IMG/VR virus record: IMGVR_UViG_3300031974_004396 | Coordinates: 1 to 58,298 of that record | Reading direction: 5' to 3' (one strand) | Source of the DNA: a virus | Length of the DNA: 58,298 nucleotides | Shown: positions 1-58,298 of the stretch, one piece after another | Position numbering within the stretch: position 1 is the stretch's first letter | Layout: every line of letters begins with the position of its first letter | Notes under the pieces: model-generated | What the model saw: the letters and a program-made list of their open reading frames with translations, nothing else | The model's database searches: none | What the model was told of the DNA's origin: nothing | Translations under genes and position numbers: made by a program

Positions 1-947
1 CCAATTTCAAATACAGGGTCTGCAATTGATACTGTTGTTGAGTCTACAGTTGTTGTTGTTCCTGAAACTGTTAAGTTTCCTGAAACTGTTAAGTTATTTC
101 CAACTGTTACGTCATTCGGTAAACCGATTGTTATTGTTTGTCCTGAAGCAGATGTTTCAATCTCATTAGATGTACCAGCAATCGTTAATGATTGTGAATC
201 TAAGTCAATTGCACCTGTTCCTGAATCACCAGCAACGTCTAAGTCTTGAGCAGTTACTTGTGAATCAACATATGCTTTAACAGATTGTTGTGAAGGAACT
301 TTGACATCTGAATCAGAAGACATGTCATCTTCGTCAACTAAGAAGTCAATCATACCGACTTCAACTACACCACTACCGATTGTTACAGCACCTGCTGAAT
401 CCATAGTAACGTCACCACTTAGTGATACGTTATCAAATGAATCTGTACCGTCATGAACAAGGATTTGTCCTGATGATGGAGCAGAGATATCTGAGTCAGT
501 TGCACCTGCAAGTGTTGATGTTGTTGAAAGGAAAGATAGGTTACCTGAACCGTCTGTTCCTAATACTTGGTTTGCACTACCATCTGATGCTGGAAGTACA
601 AAAGTTAAATCTGAAGCGACTGAGTCTGGCGACTTAAGTGCAACGAAGTTAGAACCATTGTCTGAATCTTCGTATAACTTTACAGAACCACCTGATGTTG
701 AACCGTTTCCGACTTTGAAGTCTGCTGGTGTAGCAGATGAACCATCAATAATATCGGTATAGAACTTACCACCAATCGCATGGATTAATGGAGTACTATT
801 GTCGGAGTCAACTGATTCGATGAAAAGTTTTGCACCAGCACCACTGTTACTTCTGTCCTGAATATACGCCAATTCCCCTTCTGCAAGGTCTGACGTAGTA
901 GGTGCAGAAACCCCAGTACTTCTTTTAATTTGAATTACTGTTGCCAT
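1..947 (-). CDS. tail-fibre-like structural protein (C-terminus cut by the window edge)
   Basis: The frame is open from an ATG at 947 to the left edge, so at least 315 residues are seen and the C-terminus is missing. It begins MATVIQIKRSTG and is rich in Ser, Thr, Gly, Asp and Val, with beta-type repeats (for example LSGDVTMDSAGAVTIG and LTVSGNLTVSGTTTT). This composition and N-terminus are typical of fibre or decoration proteins of marine T4-like phages. A good AGGAGAAAT ribosome site precedes the ATG. A T4-type late promoter lies about 130 bases upstream. The role in host adsorption is inferred from composition and position at the end of the baseplate/fibre module. Confidence 0.75.
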   Translation of the reverse strand, partial: MATVIQIKRSTGVSAPTTSDLAEGELAYIQDRSNSGAGAKLFIESVDSDNSTPLIHAIGGKFYTDIIDGSSATPADFKVGNGSTSGGSVKLYEDSDNGSNFVALKSPDSVASDLTFVLPASDGSANQVLGTDGSGNLSFLSTTSTLAGATDSDISAPSSGQILVHDGTDSFDNVSLSGDVTMDSAGAVTIGSGVVEVGMIDFLVDEDDMSSDSDVKVPSQQSVKAYVDSQVTAQDLDVAGDSGTGAIDLDSQSLTIAGTSNEIETSASGQTITIGLPNDVTVGNNLTVSGNLTVSGTTTTVDSTTVSIADPVFEI

Positions 948-1076
948 TTATTTCTCCTAAATGTATTTAATTTAAATAAGCTTATTCTAGTTCACATATC
1001 CCTAGAAGAACATTATATACCTGTCCACTCACCATGTGGGTCGTGTCTCACTGAATGACACCTTGATTTGTAATAG

Positions 1077-1084
1077 TATTTATA
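1077..1084 (-). promoter_or_regulatory. T4-type late promoter TATAAATA
   Basis: The minus strand reads TATAAATA, the T4 late -10 consensus, in the 143-base gap between the amidinotransferase stop and the fibre gene start at 947. The implied leader is about 125 bases, and it contains a weak GTGTC/GACAC hairpin (1043-1061). The rest of the gap shows no gene. Confidence 0.6.
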
Positions 1085-1090
1085 ACACCT

Positions 1091-1972
1091 TTAACCTCTA
1101 ACGAGGTCTAAAGTGCAACAATGTAGTCCACCTGATAACTCACGTGTGTATCTTAGAGGTACAGGTATACAATTAAATCCTTTCTTACCCAATTTATCCA
1201 TTAATTTTACTTGACTTTCATTCACAAACAGTGTATTATGATTAAGAGAAAGAGTATTCATACCAATCATTTTTCCTGCTATTTTATCTTTGATAACAGG
1301 TCTCTCTTCTATGATATCTTCATCATGTATCCAAACAATGTCCCAATCTTTAAAAAATACTGGTACATTGTCTTTGTTGACTCTGTTAGCATTAATCATA
1401 ACTGTACCCTCTGATATGGGAACAATAGTTGTGTCTATGTGTGATATGTTATCTCTTAGAGAAATGTAATCAATATTTTTATTAGGAAATTGTTTTTCTA
1501 ACCACAATCTTCCATATCGATTTGCAGTTTCATTTGTTGCAATGAGAAGATTATCTCCCAGTCTACAGATATTTGCACCATCAAAAATAATATCAAATTC
1601 TGAATTCCAAGAAGGTTTGGGGCCTGATATCCATGTGTATCCTTCAGACCATTTTTCAAAAAATATTTTTTTAAGTGTAGATAGATTTCCGTACTCCTTT
1701 TCATATCGCATAGACCCCTCAACTATAACATCATCTATGACGACAGCACAATCCCTAACATTATAACACATTCCATTAGGTCTGTAAACCTTTACATTAT
1801 TGGATTCTAGAATATTAACAAATTTGTTAAGTCCCTCTTCTGCCTCAACAAATATATCGTATATGAATTCAGTAGTATGATACTCTGAATAATTGTCTTG
1901 TTTTTGAAATCCTTTGAGTGTCCCTACAACAATCTCACGTAGTGGAGACCACTCGTCACGTGAACATAACAT
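1091..1972 (-). CDS. glycine amidinotransferase-family protein
   Basis: The 293-residue protein matches the amidinotransferase (AGAT/inosamine-phosphate amidinotransferase) fold family, which moves an amidino group from arginine to an amine. Visible landmarks are the N-terminal CSRDEWSPLREIVVGT, FDGAN with D131, SHIDTT with H178 and GGLHC with C285. The D-H-C order and spacing mirror the D254/H303/C407 triad of human AGAT, so the enzyme looks intact. There is no clear ribosome site before the ATG. It sits between fibre genes, not in a metabolic cluster. That suggests it modifies a virion or host surface component, or makes a guanidino compound; this is inference. The exact substrate cannot be read from sequence. 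Confidence 0.85.
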   Translation of the reverse strand: MLCSRDEWSPLREIVVGTLKGFQKQDNYSEYHTTEFIYDIFVEAEEGLNKFVNILESNNVKVYRPNGMCYNVRDCAVVIDDVIVEGSMRYEKEYGNLSTLKKIFFEKWSEGYTWISGPKPSWNSEFDIIFDGANICRLGDNLLIATNETANRYGRLWLEKQFPNKNIDYISLRDNISHIDTTIVPISEGTVMINANRVNKDNVPVFFKDWDIVWIHDEDIIEERPVIKDKIAGKMIGMNTLSLNHNTLFVNESQVKLMDKLGKKGFNCIPVPLRYTRELSGGLHCCTLDLVRG

Positions 1973-1988
1973 AAATTTTTTAAATTAT

Positions 1989-2207
1989 CTAAAAAGTTCC
2001 ACCATCTAAAACATTAGAGGTTTCCCACTTGTCTGTAGTAGCGTTATACTTCAATACCCCTTCATCTGTTTCAATTACGTTAACATCTGCAAGTTCGTTA
2101 ATAGATTTTGCAGACAAGTTTACATTAGTTGATGAGTTACCAATTGCAACCTGTTTTGCACGAATTGTATTGTTTGTTAATACTCTTGCTTTGATATTTC
2201 CTGCCAT
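1989..2207 (-). CDS. small structural-module protein, unknown
   Basis: A 72-residue protein beginning MAGNIKARVLTNNTIRAK and ending with a KYNATTDKWETSN stretch, a motif that recurs in marine phage fibre-associated proteins. It has no Cys and no membrane segment. It starts 4 bases after the preceding gene, with AGGTAATAAG before the ATG, so it is co-transcribed with the virion genes. Structural role is inferred from context only. Confidence 0.65.
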   Translation of the reverse strand: MAGNIKARVLTNNTIRAKQVAIGNSSTNVNLSAKSINELADVNVIETDEGVLKYNATTDKWETSNVLDGGTF

Positions 2208-2211
2208 CTTA

Positions 2212-2544
2212 TTACCTCGTTACGCCTGGTGTGACAATTGCTTGTCCTTCTATCACTCGTGTTTTCTGCCCAGCACTGCTTTCAATATTTAGGTCATACA
2301 CGTATCTTCCACCTTCGAGTCCTGCAGTTACAGTATCGGTTAACGAGATAGTCACCTGTCCTGCTAATTCTGCAATAGACGTATCAAAGGTTGCAGCAAC
2401 TGTAGAGGAGGTGTAAGTTCTTCTCATTTGTGCAGTTGCAGTGTAATCACTTAATTCTAAAATTTCCCCTGCAGAATCTGTAACATCTACAGTAATGGAA
2501 AAATCAGTACCTTGGTCTATGTATATGTTTGCAATTATCGCCAT
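2212..2544 (-). CDS. beta-sandwich virion protein, unknown (BppU-N-like)
   Basis: A 110-residue protein starting MAIIANIYIDQGTDFSI, followed by alternating beta-strand-like segments and ending in a VIEGQAIVTPGVTR tail. The pattern (an N-terminal 'dqGtdf' strand, a 'ATAQMR' strand, a 'GRYVYDLNIES' strand) resembles the small Ig-like or BppU N-terminal modules found at the base of phage fibres. That match is by eye and not certain. A TATAAATA motif ends 5 bases before the ATG, so this gene may start a leaderless late transcript. Confidence 0.7.
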   Translation of the reverse strand: MAIIANIYIDQGTDFSITVDVTDSAGEILELSDYTATAQMRRTYTSSTVAATFDTSIAELAGQVTISLTDTVTAGLEGGRYVYDLNIESSAGQKTRVIEGQAIVTPGVTR

Positions 2545-2549
2545 AATAC

Positions 2550-2557
2550 TATTTATA
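2550..2557 (-). promoter_or_regulatory. T4-type late promoter TATAAATA abutting a start codon
   Basis: On the minus strand TATAAATA is followed by GTATT and then the ATG at 2544. With T4 late geometry the transcript would begin at or within a base or two of that A, giving a leaderless mRNA. It overlaps the stop codon of the upstream repeat gene. Confidence 0.5.
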
Positions 2558-3368
2558 CACTCGTGTTACTTGGATTCTTAGAGAATCTTGCAGTAGGAAC
2601 TGACTGGTGAATTTTTTCTAATGTTCCACCATCGTTTACATATACTTCATCAAGTTTTCTAAGTGTTCCACTATCATTCACAAAAACGCCTTTAACCTTT
2701 GCAACTGGCCCAACGGTTCTTGTAGTTGGGTAAGATACTTGATAGGTAAATGGTGACCTTAGTGTATATGGAATCTGATATGCAACTTGATAGGTAAACG
2801 GTGTTTGTCTATTTGCAATATACGGACTTTGTGCATTTACAGGGTTTCTATATGTAGAAGGTGACCTATGTTGATAGGTAAACGGATTCCTTGCATTTGC
2901 AATGTAAGGATATGCCTGTTGTGCAGACCTAATATTTGGTTCCTGTGCATTTGCAATGTATGGATAAGGTTGTTGAGCATTTGCAATGTACGGATAAGGT
3001 TGTTGATTGTTATACGTGAAAGGTGTTTGACCTTGTCTAGCATACGTTGCAGGTTGTCTGTTACTATAGGTAAACGGTGTCTGACCTTGACGTGCATAGG
3101 TAACAGGTTGTCTATGTTGGTACGTAAACGGTTGTCTATTATTATAAGTAAACGGTTGTCTATGTTGATAGGTGAATGGTGTTCGACCTTGTCGTGCATA
3201 GGTTACAGGTTGTCTTGCATTTGCAATGTACGGACTTTGTGCATTTGCAATGTACGGATAAGGTTGTTGTGCATTAGCAATGTACGGAGTCCTACCCTGT
3301 ATACCAATAGGTTGTTGCCCTGATGCAATGTATGGGTATGGTTGTTGTGTAGATGTTAACTCTGCCAT
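2553..3368 (-). CDS. Tyr/Pro/Gln tandem-repeat virion protein
   Basis: The 271-residue protein is mostly made of 8-10 residue units of the form [QTSR]-P-[YF]-(P)-Y-[IT]-x-x-x, such as QPYPYIANAQ, SPYIANAQ, QPFTYQHR and TPFTYARQG, filling roughly residues 8-215. A short non-repeat tail follows with two related VFVNDSGTLRKL / VYVNDGGTLEKI segments. It has no Cys and no membrane helix. A second repeat protein lies immediately upstream (3378-4595). Position in the fibre module suggests an extended surface or fibre element; this is inferred. The repeats are in frame and coding. Confidence 0.8.
   Translation of the reverse strand: MAELTSTQQPYPYIASGQQPIGIQGRTPYIANAQQPYPYIANAQSPYIANARQPVTYARQGRTPFTYQHRQPFTYNNRQPFTYQHRQPVTYARQGQTPFTYSNRQPATYARQGQTPFTYNNQQPYPYIANAQQPYPYIANAQEPNIRSAQQAYPYIANARNPFTYQHRSPSTYRNPVNAQSPYIANRQTPFTYQVAYQIPYTLRSPFTYQVSYPTTRTVGPVAKVKGVFVNDSGTLRKLDEVYVNDGGTLEKIHQSVPTARFSKNPSNTSV
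2720..3350 (-). repeat. coding tandem repeats, Y-I-A-N-A-Q / F-T-Y type
   Basis: Degenerate 24-30 base units encode the repeats of the 271-residue protein. On the plus strand they are seen as recurring tgcaatgtacgga and ggttgtctatg blocks. Unit order is shuffled rather than regular. Confidence 0.8.
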
Positions 3369-3377
3369 GTCCTAATC

Positions 3378-4595
3378 CTATAGTGGGCTTGGTGAAGAAC
3401 CATATGTTGCTGATAACGTAATTCCTGGCCCTGCATATGTTGTTATATAACTATCTGAACTACCTGATGGTGTTGCCCTAACTGTAAATGTAACGGCATT
3501 TGCACTTACGAAAGATTGATAAGGTGAATAATTGGGACTAACTTTTGCCATCCAACCAAATGTTTTACTACTACTTAGTGAATAATATGTTCCTGAATTA
3601 TACCCATCGGTAACTGGTGTAGGCCCAAATGCACCAACGTAACAGTCTCCTTGACAACTTTGATTACTTGTTACATATTTAACTTCAAACGTTGAAGCAT
3701 CATTTACTGGTGAAACATAATCTATTGAATCATTATACTGAGTTGCTGGTGCAGATGAATCACCACCTGCCCAGGCAACGTCAATTTGGTCATTTGCAGT
3801 GTCTAATGCAAAAGACATATATGCCCATGCTTCAGGGAATCCAAAAGCTTGTGCAACATCTTGGGTTGTTTGCCAAAACCCAGTTGAAGCGCTTGGGCCC
3901 CATGTTTGTTCTAGAGGATACACTGTTTTTGTTCCAGTTGCATTAAACGTATAAGGTGTCTGTGTAATATATGGGTAAGGTTGTTGGTTACTATACGTAA
4001 ATGGCGACCTACCCTGTCTTGCATAGGTAAACGGTTGTCTATGATTATAAGTAAACGGACTTTGATACGATGCAATGTACGGATACGGTTGTTGAGCGTT
4101 TGCAATATAAGGTGACTGAGCATTTGCAATATATGGACTCTGACCATTTGCAATGTATGGACTCTGTTTGTTTGCTATGTACGGATAAGGTTGTTGAGCA
4201 TTAGCAATATATGGAGTCTGATTATTTGCGATATAAGGATACGGTTGTTGTGCATTTGCAACATATGGTGTTCTTCCTTGTCTTGCATACGTGAAAGGAG
4301 TCTGTCCCTGACGTGCATACGTGAACGGAGAACGATAGTTATAGGTAAAAGGTGTTCTACCTTGGTTTTGGTATGTAAAGGGTTGCTGAGCGTTTCTTAT
4401 AAATGGTGTCTGTGCATTTACAGGACTTCTGTAAGTAAAAGGTTGTCTGTTTTGATACGTACTAGGTTGTCTTGCGTTTGCAGGAGTACGTGCAGGAGTC
4501 TGTCTGACTTCTAACGATTGAGCATTTCTTACAGATTGACCTTGGTACGGTTGTTGGAAACTCGACCCTGTGTTTATATAGATTTCATCAGCCAT
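3378..4595 (-). CDS. second Tyr/Pro/Gln repeat protein with a C-terminal globular domain
   Basis: The 405-residue protein begins MADEIYINTGSSFQQPYQGQ. Residues of about 20-210 are the same repeat family as the neighbour (YPYIANAQ, SPYIANAQ, QPFTYARQG, TPFTYNYR). Residues of about 215-405 form a different, non-repeat domain rich in Ser, Thr, Tyr and Gly with one close Cys pair (CQGDC). The repeats suggest a stalk and the C-terminal domain a tip, which would suit a receptor-binding or decoration protein; this is inference from architecture and location. It lies 9 bases upstream of the repeat-only paralogue, suggesting duplication. Confidence 0.8.
   Translation of the reverse strand: MADEIYINTGSSFQQPYQGQSVRNAQSLEVRQTPARTPANARQPSTYQNRQPFTYRSPVNAQTPFIRNAQQPFTYQNQGRTPFTYNYRSPFTYARQGQTPFTYARQGRTPYVANAQQPYPYIANNQTPYIANAQQPYPYIANKQSPYIANGQSPYIANAQSPYIANAQQPYPYIASYQSPFTYNHRQPFTYARQGRSPFTYSNQQPYPYITQTPYTFNATGTKTVYPLEQTWGPSASTGFWQTTQDVAQAFGFPEAWAYMSFALDTANDQIDVAWAGGDSSAPATQYNDSIDYVSPVNDASTFEVKYVTSNQSCQGDCYVGAFGPTPVTDGYNSGTYYSLSSSKTFGWMAKVSPNYSPYQSFVSANAVTFTVRATPSGSSDSYITTYAGPGITLSATYGSSPSPL
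3960..4541 (-). repeat. coding tandem repeats shared with the neighbouring gene
   Basis: The repeat part of the 405-residue protein uses the same units as 2720-3350, again in a shuffled order. The two arrays lie about 600 bases apart in direct orientation, so recombination between them could change repeat number. Confidence 0.75.
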
Positions 4596-4596
4596 A

Positions 4597-5712
4597 TCAT
4601 ATCACAAACCATAAATGACCAGTTGCAGTACTACCTACACTTGAAGGTGCAGTAGATGTGGTCTCATAATCTAAACTAATACTACCTGAACTATAACTAA
4701 CACCGTTACTACCACTTAAGTGTGCATCTACATCAGAGTCACCATATTGAGCAGCAGCAGAAAATGATAATGTTCCTGCATTGTCATCATAAGTAACAGT
4801 TATGTTACTGTGAGTTGCACTTGTAATCATAGATGCAGCTGCATCTTGTGCTTGTTCATCTGTGTAGTTTGCAGGTGCATCATTTGCTTCCCAATCACCT
4901 GTTGAACTATTATAAATTAATAACTGACCGTTTGTTACACCAGTAGTGCTAATGTCTGAAAGACTATTTACACTATGATTAGTAATGTCTGATACTTGAC
5001 CAGTGACATCACCAACAAATGCAGTTGATGTAATAGAGGTTGCACCTGTAATAGTACCACCATCTAAAGTAAGTGTTCCGTTTGTTGCAGTGTCAAAAGT
5101 GAATGTTGTTCCACTTGCAAGTGTAAGGTCATCTTCACCATACACTCTTCCTGCAAATTGAATTGTATATCCTGTCTCTAGTGCAACTGTTTTATCAGCA
5201 CCATCACCATTTAAAATAATACCGTTATCATTATTATTGTAAATAGTGTTTAATGCAGTTTCTGTAAAGTATGTTGAGGTTGCACCATCACCGACAACAC
5301 CTAAGTATGAACCAGTAAATGCATAAACAGTAATCTTATCACCACTGGTTGCAGCAACAACTAAATCAATTCTATCTGCAAGACCGTTTGTTACTGGCCC
5401 AATTGAGTAATCATCACCCTCAATTAAGTGTTGAGTGTTTTTGAAAACTTGAATTCTATTTGGTTTGAAAGATAGTGTATTACCGAATGCATCAACACCT
5501 TCGTATCTTGAAAGTGTAGAACCATGTGTTCCAGCAGTATAGATAAACTCCTGAAAGAAGAACGACTTATCTTCGATACTATTAATTGCATCTACGATAG
5601 TTCCTTGTTTTTCAGTTCTAAGACCTGACCTGTCACCAACGTCATTAGCAAGATCGTTGTAATTACGTCTAAAGTCTTCTAATGTACTGTGATTGTCTAC
5701 TGTTCTAGCCAC
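4597..5712 (-). CDS. fibre-like virion protein
   Basis: A 371-residue protein. Residues 1-150 (starting MARTVDNHSTLEDFRRNYND) look like a conserved head domain: LRTEKQGTIVDAINSI, then FIYTAGTHGSTLSRYEG and DRIDLVVAATSGDKITVYAFTG. The rest is low-complexity Ser/Thr/Gly/Asp with KYNATT-like segments (LLIYNSSTGDWEANDAP) and beta repeats. This pattern is common in tail fibres and tail-associated proteins of marine T4-like phages. It overlaps the next upstream gene by 8 bases. Function in adsorption is inferred. Confidence 0.75.
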   Translation of the reverse strand: MARTVDNHSTLEDFRRNYNDLANDVGDRSGLRTEKQGTIVDAINSIEDKSFFFQEFIYTAGTHGSTLSRYEGVDAFGNTLSFKPNRIQVFKNTQHLIEGDDYSIGPVTNGLADRIDLVVAATSGDKITVYAFTGSYLGVVGDGATSTYFTETALNTIYNNNDNGIILNGDGADKTVALETGYTIQFAGRVYGEDDLTLASGTTFTFDTATNGTLTLDGGTITGATSITSTAFVGDVTGQVSDITNHSVNSLSDISTTGVTNGQLLIYNSSTGDWEANDAPANYTDEQAQDAAASMITSATHSNITVTYDDNAGTLSFSAAAQYGDSDVDAHLSGSNGVSYSSGSISLDYETTSTAPSSVGSTATGHLWFVI

Positions 5713-5917
5713 TTAATTTCCCCATGAGTTCGGTTAAGAGAGACTTAATTTCACCCATCTCTTCTTTTAATGTATTTATCTCGTTTACCTGATTCCTAAA
5801 AATCTCTTTTCTTCTCTTTGCAAGTCTCCACTGTTCGATATCAGTAGAGACGATTGCTTGAGAACTTTCGTCTCTGTATAAATGTGTTGCACCTTCTACT
5901 TTAATATAATCAGACAT
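5705..5917 (-). CDS. small conserved baseplate-associated protein
   Basis: Starting at the ATG at 5917 gives a 70-residue protein, MSDYIKVEGATHLYRDESS..., ending with a heptad-like helix (INTLKEEMGEIKSLLTELMGKL). The ATG overlaps the TAA of the 2233-residue gene (TAATG), so translation is probably coupled; a longer upstream start at 5935 is less likely for this reason. The 'KVEG...LYRD..S.AIV.TD' pattern is recognisable in T4-like marine phages, always among virion genes. Function unknown; the helix suggests oligomerisation. Confidence 0.7.
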   Translation of the reverse strand: MSDYIKVEGATHLYRDESSQAIVSTDIEQWRLAKRRKEIFRNQVNEINTLKEEMGEIKSLLTELMGKLSG

Positions 5918-8900
5918 TATGCAACTGCAATACATCTCAATGCAGATACCAATGGTACTGTCGATGTATTGTATCCTCTTCCTACAATCTTAATGATGAA
6001 TCCACTAAATTCAGGTAGGTCATCTGCACTGAATTCATACTCTTTAAAGTTTCTTGCATCTGCATCAATTACTGTATCAGGTGAACCATCACCGTTGAAG
6101 AATTCAAAACCGATATCATCGATTGCAGATTCTTCATCGTTTTTGATAATCTTATACATGACCTTAACGTCTGTCGTTGCAGGTCTAAAGATATCTGCAG
6201 TCACCCTTAATCCTGATGCAGGTGCTTTCAAGTTAACTTTCTTAGTGATGTAACACATTGCATTATCTTCACCTTCTGAATCGGTTGAGATTGAAATGGT
6301 TTCTGCATCACTTGAATTTAATCCGTTTAATCTGTTTGCAATTGCAATTGCACCCAATGAACTTAAGTCTACAACTGGTGAAAGGTTTGAATTACCTGAC
6401 ACTAATTGTAAAGCACATCTAAATGACCTGTTTGAAGACATCTCATTTTGTTCATTGATTCTTGATGCAACGACACTTGGATATGAGAAGAACACGTTAT
6501 CATTCAATGCGATAATCTCTCCAGCAGTTCTTCTATTGTATACTGTACCGTTGATATAACCTTCAGGTGAATTCATAGGAGTACCAACTTTATGTACACT
6601 AATGAAACAATCTTCAGGTGTTACATTTGGAATGACAGTATGTAGTGTATCGTAGTAGTAGTTACGTGTTGAGTAAACCTCATCACCACCACCAATAGTT
6701 GATTCACTTGCAGAGTAGTCTGACACAAAGTCATATCCTGAGATATCAGGAGTTACTCTAAATGTATCCATTGTAAATGTTGAACCAATTGAAGTGAATG
6801 TTTGATTGATTGCATCAACTGGAATACCACCAAGTGTATCACCAACTGTATCGATAGTTACGGTGAAACTAAAGGTTGAACCAATAGTACAAGTGATAAT
6901 ATCACCTGCAGCATGTCCACTACCTGCTTGTAGTATTCTTGTTCTTGTAATGTCTGCAGTTCCTGAAAGTGTTTCAACTTTAATTTCAAATGCAATACCG
7001 TTTTCAGTTACATCACCACTACCATTAGTTGTAATCGTTACTGAATCTGAACCAACGGTTCCACCATGAACAATGTCATAGGTTCCATCTGAAGGAAGTG
7101 TACCACTATCTACTGCATTTTGTACCTCTAATACTGAACCAGTTCTATCACCAGTCACACCTGAAATGGTTACGTTTGATGATGTATTGTACATACCGTG
7201 AGTATAATTATATACTTTAACATATGTCTGACCTGAAACAGTTTCTATTGGGTTGTTCTGCAGTTTTGCATTCGGTAAATCTAAGTTTTCAAATTCAAGA
7301 TATCCTGACACTGAAGTGTCAAACTTACATGCTCTCAAGTGGAACTTGAGGTCATCTTCTTGTGCAGCAGTCCAAGTCGAGTTGTTTTGTGACTTGAACA
7401 ACGAACCTGCATAAGGTTGTCCTGAAATTGTTTGACCAGTTGCAAGGTCTGTCTCACCCATTCTTGAATGGAACACTTCGTATTCATTAGAGTTTGAATA
7501 TACTACAAACACATACTCTTGGTTTGTCTCTAAGAATACTGGTGATTCAAATGTAAAGGTTGTTGCTGTTGAACCATCTTGTGAAAGATTGATTTCACTT
7601 GGGTTCTTAGTTACTGTTGAGAATGGAACCACGTTAGGGCCTGGATAACCATTCACCATTGTTCTTACTTGTACTGACACTGGTAAGTTTTCATCTCTTG
7701 TCTTAAAGAACAAGTCTATAGATGATAACATTACTCCACCTTTTGCATCAACCAAGAATGATTGTGCAAGTGGGTCTGACCATACAAAATTGAAATCACC
7801 GATATCAAAGATTGGGAAATCAAAGTCAAACTCAAACGGCGGCAACTCAGGTGGTTGCGGCGGAGGTGGTGGGTCTTGTATAATGACTGGTGGTACCACA
7901 GGTGGTTCAGGTGGTAACACAGGTGGGTCAATAATAATAGGTGGTTCAGGTGGTTCATTAGGTATAATAGGTGGTTGTGGTATTGCAGGTGCAGTTGTGT
8001 CAATATTTGTTGCATTGACAACCTCACCTCTAGTTGAGAAGTTTCTTTCTCCTGAAAGTCTTTCTGTTACCACTCTACCATTTCTAGTAGATACAATCTC
8101 AGTTTGGTTGGATTGTAATAAACCTTGTGCTTGATAGATACCTGTTCCTGCAGATGAAGGACTTCTCTCATTATACTTAGATGAGGTAAGTTTTAATTCT
8201 CTCTGACCTGTAGGGAATCTTTGTGTATTTGAATTAGGTAATTCAAAGTATGCACGAAGTCTACCGTTACCATCTGTCTTAACACCTTTACCAAGTGTTG
8301 TAGAAGAACCATCTTGTGCATATGCACTACTGAATGGTCTTACATATGACCCCACTGGTACGTCATCAAAATAGACGTAATGCCATGTGTCAGGTTTTAA
8401 ATTTGTTGCATCAATCTCAATAGTCTTTGCACGAATGAAAGGTATGATTGAAACTGATACGAGTCTGTCGTTTCTTGTTTCTACAAAGTCTTCAACAACT
8501 GATGTTGTAACACCTGTTCTTGTTTGAATCTCAGGTGTTTCTGTAATCTCTCTTGATACTTGTAAGCCTGGAACCCATTCTCCACCTTGAGTTGGGTCTC
8601 CACTCCATGAACCGTTAGATGATGCAGTAACCTCTGTTGAAATAGTTTGAGGTTGACCAACCCATGTGGTTTGCCATGCATTCCAAACTGTACCTAATGA
8701 GTTTGCATTCTCAGCAAGAACTGCATCGAAGTTACCTTCTCTGTTTACTCTAACTTCAGGTAATCTTTCTGAATCGTTCCACACGTCTGTTTCAGGTGTA
8801 AGTTTAACATCACCGATAAATGCAAAGACGTGATATGGGTTAACATTGATTGCACGTGATGCCTTGTCTTGATTTACAAATGTAACCTCAGAATAAGGAA

Positions 8901-11900
8901 GTGTTAATAAGTCACCAGTCTTCTTAAAGTTCTGAGATGTTGCACTCTTAAATCCAATATCAAAGAATTGTGAATATGATTGTGGTCTTAATACACCAAG
9001 TTGTGAATCAACGGAGTTCTTGTAATCAGGATGGTTTACATCACCGACTCTGTGACCTCTAAAGTTGTCTACTAGGAAACCTGATTTAAATCTATCAAAT
9101 CCATCTCCATCTAAAATTTGTTTTGTTTGAGTGTCTTTCTCAAGTAATGAAAGAGATGTTACTCTTTCTAAGTTAGTCACTCTCTGATTGATTTTACCAA
9201 TATCTTTCATGGTAAATCTTCTATGGTCTTGTGACCTAACTCTAATGTTCTTTAAGTTTTTGGTAAACGGAGGAATTGTTAATTCAAACAATTCGATAGC
9301 ACCATCAACACCCTTTGGTTTGGTTGGAGATAATGCAGGTTCACCTGAAGATATTTGAAACTTACCTGACTTGTGTAGGAAGAGTTTATCGATTCTTCCA
9401 ACATAGAATTCAATGTCACCTTGGACACTTGAACCTGTTACAGGGGTGCCAGGCAAACTAGGATTAGTATCATAGTTATAACCTGTGTTAGTTGACTCTT
9501 TATCTCTTGAAGACAAATAACTTCTACCTTTCTCATATGAGAATGGTGCATATTCGATTGCAGTACTGATATCAGATACTGAAGATAAATCAGGGTTTGT
9601 AGATAAATCTATATCATACAACTGACCAACAACTGGTCTGAAGTCTAAGGCATCTGATAATTCATAAGTACCGTCAGGTTCCAAACCACCCAAGTCTACT
9701 TTGTTTGCAGAGTAGACAGGAATGTCTTTGTATGGTACACTATATGATGTGACATCAAAGAAGTCACCATCACCATGTGAGAATTGATCAAAGACAATAA
9801 GAATTTGATTATTAGGTGCAGGTTCTGCTGGTTTTCTGACTAATTTACATATATCATAGTAACCATCTCTCTGACCATCATCAAAGAAATATCTTGATGT
9901 GATATTTGGTGAACCTTGTGATACGTCTGTAAGTGTTGCTTGTGCAAGTGAATCTTGACCAACAACAAACTCATTCTCTTGGAATCTACCTGATATCATA
10001 TACCAATACGATGTTCCACCTGAGTTATAGTCAATCAATACAGCACGTGCATTTGATGTTTGTCCAACAAGGATTTCATGAAGTTGGAATGTACCCACTT
10101 CATCTGTAAGTGATGCATTAGGTGTAACTGGAGTTCCTCCAACACCTTCATAGATTCCTCTAATTTTAAATACGTCTGCAATACCAAGAGAAATCTCTTT
10201 ATCTCTAAATGATGAACCATACACTCCTGTGTATGAACCGTTTCTATCACCTGAGACTCGTAATGCACGCCCTTTGTTTAAATCTTTTGTTCTTGGATTT
10301 GGGTCTGCAATTAATACTGAGTATGTAATCCTTAAAACTACGTTTTCGTTTGCAGCACCAAAACCTGTAAGTGTAATACTCTGACCATCACCATTTTGTG
10401 TAGGTGAAGTGTCTTCATAATCTTCTATGTTTAGTGTATCACCTGCAGAGAATGTTGGTGTAGATGCAGAACTGACATCGATAACTGCAATTGAGAAGTT
10501 ATCAGTGTTTTGGTCTTCAAATGTACCCTCTGTTTGTGCAATAGTAACATTACCTGATGCACCAATGGTTTGTACTGTTTGTCTTTTAACTTTTACTAAA
10601 TCTGCAGTGTGGTCTTTAACCCAGTCTCTAGGCCATGAGAAGATGTTTACTGTTTGGTCTTGGTCAATAAGTTTTACACGTCTTCTTTCAACATTACCTT
10701 GATATGCATTAGTTGAATTACTTGTAAGTGTTAAACTGATATCGTTTGTAATTGATGCAACAATAAGTTCTTGTCCACCAAGTGGGTTAACAATAATGTC
10801 ACCCTCTTTAAGTTCTGATGCAAATAAAGTACCTACACCACTAACTGCAGTGCTTGATGCACCAAATACTAGTGTACCTGTTAGAATTTTAACTGCATCT
10901 GTATTGATATCTGCAGTAAAGGTTTCTCTTGAGCCATTTGTTGGTGTCTGTGTAATAGACCTTGTACGGTCAATGTTGTAGTTTCTTGGTGTACCACTAA
11001 TACTACATGCAAAGTTTCCTGCACCCTCAGAAGAAAGTACATCATTTGATGAGAAGTTTCCTACTACATCATGAACATAAAGTGCATCTGAATTATTATC
11101 ATACGCAACAATACCAGTAGCACCTGTTGCACTACCTGTTATCTTATCACCTGCTTGTGCAGTACCTGTATGAGATGCATACGGTAATTTGGTGAACATC
11201 TTAATGTCAAACATTGACAAATCATATTCTGAATTACTTGCATAGACACCACTTGTGTCTGAACCGTCATGCAATTCAATATCTCGTACTCTTGCATAAC
11301 CGATAAAATCTTCAGAATTTTCTGTTCCGTCTACTGCAACAACACTAGGCCATAACTTACAGAATTTGTAAGGAGTGATACCTGTACTGTTAACACCTTG
11401 AATTACTTCAGGTAATCCGTGTGCATTTGAAACTCTTAATTTGTTACCTAAACGAATAGGTGATTTTGCATTTGATAATGACTTAGTTGAACGTGCCTTT
11501 GAGAAAGGAATTGTTGTAGTACCAGTTTTGTCAATTTCAAAACCTCTAACATATGCCTTACCAGGCGATACTTGCATTACAAACTTATCTTCTTTACCAC
11601 CTGAACCTACAGGATAGAAACCTCTGTTGGTTGTGTCGTCTAAGTGTTCTCTTAATGATTGTGTAAATTGTCTAACTACAAAGTCACCATTTGCATCGTA
11701 TGTTCTACGTGCAAGTGTCTTTTCAATGGTGTTGTAGATAGGATTGGAAATCTGTAACTCAATGATACCTTGATTAACTCTAATCAATTCAATAAAGTTT
11801 GCATCAGTTTGAGTGTCAATAGTGAACTTTGCAAGTGTTAGATTAACTTGGAATCTATCTGCACCTGCAGCGTTCTCGTTTGAAGACCCTTGTGCATTAT

Positions 11901-12618
11901 CTTGTAATGATGAGTCTTCTGAATTAGAAATGAGTTTCTCTTCTATTTTTAGACCAATTCTATATGATGGTCTTGAACTATACTTTTCTAATAGTAAATG
12001 TTGTTTTGGAACCTTTACAAAGAAACCTCTTGTAAAGATAACACCTTCATCAATCTCTGCTCTTGAACCAACTCCGATTGAGTTGTCTGTTGATGGGAGG
12101 ACTTTAAATTCGTTGTTGTTTGCAGATACAGCAGAGTATGCACCACCTGAATCTACAGTTACTTCCTGTAGTTCCTCACCTGCAGTGAATGTGTATTCGT
12201 TGTTAGTACCTGAAGTTAAATACTTAAAGAAGATAGTTAATTCGTCATCGGATGTTTTTGCAGAAGAATCTATAACCTTTGCAACAACACCTGAAGTTTT
12301 ACCACGAATTAGTTTACCATGGAATGATTCTCTATATGTTTCGACAACTTCATCACCATTAGTATTTGGATTCTCAGTATCTACTTTTGCATAGTAGAGT
12401 TCTAGGTCAATACCTGACTGAACACCTGCAACAATAGAACCTTCTTTAAAGAAATGTCCACCAAGTCTTTCAACTTGGTTCTGAAGAATTGATTGTGACT
12501 GAGTTAACTCTCTTGCTTGTAGAGGTCTTCCAGCTCTGAAGAGAACCTTATGAAAGTTTTTATCTTCAGAGTAGTCATCGTAGTATGGTGATATATTTAA
12601 ATCAGTTTTTTCTGGCAT
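5917..12618 (-). CDS. giant baseplate/fibre-connector protein (DUF4815-like, gp10 position)
   Basis: A 2233-residue virion protein. The N-terminus (LNISPYYDDYSEDKNFHKVL then FRAGRPLQARELTQSQSILQ) is typical of the DUF4815-type baseplate proteins of T4-like marine phages. A proline-rich hinge with long PP runs occupies about residues 1540-1600 and is followed by a WSDPLAQSFLVD segment that starts a second large domain. It lies after gp6, gp7-position and gp8-position genes, so by T4 order it may fill the gp9/gp10 role of joining fibres to the wedge. That role is inferred. The gene is intact with no frameshift. Upstream it has a hairpin and an AATAAATA motif. Confidence 0.8.
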   Translation of the reverse strand: MPEKTDLNISPYYDDYSEDKNFHKVLFRAGRPLQARELTQSQSILQNQVERLGGHFFKEGSIVAGVQSGIDLELYYAKVDTENPNTNGDEVVETYRESFHGKLIRGKTSGVVAKVIDSSAKTSDDELTIFFKYLTSGTNNEYTFTAGEELQEVTVDSGGAYSAVSANNNEFKVLPSTDNSIGVGSRAEIDEGVIFTRGFFVKVPKQHLLLEKYSSRPSYRIGLKIEEKLISNSEDSSLQDNAQGSSNENAAGADRFQVNLTLAKFTIDTQTDANFIELIRVNQGIIELQISNPIYNTIEKTLARRTYDANGDFVVRQFTQSLREHLDDTTNRGFYPVGSGGKEDKFVMQVSPGKAYVRGFEIDKTGTTTIPFSKARSTKSLSNAKSPIRLGNKLRVSNAHGLPEVIQGVNSTGITPYKFCKLWPSVVAVDGTENSEDFIGYARVRDIELHDGSDTSGVYASNSEYDLSMFDIKMFTKLPYASHTGTAQAGDKITGSATGATGIVAYDNNSDALYVHDVVGNFSSNDVLSSEGAGNFACSISGTPRNYNIDRTRSITQTPTNGSRETFTADINTDAVKILTGTLVFGASSTAVSGVGTLFASELKEGDIIVNPLGGQELIVASITNDISLTLTSNSTNAYQGNVERRRVKLIDQDQTVNIFSWPRDWVKDHTADLVKVKRQTVQTIGASGNVTIAQTEGTFEDQNTDNFSIAVIDVSSASTPTFSAGDTLNIEDYEDTSPTQNGDGQSITLTGFGAANENVVLRITYSVLIADPNPRTKDLNKGRALRVSGDRNGSYTGVYGSSFRDKEISLGIADVFKIRGIYEGVGGTPVTPNASLTDEVGTFQLHEILVGQTSNARAVLIDYNSGGTSYWYMISGRFQENEFVVGQDSLAQATLTDVSQGSPNITSRYFFDDGQRDGYYDICKLVRKPAEPAPNNQILIVFDQFSHGDGDFFDVTSYSVPYKDIPVYSANKVDLGGLEPDGTYELSDALDFRPVVGQLYDIDLSTNPDLSSVSDISTAIEYAPFSYEKGRSYLSSRDKESTNTGYNYDTNPSLPGTPVTGSSVQGDIEFYVGRIDKLFLHKSGKFQISSGEPALSPTKPKGVDGAIELFELTIPPFTKNLKNIRVRSQDHRRFTMKDIGKINQRVTNLERVTSLSLLEKDTQTKQILDGDGFDRFKSGFLVDNFRGHRVGDVNHPDYKNSVDSQLGVLRPQSYSQFFDIGFKSATSQNFKKTGDLLTLPYSEVTFVNQDKASRAINVNPYHVFAFIGDVKLTPETDVWNDSERLPEVRVNREGNFDAVLAENANSLGTVWNAWQTTWVGQPQTISTEVTASSNGSWSGDPTQGGEWVPGLQVSREITETPEIQTRTGVTTSVVEDFVETRNDRLVSVSIIPFIRAKTIEIDATNLKPDTWHYVYFDDVPVGSYVRPFSSAYAQDGSSTTLGKGVKTDGNGRLRAYFELPNSNTQRFPTGQRELKLTSSKYNERSPSSAGTGIYQAQGLLQSNQTEIVSTRNGRVVTERLSGERNFSTRGEVVNATNIDTTAPAIPQPPIIPNEPPEPPIIIDPPVLPPEPPVVPPVIIQDPPPPPQPPELPPFEFDFDFPIFDIGDFNFVWSDPLAQSFLVDAKGGVMLSSIDLFFKTRDENLPVSVQVRTMVNGYPGPNVVPFSTVTKNPSEINLSQDGSTATTFTFESPVFLETNQEYVFVVYSNSNEYEVFHSRMGETDLATGQTISGQPYAGSLFKSQNNSTWTAAQEDDLKFHLRACKFDTSVSGYLEFENLDLPNAKLQNNPIETVSGQTYVKVYNYTHGMYNTSSNVTISGVTGDRTGSVLEVQNAVDSGTLPSDGTYDIVHGGTVGSDSVTITTNGSGDVTENGIAFEIKVETLSGTADITRTRILQAGSGHAAGDIITCTIGSTFSFTVTIDTVGDTLGGIPVDAINQTFTSIGSTFTMDTFRVTPDISGYDFVSDYSASESTIGGGDEVYSTRNYYYDTLHTVIPNVTPEDCFISVHKVGTPMNSPEGYINGTVYNRRTAGEIIALNDNVFFSYPSVVASRINEQNEMSSNRSFRCALQLVSGNSNLSPVVDLSSLGAIAIANRLNGLNSSDAETISISTDSEGEDNAMCYITKKVNLKAPASGLRVTADIFRPATTDVKVMYKIIKNDEESAIDDIGFEFFNGDGSPDTVIDADARNFKEYEFSADDLPEFSGFIIKIVGRGYNTSTVPLVSALRCIAVA

Positions 12619-12635
12619 GTCCTATCTCTTTATTA

Positions 12636-12643
12636 TATTTATT
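12636..12643 (-). promoter_or_regulatory. possible late promoter AATAAATA
   Basis: One mismatch from TATAAATA, 17 bases upstream of the ATG at 12618, with an AGGA ribosome site between. It follows the hairpin at 12641-12665 directly. Weak on its own. Confidence 0.35.
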
Positions 12644-12665
12644 CGTCCCCATAGAGAGGACGAAT
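12641..12665 (-). terminator. intergenic hairpin after the gp8-position gene
   Basis: A perfect 8-bp stem, ATTCGTCC/GGACGAAT, with a 9-base loop lies two bases past the stop at 12668. There is no U-tract after it on the minus strand, so it may be an RNA-processing or stability hairpin rather than a strong terminator. Confidence 0.5.
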
Positions 12666-12667
12666 GA

Positions 12668-14137
12668 TTACATTTCAACAATCAGTTTGATATCTTCAAT
12701 CTGATCAGCGGCACGTGTTACTGCACCTCTGTTTTCAATGTACATAATCTTCCCTGTAAATCTTTCTACTTCAGGGTGAGTTGTACTCACGGCACTTCCA
12801 CCAGTTGTTGCAACCTGTACACCGTCAACATAGATAGTGTCACTATTTGCGAAGTCAACATATTGACCACCTGAGTTTGCAACTGGAATGTGTGATACAA
12901 CGTTAGTTGATGCATCAACTGATACTACTCTTGATACTGCAACACTTGAACCGTTTGAGTTTGCATTCATGATGATATCATCAACACTAATGTTACCCAC
13001 TGATGATACAGTGATTTGATTGTATGCAGTAAGTGAATCACTTGTTGATACAGTTGTTGTACCTTTAGCAAATGGGTCTTGAATTAAACCAATTCTTCTA
13101 AAATCGTTATCTGTTGGGAAGTCACCTGAACCTTCGTTGAACTCAAGTCTTGAGTTAACGATAATATAGTTACCACCAAGTTCTTCAACTGGATTAGCAC
13201 CATGTCCATAAATGGGTGAAATAATTACTTTTGCAGTTGCGTTAGCACCTGAACCAATACCTGTGATTCCATTGATATCAATTGATGCACGTTTGTAACC
13301 TGAACCTGCAGTTGTTACAGTGATATGAGTTACAACATTACCTGAAACGTGAACTGTACATTCACCGTTTTGACCGTCTCCTAGGATTGCAACACCAGTG
13401 TAGTCGTTATCGTTATAACCTGACCCACCGTTTGTCACTTCAATGTGATGGACAGCACCATCAACTGCTTGGTTCTCAACATCCCATAGAGATGAACCGT
13501 CATCGGTGGCAGCAGTACCGATTCCTGTTTCACCATCTACTTCAGTTTGAGCACCTAATGTCTTAACTGGAATAAAATCGTTTGTTACGAATTTAATTGT
13601 ATCGGATGCACCGATTGTGTACATATACTTCCATAGGTAACCTCTACCTCCAGCCGCACCTGTATCAGATGTTTCAACTAATGCAGTAGGACTTGTACCT
13701 GTTGGTTTGACTGTTGATGCAACTACAGCACCACTTGAATCTCTACCAGTTCTAATACACTTGTAGACGTGATACTCATCTGTAATTACATAAAATCTTG
13801 AGTCGTATAAGTTAGTTGCACCTGATGCTACTGCAGGATTTGAAGTTGAAATATCATGTTGGTATTCATCATATGATGTTGAACCTGTTGAATCGTAATT
13901 TCTTCTTACCAAACCATGTGTCACGTCAGAAGGTGCAACCTTCTTAAGTGCAATCATGTCTGCAAATGCATCTATTTCTTCACCAACTGCATTCGCAGGT
14001 GAAGGGGGTGAATTTTCATCGTCCCAATCGAAGGAACGTCCTATAAAAATATACGTTGATGAAGCGGATTCATCAAAGTCTTCTTTGAATTGTCTCGCAT
14101 TATGAGTACGAAACTTTTCGGTTATAATTGCTGCCAT
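12668..14137 (-). CDS. baseplate wedge protein (gp8 position)
   Basis: A 489-residue protein with the N-terminal signature FRTHNARQFKEDF, then YIFIGRSFDWDDENSPPSP. This 'FxGRxxxWxDENxPPxP' pattern marks a conserved baseplate protein of marine T4-like phages, usually placed as gp8. Two Gly-rich SGSGYKRA / GGSGYNDNDY segments follow, and a GSGDFPTDNDFRRIGLIQDP segment. It lies downstream of gp6 and the gp7-position gene, as gp8 does in T4. A clear late promoter and an AGGAGATAGAA ribosome site precede it. Virion role confident; the gp8 identity is inferred. Confidence 0.75.
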   Translation of the reverse strand: MAAIITEKFRTHNARQFKEDFDESASSTYIFIGRSFDWDDENSPPSPANAVGEEIDAFADMIALKKVAPSDVTHGLVRRNYDSTGSTSYDEYQHDISTSNPAVASGATNLYDSRFYVITDEYHVYKCIRTGRDSSGAVVASTVKPTGTSPTALVETSDTGAAGGRGYLWKYMYTIGASDTIKFVTNDFIPVKTLGAQTEVDGETGIGTAATDDGSSLWDVENQAVDGAVHHIEVTNGGSGYNDNDYTGVAILGDGQNGECTVHVSGNVVTHITVTTAGSGYKRASIDINGITGIGSGANATAKVIISPIYGHGANPVEELGGNYIIVNSRLEFNEGSGDFPTDNDFRRIGLIQDPFAKGTTTVSTSDSLTAYNQITVSSVGNISVDDIIMNANSNGSSVAVSRVVSVDASTNVVSHIPVANSGGQYVDFANSDTIYVDGVQVATTGGSAVSTTHPEVERFTGKIMYIENRGAVTRAADQIEDIKLIVEM

Positions 14138-14164
14138 TTCTATCTCCTAAGATATTTATCTAAC

Positions 14165-14172
14165 TATTTATA
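14165..14172 (-). promoter_or_regulatory. T4-type late promoter TATAAATA
   Basis: The minus strand reads TATAAATA 27 bases upstream of the ATG at 14137. The implied transcript starts near 14158, leaving room for the AGGAGAT ribosome site. It is the best-spaced late promoter in the window. Confidence 0.7.
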
Positions 14173-14175
14173 TAC

Positions 14176-17100
14176 TTATGCAGACTTTACATAAGTACTA
14201 AATGCAATATTTGTTCTTTTTCTCTCATGAAGAGGGTAATCAGGTATTACAGTATCAGGATAGTAGTAACTAAAGTCTGATATTCGGATACCTTCTGATT
14301 TGGATTCTTCTTTTAGGAATGCACCTGTTCCATCTTCTAGTATAAAATCATCAGAGTCCGTCTCATCTTTTAAGTAATAAGCGATGTTATATGTTCTCTG
14401 ACCTTGAATAGTATTTAGTGTACGGAATGTGTGTCCCAGTGGAACAAACGTACTGATATTATTCTCTGAAGACTGTTCATGTACAAGTACACTGCCGTCT
14501 TCCATAATCATTCTATGATAATCTTCTGTATATATTTCATTATCAAATAAGTCAATTGACCTTTCTGAAACGAAGTACTCAAACTCTGCTGGTTCTGTTG
14601 CAGATTCTAGTATTGCAATGTCACCATCTTCCAGTAACATTCTGTCACCGTTACAATCTTTAACTATAGCATGTTCGTTTGGTTCAAATCTTAAATGATG
14701 AACATGTTCTTCCATCTCAATTCTACCACCATCCTCTAAGACTAGTATCTCATCTTCTTGTGTGAAGACTGAGAAAATCTTACCTTGGTCTGAAGGTCTT
14801 CTTTCAGGAACCAAAGCAAAAGAGTTGATAGGTGTCAAGTATTCATCATTATCATCTGCACGACACAAGTTCAAGACTGTCATTGCATCGTCAAGTCTTG
14901 GTGAATACTGTGTTGGTGTATGTGCAAATGAGTTTATAACAGTAACATTAAAGTGTCTGTTTTTATGAGAAGTGTCGTAGAATTCTGATGCTTCGCCTTG
15001 TGATGGCAAGTCGACACCTGCAGGGTTGGTAATATTGTCAACACCAAGCACAGTTCCAGTTGTTACATTACCATTTACATCTGTAACTGCAGCCGTTGTA
15101 GTCAACGGATATGATACTGAAGTATCTACTGCAGGGGTGTTGTCTTCTAGTCCTGCATTTAACAATACAACTAATGGGTCAGCTGAAGTGTCTTCCATAC
15201 GGAAGTAGTTGGTATCACCTAATCTCCAACCTGTTGTTTGTTCTTCTAATAATGGTTTACCACCATCTTCAAATACGATATCTCCGTGTGGGAAGAAGTC
15301 ATGTAGCTCAATCTCTCTTGATGAATTGTAGAATGCATCAGGGATATTTGTTGTGTCTCTATCTAATAATAGATAATCTAATCTTTCATCAGGGATGTCT
15401 TCGATGTGGTCTGTATCATTGATGAGAATTCTACTTCCATCCTCATAAAGAATTTGTCCCTCACCTGTATCACCGTGAATGATGATAGTAGGACGGAATA
15501 TAACTTCAACGTTTAGTGAGTTATCTACATCGTCTCTTGTTTCAATGTTAACGTTCTGCAATGAATCGTCTGCAGAAATGATACCTGCAGTTTCATCTGA
15601 AACCACAACGTTTTTAATTGCAACTTCACCAAAGAATATGTGACCTGCAGGGTGAAGTAAATCTTTAACAGCACTTCTCCACTTGTTAATTGATTCACCA
15701 ATCTTGACAACATATGAGTGTGTCTGATAGAATAAACTATCGTGGATGTTTGATGCTGATGCATCAAGTGTACTCTTATCTCCTAAGAGTTGTTCTTCAA
15801 TAAGACCCTCACCACCGAAGTTACCTCTACCATCAAATCTGTTATTTTTTAATACAACGAATGAATCTGTAAGATTGAAGTTAACAGTTTCTTCGTCTAA
15901 GAAGTCACCATTTAAATCAGTGTATACAAGGATATGCCTGTCTGCATCATAAGATACAACGGTTGCAGTTGTGCCTGATACTGCACCTGTTAATTCTATA
16001 CCTGTTGTTAAATTTGTTGTCGGTGTTTTGATTAACATTGGGTGTTGTGAGGATGGTGCAATAAGACCGTCTTCACTAAAGTTATAACCCTGTTCTTCTA
16101 CGTTAACTGAACCTACACCACCGATAGTACTTGACCATGCAAATAGTTTTGCACCTGTACCACTAGAAACATTAACCTGTTCCATAGTTTGTGTAGTTTC
16201 AGATGTTCCACCAACAATTTGTTTACCAGCAAGGAATGTACCTGTATCGGTTGACCTTCTTGCAATAACTAAACGACCTTCTTTCTTTTCTATTCTAATA
16301 AGAAGACCTGTTGCAGTAGTTACTCCTGATTCTGATTGATTTAACTGTTCACCGATTTGATACCCTGTAGCATCTTCTACATAAACGTATCCGCCTGGAT
16401 ACACTTTTGGTATCTTTCTATAACCGACACCTTCATCGATTATATTGATTGTTCTGATTGCAGAGTTTGTTGTTTCTAAGTTTGCACGTGTACCATCTTC
16501 GTACACTAGGTTGTTAAACTCTTGATAGATGTCTACTTGTTGTCCTGCACTCAACCCACTGTTGAATGTAATTCTATCGTTTTGCTTTGCATATCCATAA
16601 GTGACATCTGCTTCTTGGTATTCGATACCATCAACAAACACTCTAACTTTTTGGTCATTAAAGATTAGTCTGTTACCGTAATTGTCTCTACCATTGAATA
16701 GTGTTTGTCCTGCAGTTGCAGTGAATTCAAACTGTCCATACACATCTTTGTTTTCTAAGATGATTTCATCACCAACTGAACCGATAACAGCATGTGCATT
16801 ACTACCACCAGTTTCCCTGTTGTCAAATACAACTAACTGTGGTAAACCAATTTGAAGAATAGAGTTATCAGTAAGTGCAAGCGGTTTACTTACAATCATT
16901 GATAATCTATCAGTTGCAATAGATACTACCTTGACTCTTTGAATGTTTGTACCAAATACTTCTTGTCCAACTCTGATTGAACTGTCCAGTTCAGTAGAGA
17001 ACACTAAGTGTGTTGATGATTCTGAGTATTCTGTTACACAATACGAATTGTCTTCGTATTGTATTTCAAACCCATCTTCAGTTATCATTTGGTCTACTGT

Positions 17101-18642
17101 ACCTTCTGTTACAGCAGAATAAGTATTATTATAACCGCTACCACCATCTTCGATATAGATTTTTTCTATACCGCCAGAATTTACTGCATCAACAATTGTT
17201 CTTGCTGTTACAGCATCTTTATCTCTATTACCACCAACGAAATCTAATCTGTTATTAATTTCATACAGAGAACCTCTATCGTTGTTCTCTGAAATTAAAC
17301 CTTCACTTACCCTTCTTATTATTGTACCATCAGGTACATCTGTTTCCAATCCAGTTCCATGTGGTGAACTAAGTCTTTCTAATACAAGTGTTGCAGATTC
17401 TATAATTTCAATAATACGATATTGTGTACTGTGATTATCGAATTGAACAATGTCACCTCTATCAAAGGTTCCAATGTAATTTGCTGATAGAGTGCTGATT
17501 CCTACTTTTTGTTTGTCTGCAAGTACAGCACCTGCAGTCACTGATTGTACTACTGTCTCTAATACAATGTTATCACCTTCATCTGTAACGAAGTATGTTG
17601 ATGACTTATCAAAGTTCACATCATTGATAACACCTAAGACACGTGCAGTAACATTGGTAACACCATCTCTATCCACTAGGTTTACAATTGAACCTTCAGT
17701 AAATGTACCAATATGATTGTCTGTGATTTCTATTGAATAGATACCCTTGTCTGTTTCTAAGTTGTAGACGTTCTCTACAATTGACTCTGCTTCAATAAAA
17801 TCAGAACCTTGTGTGTACTGTACAATTTTATCTGTTGCAGAAGGGATAAGATTTTCATTATCCATTCTAACAACCATACGTCTTTTCTGACTATGGTTTG
17901 ATTCTGATATTTGAATAGTTTGGTCAAAGGGGTATCTAATCTCTGCATCTTCTCCGTAGAGAATACGCATGAGGAACTTTAATGATTCCTCTGTACCCTT
18001 CTTCTTGTATAGGGTACTAATGTTCTTAATTGCAAGTCTTTTATTCTGAACATTGTTAATGTTCAAAGACGGCACAAAATCTTTTTGAAAGTACTCTAAG
18101 AAAGATTCTGTAGTATGGTCAATATCTGAATAATCTAAGAGACGATTGTTTGCAAGGATAGTGTTCTCTTTAAACGATTTAACCTTTGCAGTAAAGTTAC
18201 CATCTCTACCAGTAACCGTTTCTCCTTTTGAGTAACCATTACCTGAAATTGTTTTTAGGTATAGTGTCTGACCATTTACAACTTTAACTTCTGCAACGGA
18301 ACCACTAACGGAACCATAAACATACTCTCCGATTTGGAAAGGAGTTACTTGAACACTACCACCATTTAATTGTTTGGTTTTCTCCTGTACAATCTTAGAA
18401 GTGTAAGCATCAGGAGATGGTGCAACGGTATAGGGTTCCAAAAGAATGGAACCCTGCCCGTCTTCTAAGACAATATCCCCAATCTCCTCAGGAGATTCAA
18501 GGACTAGTATTTCTGCTTCTAGAAACTCAAAGTATGCCTTCAGAAACTGTTCAAGTGCAGGTGACTCTTCCTTTACAAATTCAGGTAAAAGAGAGGGTAG
18601 TCTGTGTGACAGTTTGTCGACAATTAACTTTTCGTGAGACAT
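14176..18642 (-). CDS. large baseplate wedge protein (gp7 position)
   Basis: A 1488-residue protein. Its N-terminus (LIVDKLSHRLPSLLPEFVKE then ALEQFLKAYFEFLE) is a conserved marine T4-like baseplate signature. An unusual motif, [ILV]-x-E-D-G followed by an aliphatic strand and Glu, recurs about ten times (for example DIVLEDGQGSILLE, LVLEDGGRIEMEE, LLEDGDIAILES, IMEDGSVLVHEQ), mostly in the last third. By order after gp25 and gp6 it occupies the gp7 slot of T4, where gp7 is also about 1000 residues. Membership in the wedge is inferred from this. It is preceded by the 158-residue gene with a 20-base gap. Confidence 0.75.
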   Translation of the reverse strand: MSHEKLIVDKLSHRLPSLLPEFVKEESPALEQFLKAYFEFLEAEILVLESPEEIGDIVLEDGQGSILLEPYTVAPSPDAYTSKIVQEKTKQLNGGSVQVTPFQIGEYVYGSVSGSVAEVKVVNGQTLYLKTISGNGYSKGETVTGRDGNFTAKVKSFKENTILANNRLLDYSDIDHTTESFLEYFQKDFVPSLNINNVQNKRLAIKNISTLYKKKGTEESLKFLMRILYGEDAEIRYPFDQTIQISESNHSQKRRMVVRMDNENLIPSATDKIVQYTQGSDFIEAESIVENVYNLETDKGIYSIEITDNHIGTFTEGSIVNLVDRDGVTNVTARVLGVINDVNFDKSSTYFVTDEGDNIVLETVVQSVTAGAVLADKQKVGISTLSANYIGTFDRGDIVQFDNHSTQYRIIEIIESATLVLERLSSPHGTGLETDVPDGTIIRRVSEGLISENNDRGSLYEINNRLDFVGGNRDKDAVTARTIVDAVNSGGIEKIYIEDGGSGYNNTYSAVTEGTVDQMITEDGFEIQYEDNSYCVTEYSESSTHLVFSTELDSSIRVGQEVFGTNIQRVKVVSIATDRLSMIVSKPLALTDNSILQIGLPQLVVFDNRETGGSNAHAVIGSVGDEIILENKDVYGQFEFTATAGQTLFNGRDNYGNRLIFNDQKVRVFVDGIEYQEADVTYGYAKQNDRITFNSGLSAGQQVDIYQEFNNLVYEDGTRANLETTNSAIRTINIIDEGVGYRKIPKVYPGGYVYVEDATGYQIGEQLNQSESGVTTATGLLIRIEKKEGRLVIARRSTDTGTFLAGKQIVGGTSETTQTMEQVNVSSGTGAKLFAWSSTIGGVGSVNVEEQGYNFSEDGLIAPSSQHPMLIKTPTTNLTTGIELTGAVSGTTATVVSYDADRHILVYTDLNGDFLDEETVNFNLTDSFVVLKNNRFDGRGNFGGEGLIEEQLLGDKSTLDASASNIHDSLFYQTHSYVVKIGESINKWRSAVKDLLHPAGHIFFGEVAIKNVVVSDETAGIISADDSLQNVNIETRDDVDNSLNVEVIFRPTIIIHGDTGEGQILYEDGSRILINDTDHIEDIPDERLDYLLLDRDTTNIPDAFYNSSREIELHDFFPHGDIVFEDGGKPLLEEQTTGWRLGDTNYFRMEDTSADPLVVLLNAGLEDNTPAVDTSVSYPLTTTAAVTDVNGNVTTGTVLGVDNITNPAGVDLPSQGEASEFYDTSHKNRHFNVTVINSFAHTPTQYSPRLDDAMTVLNLCRADDNDEYLTPINSFALVPERRPSDQGKIFSVFTQEDEILVLEDGGRIEMEEHVHHLRFEPNEHAIVKDCNGDRMLLEDGDIAILESATEPAEFEYFVSERSIDLFDNEIYTEDYHRMIMEDGSVLVHEQSSENNISTFVPLGHTFRTLNTIQGQRTYNIAYYLKDETDSDDFILEDGTGAFLKEESKSEGIRISDFSYYYPDTVIPDYPLHERKRTNIAFSTYVKSA

Positions 18643-18662
18643 CTAGAAACTATACCTTATTA

Positions 18663-19139
18663 TTAAGAATTGTTTATTGTAGCACCTGAGTTTGCAACTG
18701 GTAACCATACGGAACCATTCCAAACTAAGATACAACCTTCACCCTGTGCATCTAACACGATTTGTGGTGCAGAAACACCTGAATCATGCCATGATGAAAC
18801 AGTGATGTTAGCTGCAAATGATGATGCCATTCCTGAACAAGATAAGAACTTAATCTGACCTGTATCTGTACCGTCATCTAATGTGAAAGCAACGTCTGCA
18901 GTGAATGATGAACCATCTACAATAGTTGTTGATGATGCAGCCAAGTCTGTCGCAGCTGATGATTCAGTTACGATGTCATTGATTGCAAGGTGAGTTGGTA
19001 CGTTTTCAAAAAGTTGACCAATAGTCATCTTCTTGTTTACTGGTGTACCGCCAGGGTTATCTACGATATGCAACAAATCATCTGATCCAATATCTGAATC
19101 TGCGACTGATGATAACGCACTAATTTTTTTATCTGCCAT
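18663..19139 (-). CDS. small virion protein between gp6 and the gp7-position gene
   Basis: A 158-residue protein starting MADKKISALSSVADSDIGSDDLL. The 'KISALS...DIGSDDLLHIVDNPGGTPVNKKMTIG' head is the same module that begins many phage fibre or tail-associated proteins. The tail is a beta-rich domain ending in ILVWNGSVWLPV. A strong AGGAGGAAAATAGA site precedes the ATG. A gene here is not part of the T4 order, so it is an insertion, probably a decoration or fibre-attachment protein (inference). Confidence 0.7.
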   Translation of the reverse strand: MADKKISALSSVADSDIGSDDLLHIVDNPGGTPVNKKMTIGQLFENVPTHLAINDIVTESSAATDLAASSTTIVDGSSFTADVAFTLDDGTDTGQIKFLSCSGMASSFAANITVSSWHDSGVSAPQIVLDAQGEGCILVWNGSVWLPVANSGATINNS

Positions 19140-19170
19140 TCTATTTTCCTCCTAAAATCCAATTGAATGG

Positions 19171-19204
19171 GAAACTACTCAGGGGACTCCTGACCACGTG
19201 TTTC
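19171..19204 (-). terminator. imperfect intergenic hairpin after gp6
   Basis: Nested inverted repeats GAAAC/GTTTC (outer) and TCAGG/CCTGA (inner, 5-base loop) lie in the 70-base gap between gp6 and the 158-residue gene. No U-tract follows. It could attenuate or process the long late transcript. Confidence 0.4.
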
Positions 19205-19209
19205 ATAAG

Positions 19210-21081
19210 TTAATAATTTGTACTAGATGTTGAACGATATCCAACACCAGCACTACTTTCACCACTTGCGATGGTGTCTACTTCACCTTTGACTTTCACA
19301 TCATCAACTGATATGTCAATCAAACTACCCCTTGTTGCAACGACATCGTTACCGTCAGGAATAATAGTGAAGTCAATCGTACTATCAACATTAACCGTTG
19401 AGGTGAATGTGATGGCATTGATTGTAATTTTTCCACTGGAATACTCAATAGTACCAGCAGCACTGTCTTGATAAATTCTTGTTGAACCTGATAGGTAGTA
19501 TCTTCTTAGATTACCAGCACCATCTTCGTCAAAGTATTGTGTATTTACAGAATCACCTTGTACCTTAAAACCTGTGGATGATACAACACCACCACCTGCT
19601 TTATTGTGATTGTCATGAGGGTTGTACAATGCATTACCAAAGTTTACAGTGTATCCCTTTTCTGCGTTAATACTTGCAGTCAAATTCTTTTTCAATCTAA
19701 CATTAGTTGTGTTAGAAAGAATTGCAGTATTTGATGCATCGATTGTTTGTAATAGTTTTGAATGTCTAAACACTGCATCAAAATTGTTTAGATTAGTTGC
19801 ATCAAATTCATTGATTGCATTGGTTACTATGTTCTCTAATTCACCTACCGATAGGTCAGTATTCTTTGCATTATATTTGAAAGTAGTTGATAAAAGAATC
19901 TTAGTGATTTCAGGTTCGACAATAATAGGTCTTACTGTTAAAATGTTTAGTGCCTTTAATTTGTCTACTACTGTTTTCTTTTCTGTGTCTGATAGATAGT
20001 CTGCATTGTTTGGTTTGATTGCAAGAAACACTTTACCATACTCAGGTGGGTCATTATCTTCACCACCCCATACTGCAACTGCATCTGCATTCGGATAATA
20101 CTCACTGACCTTTGCTTTGTAGTCATTCAGTGTTACCAGTCTGTTTTGTGAAGTGTAGAATTTGTTTGCTTTAAACTTGATAGACTCGATTGATTCTTTC
20201 TCTGCACCACCTGTTGAATTTTGTTTAGTTGTGATAACTGCATCAAAGAAACCATTGATACCACTTTGCATGTTGAATATATTTGCACCATCAGCATGTT
20301 CTTCGTCTACCACAATATAAGTTACAGTGATGAGGTCACCATCTTTTAATCTCTTACCTAATACACCGTCACCGAAATAAATCTCTGTAAACTGTTCATC
20401 ATTCTCTTGAGCATAATACACTCTTGATTCAGTGTTGATGTTTGAGATATCTGTAGACAAAGTGTAGGTTTCTATATCACCATTTGAATCTACAGTAACG
20501 GTAATATGTGACTTGTCAACTCTACTATTTGATAACACATACTTTGGATTTTGTACTTGGTTATCATGTATGTACTTGTCGGTTACATACTGACCTTGTA
20601 CTAGGTCTACATCTGCATAGAAATAGTTTGTTTTGTTCTGTTGTGGTCTTACTGAACTAGGAACCACATATTCATAAGTTGTGCCGTCATATGAAGTACT
20701 AAAGATAGCACCCCTTTGAAGAATCATATCTGTAGTTGATGGTAATGACCCATCAGGATTTCTTACATTTCTTAGATTAATATCTACAATTGCAGAAGAA
20801 CATTTTTCTGATGCAGGGGTAAACCCTAAGTCCTTTGCACGTGACACTACATTCTTTCTAATTTGTGCAGAGTCTAAGAATAACTCTGAAGCTGCAATGT
20901 TAGTGTTTACTGCACTGATGTGTGATGAATATGCAAGTAAGTCAATAAGCATAGACATTGTTGACCCTTCGAAGTCATAGTCTTTGAATTTCTCTTGACC
21001 TTTTAGATAAGACTTGAGATTAAGTGCAATCTCATCAAAGTCTAAATCGGATACATTAATTTTTGAACTGTCTATTGCCAT
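19210..21081 (-). CDS. gp6: baseplate wedge protein gp6
   Basis: The 623-residue protein matches T4 gp6 of the gpJ-like wedge family. The N-terminal LDFDEIALNLKSYLKGQEKF, DFEGSTMSMLIDLLAYSSH and NTNIAASELFLDSAQIRKNV segments are the family signature. In T4, gp6 dimers form the inner ring that holds the wedges together. It overlaps gp25 by one base (TAATG-type junction), as expected for coupled expression. Length is close to T4 gp6 (660). Confidence 0.9.
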   Translation of the reverse strand: MAIDSSKINVSDLDFDEIALNLKSYLKGQEKFKDYDFEGSTMSMLIDLLAYSSHISAVNTNIAASELFLDSAQIRKNVVSRAKDLGFTPASEKCSSAIVDINLRNVRNPDGSLPSTTDMILQRGAIFSTSYDGTTYEYVVPSSVRPQQNKTNYFYADVDLVQGQYVTDKYIHDNQVQNPKYVLSNSRVDKSHITVTVDSNGDIETYTLSTDISNINTESRVYYAQENDEQFTEIYFGDGVLGKRLKDGDLITVTYIVVDEEHADGANIFNMQSGINGFFDAVITTKQNSTGGAEKESIESIKFKANKFYTSQNRLVTLNDYKAKVSEYYPNADAVAVWGGEDNDPPEYGKVFLAIKPNNADYLSDTEKKTVVDKLKALNILTVRPIIVEPEITKILLSTTFKYNAKNTDLSVGELENIVTNAINEFDATNLNNFDAVFRHSKLLQTIDASNTAILSNTTNVRLKKNLTASINAEKGYTVNFGNALYNPHDNHNKAGGGVVSSTGFKVQGDSVNTQYFDEDGAGNLRRYYLSGSTRIYQDSAAGTIEYSSGKITINAITFTSTVNVDSTIDFTIIPDGNDVVATRGSLIDISVDDVKVKGEVDTIASGESSAGVGYRSTSSTNY

Positions 21082-21503
21082 TATCGAACCCTAGTAATTG
21101 TGAAGTTTATCTGTTGACCCCTTAGTCCATTAACTATACTGTAGAAAACTGTTACGTCTAATTTATTATTATCACTCAATGCATTAAAAGAAACATCTAC
21201 GTCTCTTGCACGAGGTTCAAATCTTTCGATTTGTTCTTTGATTTTATTCTTAAGTCTTTTAACCTTACTAGTGGTGTCTAGTTCAAATAGATTATCTCTT
21301 ACTGATGCACCGAAGTTAGGTTTAAAGGGTCTTTCATATTTATTCGTTTGTATAATGTTCCTAACAGCACGTCTAACTGCATCCGTATCTTTACGAAGTG
21401 TAATATCACCTGTAATTGGATGAGGTTTAAAGGTTAAATCCAAGTCTGCATATGCAGTCTTGGTGGCAATTGTCTTGCCTTCTGACTTTACGTAATCTAC
21501 CAT
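21081..21503 (-). CDS. gp25: baseplate wedge protein gp25
   Basis: A 140-residue protein of the gp25/lysozyme-like wedge family. It shows the conserved DLDLTF...ITGDITLRKDTDAVRRAVRNII head, the ERPFKPNFGASVRDNLFE core and the FEPRA motif with E96-P97-R98, the hallmark 'EPR' of the family, which contacts gp6 and the sheath initiator. Length matches T4 (132). A TATAAATA motif ends five bases before the ATG, implying a leaderless late mRNA. Gene order gp25-gp6 is conserved in contractile tails. Confidence 0.92.
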   Translation of the reverse strand: MVDYVKSEGKTIATKTAYADLDLTFKPHPITGDITLRKDTDAVRRAVRNIIQTNKYERPFKPNFGASVRDNLFELDTTSKVKRLKNKIKEQIERFEPRARDVDVSFNALSDNNKLDVTVFYSIVNGLRGQQINFTITRVR

Positions 21504-21508
21504 GTAAC

Positions 21509-21516
21509 TATTTATA
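21509..21516 (-). promoter_or_regulatory. T4-type late promoter TATAAATA abutting gp25
   Basis: The minus strand reads TATAAATA, GTTAC, then ATG at 21503: the same five-base spacing as at 2550-2557. No ribosome site fits between the motif and the ATG. Confidence 0.55.
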
Positions 21517-24106
21517 ACACAGATAATGATTTGTTAGAGAGGAATACAGAAACAATTCCATTTGTTGGTGCAGAATTGAATGTTATAGTCCCATCTTCAT
21601 TATCAGTGTATGTATTAGGATTCTGACGTACCCCATCTATGAAGACATATGTATTACTACCTGAACCATCTGTTGGGAAATCGACACGAGAACCGTCTGC
21701 TTCGAAAGACGTTTCGTCTAGTGATTCATCAATACTTGTACCCCTTACAGTTACTTTTGGTTTTGTACTAACAACATCTGCAATGGGATTACCATCAATC
21801 TCTCCTAAATCAGGAAGATTTAAACTAATGCCGAGAGGAAGTCCAACTTGTTTTAGGAAATCACAGAATGTTAAATTAAGGAACTTGAATAATTTACCTA
21901 ATCCTATTTTATCTAAGAACTTCTTAATAACTTTAACCCATGCCCAAAATAGTTTAGATGCCCAGTTAACTTTAAAGTCTTGTAATGCAAGTTTAAACTC
22001 TGCAATCTCTTGTTCAATCGACTTCACTGTTGTATCAATTTCATCACCAATAATGTCTCTTACACTCATATTAAAAATTGAAAGTTCAAGTATTGCATCT
22101 CTAATCCTTTGTCTAAATTCATTCATCTCTTTGAAGAGTTCATCTTCAAGTTTCTTTCTTTCTAATAATAACTCTTCTTTTGCAGCGATATCCATATCAG
22201 GATTTTCTTCGAGTTGTTTGTCAATTGCATTTATCTTTTTCTGAATACCTAGTTTTGTTTTATCAAATTCATCTTTAATATACTGTACTGCTTTATCAAT
22301 GAGTTCATTTATATCTAAGCTTAATACATCCATAATTTCACTGAATGGTAAGTCAGGTAGTCCTAATAAGTCCCATATCTCGTCAAACAAATCTATAAGT
22401 GCTGCAAATGCTTTTATATGCCAATTCAACATCCAGTCTTTTATTTCTAATTCGATACATTGAACTGCTTGTTCAACTTTCGCATCAATGTCTTCTAGTC
22501 CTAACTCACCATCAAATGCTTTACAGTGGTCAGGTAATAACTGATAAACTTTATCAACAAACTCTTGTCTTGAAAGGGTGAGGTCACCAACTTTCTTTTC
22601 TAAATTTTCCTTTTCTTCTAAGAGTTTTGCTTCTGCTTCTGCACTTAGTGATTGTGGGTCTTCTTTTAGTTTGTTGAGTTCTTCATCTACCTTTTCAATA
22701 TCTTCTTTAACACTTATAATCTGTTTTACTATCTCTGCCCCTGCAATTTGGTCTTTGAGATATTTCTTATAATCAGGTGATGTAACGAGTTCAAAGATAT
22801 CAATAGTGACACCAAAAAATGTAATTGTGAAGTTGATACTAACAAACTTCTTAACAAATTCTGCAATTTTAATAGGGATATACAAATGAAACTCTGCCAT
22901 CATTTTAGTGATTGCATCATTACATTCTTTTTGCCAGTTACGATTTTGGTCTTTATTCCACCAAGGTTCTAATGCATCTTCGATAGTTTCCATTAAGTCC
23001 CTGATAGTCTTAATAGTTTCATCTATTAATAAAATAGTAGTTAAGATGGTTGCAACTTTATCTGCAGTTTCATTTTTTATTGCTTCTTCGCCTGGATCAG
23101 GGGGTGTTTGATTTGCAGCAGTAATGACACCTCCACCACCAGCATTCTCTCTTCTCTCTGCACCTTCTTCTATCACTTTCATCCATTCATCAGGTAATGT
23201 TGGAACATTGGGTTCAACCCTGTATCCAATACCGTTCTCATCGTATTCTATATTATCGACCCAATATGACCTAAACCAAAATACATAGTAATCAAATGGA
23301 ATACCATCTTGACCTTCAGGTATTTCTCTACCTCCAGCATATGCATCAGGAAGTCTATAGAAGTTAGTGTCCCACCAACCACCAAATATTTCAAAGTTTA
23401 CATACACGATTCTTTCAAAGAAACCTAGATGCCATACACCATCTTTACCCAAGTCATTTCTATTTTGTGACCAAGTCCAAGTTGCAGGGTTGGGTTGTTT
23501 TGAAAACCCTTCATATTTGTATCCTGCACGTTCAATAGGTGGCCCTCCTGGCTCTACCGAAACCCAAATTCTAAAAAATTGTGGGCCCTGTGGAATGCCT
23601 GGCATGTTATTCCAAATATCATAACGTCCTCTTATTCCTACATCACCTTCAGGAACATTTCCCAAGTAGTGTGCAAAAGATACAACATCTCCATTACGAA
23701 GTGATGTAGTTATTCTACCTCTACTTCTATAAAGAAGTTCATCCATAACTACTGTAGACCCTGCATACACATGAGGATTCCATCCACCGACAGTTTTAGG
23801 TTGTCCACCACTTCTTGCAGTATTATAACCTTCAGTAAGTGATTCTAGAGTTGCAATGGTGCTTAAGATGCCTTGACGTTGTTCATCGGTTAATCCTTCA
23901 CCAGTTCTGAGTTGTTGATAAAGTTCACCAATCTCTCTTTCACTGGTTGTTCTAAACTCTAAAAGTTTTGCTTCAAGTTTACTTGGGATTTGACCTATCT
24001 GACTGAATGCATTGACAAGGTCTGCCTTTGTGGGTATATTGAAGATGTCCCCCTCAGGACAAGGAATCATTGTAGGGACTTCTATTTTTGCAGGTTCTAC
24101 TGTCAT
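21512..24106 (-). CDS. 864-residue coiled-coil baseplate-module protein, unknown
   Basis: The protein lies between the gp5 spike and gp25, overlapping gp5 by 4 bases. Residues 1-100 are helical. Residues of about 100-330 are rich in Trp, Gly, Pro and Tyr and look globular. Long Glu/Lys-rich coiled coils follow (SVKEDIEKVDEELNKLKEDP and FDKTKLGIQKKINAIDKQLE regions), with hydrophobic amphipathic helices between. A short beta domain ends it (NTYVFIDGVRQNP...TITFNSAP). I do not recognise a named family. Position suggests a hub- or spike-associated structural protein, possibly taking the place of T4 hub proteins that are absent here. Confidence 0.7.
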   Translation of the reverse strand: MTVEPAKIEVPTMIPCPEGDIFNIPTKADLVNAFSQIGQIPSKLEAKLLEFRTTSEREIGELYQQLRTGEGLTDEQRQGILSTIATLESLTEGYNTARSGGQPKTVGGWNPHVYAGSTVVMDELLYRSRGRITTSLRNGDVVSFAHYLGNVPEGDVGIRGRYDIWNNMPGIPQGPQFFRIWVSVEPGGPPIERAGYKYEGFSKQPNPATWTWSQNRNDLGKDGVWHLGFFERIVYVNFEIFGGWWDTNFYRLPDAYAGGREIPEGQDGIPFDYYVFWFRSYWVDNIEYDENGIGYRVEPNVPTLPDEWMKVIEEGAERRENAGGGGVITAANQTPPDPGEEAIKNETADKVATILTTILLIDETIKTIRDLMETIEDALEPWWNKDQNRNWQKECNDAITKMMAEFHLYIPIKIAEFVKKFVSINFTITFFGVTIDIFELVTSPDYKKYLKDQIAGAEIVKQIISVKEDIEKVDEELNKLKEDPQSLSAEAEAKLLEEKENLEKKVGDLTLSRQEFVDKVYQLLPDHCKAFDGELGLEDIDAKVEQAVQCIELEIKDWMLNWHIKAFAALIDLFDEIWDLLGLPDLPFSEIMDVLSLDINELIDKAVQYIKDEFDKTKLGIQKKINAIDKQLEENPDMDIAAKEELLLERKKLEDELFKEMNEFRQRIRDAILELSIFNMSVRDIIGDEIDTTVKSIEQEIAEFKLALQDFKVNWASKLFWAWVKVIKKFLDKIGLGKLFKFLNLTFCDFLKQVGLPLGISLNLPDLGEIDGNPIADVVSTKPKVTVRGTSIDESLDETSFEADGSRVDFPTDGSGSNTYVFIDGVRQNPNTYTDNEDGTITFNSAPTNGIVSVFLSNKSLSVL

Positions 24107-25158
24107 GAATTCATCTTCACTTCCACTGCACTCAATACAATATTACGAGCAGAAGTGAGATTCATGTCTTTACCTGACCTGATATCCATTTTTCCTGATA
24201 CGTCAAACTTACCGTCTCCGTATGCTGTCACATCTGCATTACCATTTGCGTGGATTTTGGCATTTCCTAAAATACGTACATTAACATTACCACCAACATA
24301 GACTTCTTGGTCTTTACATGTAACATGGTAGTGGTCATTCACTACATGGTGGACTTCAGAACCATCAGGGTGTATCTCTGTGAAAGTTCCTGACCTATGT
24401 TCGATTGCAAGTCTTTCTGCCTCGAATGTGTCATCAATTTCTATTAAGTGTCCTGACTCTGTATGTAAAACTTTGTTGTATGGATACAATGGATTTGCAG
24501 GTGAGTTTGGATAGTGTTCCATACCTTTAATGGAGTTAATTTCTCTGACACTATAGTCACCCTCACCACGGGCAAACTTTGATATGTCTGATTCTTCAAA
24601 GTTCAGTGGGTAGTATGGAAGTTCATCCTCTTTAATTTCTGCATGGTCAACTGACGAACCACTTCCATCGTACTTGATAACTCTTCCTTCAATTGATGGT
24701 TGTTTGGGTGCAGTGTCCAATGCATATGTCAAACCCCATGACCTGTTTGGTGCAGAGGTTGGTGCTACACCATCTTCTGTACCATCGTAATCTGTTGTTT
24801 TTAATCTACGTGGGTCATTAAATCCTTTGTCCACTTTACGAGATAGAATAGTACCATCAACTGTTTGTTTGTATCCATCTGTAGTGATACCTGTTGACAC
24901 TCCTAACACTACAGGGTCTTGTTTAGTTGAATCTCTAAAGAAACCAAACACAGTTGCACCTTCTACGAGACCGTGTGAGTTAAATCCGATACCTGATAAA
25001 CCACCTGCAGTAGTTGGAAGAATTACATGAGCCCATGGAAGGTCAGGTGTTGCAATCTCTGATTTGTTGTCTGTGTGAATACCGTGAATACGTACACGAA
25101 CCCTACCTACTTTGAGAGGGTCATGTCTGTCTTCTACTATTCCAAAAAAGGTTTCCAT
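24103..25158 (-). CDS. gp5: baseplate hub/spike protein gp5 (no lysozyme domain)
   Basis: A 351-residue gp5/VgrG-type protein. The N-terminal OB-fold is clear: FFGIVEDRHDPLKVGRVRVR then IHGIHTDNK, PWAHVILPTTAGG and GFFRDSTKQDPVVLGV. The C-terminus is a trimeric beta-helix type repeat (VGGNVNVRILGNAKIHANG, NADVTAYGDGKFDVSGKMDI). The lysozyme domain that T4 gp5 carries between these parts is absent; the linker HLIEIDDTFEAERLAIEHRSG is the usual VgrG type. It acts as the membrane-piercing spike. It overlaps the hub gene by one base and the 864-residue gene by four. Confidence 0.88.
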   Translation of the reverse strand: METFFGIVEDRHDPLKVGRVRVRIHGIHTDNKSEIATPDLPWAHVILPTTAGGLSGIGFNSHGLVEGATVFGFFRDSTKQDPVVLGVSTGITTDGYKQTVDGTILSRKVDKGFNDPRRLKTTDYDGTEDGVAPTSAPNRSWGLTYALDTAPKQPSIEGRVIKYDGSGSSVDHAEIKEDELPYYPLNFEESDISKFARGEGDYSVREINSIKGMEHYPNSPANPLYPYNKVLHTESGHLIEIDDTFEAERLAIEHRSGTFTEIHPDGSEVHHVVNDHYHVTCKDQEVYVGGNVNVRILGNAKIHANGNADVTAYGDGKFDVSGKMDIRSGKDMNLTSARNIVLSAVEVKMNS

Positions 25159-26606
25159 TATAAACTACCTGTAACTGTTGTTTCTAAAGGTTTGTATGCT
25201 GTAATATCTTTTGCAAAACTTTCTTTCACACATTCCATGTTAATAACTCCACTAAGATTCTGTGGATTACCTACGAATTTTAAATCTGTTATAAGATATC
25301 TATTGTCATTTAAATCATTATTAATCTTACCATCAGGATATTTAATTTCTGCTTCAGGTATATTAAGTTTAACAACTGTACCTACAGATATATCAGTCCT
25401 AAAAGGGATTTGAACAATAATTTGATGTTGTTGTAATATCTCTAGTAATGCACGTCTCTCTAGTCTTGCAGAATCTACAACTTTATTACCTTCAAAAATT
25501 TCAGGTAATGTAATATCATCTGCTTCACCATAGTTATGCATCATGTTAAAGTCTTCGATGACCACACTATTGAATGCTTTGTTAGGTGCAAAATCAGCAT
25601 CTCTAGGAACTGAGGGTGGGGACACTAAAGGGTCTATTTGGTTTTCAGGAACTAAGGTTATCTCTTCGTCATCTAATCTAACTAATGAAAATCCTGAAAG
25701 GTGAGTTCCTCGTTTCATTGTTTTACCGATATCGTAATGATGTTCCTCCTCGATTTTTTTGAGAGGATTATATACTTTTGCTGTTGCTGAATAAGCACCA
25801 CTAAATTGACCACGAAGAGTATCAAACAATTGTGGTTTTTCATATGCAAGGATAGTAGAGTTTAAACCACCCTCTGAATTTATAGGGGTGTCTAATGCAT
25901 CGACACTTGCTGACTTTGGATAGTAATTGAATGATAAAGGAAACTCTCTCTCAAACATTTCATCTATCGACATGAATCTAAATCCACCATTGGTTGTTTG
26001 AAATAAGAAGTAACCGTTTCTCCAAGCTGCATTAACTGACCTGTCTGCATTGTTTACACAGTAATCTATAAATCTATTGACTGTCCAATTAGGACATATG
26101 AACTGTATATTTTGAGGTAGTGTTGATTCCCAAAAATCCACTTCTGAATCTTTCATACTTCCAAAGTCTTTCAACGTTTTTAGAATCATGGATGAATAAG
26201 AACCTCTGAATGATTTGCTTATTCTTTGTTTTTGAATGAAGAAATTTCTTGGTTCACAAAGATGTAAAACATATGATTGTGTTTTATCATCTATTCTTCT
26301 GTTGTTAGATACTTTAAATACTCTATACGTTTTGTCTATAGAAAATTGTTTTTCTGTTTTTTCACCAACCCCTTCTTTTCCACGGAGTGATAATCTAACA
26401 TACTCTTGTCCACATATCTTATACTTTCTAAGAAGATTATCACCATCAACTATTGCCAATTCTGCAGAGACAAACTTATCAAAGATACTTTCAAATAATG
26501 TAAAACCAGTACAATGTGTTTTTATATTTTTAGAATCACCATCTGCATTAACAAGAGTCAATGCTTCGATGACAAATTCACCTGGCTTAAAATTTCGTTG
26601 TTCCAT
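25158..26606 (-). CDS. baseplate hub protein, gp27-like
   Basis: A 482-residue protein between gp53 and gp5. The N-terminus FKPGEFVIEALTLVNADGDS, with GFTLFESIFDKFVSAELAIVDG, is a tube-like strand pattern seen in gp27/gpD hub proteins. FICPNWTVNRFIDYCVNNA and the late IPFRTDISVGTVVKLNIPEA fit the gp27-type domains. In T4 gp27 forms the trimer that carries gp5. Length exceeds T4 gp27 (391). Assignment rests on pattern and neighbouring gp5; it starts one base inside gp53. Confidence 0.7.
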   Translation of the reverse strand: MEQRNFKPGEFVIEALTLVNADGDSKNIKTHCTGFTLFESIFDKFVSAELAIVDGDNLLRKYKICGQEYVRLSLRGKEGVGEKTEKQFSIDKTYRVFKVSNNRRIDDKTQSYVLHLCEPRNFFIQKQRISKSFRGSYSSMILKTLKDFGSMKDSEVDFWESTLPQNIQFICPNWTVNRFIDYCVNNADRSVNAAWRNGYFLFQTTNGGFRFMSIDEMFEREFPLSFNYYPKSASVDALDTPINSEGGLNSTILAYEKPQLFDTLRGQFSGAYSATAKVYNPLKKIEEEHHYDIGKTMKRGTHLSGFSLVRLDDEEITLVPENQIDPLVSPPSVPRDADFAPNKAFNSVVIEDFNMMHNYGEADDITLPEIFEGNKVVDSARLERRALLEILQQHQIIVQIPFRTDISVGTVVKLNIPEAEIKYPDGKINNDLNDNRYLITDLKFVGNPQNLSGVINMECVKESFAKDITAYKPLETTVTGSL

Positions 26607-27319
26607 TAATTAGACATTAAACGTTCAAATTCATTTACCACTCTATTGATTAATTCAGGTCTAATGATTTTGATTTTACGTTTTTCCTCATTGTGTTCTA
26701 TTTCATGTTCTAGGTTAGATACTGAAGTATAACCATTTTCAAAGAAGTTCTTTTTAAGACCTTCTGAATTCACATAGTGTGATACCCCATCTTTCATATC
26801 CACAATGTTACCAATCACAAATGACTTACCGCTAACTGCACCTGTGATTGTGTCTCCAGTTCTCCACTTAGTGTTATTAGTTACACCTAGTCTTTTATAT
26901 GTAGGTTGTAACTGTAACACTCTTCCATTTCCAATAGGAGTATTGACTTGTTCACCTAAAAGGAATTTTTTATCTTGGTTTATGATGTCTGATACATTAT
27001 CTACAAGAAGATACTGGCCTGGATATTTGTCTTTCATGTATGCATCAAAAGTTTCAGCGTCTTTATACCAGTCGTTATAGTTTAAGAACTCATTAACTAA
27101 AAAAAATGTCCAGTGTAAATCACCGTTACCATATATCTTAGTTGCAACGATATCAGGTCTCTCACCATCTTCTAGTTCATAATATTCATAATCAATAATA
27201 TTGTTAATTGCACTTTGTTCGATAGTAGACTTTCTAAAAAAGTCTCTGATAGTAACATACTTACCATTCTCTAATTGATAACCTATCTTAGGAAAGTTTT
27301 TAAATAATTCGTTTGCCAT
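26606..27319 (-). CDS. gp53: baseplate wedge protein gp53
   Basis: A 237-residue protein with the gp53 (LysM-like wedge) signature: LFKNFPKIGYQLENGKYVTI, RDFFRK, YEYYELEDGERPDIVATKIY and GNGDLHWTFFLVNEFLNYND. Length is near T4 gp53 (196). It bridges wedges in the baseplate. The C-terminal third is charged and helical (EHEIEHNEEKRKIKIIRPE). Stop and start codons overlap with both neighbours, showing a tightly packed operon gp48-gp53-hub-gp5. Confidence 0.88.
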   Translation of the reverse strand: MANELFKNFPKIGYQLENGKYVTIRDFFRKSTIEQSAINNIIDYEYYELEDGERPDIVATKIYGNGDLHWTFFLVNEFLNYNDWYKDAETFDAYMKDKYPGQYLLVDNVSDIINQDKKFLLGEQVNTPIGNGRVLQLQPTYKRLGVTNNTKWRTGDTITGAVSGKSFVIGNIVDMKDGVSHYVNSEGLKKNFFENGYTSVSNLEHEIEHNEEKRKIKIIRPELINRVVNEFERLMSN

Positions 27320-28404
27320 TACCCATCACCTCCTTCTGTGTTATCAGCTTGTTGTCTTGTTGCATCATCCAATTGACTTCTGCCTGGCGTGATGTTTTCG
27401 AACTCGTCTTTAAACGGACTGATACTAACATAGTTTTCTTGAGATAGAATTTTGATTTCTAAAAACTCTAGTGTAAGTGTTGTTTTGATTGGTTGTCCAT
27501 CAACAAAGGTGGAGAACTTCTGTCCTCCAGTATGATCAACATCTGCTTTTGAACATACCATAGGTAAAAATCCATCTATCTTATTTGCAATTGGGCCTTC
27601 CCATTCAACATCAAATACATTTGGAAAGTTAAAAAAGTTTTCAGTGTCTGCACCTTCAGCTGCAGAGAAGGTATCAGGTAACATTGCAGTTCTAAATGCA
27701 AATAAAATATTATTTACCATTCGTGCTTCTTCCTGTGATTTAGGATAGAAATCATATGTAAAGTTCCATGACCTAAAACCAACACCATCTAACATTTGTT
27801 CTTGCATAGGGTTGACTGCACGTCCTTCAGTTATCTGTGTCATTCCTCCAGTTAGAGAATCAACTGCTTTTAGTGCAGCACCTTTGATAACATTTGCACT
27901 TTCTTGTCCTGCATTTTTTAAAGTGTCCGAATTAAGTCCTGTATCAATAACATCTTTAATAGCAGATGCAATAGCACTTTGTCCTTTAGCAGCAAAAGTT
28001 ACATTTGATTGAGACAACAAAGTATCAGGGACATATAGTTTTATTTCAACCTGTTCATTACCTGAAAGTAAATTTGCATTCCTACCAGTACCACGTGCTT
28101 TACGAGGACGTGTTGTGAACACAATCCAATTGTCTAAATCCTCTAAAGGATATTGTAAATCCACAAATGATGATGCAGGGTTTTGTTTTGAGAATCCTTT
28201 TGAAGAACTAGAGGATGATATTTGACTTTCTAAACTTTTTCTTCTTTCGTCTAATTTATCTCTTGCCTCACGTGCTTGTTCCCCCAGTTGGTCAATAACT
28301 GAGTTATAGTTGAGACTTTTGATTTTACTCTCAATACCTTTGACTGAATTGAGTGCAGACTTTGCCTTGTTTACTTTACTTAAAAGTTTATCAATGAATG
28401 ACAT
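27319..28404 (-). CDS. gp48: baseplate tail-tube cap protein gp48
   Basis: Starting at ATG 28404 (MSFIDKLLSKVNKAKSALNS) gives 361 residues; an upstream ATG at 28458 would add 18 residues but overlaps the divergent gp4 gene and has no ribosome site. The Ser-rich SSSSSSKGF stretch, IVFTTRPRKARGTGRNANL and the C-terminal GFRSWNFTYDFYPKSQEEA with TLTLEFLEIKILSQENY fit gp48, the tube-family protein that caps the hub and starts the tube. AGGA ribosome site. A CATAAATA late promoter lies 26 bases upstream. Confidence 0.82.
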   Translation of the reverse strand: MSFIDKLLSKVNKAKSALNSVKGIESKIKSLNYNSVIDQLGEQAREARDKLDERRKSLESQISSSSSSKGFSKQNPASSFVDLQYPLEDLDNWIVFTTRPRKARGTGRNANLLSGNEQVEIKLYVPDTLLSQSNVTFAAKGQSAIASAIKDVIDTGLNSDTLKNAGQESANVIKGAALKAVDSLTGGMTQITEGRAVNPMQEQMLDGVGFRSWNFTYDFYPKSQEEARMVNNILFAFRTAMLPDTFSAAEGADTENFFNFPNVFDVEWEGPIANKIDGFLPMVCSKADVDHTGGQKFSTFVDGQPIKTTLTLEFLEIKILSQENYVSISPFKDEFENITPGRSQLDDATRQQADNTEGGDG

Positions 28405-28411
28405 ATAAATA
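28404..28411 (+). promoter_or_regulatory. T4-type late promoter TATAAATA for the gp4 cassette
   Basis: The plus strand reads TATAAATA 24 bases upstream of the gp4 ATG at 28436. It overlaps the start codon of the divergent gp48 gene. Confidence 0.65.
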
Positions 28412-28430
28412 ATCCTAAAGAGTTTACAGT

Positions 28431-28438
28431 TATTTATG
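28431..28438 (-). promoter_or_regulatory. late promoter CATAAATA for gp48
   Basis: The minus strand reads CATAAATA (one mismatch) 26 bases upstream of the gp48 ATG at 28404. It overlaps the start codon of gp4 on the other strand, forming a mirror-image pair with 28404-28411. Confidence 0.55.
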
Positions 28439-28882
28439 TCATACAGTGGTAAGTTCAAACCGAAGAACTATAAAAAATACAAAGGAGACCCTACTAAAAT
28501 CTTTTATCGTTCTCTATGGGAACGTAAGTTTATGGTCTACTGTGATAACAATCCTGCTATCATAGAGTGGGGAAGTGAAGAAATCATCATACCGTATCGT
28601 TCACCTATTGATAAAAGGGTGCATCGATACTTTCCTGACTTCTATATAAAGTATGTGAACACTAGGGGACAATCGATACGTGAAATTATCGAAGTTAAAC
28701 CTAAGAAACAGACACTACCACCCAAAGAACAGAAACGTAAAACTAAAAAATTTCTCAACGAGATTGCCACCTATGCAGTAAACCAAGCAAAATGGAAAGC
28801 TGCAGAAGAGTTTTGTGCAGACAGACGAATGAGTTTTAGAATATTAACGGAAGACCACTTATTACCAAACAAGAAAAAATGA
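28436..28882 (+). CDS. gp4: head completion protein gp4
   Basis: A 148-residue protein of the T4 gp4 (50/65) family. It starts MSYSGKFKPKNYKKYKGDP and carries the diagnostic YRSLWERKFMVYCDNNP, IEWGSEEIIIPYRSP and HRYFPDFYIKY segments, ending with WKAAEEFC....F.ILTEDHL. The core resembles the TnsA/PD-(D/E)XK fold (E, then D, then E-V-K in IIEVKPK). gp4 acts at the head-neck after packaging. It is one of few plus-strand genes; the HAD gene starts 4 bases before its end. Confidence 0.9.
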   Translation: MSYSGKFKPKNYKKYKGDPTKIFYRSLWERKFMVYCDNNPAIIEWGSEEIIIPYRSPIDKRVHRYFPDFYIKYVNTRGQSIREIIEVKPKKQTLPPKEQKRKTKKFLNEIATYAVNQAKWKAAEEFCADRRMSFRILTEDHLLPNKKK

Positions 28883-29475
28883 AAGCAGTAATCTTTGACT
28901 TAGACGGAGTCCTCATAGATTCCAAAGAGAACATGCGAACTGCATGGGGTATGGTAATGTTGCAGTGTAATATCAAAGTCCCTTTTGAAAAATACTTTGC
29001 AGAGATTGGTAAACCCTTTGAGGATATACTAGACACCATAGGTATCAATCATTCACACACTCTTATCAAAAGCATCTACGACCATTACTCTAAAGAGACA
29101 CTAAACAAGATTAAGTTTTATGATGGTGCATTTGATACACTAGTGGAGTTGAAAAAGAAGTATAGGACAGGTATAGTTACATCGAAGTCTGAAGATAGAA
29201 CTCATAAAATACTATTAAAACTCCCACGTTTTGATTGGGTCAGTTGTCCTCGTAAATTCAGTAGAGGTAAACCAGCACCTGACCAACTACTATATACACT
29301 TGCACACTTAAAGGTAGACCCTGCAGATGCAGTCTATGTCGGTGATATGCAATCTGATAAAGAATGTGCAGACCGTGCTGGTGTAAAATTTATACATGCA
29401 AACTATGGATACGGTGAAGTACAATGCGAACACTCTCTAAACCGACTGTCGGACTTAATCAAGTTATTGGATTAA
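28879..29475 (+). CDS. HAD-superfamily phosphatase (subclass IA)
   Basis: A 198-residue HAD hydrolase. Motif I is FDLDGVLIDS with D7 and D9; motif II is in GIVTSKSEDR; motif III is the Lys in RGKPAPDQLLY; motif IV is YVGDMQSDKECADRAG. An alpha-helical cap follows motif I, so it is not the capless KdsC type. It overlaps gp4 by 4 bases and the KdsB gene by 52 bases. Co-transcription with KdsB suggests it dephosphorylates a sugar phosphate (such as a KDO precursor), but the substrate is inferred. Confidence 0.85.
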   Translation: MKAVIFDLDGVLIDSKENMRTAWGMVMLQCNIKVPFEKYFAEIGKPFEDILDTIGINHSHTLIKSIYDHYSKETLNKIKFYDGAFDTLVELKKKYRTGIVTSKSEDRTHKILLKLPRFDWVSCPRKFSRGKPAPDQLLYTLAHLKVDPADAVYVGDMQSDKECADRAGVKFIHANYGYGEVQCEHSLNRLSDLIKLLD

Positions 29476-30194
29476 TTCCTGCACGTTGGAAGTCAACTCG
29501 ATTCGAGGGTAAACCTCTCGAACTTATAAATGGTATCCCTATGATTCATAGGGTTTATAATCAATGCATCCAAGCAGAGTCCTTAGATAGAGTTGTGGTT
29601 CTTACAGACGATGAACGAATTAATCAGTACTGTGCATTAAATGAAATTCCATGTGTTGTGGTGGACGAACCATGTCACACTGGAACAGACCGATGTGCAA
29701 AAGCAATTGAGATACTTGATGGGGATTACTTCGTAAACATTCAAGGTGACGAACCTGTCATCGACCCTTACACTATTGACACTTTGGTACGTACTTTTAC
29801 GGAGTCTCCGAATACTTGCGTAGGGAATGCGTATGTGCGTATTACTGATTACTTTAAAATAGAAGATAGAAATGTGGTTAAGGTAGTTTGCGATGATAGT
29901 AGACAGGCAATGTTTTACTCTAGACTACCTATCCCCTATCCAAAGTGTGGTGATACAGATGTGGTTGACTATTATCAACAACTAGGATTGTATGTGTTCA
30001 CAAGAGAGGGGTTAGAACTCTTCTCTAGGTTAGAACAAAAACCACTAGAACAAGCAGAACAAGTTGAGATGTTACGATACTTGGAACATGGATACGATGT
30101 GCAAATGGTTGAAGTGAAAGATGTAGGACTGTCCGTAGACACACCTGAAGACTTAAAGAAAGTTGAAGAGTATCTTAGACTATTATGTTGCTAA
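29424..30194 (+). CDS. kdsB: 3-deoxy-manno-octulosonate cytidylyltransferase (CMP-KDO synthetase)
   Basis: A 256-residue protein with all KdsB landmarks: IPARWKSTRFEGKPL (residues 18-32), VVVLTDDERI, HTGTDRCAKA, NIQGDEPVIDP, FYSRLPIPYP and the C-terminal EQVEMLRYLEHGY...SVDTPEDL. It activates KDO with CTP for lipopolysaccharide core synthesis. The ATG at 29424 lies within the end of the HAD gene; no later start fits. A complete biosynthetic nucleotidyltransferase next to a head gene suggests the phage alters host LPS or decorates itself with a KDO-like sugar (inference). It ends 11 bases inside the convergent tape-measure gene. Confidence 0.9.
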   Translation: MRTLSKPTVGLNQVIGLIPARWKSTRFEGKPLELINGIPMIHRVYNQCIQAESLDRVVVLTDDERINQYCALNEIPCVVVDEPCHTGTDRCAKAIEILDGDYFVNIQGDEPVIDPYTIDTLVRTFTESPNTCVGNAYVRITDYFKIEDRNVVKVVCDDSRQAMFYSRLPIPYPKCGDTDVVDYYQQLGLYVFTREGLELFSRLEQKPLEQAEQVEMLRYLEHGYDVQMVEVKDVGLSVDTPEDLKKVEEYLRLLCC

Positions 30195-32288
30195 TGCAGA
30201 TGTACGACCTATTGATGGGTCTGTGTTTCTTGCAGAAAGTTGACTTGTCACTGTAGTTTGACTGTTCGTTACATTTTGTTGTGTCACTGCAGTCGTAGAC
30301 ATAACAGAATTACCACCCTGTGATGCTTTATCTCCTTCTGCAACATCTGTAGTTGCACCTGCAACTGCATCACCATCTATTTGTAATGATGAAACTGCAT
30401 TGTCAATCAATGCTTGTGAGTCACCCTCACTTCCTTGTATTAATTCTGCACCTTCGGTTGCAAGTTTGTCACCAACCTTACCACCCATGATTCCACCAGC
30501 AACTGCACCCACAAGACCACCGATGAATGTACCAACTATAGGAACTACAGAACCTATCGCTGCACCTGCAGCTGCACCTGCAGCAGCACCACCAAATGAA
30601 CCTGCACCTTTACCTACTGAACCTGCAAGGTTTGCCTTGAATGCTTCTTGAAGTTTTGCAAATTCCTCTTCTGTGTATGCACGTTCTTTACCTGTTTCTT
30701 CATCAATCTTTTTAAGTTCACCTGCCTCATATGCTTTTGTGAGGTCTTCCATCTTGTCGAACTGTTGGAATGCATCAAATCCTGATTCTGCAACTGCACC
30801 GATAACTGGTAACTTTTTAACTAACCCTTTTGCAAAACCTTTAACTCCACTGAAGAATCCAGTAGATTTTTTTGCAACCTCTTCGACAACTTCATCTGCT
30901 TCTTTAACTACAGTTTTTGCAACATCGTCTGCAGCAGAAGTAGGTTTAGGTGGAGTACCCTGTTGTCTGAACTTCTCCGCCATAGGGTCAACTTTACCTA
31001 GTTTAGGAGTTGTTGGTTTCGCCTTCGATGGGTCAACTGGTGTCTTTGGTGTTGGTTTAGGTGTTGGTTTAGGTGGTGTCTTTGGTGCTGGAGGCACTTT
31101 CTTAGGGAATAAGTTTTTGAAAAACTTCATTGCATCATCTAATGCACTTCCTATTTTCTCAAAACCTTTTTTGATTAATGCTGTTGCATCATCTAATGCT
31201 TGACCAATACCACTAACTGCACGTTTTACAACTTCACCTGCACCTGCAAATGATAGGTTTGATAATGCTACACCAAGTGCTATAGGAATGGAGAGAATTA
31301 TTGCAGCAACTGCTACAAAACCTAAAAGTAATAATGAGAATCCTGCAGCAATCTTTTTAAGAGTACCGAAAATCCCTGATAATTTTCCAGTTACCTTTTC
31401 TTGTTCTTTAAGGTGTTTTTTATCACCCTTCTCTCTACCCTTAAGAAGTTTATCACTAATTTTGTTTGATTTCTCTTGATTATCTTCAGTCTCTTCACCT
31501 ACACCCATGAGTTTTGTAACGAGATTGTTACCACCCTCTCTGATTGCATTGAACCCTGACTTTACACCGTTTGCAAGTTGACCAACTGCATTCCATTTCT
31601 TAACCATCATATCAAGAGGTGCAGAGATATCAACCAGTCCACCAGTAAGCTCCTTTAATCCATCTGAGAAATTATCAAACCCTTCTGTTTTAGATGCCTT
31701 TTCTAATTTTGCAGTTGCATTGGAACGTACTCGTTCTTCTTCTTTTGAAAGTTTTTCGATATCATCATTGAAAGTATCTTTAATCTTTTGTTCACGTTCT
31801 TCGACATCTTTATTTCTGTCTGATAATTCTTTTGATATCCTAGTTCTTTCTTCTAGAATTTTTGCCTGAGACATGAATTTACCTTTTTCGTCTCTTGCAC
31901 CATCAACAGAAAGTTTTCGAAGTTGTGCTTCTAGTTTTAGTCTATCTTCTTGTGCAGAAATAAGTTCTGCATCTTTTTTTCTTGCAACTTCTAATGCTCT
32001 TCTCTGTTCTTCATAAACAGTTTTCAAATCCTCTGAAACTTTTTTCAGTTCAGGGTCATTTGCAAGTTCTCTTTGAACCTTTAGTAATTTTCTAGATGCT
32101 AATGCACCTGAGAAAGTGTCTTTAGATGACTTCCTTAAATTTGCAGCAGTCTCTGCGACTTCCACATTAACGTTTTTAATTTCTTCAATAACCTTTTGGA
32201 ATGTAGGTCTTAATTGAGATGCAGTTTCATTTACACTCTCAATTTTTTTCTGTACTTCCTGATTACGTTTTTCGAAATCATCTGCCAT
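30183..32288 (-). CDS. tail tape-measure protein
   Basis: A 701-residue protein. Residues 1-200 are long Lys/Glu coiled coils (IKNVNVEVAETAANLRKSSK, EEREQKIKD). Two hydrophobic stretches follow near residues 310-345 (FSLLLLGFVAVAAIILSIPI). A Pro/Lys linker (PKTPPKPTPKPTPKTP) is at about 395-415, and a Gly/Ala-rich membrane-like segment near 560-610 (GAAAGAAAGAAIGSVVPIVG). This architecture, and location three genes after the frameshifted tail chaperone, identifies the tape measure. At about 1.5 Angstrom per residue the tail would be about 105 nm (rule of thumb). It converges with kdsB, overlapping by 12 bases. Confidence 0.8.
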   Translation of the reverse strand: MADDFEKRNQEVQKKIESVNETASQLRPTFQKVIEEIKNVNVEVAETAANLRKSSKDTFSGALASRKLLKVQRELANDPELKKVSEDLKTVYEEQRRALEVARKKDAELISAQEDRLKLEAQLRKLSVDGARDEKGKFMSQAKILEERTRISKELSDRNKDVEEREQKIKDTFNDDIEKLSKEEERVRSNATAKLEKASKTEGFDNFSDGLKELTGGLVDISAPLDMMVKKWNAVGQLANGVKSGFNAIREGGNNLVTKLMGVGEETEDNQEKSNKISDKLLKGREKGDKKHLKEQEKVTGKLSGIFGTLKKIAAGFSLLLLGFVAVAAIILSIPIALGVALSNLSFAGAGEVVKRAVSGIGQALDDATALIKKGFEKIGSALDDAMKFFKNLFPKKVPPAPKTPPKPTPKPTPKTPVDPSKAKPTTPKLGKVDPMAEKFRQQGTPPKPTSAADDVAKTVVKEADEVVEEVAKKSTGFFSGVKGFAKGLVKKLPVIGAVAESGFDAFQQFDKMEDLTKAYEAGELKKIDEETGKERAYTEEEFAKLQEAFKANLAGSVGKGAGSFGGAAAGAAAGAAIGSVVPIVGTFIGGLVGAVAGGIMGGKVGDKLATEGAELIQGSEGDSQALIDNAVSSLQIDGDAVAGATTDVAEGDKASQGGNSVMSTTAVTQQNVTNSQTTVTSQLSARNTDPSIGRTSALAT

Positions 32289-32301
32289 GACTTATATCTT
32301 C

Positions 32302-32694
32302 CTATTGTTTTCCGAATGCTTTACCAGCTTCTGCAATACCAAATGAACCTAAGGTTACTACTACGAATGAAGTGTAAATAGTGTCGGATATGGTTATATC
32401 TTGTCCCCAAAATCCTGTCACTAAATCCACAATACCGAATGCAAGCATCATTAAAAAAGATGCGAAACCAATGATTGATTTCTCATTGATATCGTTCTCA
32501 TCTCTAAACAATGCACCAAACGAAAACTTCGTTTGAGGTTTTGCAGCCATAGTTGCAATCTTCAGTTCCTTTGACATTTTTTCCATCTCTTTAATCTTGT
32601 CGTTTGCCTCATCTAGTTTTAACACTAGATTGGTGTACTTATCAAGATCAATCTCGACTTCATTTCTGCCTGTGTCTACTGTTTCTGTTGTCAT
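32302..32694 (-). CDS. coiled-coil membrane protein with two helices
   Basis: A 130-residue protein. Residues 15-50 form a short coiled coil (VLKLDEANDKIKEMEKMSKE). Two membrane helices follow: SIIGFASFLMMLAFGIVDLV and TIYTSFVVVTLGSFGIAEAG. A good AGAGGAC site precedes the ATG. It sits between the tail chaperone and the tape measure, which is unusual for a membrane protein. It could be a holin, or a protein that meets the membrane with the tape measure during DNA entry; neither can be told from sequence. Confidence 0.75.
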   Translation of the reverse strand: MTTETVDTGRNEVEIDLDKYTNLVLKLDEANDKIKEMEKMSKELKIATMAAKPQTKFSFGALFRDENDINEKSIIGFASFLMMLAFGIVDLVTGFWGQDITISDTIYTSFVVVTLGSFGIAEAGKAFGKQ

Positions 32695-32734
32695 TATGTG
32701 TCCTCTAAATTAAATCACGTACACATAATATAAA

Positions 32735-33621
32735 TTATCTTCTTCGTTTCTCCTGTCTCATCTTTTCTTCTTCAAGATAATTGAGGAGAAGTTTAACATA
32801 TACTTCTCTTTCCCACGGCATCATTTCATCTAGTTCAGTTAATGAATACTTGTGGTGTTGCATTAACTGAAAGTTTGTGTTATAGTAGTTAACTAAATTC
32901 TCATGAGAAAGAGCTATTAAAAAAAATTAGATAACCCTTTCAATACTGTGTTGTTAACTACACCACAAGAGTCACACTTGTAACTCACTTCCTTAGATAC
33001 TGATGGGATTGATTCGTAGAATTCATTCAATGATTCTAACTGGTCTAGTGTTAGACTCTCTATGAATTCAACTAACTCTGAATCCGAAATATCATCAGCA
33101 TAATAAATGTCTTCTCCATCAAAGATTGTTTCGATACCAAATTTGAGAAGTTCTATAATCTTATCTCCCTCATCCTTAATACCATCAACCTTTGCAAGTT
33201 GTTTAGTAGTAGGATAACGAAGTGTAACACCTGTCCCTTCACTAATCATATGTTTACTATCGACTTCTTTATTTTGTACAATCTCAACTTCAGTAAGATT
33301 CACATTTGTTCTTCCTGAACCATCACAATCAGGTTCTTGGCAGAACAGTGCAACTTCAACTGATTCACCAACTGACTTTGCACGTATGTTTAGAAACAAA
33401 TATTCTAAATCATAAATGGGAAGTTTCTCTGCATCCACTTCACCATCTGTAACTGCATTTATCAAATTTTTAACTGCATCGAGAATCTCTTCGTTATCTG
33501 TACTCTCTTTTGCAATTATCAGATACTTCTGTTCTTTTACAAGAAACGGTCTGAAATTTACAGTTGTTCCATCACTTAATTTGCACTTAAATTTAGGTGC
33601 CTTTTGGATTGGTAATCCCAT
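32735..33621 (-). CDS. tail assembly chaperone, -1 frameshift product (gp26 fused to a downstream frame)
   Basis: Downstream of the gp26 stop there is a 61-codon frame without a usable start: LIALSHENLVNYYNTNFQLM...PWEREVYVKLLLNYLEEEKM...RRR, ending at 32735. It is in the -1 frame relative to gp26. The gp26 end reads AAT TTT TTT TAA, so a perfect U UUU UUU slippery heptamer (minus strand 926-920 of the 32 kb block) lies just before the stop. A -1 slip gives a 295-residue fusion. The 'PWERE.Y...L' helix is typical of frameshift extensions of phage tail chaperones. The tape measure follows, as in the lambda G/GT arrangement. Confidence 0.75.
32917..33621 (-). CDS. gp26: T4 gp26-family tail/baseplate protein, short form of the chaperone
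   Basis: A 234-residue protein starting MGLPIQKAPKFKCKLSDGTT. FRPFLVKEQKYLIIAKES and LPIYDLEYLFLNIRAKSVGE are the T4 gp26 (T4_baseplate, PF12322) hallmarks. Two Cys pairs, CQEPDC and CDSC near the C-terminus, could bind zinc. It ends GLSNFF directly on the slippery run. In T4 gp26 was assigned to the baseplate hub, but its place before the tape measure and the frameshift suggest a chaperone role analogous to lambda gpG. Confidence 0.85.
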   Translation of the reverse strand: MGLPIQKAPKFKCKLSDGTTVNFRPFLVKEQKYLIIAKESTDNEEILDAVKNLINAVTDGEVDAEKLPIYDLEYLFLNIRAKSVGESVEVALFCQEPDCDGSGRTNVNLTEVEIVQNKEVDSKHMISEGTGVTLRYPTTKQLAKVDGIKDEGDKIIELLKFGIETIFDGEDIYYADDISDSELVEFIESLTLDQLESLNEFYESIPSVSKEVSYKCDSCGVVNNTVLKGLSNFF

Positions 33622-33642
33622 AATCTACTCCATTATTATAAT

Positions 33643-34389
33643 CTATCCGAAGATAGAACCAATTCGACTTAATCTTTCATCCAGTTTATTCAGACGGTCA
33701 TTGAAAGAGTTACCTTTACCAAACCTGTCTGCAATCTTTCCACCTTCCAAAAGAATATCGAGAATCTTTCTTCCTTTATTTATAAGACTTCCTGCAGATG
33801 GGTCTTCTACGTACTCAGACGAGAATGCCCTAAATGCAACCGTACAAGTGAATCTCAATATATCATCGGTTGATGTTGAATTTAGTTCCATAGGTGCAAA
33901 TGCAACTGGATATGCTTCATGCAACTCATATTTTAATGCATTTTTACCATTGTGTCTGAGTTGAATTATCTCAACTCTACCTATGTAATTATTGTAATAT
34001 GAATATGTTGGTTTAACACGAGACCCTAATGCATCAAGAGAGTTACCTCCACCTTCACCATCTGCACCTGCCATAAGTGATGCACCACCACTTATGATTT
34101 CATCCATCCATGCTTCGATTAAAAATCTATCTGCAAAAGATGAATCACATAAGAAGGTAAAGTCAACCTGACCACCATCGTATCCAACTTGAAATGGTAG
34201 GTTTCTAATGGGCCCGTATTCTGAAAACTGAGAAGTTTCTAACTGTCTGCCTGGCAAACTGCAAGACTCGACTCTCAGACCTTCCCAACTAAGTCCTATG
34301 TTTGGACAAAACAGATTCACTTCAAACCTATTTGTTCTTGCACCATTATCAAAATTATACTTAAATTTATCTATATCTAAATGACTCAT
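33643..34389 (-). CDS. gp54: tail-tube-family baseplate protein (gp54-like)
   Basis: A 248-residue protein of the gp19/gp54/gp48 tube superfamily: FDNGARTNRFEVNLFCPNIG, VESCSLPGRQLETSQFSEYG, YDGGQVDFTFLCDSSFADRF and YKYEL-like LKYELHEAYPVAFAPMELN. The last part has the conserved TFRAFSSEYVED-type strand (VAFRAFSSEYVEDPSAGSL). Its length favours gp54 (tube initiator) rather than the shorter gp19 tube protein. ATG overlaps the stop of the next gene upstream by four bases. A TATAAATA motif inside the gene may serve the chaperone gene downstream. Confidence 0.7.
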   Translation of the reverse strand: MSHLDIDKFKYNFDNGARTNRFEVNLFCPNIGLSWEGLRVESCSLPGRQLETSQFSEYGPIRNLPFQVGYDGGQVDFTFLCDSSFADRFLIEAWMDEIISGGASLMAGADGEGGGNSLDALGSRVKPTYSYYNNYIGRVEIIQLRHNGKNALKYELHEAYPVAFAPMELNSTSTDDILRFTCTVAFRAFSSEYVEDPSAGSLINKGRKILDILLEGGKIADRFGKGNSFNDRLNKLDERLSRIGSIFG

Positions 34390-34967
34390 CCGAATTTCCT
34401 TCGACTATCTGCATACACTGTGTTTGCATTCGTGTTAAATCTTTGAAGTGGTAACATACTTACCACATCCCAGTGTTCAGGTAATACTCTTTGTATCCTA
34501 CTATCGATGTGTGACCATAGATAACGTTTTACACATGGAATGCCGTACTTCAATTTACTGACTGACTTTAATAATTCATAAGTCAGTTTAAATCTTGCAC
34601 CTTCTTCTAAATCTTCATCAGTGGAGTACTTATATAACTCCTCCAATAATACTGCACGATATCTAGGTGCTATGTAATGTAGGTTAAGTCCTAAGAATCC
34701 CTTAGGTGATTTCTCTAACAAAATCATAAGAGGGAAACGGTCATACCATGGAAGTAAGTCTTTATACTTTGCATCGTACATATACATGAACATTTCTCCT
34801 GTCCTCATATTAGACGGAGACGCCGTTTCACCTTGAGAACGTGACACTTGGTCTTCTCTCAAAGTTATCTTTCTTAGATTCTTTCTAAACCAGTCTAGAC
34901 TTTCACTAGTCTTTTCTTGTATTTCTGCTGGTAGAAGATTATCGTATTGCTCAAATAAACCTGACAT
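34386..34967 (-). CDS. conserved T4-like virion-module protein, unknown
   Basis: A 193-residue protein. It carries a recognisable phage motif, MRTGEMFMYMYDAKYKDLLP then WYDRFPLMILLEKSPKGFLG and LNLHYIAPRYRAVLLEELY, conserved in T4-like phages in late gene clusters. I cannot map it to a T4 gene number with confidence; candidates are the gp2/gp3 end-protector or tail-completion functions. It is 16 bases from its upstream neighbour and overlaps gp54 by four bases. A CATAAATA motif lies 7 bases before the ATG. Confidence 0.75.
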   Translation of the reverse strand: MSGLFEQYDNLLPAEIQEKTSESLDWFRKNLRKITLREDQVSRSQGETASPSNMRTGEMFMYMYDAKYKDLLPWYDRFPLMILLEKSPKGFLGLNLHYIAPRYRAVLLEELYKYSTDEDLEEGARFKLTYELLKSVSKLKYGIPCVKRYLWSHIDSRIQRVLPEHWDVVSMLPLQRFNTNANTVYADSRRKFG

Positions 34968-34974
34968 TGTCTCT

Positions 34975-34982
34975 TATTTATG
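34975..34982 (-). promoter_or_regulatory. late promoter candidate CATAAATA
   Basis: One mismatch from TATAAATA, 7 bases from the ATG at 34967. Transcription would start about at the ATG. Confidence 0.4.
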
Positions 34983-34983
34983 T

Positions 34984-35811
34984 TTATTTACGAGAAATGG
35001 TCAGACTATCTGTACGAATATCTCCTATATTTGGATGGGCAGTTAATAGAATCATCAAATCTGATTCTTGCAGTTTTTGATGAGCATGGACATGAACGTT
35101 ACTTGATTCATCATTACTGAAGTACTCTGCAATGGAATCATTACATTCACCAATAAGGTATGGTTTCTTACCACCATACATTTCGAAAACTTGTTGTCCT
35201 AAATCATAGAATGCAGGTCTGTCCTCACCTACATGAAACTCAACAATCTTTTTATGTTCTTCGTTGTGGACTGCAATGTGTAAATCTCTTTCGTGTTCTG
35301 CATTGTGTAAGAACTTAGAACTCCAATCATCAAATGATAGCACAGGTGCATCAATCATATTCTGACTGTCCCACACAATGAACTCTGCATCCTCTTGACC
35401 ACAATGAATTAATGCTTTCTCTCTGAACTGGCCTGGATGTACAAACCACTTAGGATTCTGACGTTTTGTATGAATACATGCTTGACAATATGAATAGAAT
35501 CCTGTTGTAATAGCTGTATGAATAAGATACATGAGTTTGATTGCATGAAAATTATTGTTATCGTCAGGATTCGACATCTTTGCACCAAACGTTTCTTTGG
35601 TTACAGGTTCACGATGTAGATTATTGAGTAAGTGTTTGACGTATGGAAGTGAAGGATTGATATCTTCTATTAGGTTATAACGATGCATTGCATCACCTAG
35701 TTTAACAATCTTAGGAGGTGCAACCTTTGATACGGTTTCGAAATCTCCTCTAAGTCTTTCTATAGCATCTTGATTAAGACTATAGTCAGGATTAGTGATA
35801 TTATATATCAT
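34984..35811 (-). CDS. unknown 275-residue protein
   Basis: Starting at ATG 35811 gives MIYNITNPDYSLNQDAIERL...; a longer frame (from 35871) would overlap the small upstream gene by more, with no ribosome site. It is soluble, rich in His, Asp and Asn, with KVAPPKIVKLGDAMHRYNLI, CQACIHTKRQNPKWFVHPG and EFIVWDSQNMIDAP segments. No catalytic motif is recognised. It starts within the last 11 bases of the 56-residue gene. It may act in host takeover or surface modification; this is a guess. Confidence 0.7.
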   Translation of the reverse strand: MIYNITNPDYSLNQDAIERLRGDFETVSKVAPPKIVKLGDAMHRYNLIEDINPSLPYVKHLLNNLHREPVTKETFGAKMSNPDDNNNFHAIKLMYLIHTAITTGFYSYCQACIHTKRQNPKWFVHPGQFREKALIHCGQEDAEFIVWDSQNMIDAPVLSFDDWSSKFLHNAEHERDLHIAVHNEEHKKIVEFHVGEDRPAFYDLGQQVFEMYGGKKPYLIGECNDSIAEYFSNDESSNVHVHAHQKLQESDLMILLTAHPNIGDIRTDSLTISRK

Positions 35812-35971
35812 TGTATTTTTGTTTTCTTGGAATGACCTTAGTTTTATCTTTATGAATCTGTGTAGATGCATGTTCAGGAGTTACCTTTCTTACAAAGATA
35901 TTATCCCATGCTTCTTCGAATTTTTTTTGAGAAACGATTTGAGGTCGTCTCTTTGAACCTTTGCCGTTCAT
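35801..35971 (-). CDS. short basic phage protein, NGKGSKRRP family
   Basis: A 56-residue protein, MNGKGSKRRPQIVSQKKFEE..., followed by AWDNIF. The 'GKGSKRRP' head with a following W-D-x-I-F is a widespread tiny phage protein of unknown role. A strong GGAGATAATC site precedes the ATG at 35971, three bases after the bS21 stop. It probably is translated with bS21 from the same early promoter. The basic head suggests nucleic-acid or ribosome binding (inference). Confidence 0.75.
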   Translation of the reverse strand: MNGKGSKRRPQIVSQKKFEEAWDNIFVRKVTPEHASTQIHKDKTKVIPRKQKYNDI

Positions 35972-35973
35972 GA

Positions 35974-36207
35974 TTATCTCCTACGATAACCTTTAACTGA
36001 TTCTCGTTTTGCTTGTAACTTCTTACGTCTCTTAATGTCTTGGTTCTTTTGATTACGTTTTGATGCAGGTTTCTCAAAGAACTCACGTTGACGAACTTCT
36101 TGCACAATACCTGCACGTTCACATGATTTCTTAAACCTACGAAGCATTCTGTCAAAAGGTTCGACATTATTAGTCTTCGGATGTTTATTTGGTTTTACAC
36201 TTGGCAT
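35974..36207 (-). CDS. rpsU: phage-encoded ribosomal protein bS21
   Basis: A 77-residue protein that aligns along its length with bacterial S21: [20 protein letters not shown], then [15 protein letters not shown] and a basic tail ending KGYRRR. S21 binds the 30S platform near the anti-Shine-Dalgarno end and affects initiation; phage copies are known and probably replace the host protein to favour phage mRNAs. I use the ATG at 36207. A consensus promoter ends seven bases before it, so the mRNA would be leaderless; an upstream ATG at 36228 lies inside that promoter. Confidence 0.92.
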
Positions 36208-36213
36208 ACTATT

Positions 36214-36243
36214 ATTATACAACGACATTCCTTACTTTGTCAA
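36214..36243 (-). promoter_or_regulatory. consensus sigma-70 promoter for bS21
   Basis: TTGACA (36238-36243) and TATAAT (36214-36219) are both perfect, with an 18-base spacer. The start would fall at about 36207, the A of the bS21 ATG. Confidence 0.85.
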
Positions 36244-36253
36244 TATTGTTTTC

Positions 36254-36300
36254 AAAAAATGTATGTTCGCCCCACGCCTTACAGCATTCCCGCTACATAC
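36254..36300 (-). terminator. terminator at the end of the gp32 transcript
   Basis: GTATGT (36295-36300) pairs with ACATAC (36261-36266) around a G-rich interior, followed by A and six U on the minus strand. It ends 10 bases before the bS21 -35 box. Confidence 0.55.
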
Positions 36301-36375
36301 CGATGACACCGCTTTTACACACATCATCTTACCCTTACTGAGTACCCCCATTTATAATCCACGGTCTCAGTGAGT

Positions 36376-36414
36376 ATGGAAGACTTATCACGGACACATA
36401 ATGTAATCTTCCAT
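36376..36414 (-). other. inverted repeat in the gp32 3' untranslated region
   Basis: Perfect 8-bp arms ATGGAAGA/TCTTCCAT, extended inward by TTA/TAA, lie 19 bases past the gp32 stop. The loop is about 23 bases. It may stabilise gp32 mRNA. The 193-base gap 36240-36432 holds this, the terminator and the bS21 promoter, but no gene. Confidence 0.5.
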
Positions 36415-36432
36415 CCCCTATACTAAGACTTA

Positions 36433-37335
36433 CTACTCTGTAGCAAGTCTTTTGAAGTAGTCCATCGCATCATCATCTTCTTCGACACTTTCTGAAGATG
36501 TTTCCACTGATGGGACTACAGGTTCATCTGCTACAGATGCAGTATTTACATTTGACCAAGGCACTTCATCTAGGTCTTCTGCAACTGATTCTGCAGTTGA
36601 TGTACTCACACCACCTGAGAGACCTAGCACTCTGTCTAGTTTCTCTTTGAGTTCTTCGTAAGACTTGAACTCACTTGGTGCAATGATTTCTGATAATGAG
36701 AAAGTAGAGATATTTATAGTCTCTAACTTAGTTTCATCATCAAAAAGTGGTGCAGGTGTTTCAAATTCAGATTTGTCGTAGTTCCAATAACCATCAACTT
36801 TTCTAATTTTGATTTTGAAGTTTGCACCTTCTTCTCTCAAGTCAAAAGGATTGATTGCTTTCTCGTCCTCAAATGCAGGTGAGATTGCCTCCTTAAGTTG
36901 TTCGAAGATTTTTTTACCATAACGATAAAGGAAGACTTTACCTTCGTTGTCAGGGTTCTTAGGGTCTGAAACAACATAGATGTTAGACACATAGTGTAAA
37001 CGTCTTTTCTGTTTACGTGCCTGTTCTTTGTTTGCCTCAATCCCAGTGTTCCACAACTGAGTGTTGTATTCTGACACAGGGTCTTGTTTACCGATAGTCG
37101 TTAGAGACTTCTCGATATACCAACCACCAGGCCCTTGGAATCCATGATCCCAATAAGATGCCCAAGGCATTTCTTCCCCTTCAGGGGTAGGTAAGAAGCG
37201 AATCACAGCAAAACCATTACCACTCTTGTCGAGTTCAGGTTTCCAAAAGCGATCATCGCCGTAAGATTTTTTTTCTCCTCCTGATTGGGGAGTTGCAGAC
37301 TCCATAGCCTGTCTGAGTTTATCTAAAGATGACAT
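36433..37335 (-). CDS. gp32: single-stranded DNA-binding protein gp32
   Basis: A 300-residue T4 gp32 homologue. Residues 1-20 form the basic B-domain with the LDKLRQAM 'LAST'-like region. The OB core shows SGNGFAVIRFLPTPEGEEMP, DPVSEYNTQLWNTG, KQKRRLHYVSNIYVVSDPKN and GKVFLYRYGKKIFEQL. The C-terminus is acidic (ESVEEDDDAMDYFKRLATE) and would bind partners such as gp59. The zinc ligands of T4 gp32 (one His, three Cys) are absent: there is no Cys in the core. gp59 lies two genes upstream. AGGAGAATACA ribosome site. Confidence 0.93.
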   Translation of the reverse strand: MSSLDKLRQAMESATPQSGGEKKSYGDDRFWKPELDKSGNGFAVIRFLPTPEGEEMPWASYWDHGFQGPGGWYIEKSLTTIGKQDPVSEYNTQLWNTGIEANKEQARKQKRRLHYVSNIYVVSDPKNPDNEGKVFLYRYGKKIFEQLKEAISPAFEDEKAINPFDLREEGANFKIKIRKVDGYWNYDKSEFETPAPLFDDETKLETINISTFSLSEIIAPSEFKSYEELKEKLDRVLGLSGGVSTSTAESVAEDLDEVPWSNVNTASVADEPVVPSVETSSESVEEDDDAMDYFKRLATE

Positions 37336-37372
37336 TGTATTCTCCTATTGTATTGCATTGTATCTTATTATA

Positions 37373-38086
37373 TTAAGACTCTTGAAGAAACCCTTCTCCA
37401 AGAATCCATTCATCACTACTTTCATAGTAATTGAGTTCATTATACACTACCAACTCCAGTTCGTCTAGTGGGTTTTTGAAATAAACTCGACTATTCGGAT
37501 ACTGCTTTAACAGTGCAATGAATTGAGAACGTTGTGCATCAAACACTCTGTCCTCAGTAGTATATTTAGGTAAATAAAACTCTCTACCTTCATACACATT
37601 CGACACATCACCATGTTGTAATGCATCAAAACCTATTAGTGTAATCTCTTCTCTTCCTTGTTCCATGGCATATCCTAATGCAGACATTCCAGTAAAGAGG
37701 TTCTTGAGATTCAAAAAATTATATATAACTATGTTATCTTTTTGGGAACTGCTATAGCTCAGTAAATCCATACATTGATGGTCTCCCATCACCACAAACC
37801 AATCGTCTTCTTGATTTACGTTGTCGACAATTATTTGTTCACCAAATCCTAACCCCATCTTCATACCATAGTAGTATTCCATTTCTAAGGGTTCCCAACC
37901 ACCGACAGCAACCTTATGTTCTTTGTGATATCCACTTGTAATGATATCTACCTGTTGAGGTATATCCATACAAAAGAGAATGTCAGGTGTTGCATCTTTG
38001 TAGATTTGATTACACCCCCACCATTCTCCGATGGTATTTAAATCATATTTTAAACGACTTGGGCCGTTACCTACTATTGTGAGCAT
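37373..38086 (-). CDS. Rossmann-type protein, DUF115/sugar-transferase-like
   Basis: A 237-residue protein starting MLTIVGNGPSRLKYDLNTIG. The 'hxIVGNGPS' loop and WWGCNQIYKDATPDILFCMD pattern resemble the DUF115/motility accessory factor and GT29-like families that handle nucleotide sugars or pterins. ALGYAMEQGREEITLIGFDA is a second typical segment. It lies between gp59 and gp32, overlapping gp59 by 13 bases, an odd place for a glycan gene. Function uncertain. Confidence 0.7.
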   Translation of the reverse strand: MLTIVGNGPSRLKYDLNTIGEWWGCNQIYKDATPDILFCMDIPQQVDIITSGYHKEHKVAVGGWEPLEMEYYYGMKMGLGFGEQIIVDNVNQEDDWFVVMGDHQCMDLLSYSSSQKDNIVIYNFLNLKNLFTGMSALGYAMEQGREEITLIGFDALQHGDVSNVYEGREFYLPKYTTEDRVFDAQRSQFIALLKQYPNSRVYFKNPLDELELVVYNELNYYESSDEWILGEGFLQES

Positions 38087-38667
38087 AGTTCTATAAGTCT
38101 CTTCTTATACTTATCGTGGTCAAAAGACACGAATGATTTGTATTTGTTTATCTTTATTGAGATATCAGGATACACTACCTTTTCTGAGATTAGTTTATCC
38201 CAGTCTTTTGTGAATCCAATAATCTCATCCATAATACAGATGGTTTCTAGTGACACCTGTTTACTCATGTATGCTTTGAGTAAACGAGGATGTTGACCAT
38301 TCATAACTTTGAGAAGAGTATCTATCTTAAACTTTCTAAGTTGGTCTGACACTTCTGTCTCAAACATGTAAGATAGTTTTTGGTTTCTCTTCTTCCAATC
38401 TCTATACACTCTATCTGCTTCTTCCGTTAATAGGTCACCTGCCCACTGGTCTTTAAACGATAGATTTGCAATATAGAAATCCTGTAAATCTTGTTTGTAT
38501 GTTTTATAGAGTTTACCGAAATGGTATTTGTCCTTCCTCTTTAGAAAAGAATTGATGTCTGCTTTTACTTTACCATTGTATTTGATAAAATTGTAGTCCT
38601 TGGAATTGAAGTGTAACTTAATCCCAAGGTACAACGTATATGCATCATATCCTTCTCTACTTGTCAT
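38074..38667 (-). CDS. gp59: replicative helicase loader gp59
   Basis: A 197-residue protein with the gp59 head MTSREGYDAYTLYLGIKLHF and VKADINSFLKRKDKYHFGKL, then TYKQDLQDFYIANLSFKDQW. gp59 binds fork DNA and gp32 and loads the gp41 helicase. Length is close to T4 gp59 (217). Its start overlaps the stop of the upstream 94-residue gene (ATG within TAATG). Confidence 0.9.
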   Translation of the reverse strand: MTSREGYDAYTLYLGIKLHFNSKDYNFIKYNGKVKADINSFLKRKDKYHFGKLYKTYKQDLQDFYIANLSFKDQWAGDLLTEEADRVYRDWKKRNQKLSYMFETEVSDQLRKFKIDTLLKVMNGQHPRLLKAYMSKQVSLETICIMDEIIGFTKDWDKLISEKVVYPDISIKINKYKSFVSFDHDKYKKRLIELCSQ

Positions 38668-38951
38668 TAAGTAACAATCTTAGAGTCAGGTTTAACGATT
38701 GAACTTGTTGCAGTTGCATGTGCTTCTGTAACTTTATCGTTTGATTTTGCAATAAACACATAAGAACCAAACATCATAGTGTCAGGATTCTCTTCACCTG
38801 TTACTGCAACACCACGTGCAAAACCCATTCCACCCTCAGGGTTGGAAACAATCATACGTGGTTTATTGAGTGTCAACGGTTCAAGTGTTTCAAGTACACC
38901 AACGTACTCACCACTCGTAGCAACGACACTTACTGTATCACCTTTATTCAT
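38667..38951 (-). CDS. conserved T4-like small protein, unknown
   Basis: A 94-residue protein: MNKGDTVSVVATSGEYVGVL, LNKPRMIVSNPEGGMGFARG and VAVTGEENPDTMMFGSYVFI. The first part looks like a small beta-barrel (KOW/SH3-like). This protein is found next to gp59 in marine T4-like phages. Function unknown; the linkage to gp33 and gp59 suggests replication or transcription. Confidence 0.7.
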   Translation of the reverse strand: MNKGDTVSVVATSGEYVGVLETLEPLTLNKPRMIVSNPEGGMGFARGVAVTGEENPDTMMFGSYVFIAKSNDKVTEAHATATSSIVKPDSKIVT

Positions 38952-38960
38952 AGTATACTC

Positions 38961-39197
38961 CTAATTACTAAAGAATGAAGTAATTGTCCCTTGTGAACCT
39001 TTACCTCGATTAATTAACTTTAGAGACTGTGCTTCAGCCTCTAACTTTTCTCTAAGAGGGTCACTCAGTAACCTCTTAGTACTCTCAGGTTCAATGTTGT
39101 TCAGTTCGCATACACGACATATCGCATCCATTACACCTGCTTTACCATTTCTAATGAGTTTTTCCACTTGTTCTGTGAAGTCTTTCTTACTAATCAT
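38961..39197 (-). CDS. gp33: late transcription coactivator, gp33-like
   Basis: A 78-residue protein starting MISKKDFTEQVEKLIRNGKA, with VMDAICRVCELNNIEPESTK and DPLREKLEAEAQSLKLINRG. The helix pattern 'AI..VCE.N.IE.......P.. .KLEAEAQ.L' fits the gp33-type coactivators of T4-like phages, which join RNA polymerase to the sliding clamp. The C-terminal SFFSN fits a clamp-binding peptide. The late promoters in this window need such a protein. Confidence 0.65.
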   Translation of the reverse strand: MISKKDFTEQVEKLIRNGKAGVMDAICRVCELNNIEPESTKRLLSDPLREKLEAEAQSLKLINRGKGSQGTITSFFSN

Positions 39198-39462
39198 CTA
39201 AGATTTCTCTATCGATTTCAGTAAAACCTTTATTGTCAGAGAACCAATTGATATCTTCTTCATCAACACACTCTGCTTCTGCAACTCTGTCCCAACAGAA
39301 ATCGTCTTTCTCATCGTCTCCTGTCGTTCCACACTCGATATACTCTTTGAGTTCTTCTTCGGTTACCTTTTCGTTACCTTCCCAATCTTCTGTTACACAA
39401 ACCATTGTCTTAGTAACAATTACTTGGTGGTTCTCTACTTGTTTAAATTTAATCTCTGCCAT
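39190..39462 (-). CDS. acidic protein, unknown
   Basis: A 90-residue, very acidic protein (EDWEGNEKVTEEELKEYIEC) with several Cys but no CxxC motif. It starts AAGGAGGATAAG ATG and overlaps the gp33-like gene by 8 bases. DNA mimicry is possible but is only a suggestion from charge. Confidence 0.6.
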   Translation of the reverse strand: MAEIKFKQVENHQVIVTKTMVCVTEDWEGNEKVTEEELKEYIECGTTGDDEKDDFCWDRVAEAECVDEEDINWFSDNKGFTEIDREILDD

Positions 39463-39463
39463 C

Positions 39464-40084
39464 TTATCCTCCTTTTAGAATATTGAGTTGTTCTGATTGA
39501 TAGTTAGAAATAACGTCCCATACACTATCTAAGTATGCATCTTGAATTTCATCGTAATCAATGAGGTCATAGAAGTCTTCTTGTTGTTCGAGAAGTTCTG
39601 ATTTAGCAATTCCTTCTTCTTCTGCAACTATTTCTAATGCATTGTTGAAGTCTTCACTATACTCTTCTGACCATAGTTCAAAGATTTCTTCGTTATCTAA
39701 TTCAACACCATCGATGCAAGTATTCTTTCCACCGTTGCCATCATCTACTGGTTCAAAAAAGTAGACACCTGCAAAGTTAGGTGCTTCATCTGTATAGTGA
39801 ATTGTTGCAGTTGCTTCAGGTGACACTTTCAATAATGCACCATGCAATGCTTCCAAGTAGTCCGTAGGTGGACTCCATGCACTTTCACCAAACACTGTAA
39901 AGGTAGTGTCGTAACTATCCGTGTCCTCAATTGTTGCCCACTTGGGCCCACATTCACTTAGATTCTGACCTTCAAACTCAGTTTGATGTAGGTCATCCTT
40001 ACCCTCAAAGATACCTTCGAGGAATTGTTGTCCTTCTTCATTGACATTTTCAATGTCAAAACTAAAGGTTACATGATTTGCCAT
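39464..40084 (-). CDS. acidic YubB-like protein
   Basis: A 206-residue protein. The N-terminal 115 residues resemble the YubB/DUF1281 ferredoxin-like fold: MANHVTFSFDIENVNEEG, FTVFGESAWSPPTDYLEALH ('aWSPP') and HYTDEAPNFAGVYFFEP. The rest is acidic and helical (LWSEEYSEDFNNALEIVAEE). Net charge is strongly negative. YubB proteins occur with mobile-element antirestriction genes; any such role here is inference. Confidence 0.65.
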   Translation of the reverse strand: MANHVTFSFDIENVNEEGQQFLEGIFEGKDDLHQTEFEGQNLSECGPKWATIEDTDSYDTTFTVFGESAWSPPTDYLEALHGALLKVSPEATATIHYTDEAPNFAGVYFFEPVDDGNGGKNTCIDGVELDNEEIFELWSEEYSEDFNNALEIVAEEEGIAKSELLEQQEDFYDLIDYDEIQDAYLDSVWDVISNYQSEQLNILKGG

Positions 40085-40086
40085 AA

Positions 40087-40761
40087 TTATACTCCGTAAA
40101 GATTTTGATATTGATTACGTAATCCGACTAACTCGTCCACATAATCCACTGGATTACAAAAGAACATTTGAAAGTTACCATCAGGTAAACAGACTAATGC
40201 CATACACTCATCGACTGGAACTCCTGTGAGTTCTTCGACCATTAATGCATATGCAGTCATTTGGACATACCAAGGTTTTGCATACTTCTCTTGTTTAAAT
40301 TTGGATGATGTTTTAAAGTCAATGATGCATAGTGAATCATCATAGAGACCCACACAGTCAACACGACCTGCCATCTTTAAATGTTTAGAATAGAGAGGTG
40401 CTTCTAGTGCAAGGGGTGTTATCTCATCTAACACTGGTCTCACACCTTTAAACATTGCCTCTTCTAAGATGTTCTTAAATTCAATGTACGGTTTTTCTTT
40501 TCGAAGATAGTCTTCAATGTGTTGGTGAATACGAGTACCACGTGATGCAGCTTTAGTTGACACACGGTTTGCCTCTTCTTCACCTACACGTTCCCTCCAT
40601 AGTTTAATTTGGTCTCTAGTTAAGAGACTGGTAACAGTAGTAACACTAGGATATTTGTTTCCTACTGAATCTACATAGAATCTTTTACCGTCTATTGTTT
40701 CTGTGTGAAGGTCAAGATGTTCTAAATCAGTAATCTCCAGTGTACTCGTTTTAATTTCCAT
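40087..40761 (-). CDS. PD-(D/E)XK exonuclease, MGME1-like
   Basis: A 224-residue nuclease. The catalytic region is GRVDCVGLYDDSLCIIDFKT, giving E120, D135, D148 and K150, followed by YVQMTAYALMVEELTG with the conserved Gln. The N-terminal YPSVTTVTSLL and SRGTRIHQHIEDYL are typical of MGME1/RecB-type single-strand exonucleases in phages. Probable role is DNA end processing in recombination or host DNA breakdown. It lies in a row of replication genes with 2-11 base gaps. Confidence 0.82.
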   Translation of the reverse strand: MEIKTSTLEITDLEHLDLHTETIDGKRFYVDSVGNKYPSVTTVTSLLTRDQIKLWRERVGEEEANRVSTKAASRGTRIHQHIEDYLRKEKPYIEFKNILEEAMFKGVRPVLDEITPLALEAPLYSKHLKMAGRVDCVGLYDDSLCIIDFKTSSKFKQEKYAKPWYVQMTAYALMVEELTGVPVDECMALVCLPDGNFQMFFCNPVDYVDELVGLRNQYQNLYGV

Positions 40762-40772
40762 AATCTATTTTA

Positions 40773-41078
40773 CTACTTTTTTGACTGGATGTCACGGTGC
40801 TTTTTGATAATATCTACAGTTTTTTCTCGTTTGATATCTTTGGTTCCATACTCTTTGTGAACATTAGAGCCTGGATGTGCATCACCTATCTTTGACATTA
40901 CCTCTTTGAATCCACCATCACGTTTGTCTTTTACTGATACACCACTGACAATACTAGGTGCAGTGACTTGTGATTTAAGATGTGGGTTGGATTCTTTGAA
41001 CTCATCTAACTTAGTGTAAGACATTAAGTGTTCTTCAAGTTCATTTGTTTCTGTATTCAGAAATACATATGTTGGCAT
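40773..41078 (-). CDS. conserved phage protein, FmdB-like without cysteines
   Basis: A 101-residue protein from ATG 41078: MPTYVFLNTETNELEEHLMS, APSIVSGVSVKDKRDGGFKE and the basic tail. The MPTY start and 'APSIVSG' follow the FmdB-family pattern, but the two CxxC zinc pairs of that family are missing. A longer frame (from 41204) runs into the upstream gene and is not credible. Function unknown. Confidence 0.7.
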   Translation of the reverse strand: MPTYVFLNTETNELEEHLMSYTKLDEFKESNPHLKSQVTAPSIVSGVSVKDKRDGGFKEVMSKIGDAHPGSNVHKEYGTKDIKREKTVDIIKKHRDIQSKK

Positions 41079-41079
41079 A

Positions 41080-41619
41080 TCACGTTCCCATAAATGAAGG
41101 GACGTTTCGATTAGTCCACTTCGCAAAGTCTTTTTTGTATTTATTGTAGTAATTTTGATATGCTTCAATGACGTTGACACTCTTAACATCGTCAGGCATT
41201 GCACATGGGGGTGCAGAGAATAAACCCCTGTCCATGTTCTTAGGTAGTCTTTCTAATACGTCTCTGAGTAGAGAGTCGGTCTTGTGAACCTTACCATATC
41301 GATATGTGTATTCGTCACATAATGCACAGAACAGTTTGTAAAGGTATTCATAGTTACCAGTCTTCTGACGTGTCCATATTGCAGTGGGGTGATTGATGTG
41401 TGATGCTTTGTACAACATTGCATCCATGTATGCACTAGGGTGTTCCCACCTACGAATGTTTCTACCGTTTGCAGTCTTGTCCATCCACTCATTACCGTCT
41501 AACATACGATGAGCAGTAGACATTAATTGTGCATACTCAATAATCATTTTGACTACGTGTTTGTCGCAGTGCAACTCTGCACACTTCTTTGGTTTCCTGT
41601 GTAAGTAAAATAAATTCAT
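41080..41619 (-). CDS. conserved phage protein (KCAEYH...KHVVKM family), unknown
   Basis: A 179-residue protein: MNLFYLHRKPKKCAELHCDK, HVVKMIIEYAQLMSTAHRML, ASHINHPTAIWTRQKTGNYE and LCDEYTYRYGKVHKTDSLL. Many conserved His, Tyr and Cys residues suggest an enzyme, but no named family is recognised by me. The motif is widespread in T4-like and other phages. It overlaps the 94-residue gene by 4 bases. Confidence 0.75.
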   Translation of the reverse strand: MNLFYLHRKPKKCAELHCDKHVVKMIIEYAQLMSTAHRMLDGNEWMDKTANGRNIRRWEHPSAYMDAMLYKASHINHPTAIWTRQKTGNYEYLYKLFCALCDEYTYRYGKVHKTDSLLRDVLERLPKNMDRGLFSAPPCAMPDDVKSVNVIEAYQNYYNKYKKDFAKWTNRNVPSFMGT

Positions 41620-41900
41620 AGTTGCTGTATCTCCCCTAAGTATTTCTCTACGTTATTCCATGAAAGATGTCCAATAACATCATCAGTAATGCCACTAGTA
41701 TAACATAGTTCACCTTCACTGTCTACAGAGAAATCTAAAACTGCAAGTTCCCATAAACCACTTTGTCCACCATAACTACCATCGTGTTTAACAACACTTG
41801 CACCATAACCATTTGGAAATGCATATTTGTGTTGCACTCCATTCATAAGATAGTAGGTGTCTACCAAAAACTCTCTAAACCTTTCTACTGTATCATACAT
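41616..41900 (-). CDS. conserved phage protein, unknown (PNGYGASV family)
   Basis: A 94-residue protein: YAFPNGYGASVVKHDGSYGG, LWELAVLDF and ITDDVIGHLSWNNVEKYLGE. This is a well-known short phage ORF with no known role. It begins 9 bases past the SleB-type gene stop and overlaps the next gene by 4 bases. Confidence 0.75.
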   Translation of the reverse strand: MYDTVERFREFLVDTYYLMNGVQHKYAFPNGYGASVVKHDGSYGGQSGLWELAVLDFSVDSEGELCYTSGITDDVIGHLSWNNVEKYLGEIQQL

Positions 41901-41908
41901 AATTTCCT

Positions 41909-42496
41909 CTACTTATAAAATAAATGATTATCAATGGTTGTTGTTCTGTTGAGACTGTCTGCCCAAAAGGGATAGACAAAATCTGCATGATAGTGGGTTG
42001 CACCCTCAGTGATGTCAGACCATTCTCCGTTTAGAATCCTACGTGCAAGTTGCATAGATGTAATCCATGTCTTACTGTCTATAGGGTCATCTGACTTACC
42101 GTCACAATACCAACTAAACTGACACTGATTTCTTATTGGCACTTCGTTACCCTTCCAGTTGATACGAGTCTTTGCATCATAAACAACGTCACAGATAGTG
42201 TCAGGATACAAGCTAGATTCAACTCGATTTAACACTACGTGTGACACTGCTATCTTACCAACCATAGGTTGGTTACCACTCTCAAAGTAAATGTTCTGTG
42301 CAAGACAAAAGACATCACCGTTTTCATCAGATGCATGTGCTTGTTGCATTGTTGCAAACATAACTAACATACCAACAATAAATCCTATTGTCGTACCACC
42401 TGCACCTGCAAGTAAAACACGAAGTGTTTCTCTTTCCTTTGCAGCTCCGTCTATTCCATATTTGTGTTTTTTTATTTCCAAAAGTCTTTCTCCCAT
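41909..42496 (-). CDS. SleB-type cell wall hydrolase with a signal anchor
   Basis: A 195-residue protein of the cell wall hydrolase family PF07486. CLAQNIYFESGNQPMVGKIA contains the catalytic E72; VVLNRVESSLYPDTICDVVY, CQFSWYCDG and EGATHYHADFVYPFW with NHLFYK complete the domain. A hydrophobic segment (residues 28-50) with QQAHA before S56 is a Sec signal peptide or signal anchor. So this endolysin would reach the cell wall without a classical holin pore. The ATG at 42496 has GGGGG nearby but no ideal site; a TTG at codon 6 follows GGAGAAAG. A small membrane gene overlaps its start. Confidence 0.88.
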   Translation of the reverse strand: MGERLLEIKKHKYGIDGAAKERETLRVLLAGAGGTTIGFIVGMLVMFATMQQAHASDENGDVFCLAQNIYFESGNQPMVGKIAVSHVVLNRVESSLYPDTICDVVYDAKTRINWKGNEVPIRNQCQFSWYCDGKSDDPIDSKTWITSMQLARRILNGEWSDITEGATHYHADFVYPFWADSLNRTTTIDNHLFYK

Positions 42497-42603
42497 ATGA
42501 GGGGGATATATTTACCTTGTCGTTTCTCCTCAGAGATAACAATTCCTATGTAAACCATAGTCCCCATAATCATTAAGAATATTATTCCAAAAAACATTTC
42601 CAT
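42472..42603 (-). CDS. small single-pass membrane protein
   Basis: A 43-residue frame from ATG 42603: MEMFFGIIFLMIMGTMVYIG, then a charged tail (EEKRQGKYIPLIWEKDFWK). It is directly after the previous stop (TAATATG) and overlaps the SleB-type gene by 25 bases. It could be a lysis partner by position; unproven. A longer frame from 42735 is a shadow of the preceding small gene. Confidence 0.5.
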   Translation of the reverse strand: MEMFFGIIFLMIMGTMVYIGIVISEEKRQGKYIPLIWEKDFWK

Positions 42604-42604
42604 A

Positions 42605-42775
42605 TTAATACCCACTTGTTGTATGAGCATATCCATCAGGACAGTTGTATTCACCACAAACACAAACACCCTCAGGTAGTTCGTCTTCAGGGCTTGGTGC
42701 AAAGTCACTAATGTGGTGTTCCACTCCACAGTCATCTACAAACGTTGTGATGACTTTATTATTATCAATAGTCAT
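42605..42775 (-). CDS. small Cys-containing protein (CVCGEYNCPDGY)
   Basis: A 56-residue protein from ATG 42775, with GGAGGAG nine bases upstream. It ends with CVCGEYNCPDGYAHTTSGY, a possible zinc knuckle (C-x-C-x4-C plus H). Soluble and acidic before that. It overlaps the end of the 55-residue membrane gene by 11 bases. Function unknown. Confidence 0.65.
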   Translation of the reverse strand: MTIDNNKVITTFVDDCGVEHHISDFAPSPEDELPEGVCVCGEYNCPDGYAHTTSGY

Positions 42776-42932
42776 AATCATTCTCCTCCAGTCCGATAAC
42801 GAACCAAAACATTAGTAGGAATCCTACTATTATAACACATAAACTGTCAAGTGGTAAGAGGGTTTCTGTATTGTGTTCAATACCACCTACACCACCTAAC
42901 ACCAAAATAAATCCTAAAATAAATCGTATCAT
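42765..42932 (-). CDS. small two-helix membrane protein
   Basis: A 55-residue protein: MIRFILGFILVLGGVGGIEH, a short loop, then LCVIIVGFLLMFWFVIGLEE. The 'GGVGGIE' turn is familiar from small T4-like cyanophage membrane proteins. Its ATG is shared with the stop of the upstream gene (TAATG). A holin-like topology with two helices is possible. Confidence 0.65.
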   Translation of the reverse strand: MIRFILGFILVLGGVGGIEHNTETLLPLDSLCVIIVGFLLMFWFVIGLEENDYDY

Positions 42933-43279
42933 TATGCAACCTCACTATAAACAGGGGCAATCTTATCACTCATGATAAGAGATACCACCTCAACAGCCAT
43001 GTGATTAAACCCACCAACATGCCATTGACATTCGCCTAGAGGGATGTAACCATCCTTCCAATTGTAGATTGTTGCATGTACATAATCCCAATCGTCATCA
43101 CCATCAGGAACTTTAACAGTTAACGCCCATTCACAATTTACTTTTGCATATGGGTCTGCATCAGTGTAAGAAGGTTTACCCAACACAGACACTAGAGTGT
43201 CGTAGTCAGTATTAATGTACCCTTGTAGGTGGGAACCATTCTTACCGTATTCATTTACATCGTATTCTAATATATTCAT
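42932..43279 (-). CDS. conserved phage protein, unknown (115 residues)
   Basis: It begins MNILEYDVNEYGKNGSHLQG and carries NCEWALTVKVPDG...TIYNWKDG and ECQWHVGGFN, a set of conserved Trp residues seen in a phage protein family without known function. It has AAGGAGACGAT before the ATG. Confidence 0.72.
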   Translation of the reverse strand: MNILEYDVNEYGKNGSHLQGYINTDYDTLVSVLGKPSYTDADPYAKVNCEWALTVKVPDGDDDWDYVHATIYNWKDGYIPLGECQWHVGGFNHMAVEVVSLIMSDKIAPVYSEVA

Positions 43280-43288
43280 ATCGTCTCC

Positions 43289-43468
43289 TTAGTGAACTGC
43301 AATAGAGAGACCATTCTCTACTATGTCGTTCAACTCATTATTATCACAAAAATCGAATTCAAAATTCAAAACAGCATTAGACCTCTTTGATGTGATATAG
43401 TAACTTTCTAACTTGTCATCATCAAGAACTTTAATTTCAGGTTTTGGGTATATTGGATTGTTTATCAT
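43289..43468 (-). CDS. small protein, unknown (59 residues)
   Basis: It begins MINNPIYPKPEIKVLDDDKL and ends with an acidic stretch. TAAGGAGACAAA gives a strong ribosome site. It is the first gene of the transcript from the promoter at 43498-43527. No motif recognised. Confidence 0.65.
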   Translation of the reverse strand: MINNPIYPKPEIKVLDDDKLESYYITSKRSNAVLNFEFDFCDNNELNDIVENGLSIAVH

Positions 43469-43497
43469 TTTGTCTCCTTATTAATCATCATGTAACC

Positions 43498-43527
43498 ATT
43501 ATATAAAAAAATGGGGGGCATTGTCAA
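43498..43527 (-). promoter_or_regulatory. consensus sigma-70 promoter with -35 in a terminator loop
   Basis: TTGACA (43522-43527), an 18-base spacer and TATAAT (43498-43503), both perfect. The -35 lies in the hairpin of the terminator at 43505-43533. The start at about 43491 leaves a short leader with AAGGAG before the ATG at 43468. Confidence 0.85.
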
Positions 43528-43533
43528 CCCCCC
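43505..43533 (-). terminator. rho-independent terminator of the 108-residue gene
   Basis: Six G (43528-43533) pair with six C (43513-43518) around TTGACAATG, followed by A and seven U. It lies eight bases after the stop at 43541. Confidence 0.85.
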
Positions 43534-43540
43534 AAGAAGA

Positions 43541-43867
43541 TTATATAAGATAATCAGGCCCATACTTTCTCATTCCAAATATCTCATATCCATCAAACAG
43601 GTTACCACGTCCTGCATTCAGAGTTGGAGTTGACCAACCTGCAGACTTCAGAACAGTACCAATTTCAAATTTAGAGTTAGTTTTATTAATGAAACCCCAC
43701 ACCATACGTTGATTACCAGTGTTGGTAATTACTTTGATGTACTTACGTGCAACCTCAAAATAGGTATGATACTCCGTAAGAGTAGGGTACTCTTTGAAGT
43801 GCAGTTCGTTAATGTCATCACACAACTTTTGCACAAGAGGGATTAAGTTTTCTAGATTACGTTCCAT
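43541..43867 (-). CDS. conserved marine phage protein, unknown (108 residues)
   Basis: From ATG 43867 with TAAGGAGACTGAA upstream. It shows YFEVARKYIKVITNTGNQRM, WGFINKTNSKFEIGTVLKSA and GWSTPTLNAGRGNL, a pattern conserved in T4-like marine phages. A longer frame to 44017 would be translated from the antisense-free tRNA-Leu region and is not credible. It has its own promoter and terminator. Confidence 0.72.
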   Translation of the reverse strand: MERNLENLIPLVQKLCDDINELHFKEYPTLTEYHTYFEVARKYIKVITNTGNQRMVWGFINKTNSKFEIGTVLKSAGWSTPTLNAGRGNLFDGYEIFGMRKYGPDYLI

Positions 43868-43897
43868 TTCAGTCTCCTTATTTGTCATCATGTGTAT

Positions 43898-43927
43898 ATA
43901 ATAACAAAAAATGAGGGGCTTTGTCAA
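43898..43927 (-). promoter_or_regulatory. sigma-70 promoter TTGACA-18-TATTAT with -35 in a terminator loop
   Basis: TTGACA at 43922-43927 is perfect; the -10 TATTAT is at 43898-43903. It drives the gene starting at 43867. The geometry is the same as at 43498-43527. Confidence 0.75.
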
Positions 43928-43933
43928 CCCCCC
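43904..43933 (-). terminator. rho-independent terminator after the tRNA-Leu/Pro genes
   Basis: GGGGTT pairs with AGCCCC (one G-U) around GACAA, then TC and A plus six U. It lies just past the tRNA-Leu CCA end at 43939. Confidence 0.75.
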
Positions 43934-43938
43934 TGAAA

Positions 43939-44023
43939 TGGTGCCTGAGGCGAGACTTGAACTCGCATGTCCGAAGACGAGGGATTTTAAGTCCCTTGTG
44001 TATACCAATTCCACCACTCAGGC
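43939..44023 (-). tRNA. tRNA-Leu (anticodon UAA)
   Basis: Acceptor GCCTGAG/CTCAGGC, a long variable arm (class II) and anticodon loop CTTAAAA giving UAA. The CCA end is encoded. It reads UUA, a codon favoured in AT-rich genes. Confidence 0.93.
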
Positions 44024-44024
44024 A

Positions 44025-44101
44025 TGGTCGGAGATACAGGATTCGAACCTGTGACCTCTCGCTCCCAAAGCGAGCGCACTACCAGTCTGTGCTAATCTCC
44101 G
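44025..44101 (-). tRNA. tRNA-Pro (anticodon UGG)
   Basis: Acceptor CGGAGAT/ATCTCCG, T arm with GGTTCGAATCC, and anticodon loop TTTGGGA giving UGG. CCA is encoded. It is one base from tRNA-Leu; the two are probably one transcript. Confidence 0.93.
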
Positions 44102-44493
44102 TCTTTAACTGAGAATGAAACGGATGGAGTCATATCATCTTTCATAGTGTAATCACTCAACTCACCCAATGTGATGGAATCACCTGACCCACTTAATGTA
44201 ATAACAGAAGTGTCTAAGAGAGGGTCATTATCCCACAAATCTAATTGATACGTTTGCTCAACAAACTGTTTATTTTCAATCATGTCTTCAAAACAATCCC
44301 ACAATCGTTGAAATCGAATCTCATAGAGTTCTTTAATACCAAGATACTTATTCATAATTGCATCTGTAATGTCTGCAGGCATATGTTCAAACTTAGGATT
44401 ATCCACAAAATAGTCAGTCACCATACCAATGTCGTCAGTTACATTCCAACAATCCATGATGCTCTGTTCTAAGTCAAACCGATCTTTACTCAT
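44092..44493 (-). CDS. conserved T4-like protein, unknown (133 residues)
   Basis: It begins MSKDRFDLEQSIMDCWNVTD, a pattern (DCWxVxDDI) conserved in T4-like phages, with LGIKELYEIRFQRLWDCFED in the middle. Its stop lies inside the first ten bases of tRNA-Pro, so the mRNA and tRNA overlap. Preceded by AAGGAGGAAGAAG. Function unknown. Confidence 0.72.
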   Translation of the reverse strand: MSKDRFDLEQSIMDCWNVTDDIGMVTDYFVDNPKFEHMPADITDAIMNKYLGIKELYEIRFQRLWDCFEDMIENKQFVEQTYQLDLWDNDPLLDTSVITLSGSGDSITLGELSDYTMKDDMTPSVSFSVKDGD

Positions 44494-44620
44494 CTTCTTC
44501 TTCCTCCTTAGGAAATAAATCGAACTTAATTAAATCATAGGTCATCCAAAAGGATACACCTACTACGGTTACTGTGATAATTACTACTAACCACAAAAAG
44601 ATTGTCAGTGTAAGTTCCAT
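44486..44620 (-). CDS. small single-pass membrane protein with acidic tail
   Basis: A 44-residue protein: MELTLTIFLWLVVIITVTVV then GVSFWMTYDLIKFDLFPKEE and EEDE. It overlaps the next gene by 8 bases and lies just after tRNA-Arg. Its tail also provides the ribosome site of the next gene. Confidence 0.6.
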   Translation of the reverse strand: MELTLTIFLWLVVIITVTVVGVSFWMTYDLIKFDLFPKEEEEDE

Positions 44621-44637
44621 AACTTACCCTCTGCATT

Positions 44638-44714
44638 TGGCGTCCCTGACAGGAGTCGAACCTGTAACCTACGGTTTAGAAGACCGTTGCTCTATCCTAT
44701 TGAGCTACAAGGAC
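44638..44714 (-). tRNA. tRNA-Arg (anticodon UCU)
   Basis: Acceptor GTCCTTG/CAGGGAC, anticodon loop CTTCTAA giving UCU, T arm GGTTCGACTCC, encoded CCA. It reads AGA, frequent in this genome. Confidence 0.93.
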
Positions 44715-44721
44715 GGAAAGA

Positions 44722-45234
44722 CTAATTTATCCAACACTGCATAGTGACTCTGATATCAGGACTTAATGCACTCACATGAGTTACCATATGTTTAACATGT
44801 TCGTCATTCATGACAGCAGTATTGAATTTTGGCATTATTGCATTCCAAGAATCTTCATTTTGATAAACAAAGATTCCACCCCAATTAGGATTCCACTCTT
44901 CATTCATGTAGATTGTAACAGAACGTTTGATATGACTATCTCCATGTAATGCAATTCCTGAGTTTCTATCCCACATATAATGTTTAACAATAACTTTTTC
45001 TGTTGGTTTCACTGCACCTACATTCAATAAGTCTTGTCGCACACTTTCATTTAATACATCACTAGTTTCCCTTTGATAAACACACCCAACTACTGAGTCT
45101 TTAATTTCATTTGCCCAATTGAACAAAGATACACACCATTGAACTGAATCAGCACCATGCATAAATGATTTCATTTCCTGCTGATGTAAGTTAAGAGATG
45201 TTTTACTTAAAATGTTATCAAAGGTTTTAATCAT
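44722..45234 (-). CDS. 2-oxoglutarate/Fe(II)-dependent oxygenase
   Basis: A 170-residue protein with the prolyl-hydroxylase-like core: LHGDSHIKRSVTIYMNEEWN gives H97-x-D99, then WGGIFVYQ and MVTHVSALSPDIRVTMQCWI with H153 and R162. These are the iron triad and the 2-oxoglutarate-binding Arg. Phages use such enzymes to hydroxylate proteins, nucleic acids or glycans; the target here is unknown. It ends 8 bases before tRNA-Arg. ATG overlaps are absent on the upstream side (1-base gap). Confidence 0.85.
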   Translation of the reverse strand: MIKTFDNILSKTSLNLHQQEMKSFMHGADSVQWCVSLFNWANEIKDSVVGCVYQRETSDVLNESVRQDLLNVGAVKPTEKVIVKHYMWDRNSGIALHGDSHIKRSVTIYMNEEWNPNWGGIFVYQNEDSWNAIMPKFNTAVMNDEHVKHMVTHVSALSPDIRVTMQCWIN

Positions 45235-45235
45235 A

Positions 45236-45484
45236 TTAAATTTGAATCTGTTCTTTGATTACAAGTTTCTCTAGTGGTGTGAGGTCATTGATAGATTCAA
45301 ACCGAGACCAAGTTGTACCATAAGTCACTAGTTTGTTTCCTGCAGTCACGGCTGCATTCCACTTCTCATCTAACTCACGTTGTTTCTCCAACGGTTGTTT
45401 TGAATTAGATGCATAGATTTTATTGTCTTCGCAATCCCTAATCAGTTTCTGACCAAGTTTTACGTAGTATTCTTCTGTATTCAT
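45236..45484 (-). CDS. small protein, unknown (82 residues)
   Basis: Start at ATG 45484 with GGAG six bases upstream; an upstream TTG would overlap the ribosome site. Sequence MNTEEYYVKLGQKLIRDCED, later TWSRFESINDLTPLEKLVIK. Helical and soluble. It is first in the transcript from the promoter at 45509-45538, followed by the oxygenase gene. Confidence 0.65.
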   Translation of the reverse strand: MNTEEYYVKLGQKLIRDCEDNKIYASNSKQPLEKQRELDEKWNAAVTAGNKLVTYGTTWSRFESINDLTPLEKLVIKEQIQI

Positions 45485-45508
45485 ATTGTACTCCAATTTA
45501 TGAAGTCT

Positions 45509-45538
45509 ATAGTATCAAAAGTGGTGGGGCATTGTAAA
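45509..45538 (-). promoter_or_regulatory. sigma-70 promoter TTTACA-18-TACTAT with -35 in a hairpin loop
   Basis: TTTACA (45533-45538) and TACTAT (45509-45514) with 18 bases between. As at 43.5 and 43.9 kb, the -35 lies in the loop of a GGGG/CCCC hairpin. The start would be about 45502. Confidence 0.65.
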
Positions 45539-45542
45539 CCCC
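45526..45542 (-). terminator. hairpin terminator after the 82-residue phage gene
   Basis: GGGG (45539-45542) pairs with CCCC (45526-45529) around TTTACAATG. The following U run is only four, so it is weaker than its relatives. Confidence 0.5.
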
Positions 45543-45545
45543 TTT

Positions 45546-45794
45546 TTAGATATTTTTTTGGATTTCGTTTAACTCGTTGATTTTCTTATTGATAATCTCG
45601 ACACGATTGGGCCAGTAGATGTAGTCTTTGTCAGAATCCTTGGCAAGATTCTCAAGGAGAGGTCTGATAAAGTTGTCTAATTTATTAATGACTTCTGTTG
45701 CACTGGTGGTCTTTTCTACAATCTTAGTATCTACTGATGCAAGTTCATCAGCATCCATTGCAGTGAAACCAAAGTCGTTATATTCTATACTCAT
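45546..45794 (-). CDS. conserved phage protein (KDYIYWPNRVE family), unknown
   Basis: An 82-residue protein with VINKLDNFIRPLLENLAKDS and DKDYIYWPNRVEIINKKINE, a widely conserved phage motif with no assigned role. The terminal helix is Asn/Lys-rich. The hairpin terminator lies four bases after its stop. Confidence 0.75.
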   Translation of the reverse strand: MSIEYNDFGFTAMDADELASVDTKIVEKTTSATEVINKLDNFIRPLLENLAKDSDKDYIYWPNRVEIINKKINELNEIQKNI

Positions 45795-45805
45795 AATGTT
45801 ATTTA

Positions 45806-46420
45806 TTACATTCCGTTCTGTGGATATAGTGATTGTACCATTTTATCTACATCCTGTAAAGTGGATTTATCATCCTGAACTTCAAGATAGTTTGCATGTG
45901 CTTGAAGTGTCAAGTCAGTAATCTCTAAGTGTGGATAGATTGTAACCAACTTGTAAAGTAAAAATGCAACCTCTTGATGTTGAACAGATGGTAACTCATG
46001 GTTTAGTAAACCTAAGTTGACAGTGGTCATCTTATATCTTCTTTTTGAATTATAAGTTAGATTGTTTGCAAGATGATTCAATGCATTCTTTTGTGCAGAG
46101 TACATGTAACCTTTTGAGATATTGGGTTGTGATGCACGTGACGATATGTTGATAATATACTTTGTACTATCATCGCACCACGCTCTGTGTACAATATCTA
46201 AAACCTTTACTTGGTCAAAGTCCTGATGTGCAAAGTTGATAAGAACATCAATATGGTTTTTATTCTCTTTGTCAAATATCCAACACTTAGTATCATTGAC
46301 TGTAATGTCTTCTATTCGTAGAGGTTTGACTGTAAATGTTTTACCTGCATGGGGTGTTGACTCAAATGTTCTTTTGATTAACTCTGCAAGTCCTGTACTA
46401 CCTGTTATTGCTATCTTCAT
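45806..46420 (-). CDS. short-chain dehydrogenase/reductase-like protein
   Basis: From ATG 46420 (204 residues): MKIAITGSTGLAELIKRTFE carries the nucleotide-binding GxTGxA loop, VLINFAH the NNAG-like strand, YIINISSRAS the Ser strand and Y107-S-A-Q-K111 the catalytic YxxxK. So it is an SDR-type NAD(P) oxidoreductase or sugar epimerase. It lies at the end of a group with a kinase, a nucleotidyltransferase and a radical SAM gene, consistent with synthesis of a modified sugar or small molecule (inference). Confidence 0.82.
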   Translation of the reverse strand: MKIAITGSTGLAELIKRTFESTPHAGKTFTVKPLRIEDITVNDTKCWIFDKENKNHIDVLINFAHQDFDQVKVLDIVHRAWCDDSTKYIINISSRASQPNISKGYMYSAQKNALNHLANNLTYNSKRRYKMTTVNLGLLNHELPSVQHQEVAFLLYKLVTIYPHLEITDLTLQAHANYLEVQDDKSTLQDVDKMVQSLYPQNGM

Positions 46421-46602
46421 ACTCTGTTCCATATACGTTCATGCACGTAATAAATTATCATCTTTGCAAAGAACTCCACACCACCTATACTCAATGCAAC
46501 TGTTAAATCGCCTATAAAAACATAGGCGATAAACATTGTTGTCACGGTTGCAGTTATCCTCCAACTAAGAGTCTTCTGCAGTGTTTTCTTTACGGAGTCC
46601 AT
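46417..46602 (-). CDS. DUF2061 membrane protein
   Basis: A 61-residue protein: TLSWRITATVTTMFIAYVFI and GDLTVALSIGGVEFFAKMII, then YYVHERIW. This is the DUF2061 signature (W-R...T...A...G.....L.IG..E...K...YY.HER.W). Two membrane helices. It overlaps the SDR gene by 4 bases and the nucleotidyltransferase gene by 38 bases. The function of DUF2061 is not known. Confidence 0.85.
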   Translation of the reverse strand: MDSVKKTLQKTLSWRITATVTTMFIAYVFIGDLTVALSIGGVEFFAKMIIYYVHERIWNRV

Positions 46603-46942
46603 TCCTTATATCTGTTGCACTTATACTTTCGATTTCCTTATCTAAGTGTTCCTGTTCTATCTTATATCCTACATCACGCCCATAGGTTATATGGGTAATG
46701 TTAGGCATATACATTATTTCGAATACACTAGGGTCGATACCCTCGTCATCTACTAACGTCTTCCAAATCATTTCCATACGTTCATGATGGTCGTATGGAT
46801 TCTTGTCAGTTCCGTCCTGTTCTCGTAATAAGATTATTACTTGACCAGTTTTGGCAAGGCCTCGTTTAAATAACTCTGTATGCCCTTTGTGCCACGGTTG
46901 AAACCTTCCAAGGATTTGTGTAGTTGGTTTAGTCCAATCCAT
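46565..46942 (-). CDS. nucleotidyltransferase domain protein (HxGH type), second half of a kinase-NTase pair
   Basis: A 125-residue protein with GRFQPWHKGHTELFKRGLAK (H18..G20-H21), THITYGRDVGYKIEQEHLDK and ESISATDIRNGLRK, the class of CTP/ATP-dependent nucleotidyltransferases. Relatives are usually fused behind an APS-kinase-like domain with a 'DWxKPT' linker; here that linker is the N-terminus. The ATG at 46942 has no ribosome site, lies within a run of six A and is in the -1 frame of the kinase gene. Expression may need reinitiation or frameshifting. Confidence 0.8.
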   Translation of the reverse strand: MDWTKPTTQILGRFQPWHKGHTELFKRGLAKTGQVIILLREQDGTDKNPYDHHERMEMIWKTLVDDEGIDPSVFEIMYMPNITHITYGRDVGYKIEQEHLDKEIESISATDIRNGLRKENTAEDS

Positions 46943-47274
46943 TTTTTAATTCTTAAATCATACTTAGATGGTTCCACAAACACTTTGTTAGTGTCATCGA
47001 ATCTACCTGATTCGATTGTGTCCATCCATATTATATAGTCTGCATCGACTATATCTCTCATTTTAGGTAGTGGACACACAAAGTCCATAATCCCAAATTC
47101 AACAAAAGACATACGGAATGCTTGTCGTAGTCTTCCTTCCTCTGTGAAATCCCAATCGTTGTGTTTCTCTCTCAGAGTATCAGCATTGTAATGAGGTACA
47201 AGAAAATGATAAGACAGTTCTCTTGCAAGTGTGGTTTTACCTGAGCCAGGCAATCCCATAATTAGTATTCTCAT
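46837..47274 (-). CDS. adenylylsulfate-kinase-like P-loop kinase
   Basis: A 145-residue frame; residues 1-110 are clearly the kinase: MRILIMGLPGSGKTTLAREL (P-loop 7-14), HYNADTLREKHNDWDFTEEG, RLRQAFRM, YIIWMDTIESGRFDDTNKVF and EPSKYDLRIKK. After that the frame runs 36 codons through the start of the nucleotidyltransferase in another frame and looks meaningless. This suggests the natural product is shorter or is a fusion made by a -1 shift at the A6 run (46942-46947). It starts four bases before the radical SAM gene ends. Confidence 0.8.
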   Translation of the reverse strand: MRILIMGLPGSGKTTLARELSYHFLVPHYNADTLREKHNDWDFTEEGRLRQAFRMSFVEFGIMDFVCPLPKMRDIVDADYIIWMDTIESGRFDDTNKVFVEPSKYDLRIKKWIGLNQLHKSLEGFNRGTKGIQSYLNEALPKLVK

Positions 47275-48188
47275 TGATTCATATATTTCTTCACAATATC
47301 AAACGATGGTTTACCAAACAGTGAACCATCTACACTACACTTATTACAAGGAGATTGTGAACGGTCTCCTTTTATAAGTCTCCTTCGAATCTTTGCCATT
47401 GGTTTCGAAAACCATACGTCATGTAGACTCTGTTGGAGAAGGTTCCCAACGACATGTTCTCTACCCCAGTCGTTAGAACAAAATAACACATCACCGTTCC
47501 AATCCACAAACATTTTGTAGAAAGGGTAATGACAAGGTTTCCCTTGTAACTTTGTGATGTCTGTTTCTTCAATACCAACCCAATCAATTGTGCCACTCCT
47601 ATTGTTGAGTATCAGTCCGTGTTTCTCAAAGTCACCCCAGTGCATACGGAACTTATATTGGTCTTGTCTTATTTCTGCCCATAGAATTATTTCATCAAAG
47701 TGTTCCATTTGTTCAGGCCCATCATACAGATTAATATAGATTAAATCTAATCCTGCATAGTGGATTAAGTCTCTGAGATATTTGTCTGTAAGTTTATCAC
47801 CGTTAGTGTTACACTCAAGTGTTGCATAAGGTAACTCTGTTCTGAATGTCTTTACGATTTCTACGAAATCAGGGTTAAGTAAGTTCTCACCAAATCCACT
47901 AAAGGATATCTTACCACCATAATTGTTTTCTGCTAATTCTTCTGCAATGGTTTGAGCACCTTTAATCGTAAGATGGAGATTCCTGTTGGGAAAGACTGAT
48001 GGGTCATGTCTTGGACAAAAGACACAGGTGCGATTGCACAACTCAGTAGTATTAATTTCAATCGTAAGAATCGAGTCAAGAGGGTTCGAACCATTGTGTT
48101 TTTTCTCCCAGTGTTTACGTTCTTGTTCACGTCTATGTTCTAGAAAGTCGAATTGGTCGACAGCAGTTACAGGGATTCTATCTGACAT
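47271..48188 (-). CDS. radical SAM protein with SPASM-like C-terminus
   Basis: A 305-residue protein. INTTELCNRTCVFCPRHDPS has the C51-x3-C55-x2-C58 cluster motif; ISFSGFGENLLNPDF is the GGE-like SAM strand; ECNTNGDKLTDKYLRDLI follows. C-terminal Cys residues (GKPCHYPF, LFCSNDWG, C281/C284 in SPCNKCSVDG) match a SPASM auxiliary cluster. Such enzymes modify peptides, sugars or alcohols. Substrate unknown. Linked by a 4-base overlap to the kinase gene. Confidence 0.88.
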   Translation of the reverse strand: MSDRIPVTAVDQFDFLEHRREQERKHWEKKHNGSNPLDSILTIEINTTELCNRTCVFCPRHDPSVFPNRNLHLTIKGAQTIAEELAENNYGGKISFSGFGENLLNPDFVEIVKTFRTELPYATLECNTNGDKLTDKYLRDLIHYAGLDLIYINLYDGPEQMEHFDEIILWAEIRQDQYKFRMHWGDFEKHGLILNNRSGTIDWVGIEETDITKLQGKPCHYPFYKMFVDWNGDVLFCSNDWGREHVVGNLLQQSLHDVWFSKPMAKIRRRLIKGDRSQSPCNKCSVDGSLFGKPSFDIVKKYMNQ

Positions 48189-48616
48189 GTTACGTGTCTC
48201 TCCCTATCTTCTGTATCATGTACATACTTGTACACTATGTCTGAACCAACGGTAAACGGTTCTGCATAATATTTTGGAACACAGAAGAATTGCTCATCTT
48301 CATATTCGTCTAGTATTTTTGTTAGAGGATTTTTATTTGGGTTCCACAAAAAAGGTCTGATAAAAATATGGTCACCTAGTGGTTGTTCTAATACAGAGAA
48401 CACTAGAGTGTCACCATCTTTATAAAGGCGTACTTTATCGATGTCATATTGACATCCTAGTTTTATGGTATAATCTTTTGGAAAGTTAAAACGAAGTAAA
48501 TCCTCACAGACTTCCTGCTGGAACTCTGAATAAATTGGAGATACTTCGTTTGGTTTTAGTTCTCTTACAGTTGAGTTACTAGAAGTAACCACCGTCCCTC
48601 GAATTGTCGTTGTCAT
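48167..48616 (-). CDS. unknown protein (about 149 residues)
   Basis: I place the start at the ATG at 48616 (MTTTIRGTVVTSSNSTVREL) after GAGGATGACG; several other in-frame ATGs lie just upstream inside the preceding gene. Segments include LRFNFPKDYTIKLGCQYDID and FIRPFLWNPNKNPLTKILDE, with an IYKYVHDTEDRERHV-like end. No family recognised. It overlaps the radical SAM gene by 22 bases. Confidence 0.6.
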   Translation of the reverse strand: MTTTIRGTVVTSSNSTVRELKPNEVSPIYSEFQQEVCEDLLRFNFPKDYTIKLGCQYDIDKVRLYKDGDTLVFSVLEQPLGDHIFIRPFLWNPNKNPLTKILDEYEDEQFFCVPKYYAEPFTVGSDIVYKYVHDTEDRERHVTCQIESL

Positions 48617-49799
48617 CGTCATCCTCATCGGTTTCACTCGCAGAGATAAAACCACTATCTTCTGTTAATTCTTTAATGTATGCTTCTGACTGTTCGACAA
48701 ATGAGTCAATCATTTTTGCTTTTGTTTGAGTTAAGTCTACTTCAAAACCTAGTACATCTGCAGTCTCTTTGATTTTAGACTTGGTTAATGATTGTAATTC
48801 TGATTTATTTGGAATAACAATCTCATCATACTCTTCTTCACCTTCTTCTTCTTTTGCAGATTCAAGGTCTTTGTAGTCATCCACTAATCTTAGATTGGGT
48901 GCATTACCAGCAGTTATTGTTGGTGCAAAGTCAGGTTGAGTTTCAGTGTCTTCTTCTTGTACTTGGAATGCATCATCAATATCTTCGTCTTCTACGTCTT
49001 CGTCTTGAATGACTTCTTTATCAAATTCAGAAAGGTCTTCTAAGTCAGGAAGTGTATCAACATTCTCTTCCTTCCACTGTTCGACTGCTTGTTTGGTTTC
49101 GTCAATCTTCTCTTGTAGTTCTTCGTCTTCAGTGATTACGTCTTCCTGTGTGACTTCTGAGAAAGACTTCAAACCTTTTGATGCATTATCCCATTCTTCA
49201 GGTGTTACATCATCAAGTGATTTTGTTTCTTCTTCAACTGCAGGTCTTGTTGCACGTACCATATCCCATGCTTTTGATTTGGGTTTAGGTGCAGGTGCAG
49301 GAGTTGGTTCAGGTTCTTGAATCTGTTGAGGTGTTAACTCAGGTGGAGTGTGAAGTGTCCACTGAGGTTCTTGTCTATTGTCTTGACTATTGATTTGTTC
49401 AAGCAATTGTTCAACTCTTTTCTCAAGTTCTTTTCTTCGTAGACGTTCTTCGTTAAGTTTGTCTTTCTCTAACTGCACTCGTTTTGCAAACTCTTCTTGT
49501 TTCTCAAGTTCTTCTGTTGCAAGAATTTCATTGAGTCTTTTCGTTGCAGTCTCTACTGCAAGATTGTACTCTCCTAATCCATTACCAATATCATCACGTA
49601 CTAGAATCATTGCTTCTAGTTCATTGACTTTTGCCCCACCATTCTTAAGGTGAGTTTCTAGTAATGCATTTACAACTTGTGCTGTCTGAGGTTTCAGACC
49701 AATACGAAAGTCTTGAATACGTTTTTGAATTCTTTCTTTTTCAGAAAGTTCAGGTGGAGTTTGACTAAACTCCGAAGGTTTGTTTATTTCATCTGCCAT
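48579..49799 (-). CDS. acidic coiled-coil protein with a C-terminal SAP-like helix pair
   Basis: From ATG 49799, 406 residues. Residues 75-140 are a coiled coil (EELEKQEEFAKRVQLEKDKL). A Pro/Glu linker follows (PQQIQEPEPTPAPAPKPKSK), then a long acidic region. Near residue 340, LTKSKIKETADVLGFEVDLT with TKAKMIDSFVEQSEAYI looks like a SAP/HeH DNA-binding helix pair. The end is Asp-rich. A scaffold, anti-host or DNA-associated role is possible. Not recognised as a T4 gene. Confidence 0.65.
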   Translation of the reverse strand: MADEINKPSEFSQTPPELSEKERIQKRIQDFRIGLKPQTAQVVNALLETHLKNGGAKVNELEAMILVRDDIGNGLGEYNLAVETATKRLNEILATEELEKQEEFAKRVQLEKDKLNEERLRRKELEKRVEQLLEQINSQDNRQEPQWTLHTPPELTPQQIQEPEPTPAPAPKPKSKAWDMVRATRPAVEEETKSLDDVTPEEWDNASKGLKSFSEVTQEDVITEDEELQEKIDETKQAVEQWKEENVDTLPDLEDLSEFDKEVIQDEDVEDEDIDDAFQVQEEDTETQPDFAPTITAGNAPNLRLVDDYKDLESAKEEEGEEEYDEIVIPNKSELQSLTKSKIKETADVLGFEVDLTQTKAKMIDSFVEQSEAYIKELTEDSGFISASETDEDDDDNDNSRDGGYF

Positions 49800-49859
49800 A
49801 ATATATCCCAATAAAATCCATGGAGTCCTACTCGACTAGAAAGTTCTACACACTAGGAA

Positions 49860-49871
49860 ATGTATATACAT
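49860..49871. other. 12-bp palindrome in a 117-base gap
   Basis: ATGTATATACAT is a perfect palindrome, flanked by GAAAGTT and AACTTTC arms in inverted order. The gap 49800-49916 has no gene; it must hold the start signal of the 406-residue gene, though I find no consensus promoter. Confidence 0.4.
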
Positions 49872-49916
49872 AACTTTCCCTTTTAACATATGTATAGTCT
49901 CTGAGGACAAAAGTAT

Positions 49917-50435
49917 TTAGTTAAAAACTGTGTTCGGAAATGCTTTTTGTACGAACTTCTTATCTATCTTTTTGAATGGATTTACCTTGTCTTTGACTAG
50001 GTCAATCAACTCTGCTTCCTTTGAAGGAATACCTTCTAGGAGTTGAATCCACATTGCTTCTCTTCGTACAGGTGGTACTTGTTCCGTTACAAAATATTTG
50101 AACTTCTTAAATTCAAATCGTAATGCAGTCTCAGTTAAGTCAGGGCCTGGTGCTGAGTTTTCACCGTATGGTGTTTTACCTTCAGGTAGTTGTGATACAA
50201 TCTTATCATCAAACAACCATTGTAATACAGGTTTTACTGCACCGTTACGGTCACTGAATACTTGTAATCCAGTGATTGCATTTTCTTCTGACTCTGCAAG
50301 AACCAAGTCTGTTTGACATAGAATCTCGTAGACATCTGCATTGTTAGTTAGTCGAACTCTCTTTTCGATGAGTTCCATTTTAGGTTTGTTAGGAGCACCC
50401 TTAGGTCTCCCTCTACCTCTTTTCTTTTCTGTCAT
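49917..50435 (-). CDS. conserved phage protein with an AT-hook
   Basis: A 172-residue protein beginning MTEKKRGRGRPKGAPNKPKM: the RGRGRPKG core is an AT-hook that binds the minor groove of AT-rich DNA. The rest (VYEILCQTDLVLAESEENAI, LQWLFDDKIVSQLP, AMWIQLLEGIPSKEAELIDL) is a conserved phage domain of unknown function. It overlaps the RNase H gene by 4 bases, linking it to DNA metabolism. Confidence 0.78.
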   Translation of the reverse strand: MTEKKRGRGRPKGAPNKPKMELIEKRVRLTNNADVYEILCQTDLVLAESEENAITGLQVFSDRNGAVKPVLQWLFDDKIVSQLPEGKTPYGENSAPGPDLTETALRFEFKKFKYFVTEQVPPVRREAMWIQLLEGIPSKEAELIDLVKDKVNPFKKIDKKFVQKAFPNTVFN

Positions 50436-51274
50436 AATTTAAAATCCTCTATATTATCTAGTAATTCATTCAGACGATGTGTTCTCAAGTAGTCAAATAC
50501 TTTCCCACTTGGTACATCCACATTATCAAACTCACTTAGGATTTTGTCTTCCATGTCACTAGGAATGAAATCCAAATCAATAAGAGTTTGGTTTCGTAAG
50601 TAATTACGATAGTATTTATCGTCATTCTCAATGGTGATTCTCATATACTTATCAACCATTGGTTTACGAAGTGGAGTTTGCCTGATACCTTCATCCAAAC
50701 AATTGTCATTGGATAGGATATTTGGTATACCGTCTGACTTATCACCTCTAAGGATATGTTCTTTTAGGAATGCATCAGGGTCATCACACTGAATCATTTT
50801 GTTCAGGTTAGGTGAGAACTGTTGTACACCCCTGTATTTGTGTAACTGTTGGAAGTCTTTATCACCACTCACAATGAGGATGTCTTCTTTGTCACTGTAG
50901 TGTTTAGTGATGACTGCAATGATGTCATCTGCTTCTGCTTGTTCTACGTACATATACTTGTACGGAAAGTTGTCTCTGATTTCTTCTTTGACTGTTTGGA
51001 GTGTATCGAATATCATCTTCCAATCCATGTCAGATGCTTCACGTGCTTTCTTTCTGTTTGCTTTGTACTGAGGATAGAAGTCTCGTCTCCATGGATTTGC
51101 AGCATCGGTACATAGTACGATTTGTCCGTAGTCACCACCGTATCTTTTTTGGTAGTTACGAACAGAGTTAATAATCATATGACGAAGTAAATCTTCAGAG
51201 ATTTCACCATCGTTCATTTTAAGTTGTGCCATCAGACCAGCAATAATGGTCTGAGTAAAGTCTATTAAAATCAT
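50432..51274 (-). CDS. rnh: T4 RNase H (5'-3' exonuclease, FEN-1 family)
   Basis: A 280-residue protein. Acidic motifs are visible in order: MILIDFTQT, LCTDAANPWRRDFYPQYKAN, EQAEADDIIAVITKHY, ILIVSGDKDFQQLHKY and RGDKSDGIPNIL. These are the metal-binding and DNA-clamping parts of T4 RNase H, which removes primers from Okazaki fragments. Length near T4 (305). It shares 4-base overlaps with both neighbours. Confidence 0.9.
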   Translation of the reverse strand: MILIDFTQTIIAGLMAQLKMNDGEISEDLLRHMIINSVRNYQKRYGGDYGQIVLCTDAANPWRRDFYPQYKANRKKAREASDMDWKMIFDTLQTVKEEIRDNFPYKYMYVEQAEADDIIAVITKHYSDKEDILIVSGDKDFQQLHKYRGVQQFSPNLNKMIQCDDPDAFLKEHILRGDKSDGIPNILSNDNCLDEGIRQTPLRKPMVDKYMRITIENDDKYYRNYLRNQTLIDLDFIPSDMEDKILSEFDNVDVPSGKVFDYLRTHRLNELLDNIEDFKL

Positions 51275-51972
51275 TTTATCACTTTTACTAATAATGTATT
51301 TTTGGTAATCAAATTGTTTCCGTCCTTTTCTTTTGACCTTGGTATCTCATCTAAGAAACCTTTAGCAATAATATTACCACCTACTACCAGTCTATCAAGT
51401 AATTGCAAATCTGTCAAGGTCTTTTCTTTACAAGTATTATATCCTGTAATACGAGAACCCTTAACTGACAAGCCTCCGTTACCTGCATCAAACTGTGTAA
51501 GTTTTTTAGATGAAGTGTTGTAAGTGTAAAGCATCCTTGCACGAATAATTTCTTCAGGGTTAATCGATTCGTACTTGGTAAACTTCTGTTGGTAAGGTAA
51601 TTTACGAACCATCTGTTTAGGTGTTTTGATACGAACCTTACGTACAGGTTTGTATTCTTCAACGTATGCATCCACATCTTTTTCGATGTCTTGTAAAAAT
51701 TTAATGAATCGTTTACGTTGAGGTTTGGTGAGGAAACTATATGCTTCTTCTATTTGTTCACACCCTTCTTTGTTTTCTAGTTCCTTTATCTGTTCGTTTA
51801 ATAGTCCTCGCATGTATGCAACAACTTTACCACTGTAGTCTAATTGTTTTAAATACTTGGACATGGAGAAAGAATTCTTGCAGTCGTTATCTACAAACTT
51901 ATCAATTTGTGCATCGACTTCAACAAAAGCATCCAGTGCTTTCTGTCGCATTCTTTCTTGAATATTAACCAC
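51271..51972 (-). CDS. conserved phage protein next to RNase H, unknown
   Basis: A 233-residue basic protein. FLTKPQRKRFIKFLQDIEKD and PEEIIRARMLYTYNTSSKKL, then GGLSVKGSRITGYNTCKEKT, are conserved in large marine phages. 'YNTxxxKLxxF...GLSVKGxxIxxYN' marks a known but uncharacterised family. It may bind nucleic acid, given charge and position. Confidence 0.72.
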   Translation of the reverse strand: MVNIQERMRQKALDAFVEVDAQIDKFVDNDCKNSFSMSKYLKQLDYSGKVVAYMRGLLNEQIKELENKEGCEQIEEAYSFLTKPQRKRFIKFLQDIEKDVDAYVEEYKPVRKVRIKTPKQMVRKLPYQQKFTKYESINPEEIIRARMLYTYNTSSKKLTQFDAGNGGLSVKGSRITGYNTCKEKTLTDLQLLDRLVVGGNIIAKGFLDEIPRSKEKDGNNLITKNTLLVKVIK

Positions 51973-52633
51973 TTTGACTCCCTACAAATTGGAAGTTACC
52001 TGCAATACTAATTCGTTCTGCACCTTCTTTATAGAAAGAGTGAACACAATGTTGCAACCATGATGGGAACATAATAATATCACCCACTTGAGGGTAGTGT
52101 TGATATTGTGAAAAGTTCATCCAGTTCATTTCACCGTATTTTAGTTCAAGTGAACCACCTAGTGACTGACCTTTTTGTCTATCGAAATGATTGTCCAATG
52201 CTTCTTCATAAGAAACATCATTCTTAGTGTACATTACAAATGACCACATTCCATCATGTAGGTGAGGGGGGTTGTATTCATTTGCTTTTTGAATGTTAAC
52301 CCATAGTGCATCAACCACACATTGATTGAAATCAAAATCTTGGAATTGATAACCAGTAACTTTTTCTATTCCATCACACATGTTACCTAAGTGTTGTTTT
52401 AGATGGGCATAGACTCTATTAGAACAGAGGTCTGAAATATTGTATTGTTGAATGATACGTCCTGCAAGACGTTCACCCATATCACGTGACTCATCATTCC
52501 TAACAGTTTCAACATGTGTTTGAAGTTCATGTAAAATATTTACATCTAATTGACCCACATATACTGGTGGCCCAAAAGGTGCAAATACATGACCTTGTGT
52601 TTTAGTCCAATCTTCTGGCATTCCTGTATTCAT
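51965..52633 (-). CDS. 2OG-Fe(II) oxygenase-like protein
   Basis: A 222-residue protein of the putative 2OG-Fe(II) oxygenase group (TIGR02466-like). WVNIQKANEYNPPHLHDGMW holds the first metal ligands (H124, H126/D127), GGSLELKYGE follows, and YPQVGDIIMFPSWLQHCVHS with ERISIAGNF gives H195 and R207. All expected residues are present, so it is probably active. Target unknown. It is the second oxygenase in the window and is not similar to the one at 44.7 kb. Confidence 0.82.
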   Translation of the reverse strand: MNTGMPEDWTKTQGHVFAPFGPPVYVGQLDVNILHELQTHVETVRNDESRDMGERLAGRIIQQYNISDLCSNRVYAHLKQHLGNMCDGIEKVTGYQFQDFDFNQCVVDALWVNIQKANEYNPPHLHDGMWSFVMYTKNDVSYEEALDNHFDRQKGQSLGGSLELKYGEMNWMNFSQYQHYPQVGDIIMFPSWLQHCVHSFYKEGAERISIAGNFQFVGSQSG

Positions 52634-52635
52634 AA

Positions 52636-52968
52636 TTAATTCTTATGTAGTTTAACAAAATATTCTGCATCAACAAGTACTAAAGGTTTGGTACGATTAC
52701 GTTTGATAACTACAAGAGGTTCATACCCTTTGCAATTTTCAGTTGCTTGTTCGTATGCTTTCCAAACATTTACTGCTTCTTGATTCTTACATTCTACACT
52801 ATAGGGGAAGATTTGTCTAGTCTGTTTTCCCATAATGATGTCCTCACCTTGAGAACCCATTGGACGTGACTCTATATCTTCTTCGTCTGCACCTAGTGTT
52901 TCAACTAAAAGACTCGCAAACCATTGTTGTAGTTTTCGTCCCTTAGCTTTCGCTGAACTTGTTTTCAT
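52636..52968 (-). CDS. PD-(D/E)XK endonuclease, resolvase-like
   Basis: A 110-residue protein. RPMGSQGEDIIMG (E42/D43) and FPYSVECKNQEAVNVWKAYE (E59-x-K61) form the nuclease core. Size and pattern resemble small Holliday-junction resolvases or VRR-type nucleases. The basic N-terminus KAKGRKLQQWFASLL fits DNA binding. It overlaps the carbamoyltransferase C-part gene by 26 bases. Confidence 0.75.
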   Translation of the reverse strand: MKTSSAKAKGRKLQQWFASLLVETLGADEEDIESRPMGSQGEDIIMGKQTRQIFPYSVECKNQEAVNVWKAYEQATENCKGYEPLVVIKRNRTKPLVLVDAEYFVKLHKN

Positions 52969-53578
52969 AATCTTGAGGGTTATCTGATTTTTGTCTTAGA
53001 CATTCGTAAGGAATGTAGAGGTCACCTTCCTCTTCAGGAATGTAAAGGTGATTAATCATTGAACGGTTACAAGTGTCAATTGCATCGTAGACACTCTCCA
53101 CTAAACTTTCTCCACCCAAGTTAAACGAGGTGTTGAAAATAATAGGAGTCCCAGTTCTTTCTCCAAACTTTTTAATCAGATTGTAGTAGACTGGATTGCC
53201 TTCTTCGGTTACGGTTTGAATTCGACACGTACCGTCTGCATGAACGAGAGAAGGAATCTCTTCGTATGCTTTGTCTTTAGATTGAATTGCAAAAGACATG
53301 TAAGGTGAACCGTGTTTTTCTAATTGCAACATTTCAAAGTATTCACTTGCATGTTCTTTAAGAACACTACATGCAAAAGGTCTGTAGTCTTCTCTCTGTT
53401 TGACTGTGTTGACAATTTGTTTTGCTTCAGGATGACGTGGGTCAAACAAGATGGAACGATTTCCTAATGCACGTGGGCCCCATTCAGACTGACCTTGATA
53501 GATTGCAACGATTTGTTGGTCATCAATGAGTTGGTCTAAGACCTCATCCATATCTCTAATTATATTCGTTACAATCAT
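52943..53578 (-). CDS. carbamoyltransferase, C-terminal part
   Basis: A 211-residue protein equal to the C-terminal (Carbam_trans_C) domain of NodU/CmcH/TobZ enzymes: GQSEWGPRALGNRSILFDPR, YRPFACSVLKEHA, HADGTCRIQTVTEE and IIFNTSFNLGGESLVESVYD. In most relatives it is fused to the N-part. Here it starts on ATGA shared with the stop of the N-part, so both chains are likely made together and form one enzyme. Confidence 0.85.
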   Translation of the reverse strand: MIVTNIIRDMDEVLDQLIDDQQIVAIYQGQSEWGPRALGNRSILFDPRHPEAKQIVNTVKQREDYRPFACSVLKEHASEYFEMLQLEKHGSPYMSFAIQSKDKAYEEIPSLVHADGTCRIQTVTEEGNPVYYNLIKKFGERTGTPIIFNTSFNLGGESLVESVYDAIDTCNRSMINHLYIPEEEGDLYIPYECLRQKSDNPQDYENKFSES

Positions 53579-54738
53579 TCTTCTTCTCCTTTATCTTCTA
53601 AGTGTCTTGCAAGATTTAATGCAACTCCAACTGCAGTTCCACCATCGTGTGCAATAGGGTCAACAAAGAATTCTATATCAGGGAATCTTTGCATGTACTT
53701 ATAATTGTTGGTACAGTTCAACGAGTAACCGCCTGAGAGGACGATTTTCTTAAGGTCAGGGTTTAGGTCTAATGCACGTTGAATAATTGCACAGGAGTGT
53801 TCTAGGGACTCCAGTTCACATTGTTGTGATACTGTATGTCTAGAAAACACATTAGGTGTAACAGGTTGAGGTGCATAAGATGCCATACCCATAACCTTAC
53901 CTGCAGCACGACCTTTTGTATCACATCCTAATGCATAGGACAGATTACTAAAGTTCATACCACATGAGGGTAGGGAAGTGAACACTGTTGGTACACCTTC
54001 AATCTCAACTTCTAAATCGTCAGGACAATCCAAACAGTTTTCTAACATGTTAACAAACCCTTCACCTTTCCAATCATTTAATCCTCTGTGATTAGAAAGT
54101 CTTTGCCATTGCAACTTAGGTTCTGTGTGTTTAGAATCGATGCGATAGATGGATTCGATTTCTTGATAATTAGGATAACGTTCATAGTGTCTCGTGGCAC
54201 CACCACCGTCCCATGCGATTGCAATCACTGGTTCATCGTCTGCATACCAAGGTGAGAAATAATATCCACACTCTGCATGATACAAATGATGTTCAGTATC
54301 AAAATGATATTTGTCCACTCCAAGTTGTTGTGCCATCTTGTCATGGATAATGTTATCACCGTCTAGTACTTCTTCCTTAATCGTAATACGTGGTTTTGCA
54401 CCTTTAACATTGAACTCTTCCATGATAAGTTCAAGACGACTACGAGTTACTTGTTCGTGTGCAAAGGCATTTGCAATATCGATTTGTAGTCTACGGTCTT
54501 GTTTAACTTCTTCAGAGAAACCTAAGACAAGAACTCTACGGTCAAAAGATGCAAAGGCAAGGTGTTCAGGTTGTTCGATACCACGTTGAACAATGGTTAA
54601 GAGTTCTGCTTCACCCTCTGAAGGTGACCAATACTTGTCACGTCTGTGTCTTTCTTCTTCCCACACATTCGTAATCTCACCGTCTTTAAAGGTGACAATC
54701 GAAGTATCGTGTGAAGAATTAATCGCAAGAATTTCCAT
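53575..54738 (-). CDS. carbamoyltransferase, N-terminal (Kae1-like) part
   Basis: A 387-residue protein. MEILAINSSHDTSIVTFKDG, HHLYHAECGYYFSPWYADDE with the metal-binding His pair, IAWDGGGATRHYER, KIVLSGGYSLNCTNNYKYMQ and PIAHDGGTAVGVALNLARHL are the N-domain marks of O-carbamoyltransferases. Carbamoyl phosphate is converted to carbamoyl-adenylate here and then passed to a hydroxyl of a sugar or other molecule. With the C-part it makes 598 residues, the normal full length. Substrate unknown; glycan decoration is likely. Confidence 0.87.
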   Translation of the reverse strand: MEILAINSSHDTSIVTFKDGEITNVWEEERHRRDKYWSPSEGEAELLTIVQRGIEQPEHLAFASFDRRVLVLGFSEEVKQDRRLQIDIANAFAHEQVTRSRLELIMEEFNVKGAKPRITIKEEVLDGDNIIHDKMAQQLGVDKYHFDTEHHLYHAECGYYFSPWYADDEPVIAIAWDGGGATRHYERYPNYQEIESIYRIDSKHTEPKLQWQRLSNHRGLNDWKGEGFVNMLENCLDCPDDLEVEIEGVPTVFTSLPSCGMNFSNLSYALGCDTKGRAAGKVMGMASYAPQPVTPNVFSRHTVSQQCELESLEHSCAIIQRALDLNPDLKKIVLSGGYSLNCTNNYKYMQRFPDIEFFVDPIAHDGGTAVGVALNLARHLEDKGEEE

Positions 54739-54771
54739 AATATATTTTCCTGTTTTATTTTATATAGTTAT

Positions 54772-54936
54772 TTAGGAGTCCGAATATTTTTTTTCTAATT
54801 GTTCTACTGTGACCAAGTCATCGTCAATAAACATATTGATGATGTCTCGTTTACCTTGTCTCCATCCTGCAAACCAAGAACCTCCTGCACATACAAGAAT
54901 AAAGACAGCGTGAATTATAATTAAATCTGTGGTCAT
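54772..54936 (-). CDS. small single-pass membrane protein
   Basis: A 54-residue protein from ATG 54936: MTTDLIIIHAVFILVCAGGS, then WFAGWRQGKRDIINMFIDDD and a charged end. Its start overlaps the stop of the upstream gene (ATGA). Function unknown. Confidence 0.65.
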   Translation of the reverse strand: MTTDLIIIHAVFILVCAGGSWFAGWRQGKRDIINMFIDDDLVTVEQLEKKYSDS

Positions 54937-55121
54937 ATACCATTCTCCCAATCGATGTCATCGTCATCCTTATTACGTTTAGGAAACGACACCTTATGTT
55001 TGTATTTATCCCAGTAGAATGCCACCACTGCATACAACCCAGTAAATAACACAACCCAAAATAATAACGTAAATATTAAATGGTACATAAAAATAGGAAA
55101 GTTCCAAAACACATCCCACAT
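54933..55121 (-). CDS. small membrane protein with acidic tail
   Basis: A 62-residue protein: MWDVFWNFPIFMYHLIFTLL, FWVVLFTGLYAVVAFYW, then basic and Asp-rich residues (KRNKDDDDIDWENGI). One or two membrane helices. The ATG follows the previous stop at once (TAATATG). Frames at 54851-55054 overlap it and are shadows. Confidence 0.65.
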   Translation of the reverse strand: MWDVFWNFPIFMYHLIFTLLFWVVLFTGLYAVVAFYWDKYKHKVSFPKRNKDDDDIDWENGI

Positions 55122-55122
55122 A

Positions 55123-55302
55123 TTATTCTCCCTTAGCGAAGTGTAACCTTCGTTCTACTAATTCACGAACATCTTTTTCTTTGTACCAAAGTCCACTAAA
55201 CATTTGTGTGGAATCAGGCCACTCAACGATGTATCGTTTATAACCAAAAGGACGTTCATAAAAAATACGAACATCCCCATAACTTTCAACTAATACTCTC
55301 AT
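55123..55302 (-). CDS. small protein, unknown (59 residues)
   Basis: From ATG 55302: MRVLVESYGDVRIFYERPFG, then YIVEWPDSTQMFSGLWYKEK and a helical, basic end. The alternating pattern suggests a small beta domain. It overlaps the DUF6552-like gene by 4 bases. Confidence 0.65.
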   Translation of the reverse strand: MRVLVESYGDVRIFYERPFGYKRYIVEWPDSTQMFSGLWYKEKDVRELVERRLHFAKGE

Positions 55303-55610
55303 GATATTGTATTAAATAAATTCCTTAATAAAAATAATAAACCTGCACCGTTTAAAATAATTAATGCACGGTCATTCCATATGATGGACACTGCTAACCA
55401 TAAGACGATGCCCATAATAGACAAGACGAGGTCATAGAGTTGAAACCCTTCGACTCCTCGCATCGACATTGCAATCAAAACAAATGCAGATGCAACCCAT
55501 TTAAGATACCAGTCTAGTGTGTACTTAGGAGTTGCAGATTTAAATATTCGTGGGGATTTTAATTTCCCAATCTGTTCTTTTTGTTCTTCTGTAAATTCTA
55601 TTTTTGGCAC
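55299..55610 (-). CDS. conserved phage membrane protein (KYTLDWYLKW family)
   Basis: I use the GTG at 55610, four bases after GGAGG, giving 103 residues (PKIEFTEEQKEQIGKLKSPR after the start). The conserved DWYLKWVASAFVLIAMSMRG and LWLAVSIIWNDRALIILNGA segments contain three membrane helices. This protein is common in T4-like marine phages; its role is unknown. Confidence 0.72.
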   Translation of the reverse strand: MPKIEFTEEQKEQIGKLKSPRIFKSATPKYTLDWYLKWVASAFVLIAMSMRGVEGFQLYDLVLSIMGIVLWLAVSIIWNDRALIILNGAGLLFLLRNLFNTIS

Positions 55611-55756
55611 GTTACCTCCAACGTCTTTGTTAACCAAGTAGGGTCAATTGCAAATGCAAGTATTAAAATAAACATGGTGACGAGTGTCACCATGTTTAGA
55701 AAGAACCATAGGATTGCAACAATATTTACAAATCCTTTCCATGCAAAATCAAGCAC
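55598..55756 (-). CDS. small membrane protein (GTG start)
   Basis: A 52-residue frame fills the gap between the HNH gene and the next membrane gene. A GTG at 55756 overlaps the HNH stop by 8 bases. LDFAWKGFVNIVAILWFFLN and TLVTMFILILAFAIDP form two helices. The start is not certain. Confidence 0.5.
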   Translation of the reverse strand: MLDFAWKGFVNIVAILWFFLNMVTLVTMFILILAFAIDPTWLTKTLEVTCQK

Positions 55757-57314
55757 CAGTCAACTCCTTAAAGTAAGTGTCATGGTCATAATCCAAGTCA
55801 TAATTCTCTTGAATATATTCTGCAAAGTGGTCTGCTCTCATATTTAAACGTTTACCGTTTATTTGTTTTGATGTTACGACTAGGTTGTCCATGGTAGTCT
55901 CACCACCGTGTGAATGTAACACATAGTGGTCTCCTACTGCACGGTCAAGTGTTAAAGGCACTCCAGTCCAAAAACACTTACCACCTTGTTCAGTCAGTCT
56001 TTGACTTTTCTCTTCGTCAGTGAAGGCACGCTTACCATCTTTATTTGTGATACCCCACTCTTTTTTAGTGCAGGTATCCAGTACCTTTTTAATCGTCCCA
56101 ATTGCAATTGCATTCTTACCACCAAACAATTGTTTGAAGGGTTGCATGACAGCAGGTGCATCTTTTTTGGACTTCGGTTCTGCAGTCCACATTGTTTCTT
56201 TTTCGAAAAGTCTTTTCGTCATGCAACTCCAGTCGGTGTAAATCTTGTCGAATTGAGCACCATACTTGACAGTGTCTAACGAAACCTTCGGATTGAGTTT
56301 TCTTCCAGTACCCTTACCTGTGATGTCAATCAGTGACACTGCATAACACACCATTATCAAAGACACCATTGGAGTCAAACGTTGTTTGTTAGGATAGGTA
56401 TCAAAAATATTGAGTGCAAGGTTAAGAATCTGTCTGATGAGTTTTTCATCGGTATAGGTTACTGCAAACACGCCACCACCTTTTTGAACTTCTTTTACCC
56501 ATTGGGTTTGCATTGCTTGTGAGGAGATACCTTTTTTCCAATCTTTACCGTATGAAAACAAGTAACACAAGTTCTGTAACCATTCGTCCACTTCCATTCT
56601 ACCGTTGAGTTTAAACCCTTTAGAGAAATATTTGAGTGTTTGTTTACCGTTTCTATCGGTGGTTCTCTGAAACAGAGGATGCACAAATTTTGAATACTGT
56701 GCTAGACCATCGTCTCTTGCAGTGTTACGAACAAAGTCAGAATACACACCCAACACGGCGTTTCGCATTTCTTGATGATTCATGGTATTGACATTGTTTA
56801 GAATTTTAATAAACAAGTCAGACGTTTCTTGGTCGTCTAGATTGACGTACCACTTACAGGATATACCGTAGTTACGAATAACATCCTTGACTTCATCAGG
56901 AAGTTCAGAATACAAGAGACCACCATAGTCTGTGCCTCTAAAAAAAGTATCAGGTGCAAGAGGAAACCCATCGTTCATATAGTCTAGGGGTGCAGAGGTT
57001 CTCTGTTGTCCATCCGTGAGTTCAAACCTCAGTGGACTCATCACACGAATGTGAATCTCAGGAATGGATTTATACCCTTCCTCAAGAATGGTTTTGAGTA
57101 CTTCCTGTTTCCACGGTATCGAAGCGACCTTTTCACGCTGGTAGGTACGTACACCAGTAAAGAAGTTTTTCTCTTTGAAACAAGAGTCGAATAACCAATC
57201 GACAGACACTTCACCCTTAATAAAAGTAGAAGTCCCCTCATCGAAGGTTGGTTGAAATTCCGTGACAAAGTTTTCTTTGTCAGGGTCGATTACATAGTTT
57301 TTATATGTTGACAT
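55749..57314 (-). CDS. DUF262 and HNH nuclease-domain protein
   Basis: A 521-residue protein. The N-terminal DUF262 (ParB/Srx-like) domain has TYQREKVASIPWK and FELTDGQQRTSAPLDY with DGQQR at 101-105, the nucleotide-hydrolysis motif of this family. The C-terminus has an HNH nuclease: CFWTGVPLTLDRAVGDHYVL, H467-S-H469-GG, TTMDNLVVTSKQINGKRL. This domain pair is that of GmrSD-type modification-dependent enzymes. In a phage it could degrade host or rival DNA (inference). Strong AAGGAGGG ribosome site and its own promoter. Confidence 0.82.
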   Translation of the reverse strand: MSTYKNYVIDPDKENFVTEFQPTFDEGTSTFIKGEVSVDWLFDSCFKEKNFFTGVRTYQREKVASIPWKQEVLKTILEEGYKSIPEIHIRVMSPLRFELTDGQQRTSAPLDYMNDGFPLAPDTFFRGTDYGGLLYSELPDEVKDVIRNYGISCKWYVNLDDQETSDLFIKILNNVNTMNHQEMRNAVLGVYSDFVRNTARDDGLAQYSKFVHPLFQRTTDRNGKQTLKYFSKGFKLNGRMEVDEWLQNLCYLFSYGKDWKKGISSQAMQTQWVKEVQKGGGVFAVTYTDEKLIRQILNLALNIFDTYPNKQRLTPMVSLIMVCYAVSLIDITGKGTGRKLNPKVSLDTVKYGAQFDKIYTDWSCMTKRLFEKETMWTAEPKSKKDAPAVMQPFKQLFGGKNAIAIGTIKKVLDTCTKKEWGITNKDGKRAFTDEEKSQRLTEQGGKCFWTGVPLTLDRAVGDHYVLHSHGGETTMDNLVVTSKQINGKRLNMRADHFAEYIQENYDLDYDHDTYFKELTGA

Positions 57315-57400
57315 TTTTTATACCCTCCTTGGGCAGAATTAAATATGTTGTTGTCTTAAGAACCTTTCTTAAATTTAACATATTTGTTATTAATATAACT

Positions 57401-57429
57401 ATTATAATAAAAAATCTTCGCTTTGTCTA
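57401..57429 (-). promoter_or_regulatory. sigma-70 promoter for the DUF262-HNH gene
   Basis: TAGACA (57424-57429), 17 bases, TATAAT (57401-57406). The leader to the ATG at 57314 is about 80 bases. The rest of the 57315-57448 gap is very AT-rich with no gene. Confidence 0.65.
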
Positions 57430-57448
57430 GGGGAAAAATAAATAAAAG

Positions 57449-57601
57449 ATGAATAAACATCTAAAAGAAGTCGGAATGTCCTATATGGTACACCTAGTCC
57501 ACGCTTGGAAAATTGCAGGAATATTAATCATTCACGGAATATTCCCCAGTATATACACTCACAAAGCAAGGGAATTAATTAATCAGACTCACAATCTATA
57601 A
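57449..57601 (+). CDS. DUF6356-like small protein
   Basis: A plus-strand 50-residue protein: MNKHLKEVGMSYMVHLVHAW, KIAGILIIHGIFPSIYTHKA. The 'HLKE.GMSY..H...A......I.HG.FP..Y' pattern resembles DUF6356, a short membrane-associated family. It is the only plus-strand gene in the right half and converges with the 79-residue gene, overlapping it by 23 bases. Its ribosome site is weak (AAAAG). Confidence 0.55.
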   Translation: MNKHLKEVGMSYMVHLVHAWKIAGILIIHGIFPSIYTHKARELINQTHNL

Positions 57602-57818
57602 TCTCATACTCCCTTATAGATGCAATAAAAATATCTTCGTATCTATCGTTAAGTACGTCCCAACAAACAATACGCTCAGACTCTTTCTGTGAATTAATTA
57701 TAGTGTCATGTAGAGTGTAGATAGAAGTAATCATACGCCCACTTTTCATACTCTTAAACGTAATACGGACTTGATTTCCCTTTAAATCCTTGTGTAGACG
57801 GTCAAAAGAGACAGACAT
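57579..57818 (-). CDS. small beta-barrel phage protein (WYL_2/DUF2693-like)
   Basis: A 79-residue protein: LKGNQVRITFKSMKSGRMIT, YTLHDTI, IVCWDVLNDRYEDIFIASIR. The pattern 'VR.TF.....G....T.YTL...........VWDV.......F...SI' resembles the short WYL_2/DUF2693 phage proteins. Its ATG overlaps the stop of the lipoprotein gene by one base. Confidence 0.6.
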   Translation of the reverse strand: MSVSFDRLHKDLKGNQVRITFKSMKSGRMITSIYTLHDTIINSQKESERIVCWDVLNDRYEDIFIASIREYEIIDCESD

Positions 57819-58015
57819 TAGTGGTTTTCCTCTAGTATAGGGACATCAATATACTCGCAGTGAGTGTTGTCTTTGTTGCAAATCAGTATATTAGTCCGTG
57901 CAGTACACTCATGATTGTCACACTTCCATTTAATTAGATTATCATTCGGAAGTATACTGCAACCTGATAAAAAGGTTACGGAAGTGAAAATGGCCAGAAA
58001 AAAATTTTTAGTCAT
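57818..58015 (-). CDS. small lipoprotein
   Basis: A 65-residue protein with a lipoprotein signal peptide, MTKNFFLAIFTSVTFLSGCS; the lipobox LSGC puts the lipidated Cys at 19. The 47-residue mature part has four more Cys, which could form two disulfides. It would be held at the outer or inner membrane. Superinfection exclusion or a spanin role are possible; spanins rarely have this many Cys. Confidence 0.78.
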   Translation of the reverse strand: MTKNFFLAIFTSVTFLSGCSILPNDNLIKWKCDNHECTARTNILICNKDNTHCEYIDVPILEENH

Positions 58016-58109
58016 GTGTTTATATATCCACTGAGAATATTAAAGGTGGGGGGTTTAGTCGTTTCTCAGACCGTCTAGGAGTCCCTCAGCACTGTTTTGA
58101 GACGTTTCC

Positions 58110-58298
58110 CTATACATACCCCTTAGTCCACTCTCGGAACTCCTCTGAGAGCATTCTACGAAGTTCTACGACATGACCCTTTGATTGCAACTCTGAGAGC
58201 ATCCTATCCGCCTCTGAGAGACTCACAGGACTCGCAGTGCGCTTGACTAGGTTATGACTCTTATCGATATTGACAATCTTAGTGTCAATACTGTATAC
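58110..58298 (-). CDS. C-terminal part of an unknown protein (cut by the window edge)
   Basis: A frame open from the right edge to TAG at 58110 gives 62 residues. It is Ser/Glu/Arg-rich and helical, and repeats the RMLSE motif twice (DRMLSELQS and RRMLSEEFRE). Plus-strand repeats of ctctgagag match this. The 94-base gap 58016-58109 contains no gene. Confidence 0.5.
   Translation of the reverse strand, partial: VYSIDTKIVNIDKSHNLVKRTASPVSLSEADRMLSELQSKGHVVELRRMLSEEFREWTKGYV

Follow-up and report, generated by a model that had tools for sequence, protein, structure and literature searches.

The published proposal that T4-like phages have a frameshifted gp26 chaperone dates from 2022, and the locus described here is not new in kind. 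In that proposal by Vladimirov and colleagues, gp26 and gp51 reportedly function as chaperones; gp26 is said to be the short form, -1 slippage on poly-T is said to give a long form in groups other than that of T4, and gp51 is said to correspond to the C-terminal part. Two papers credit the tail chaperone (TAC) genes and poly-T slip sites of T4-like phages to this work (PMC10885494, PMC12846349). In these papers, TAC-N genes of T4-like phages are described as having poly-T slip signals (PMC12846349), and some T4-like phages as having, in place of frameshifting, a short gene and a separate longer fusion gene (PMC10885494). An older review describes the tail chaperone frameshift as widely conserved except in T4 (PMC5009743). 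The tail chaperones of Vandenendeviridae and Andersonviridae (PMC12846349) resemble the present locus in their -1 extension and poly-T slip motif (GTTTTT in theirs), but belong to other phage families. Compared with gpG/gpGT of lambda, the present system involves a different protein family, has its zero-frame stop abutting the slip site or within a few codons of it, and in our case includes one extra gene before the tape measure gene.

We analyzed a window of 58,298 nucleotides, comprising positions 1 to 58,298 of IMG/VR virus record IMGVR_UViG_3300031974_004396. The window differs from the T4-like TAC set of Vladimirov 2022 in coming from an uncultured marine lineage, and a 9.2-kb tail-gene stretch of it has no nucleotide match by megablast against phage records. 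Its assignment as a new member of the known frameshifted T4-like tail chaperones is well supported by sequence comparison. We consider it very likely that gp26 is a tail assembly chaperone and that -1 slippage on U UUU UUU yields a minority long form with a 61-codon extension. The first-pass annotation had proposed a hidden -1 extension, reached when ribosomes slip at the end of gp26, and comparison with relatives strongly supports this proposal. The same annotation held that gp26 is a chaperone rather than only a hub protein; this is also supported, and it is from the protein family, the anatomy of the locus and the literature that we infer the function.

Anatomy of the gp26 locus

The gp26 reading frame extends from 33621 to 32917 on the minus strand and encodes 234 aa. 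Its 3' end reads TCT AAT TTT TTT TAA. A -1 step at the in-phase heptamer T TTT TTT (32926..32920) opens 61 codons (32920..32738), which are followed by a stop at 32737..32735 and translate as LIALSHENLVNYYNTNFQLMQHHKYSLTELDEMMPWEREVYVKLLLNYLEEEKMRQEKRRR. The coordinates and frames of the initial description, in which gp26 ended on U UUU UUU UAA ahead of 61 codons in the -1 frame, hold. Its count of seven U's fits the in-phase heptamer, while the actual run is of eight T's (32926..32919). The T-run was also considered as a transcription terminator and rejected, as there is no terminator-like hairpin. The features of the locus are as follows:

32917..33621, minus strand: gp26 short form (TAC-N), 234 aa; PF12322, phrog_150, AlphaFold2 model
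32935..32940, minus strand: SD-like AAAGGG, candidate stimulator; GG conserved, anti-SD pairing compared with a synonymous null
32920..32926, minus strand: slippery heptamer T TTT TTT, with P/A-site codons TTT TTT; sequence, and U UUU UUN in 148/148 distinct sequences
32917..32919, minus strand: zero-frame stop TAA, abutting the heptamer; sequence
32735..32920, minus strand: -1 frame extension (TAC-C or 'gp51' domain), 61 codons and stop; phrog_634, relatives, dN/dS
32861..32863, minus strand: in-frame ATG, codon 20 of the extension, from which a separate gp51 is annotated in some relatives, probably not the main start; SD core 3/96, selection upstream
32302..32694, minus strand: 130-codon gene between the chaperone and tape measure genes, with a hydrophobic C-terminal half; no PHROG match, partial immuto match
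30183..32288, minus strand: probable tape measure protein, 701 aa; position, length, glycine-zipper region, weak phrog_23574 match

The short form is homologous to the T4 gp26 family along the whole protein, with matches to PF12322 T4_baseplate (5.7e-58) and phrog_150 (baseplate hub; 1.1e-59). The extension matches phrog_634, the gp51 family annotated as 'baseplate hub assembly catalyst' (6.9e-26), and also weakly matches the end of phrog_150 (0.00032). An AlphaFold2 model of gp26 has a confident fold (mean pLDDT 90.9). Searches of this fold against the PDB returned no match below E 0.001, including no solved tail chaperone, and sequence searches of solved structures gave no meaningful match. 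The best fold matches in BFVD are other gp26-type baseplate proteins.

In the mechanism that we infer, which includes the slippage itself, its rate and the role of the SD-like element, most ribosomes would terminate at the TAA that follows the T-run, producing the short form TAC-N of 234 aa. A minority would slip by -1 on U UUU UUU, perhaps aided by pairing with the upstream AAAGGG, and would read 61 more codons to give a long form, TAC-NC, of 295 aa. If the system works like lambda gpG/gpGT, the N part common to both forms would coat the tape measure protein and the extension would recruit tail-tube subunits.

Many tailed phages classically make the two forms of their tail chaperone by -1 slippage just before the tape measure gene. 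In the window, the probable tape measure gene is not immediately next: one 130-codon gene (32302..32694) separates it from gp26 and the extension, and it is itself placed by position and a weak match to tape measure family phrog_23574 (5.4e-05). The 701-codon product has no tblastn match against phage records. The intervening gene encodes two hydrophobic stretches and matches nothing in PHROG, nor any Pfam family above the cut-off; its C-terminal half matches hypothetical proteins of Flavobacterium phage immuto at 44%.

Other parts of the window were also annotated. Three genes on the plus strand at 28436..30194, flanked by the genes for the tape measure and the tail tube cap, encode a protein with a TnsA-N-like nuclease fold that is probably gp4 (head completion), a HAD phosphatase, and a cytidylyltransferase (PF02348) that may be of KdsB type. 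On the minus strand, a carbamoyltransferase is split into N- and C-terminal genes (PF02543, PF16861) with a 4-base overlap at 52943..54738. Two proteins of short repeats, for example TPFTYxxRQPFTY, are encoded at 2553..4595 on the same strand; one was tested and has no Pfam match.

Conservation and route of translation

The slip site, the frame and the spacing are conserved, and selection on -1 frame coding acts before any common start. All 11 IMG/VR loci at 61-99% identity keep the run of seven T's with the stop and the -1 frame. The loci of four cyanophages and of Methylophilales phage Melnitz, taken from five phage records, likewise have the -1 frame, with T TTT TTC or T TTT TTT. A profile search with gp26 provided 80 further loci, which were added to these loci and the window. 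Loci running off their contig were left out, giving 96 assessable loci that were selected on gp26 or taken from phage records. The extension is in the -1 frame and open across the end of gp26 in all 96. In a second search selected on the extension, it likewise overlaps gp26 in the -1 frame in 80/80 loci. Neither set contains a locus in which the domain forms a gene of its own, independently started and lacking a slippery run, the case that the first-pass annotation had named as contrary to its reading.

The slip site was compared in 148 distinct sequences, made up of 87 that include the window and 61 more. Every one has an in-phase U UUU UUC, U UUU UUU or U UUU UUA at the end of gp26, so the alignment of relatives that had been suggested finds both U UUU UUN (148/148) and the -1 frame (96/96 and 80/80) kept. 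The zero-frame codons, a T-ending codon followed by TTT, are invariant, whereas codon usage predicts about 54 and about 57 of 87. Given the codon usage of each gene, the chance of such codon choice is about 10^-37, a figure that is overstated as related loci are taken as independent. These comparisons show that the putative tail chaperone frameshift arrangement is universal among the sampled members of a large marine T4-like branch.

Two further origins of the T-run were weighed against this conservation. Runs of T are prone to error and frequent in this AT-rich genome, with 17 runs of at least 7 on both strands together in 58 kb, and the run could be read as a sequencing error, a decayed gp26 end or part of a terminator, with the extension as a relic. 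This reading is refuted by the same arrangement recurring in 148 distinct sequences, and with the extension under strong purifying selection its probability is practically nil. Alternatively, the long form might come from ordinary translation of an mRNA into which RNA polymerase had inserted an extra U at the T-run; the window has eight T's, and runs of about nine are known to slip (PMC5009743). We regard such transcriptional slippage as very unlikely because 52/87 loci have only six T's; these, and 7/87 with seven, keep the same frame and a ribosomal-type heptamer.

Ribosomes could either enter the extension from gp26 or initiate within it. The downstream domain could be a separate small gene, gp51, with its own ATG at extension codon 20 and re-initiation after the gp26 stop. 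Several of the five phage records, cyanophages among them, annotate it in this way, and those of S-RSM4 and Syn33 start a separate 'gp51' at the internal ATG. In addition, the ATG position is M in 79/87 loci. Against independent initiation, this position is I or L in 6 loci, and the SD core occurs at just 3/96 comparable internal ATGs. All loci examined, including the separately annotated cyanophage 'gp51' genes, have the slippery heptamer and an open -1 frame that overlaps gp26. The 19 codons ahead of the ATG are conserved as -1 frame protein, and the distance from the slip site to the usual ATG position is exactly 19 codons in 85/85 alignable loci, with no length change. On this evidence, a separate gp51 is highly unlikely.

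The pattern of substitution in these 19 codons is that of a protein. In 41 disjoint pairs, dN/dS is 0.13 in the -1 frame and 1.3 and 2.4 in the other two. Substitutions are richest at the third codon position (159, 90 and 304 across the three positions), and pN/pS is 0.24 compared with a column-shuffled mean of 0.81 and minimum of 0.43. Because the codons before the ATG evolve as protein in the -1 frame, the comparison argues strongly that the extension is reached by translation from gp26, with no independent initiation at the ATG. The ATG at codon 20 is probably not the main start. The earlier statement that the extension lacks a usable start was too strong, given this ATG.

Candidate stimulators of slippage

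Some 10 nt 5' of the heptamer, an SD-like AGG or AAGG is formed by a Gly codon that mostly follows GAG, GAA, AAA or CAA. The G at -11 and the G at -10 are each present in 86/87 loci. In tests that take related loci as independent, and so overstate the strength of the signal, the best anti-SD pairing averages -5.87 kcal/mol compared with -4.86 (sd of mean 0.15) after synonymous recoding, and two groups of codons exceed expectation at the site, namely G-ending K/E/Q codons (40 against an expected 21.5) and GGA/GGG glycine codons (47 against an expected 31.4). The E. coli dnaX cassette has an SD-like element at the same distance of about 10 nt upstream of its slippery heptamer. It differs in its A AAA AAG heptamer and in the strong stem-loop that lies downstream, whereas the gp26 loci have no conserved structure.

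Downstream RNA structure was considered as a stimulator and rejected, as RNAalifold finds no common structure 3' of the slip site in 85 loci and the window's own downstream fold is not stable (z = 0.16). Individual downstream hairpins occur in 39/85 loci at varied spacing, with a mean z of -1.4 compared with -0.5 in a control stretch. We tentatively suggest, at somewhat less than even confidence, that in the T4-like tail chaperones it is the internal SD-like element, rather than RNA structure 3' of the site, that acts as conserved stimulator of -1 slippage and determines the ratio of short to long forms across the group.

T4 and other T4-like phages

The arrangement extends to more distant T4-like phages. 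A U UUU UU heptamer with a -1 extension is found in P-SSM2, Stenotrophomonas phages DLP_6 and Ps15, Vibrio phage Va3, Rhizobium phage AF3 and Aeromonas phage 65.2. The match to the extension is weak in Aeromonas 65.2 (2e-07) and not significant in Stenotrophomonas Ps15 (0.28). The candidate heptamer of Rhizobium phage AF3 (L102:3650-3870) is T TTT TTG. Among Ackermannviridae, Serratia phage 3M and Salmonella phage Se_AO1 have a weakly matched -1 extension without a six-T run, and the slip site of their gp26 may differ. The gp26 ends of this family (L104, L106) have a PWHLDL motif in the -1 extension, and GGTTTTC or GATTTTC in place of the six-T heptamer.

In T4 itself (Straboviridae), genes 26 and 51 lie on opposite strands. 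T4 gp26 is homologous to the short form of the window, and T4 gp51 resembles the short form together with the extension. Both proteins match the gp26 profile, with gp51 aligning along its first ~170 residues; the extension profile is matched by gp51 alone, at residues 210-243. The two T4 proteins also match each other in a one-against-one comparison (E 2e-06). As judged from these matches, T4 gp51 looks like a paralogue of gp26 to which the extension is joined, and T4 appears to encode the short form and the long form separately. It would differ from the window in this respect, as slippage is not needed when the two forms are separate genes.

In many database entries of the marine T4-like branch, the protein called 'gp51' is probably one part of a longer product, wrongly annotated as a gene of its own. 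Through the SD-like element, the way in which the ratio of short to long forms may be set is open to simple tests. The putative frameshift, formerly described as widely conserved with T4 excepted (PMC5009743), is universal among the sampled members of this branch, and the result fits the view that two genes replaced slippage in T4.
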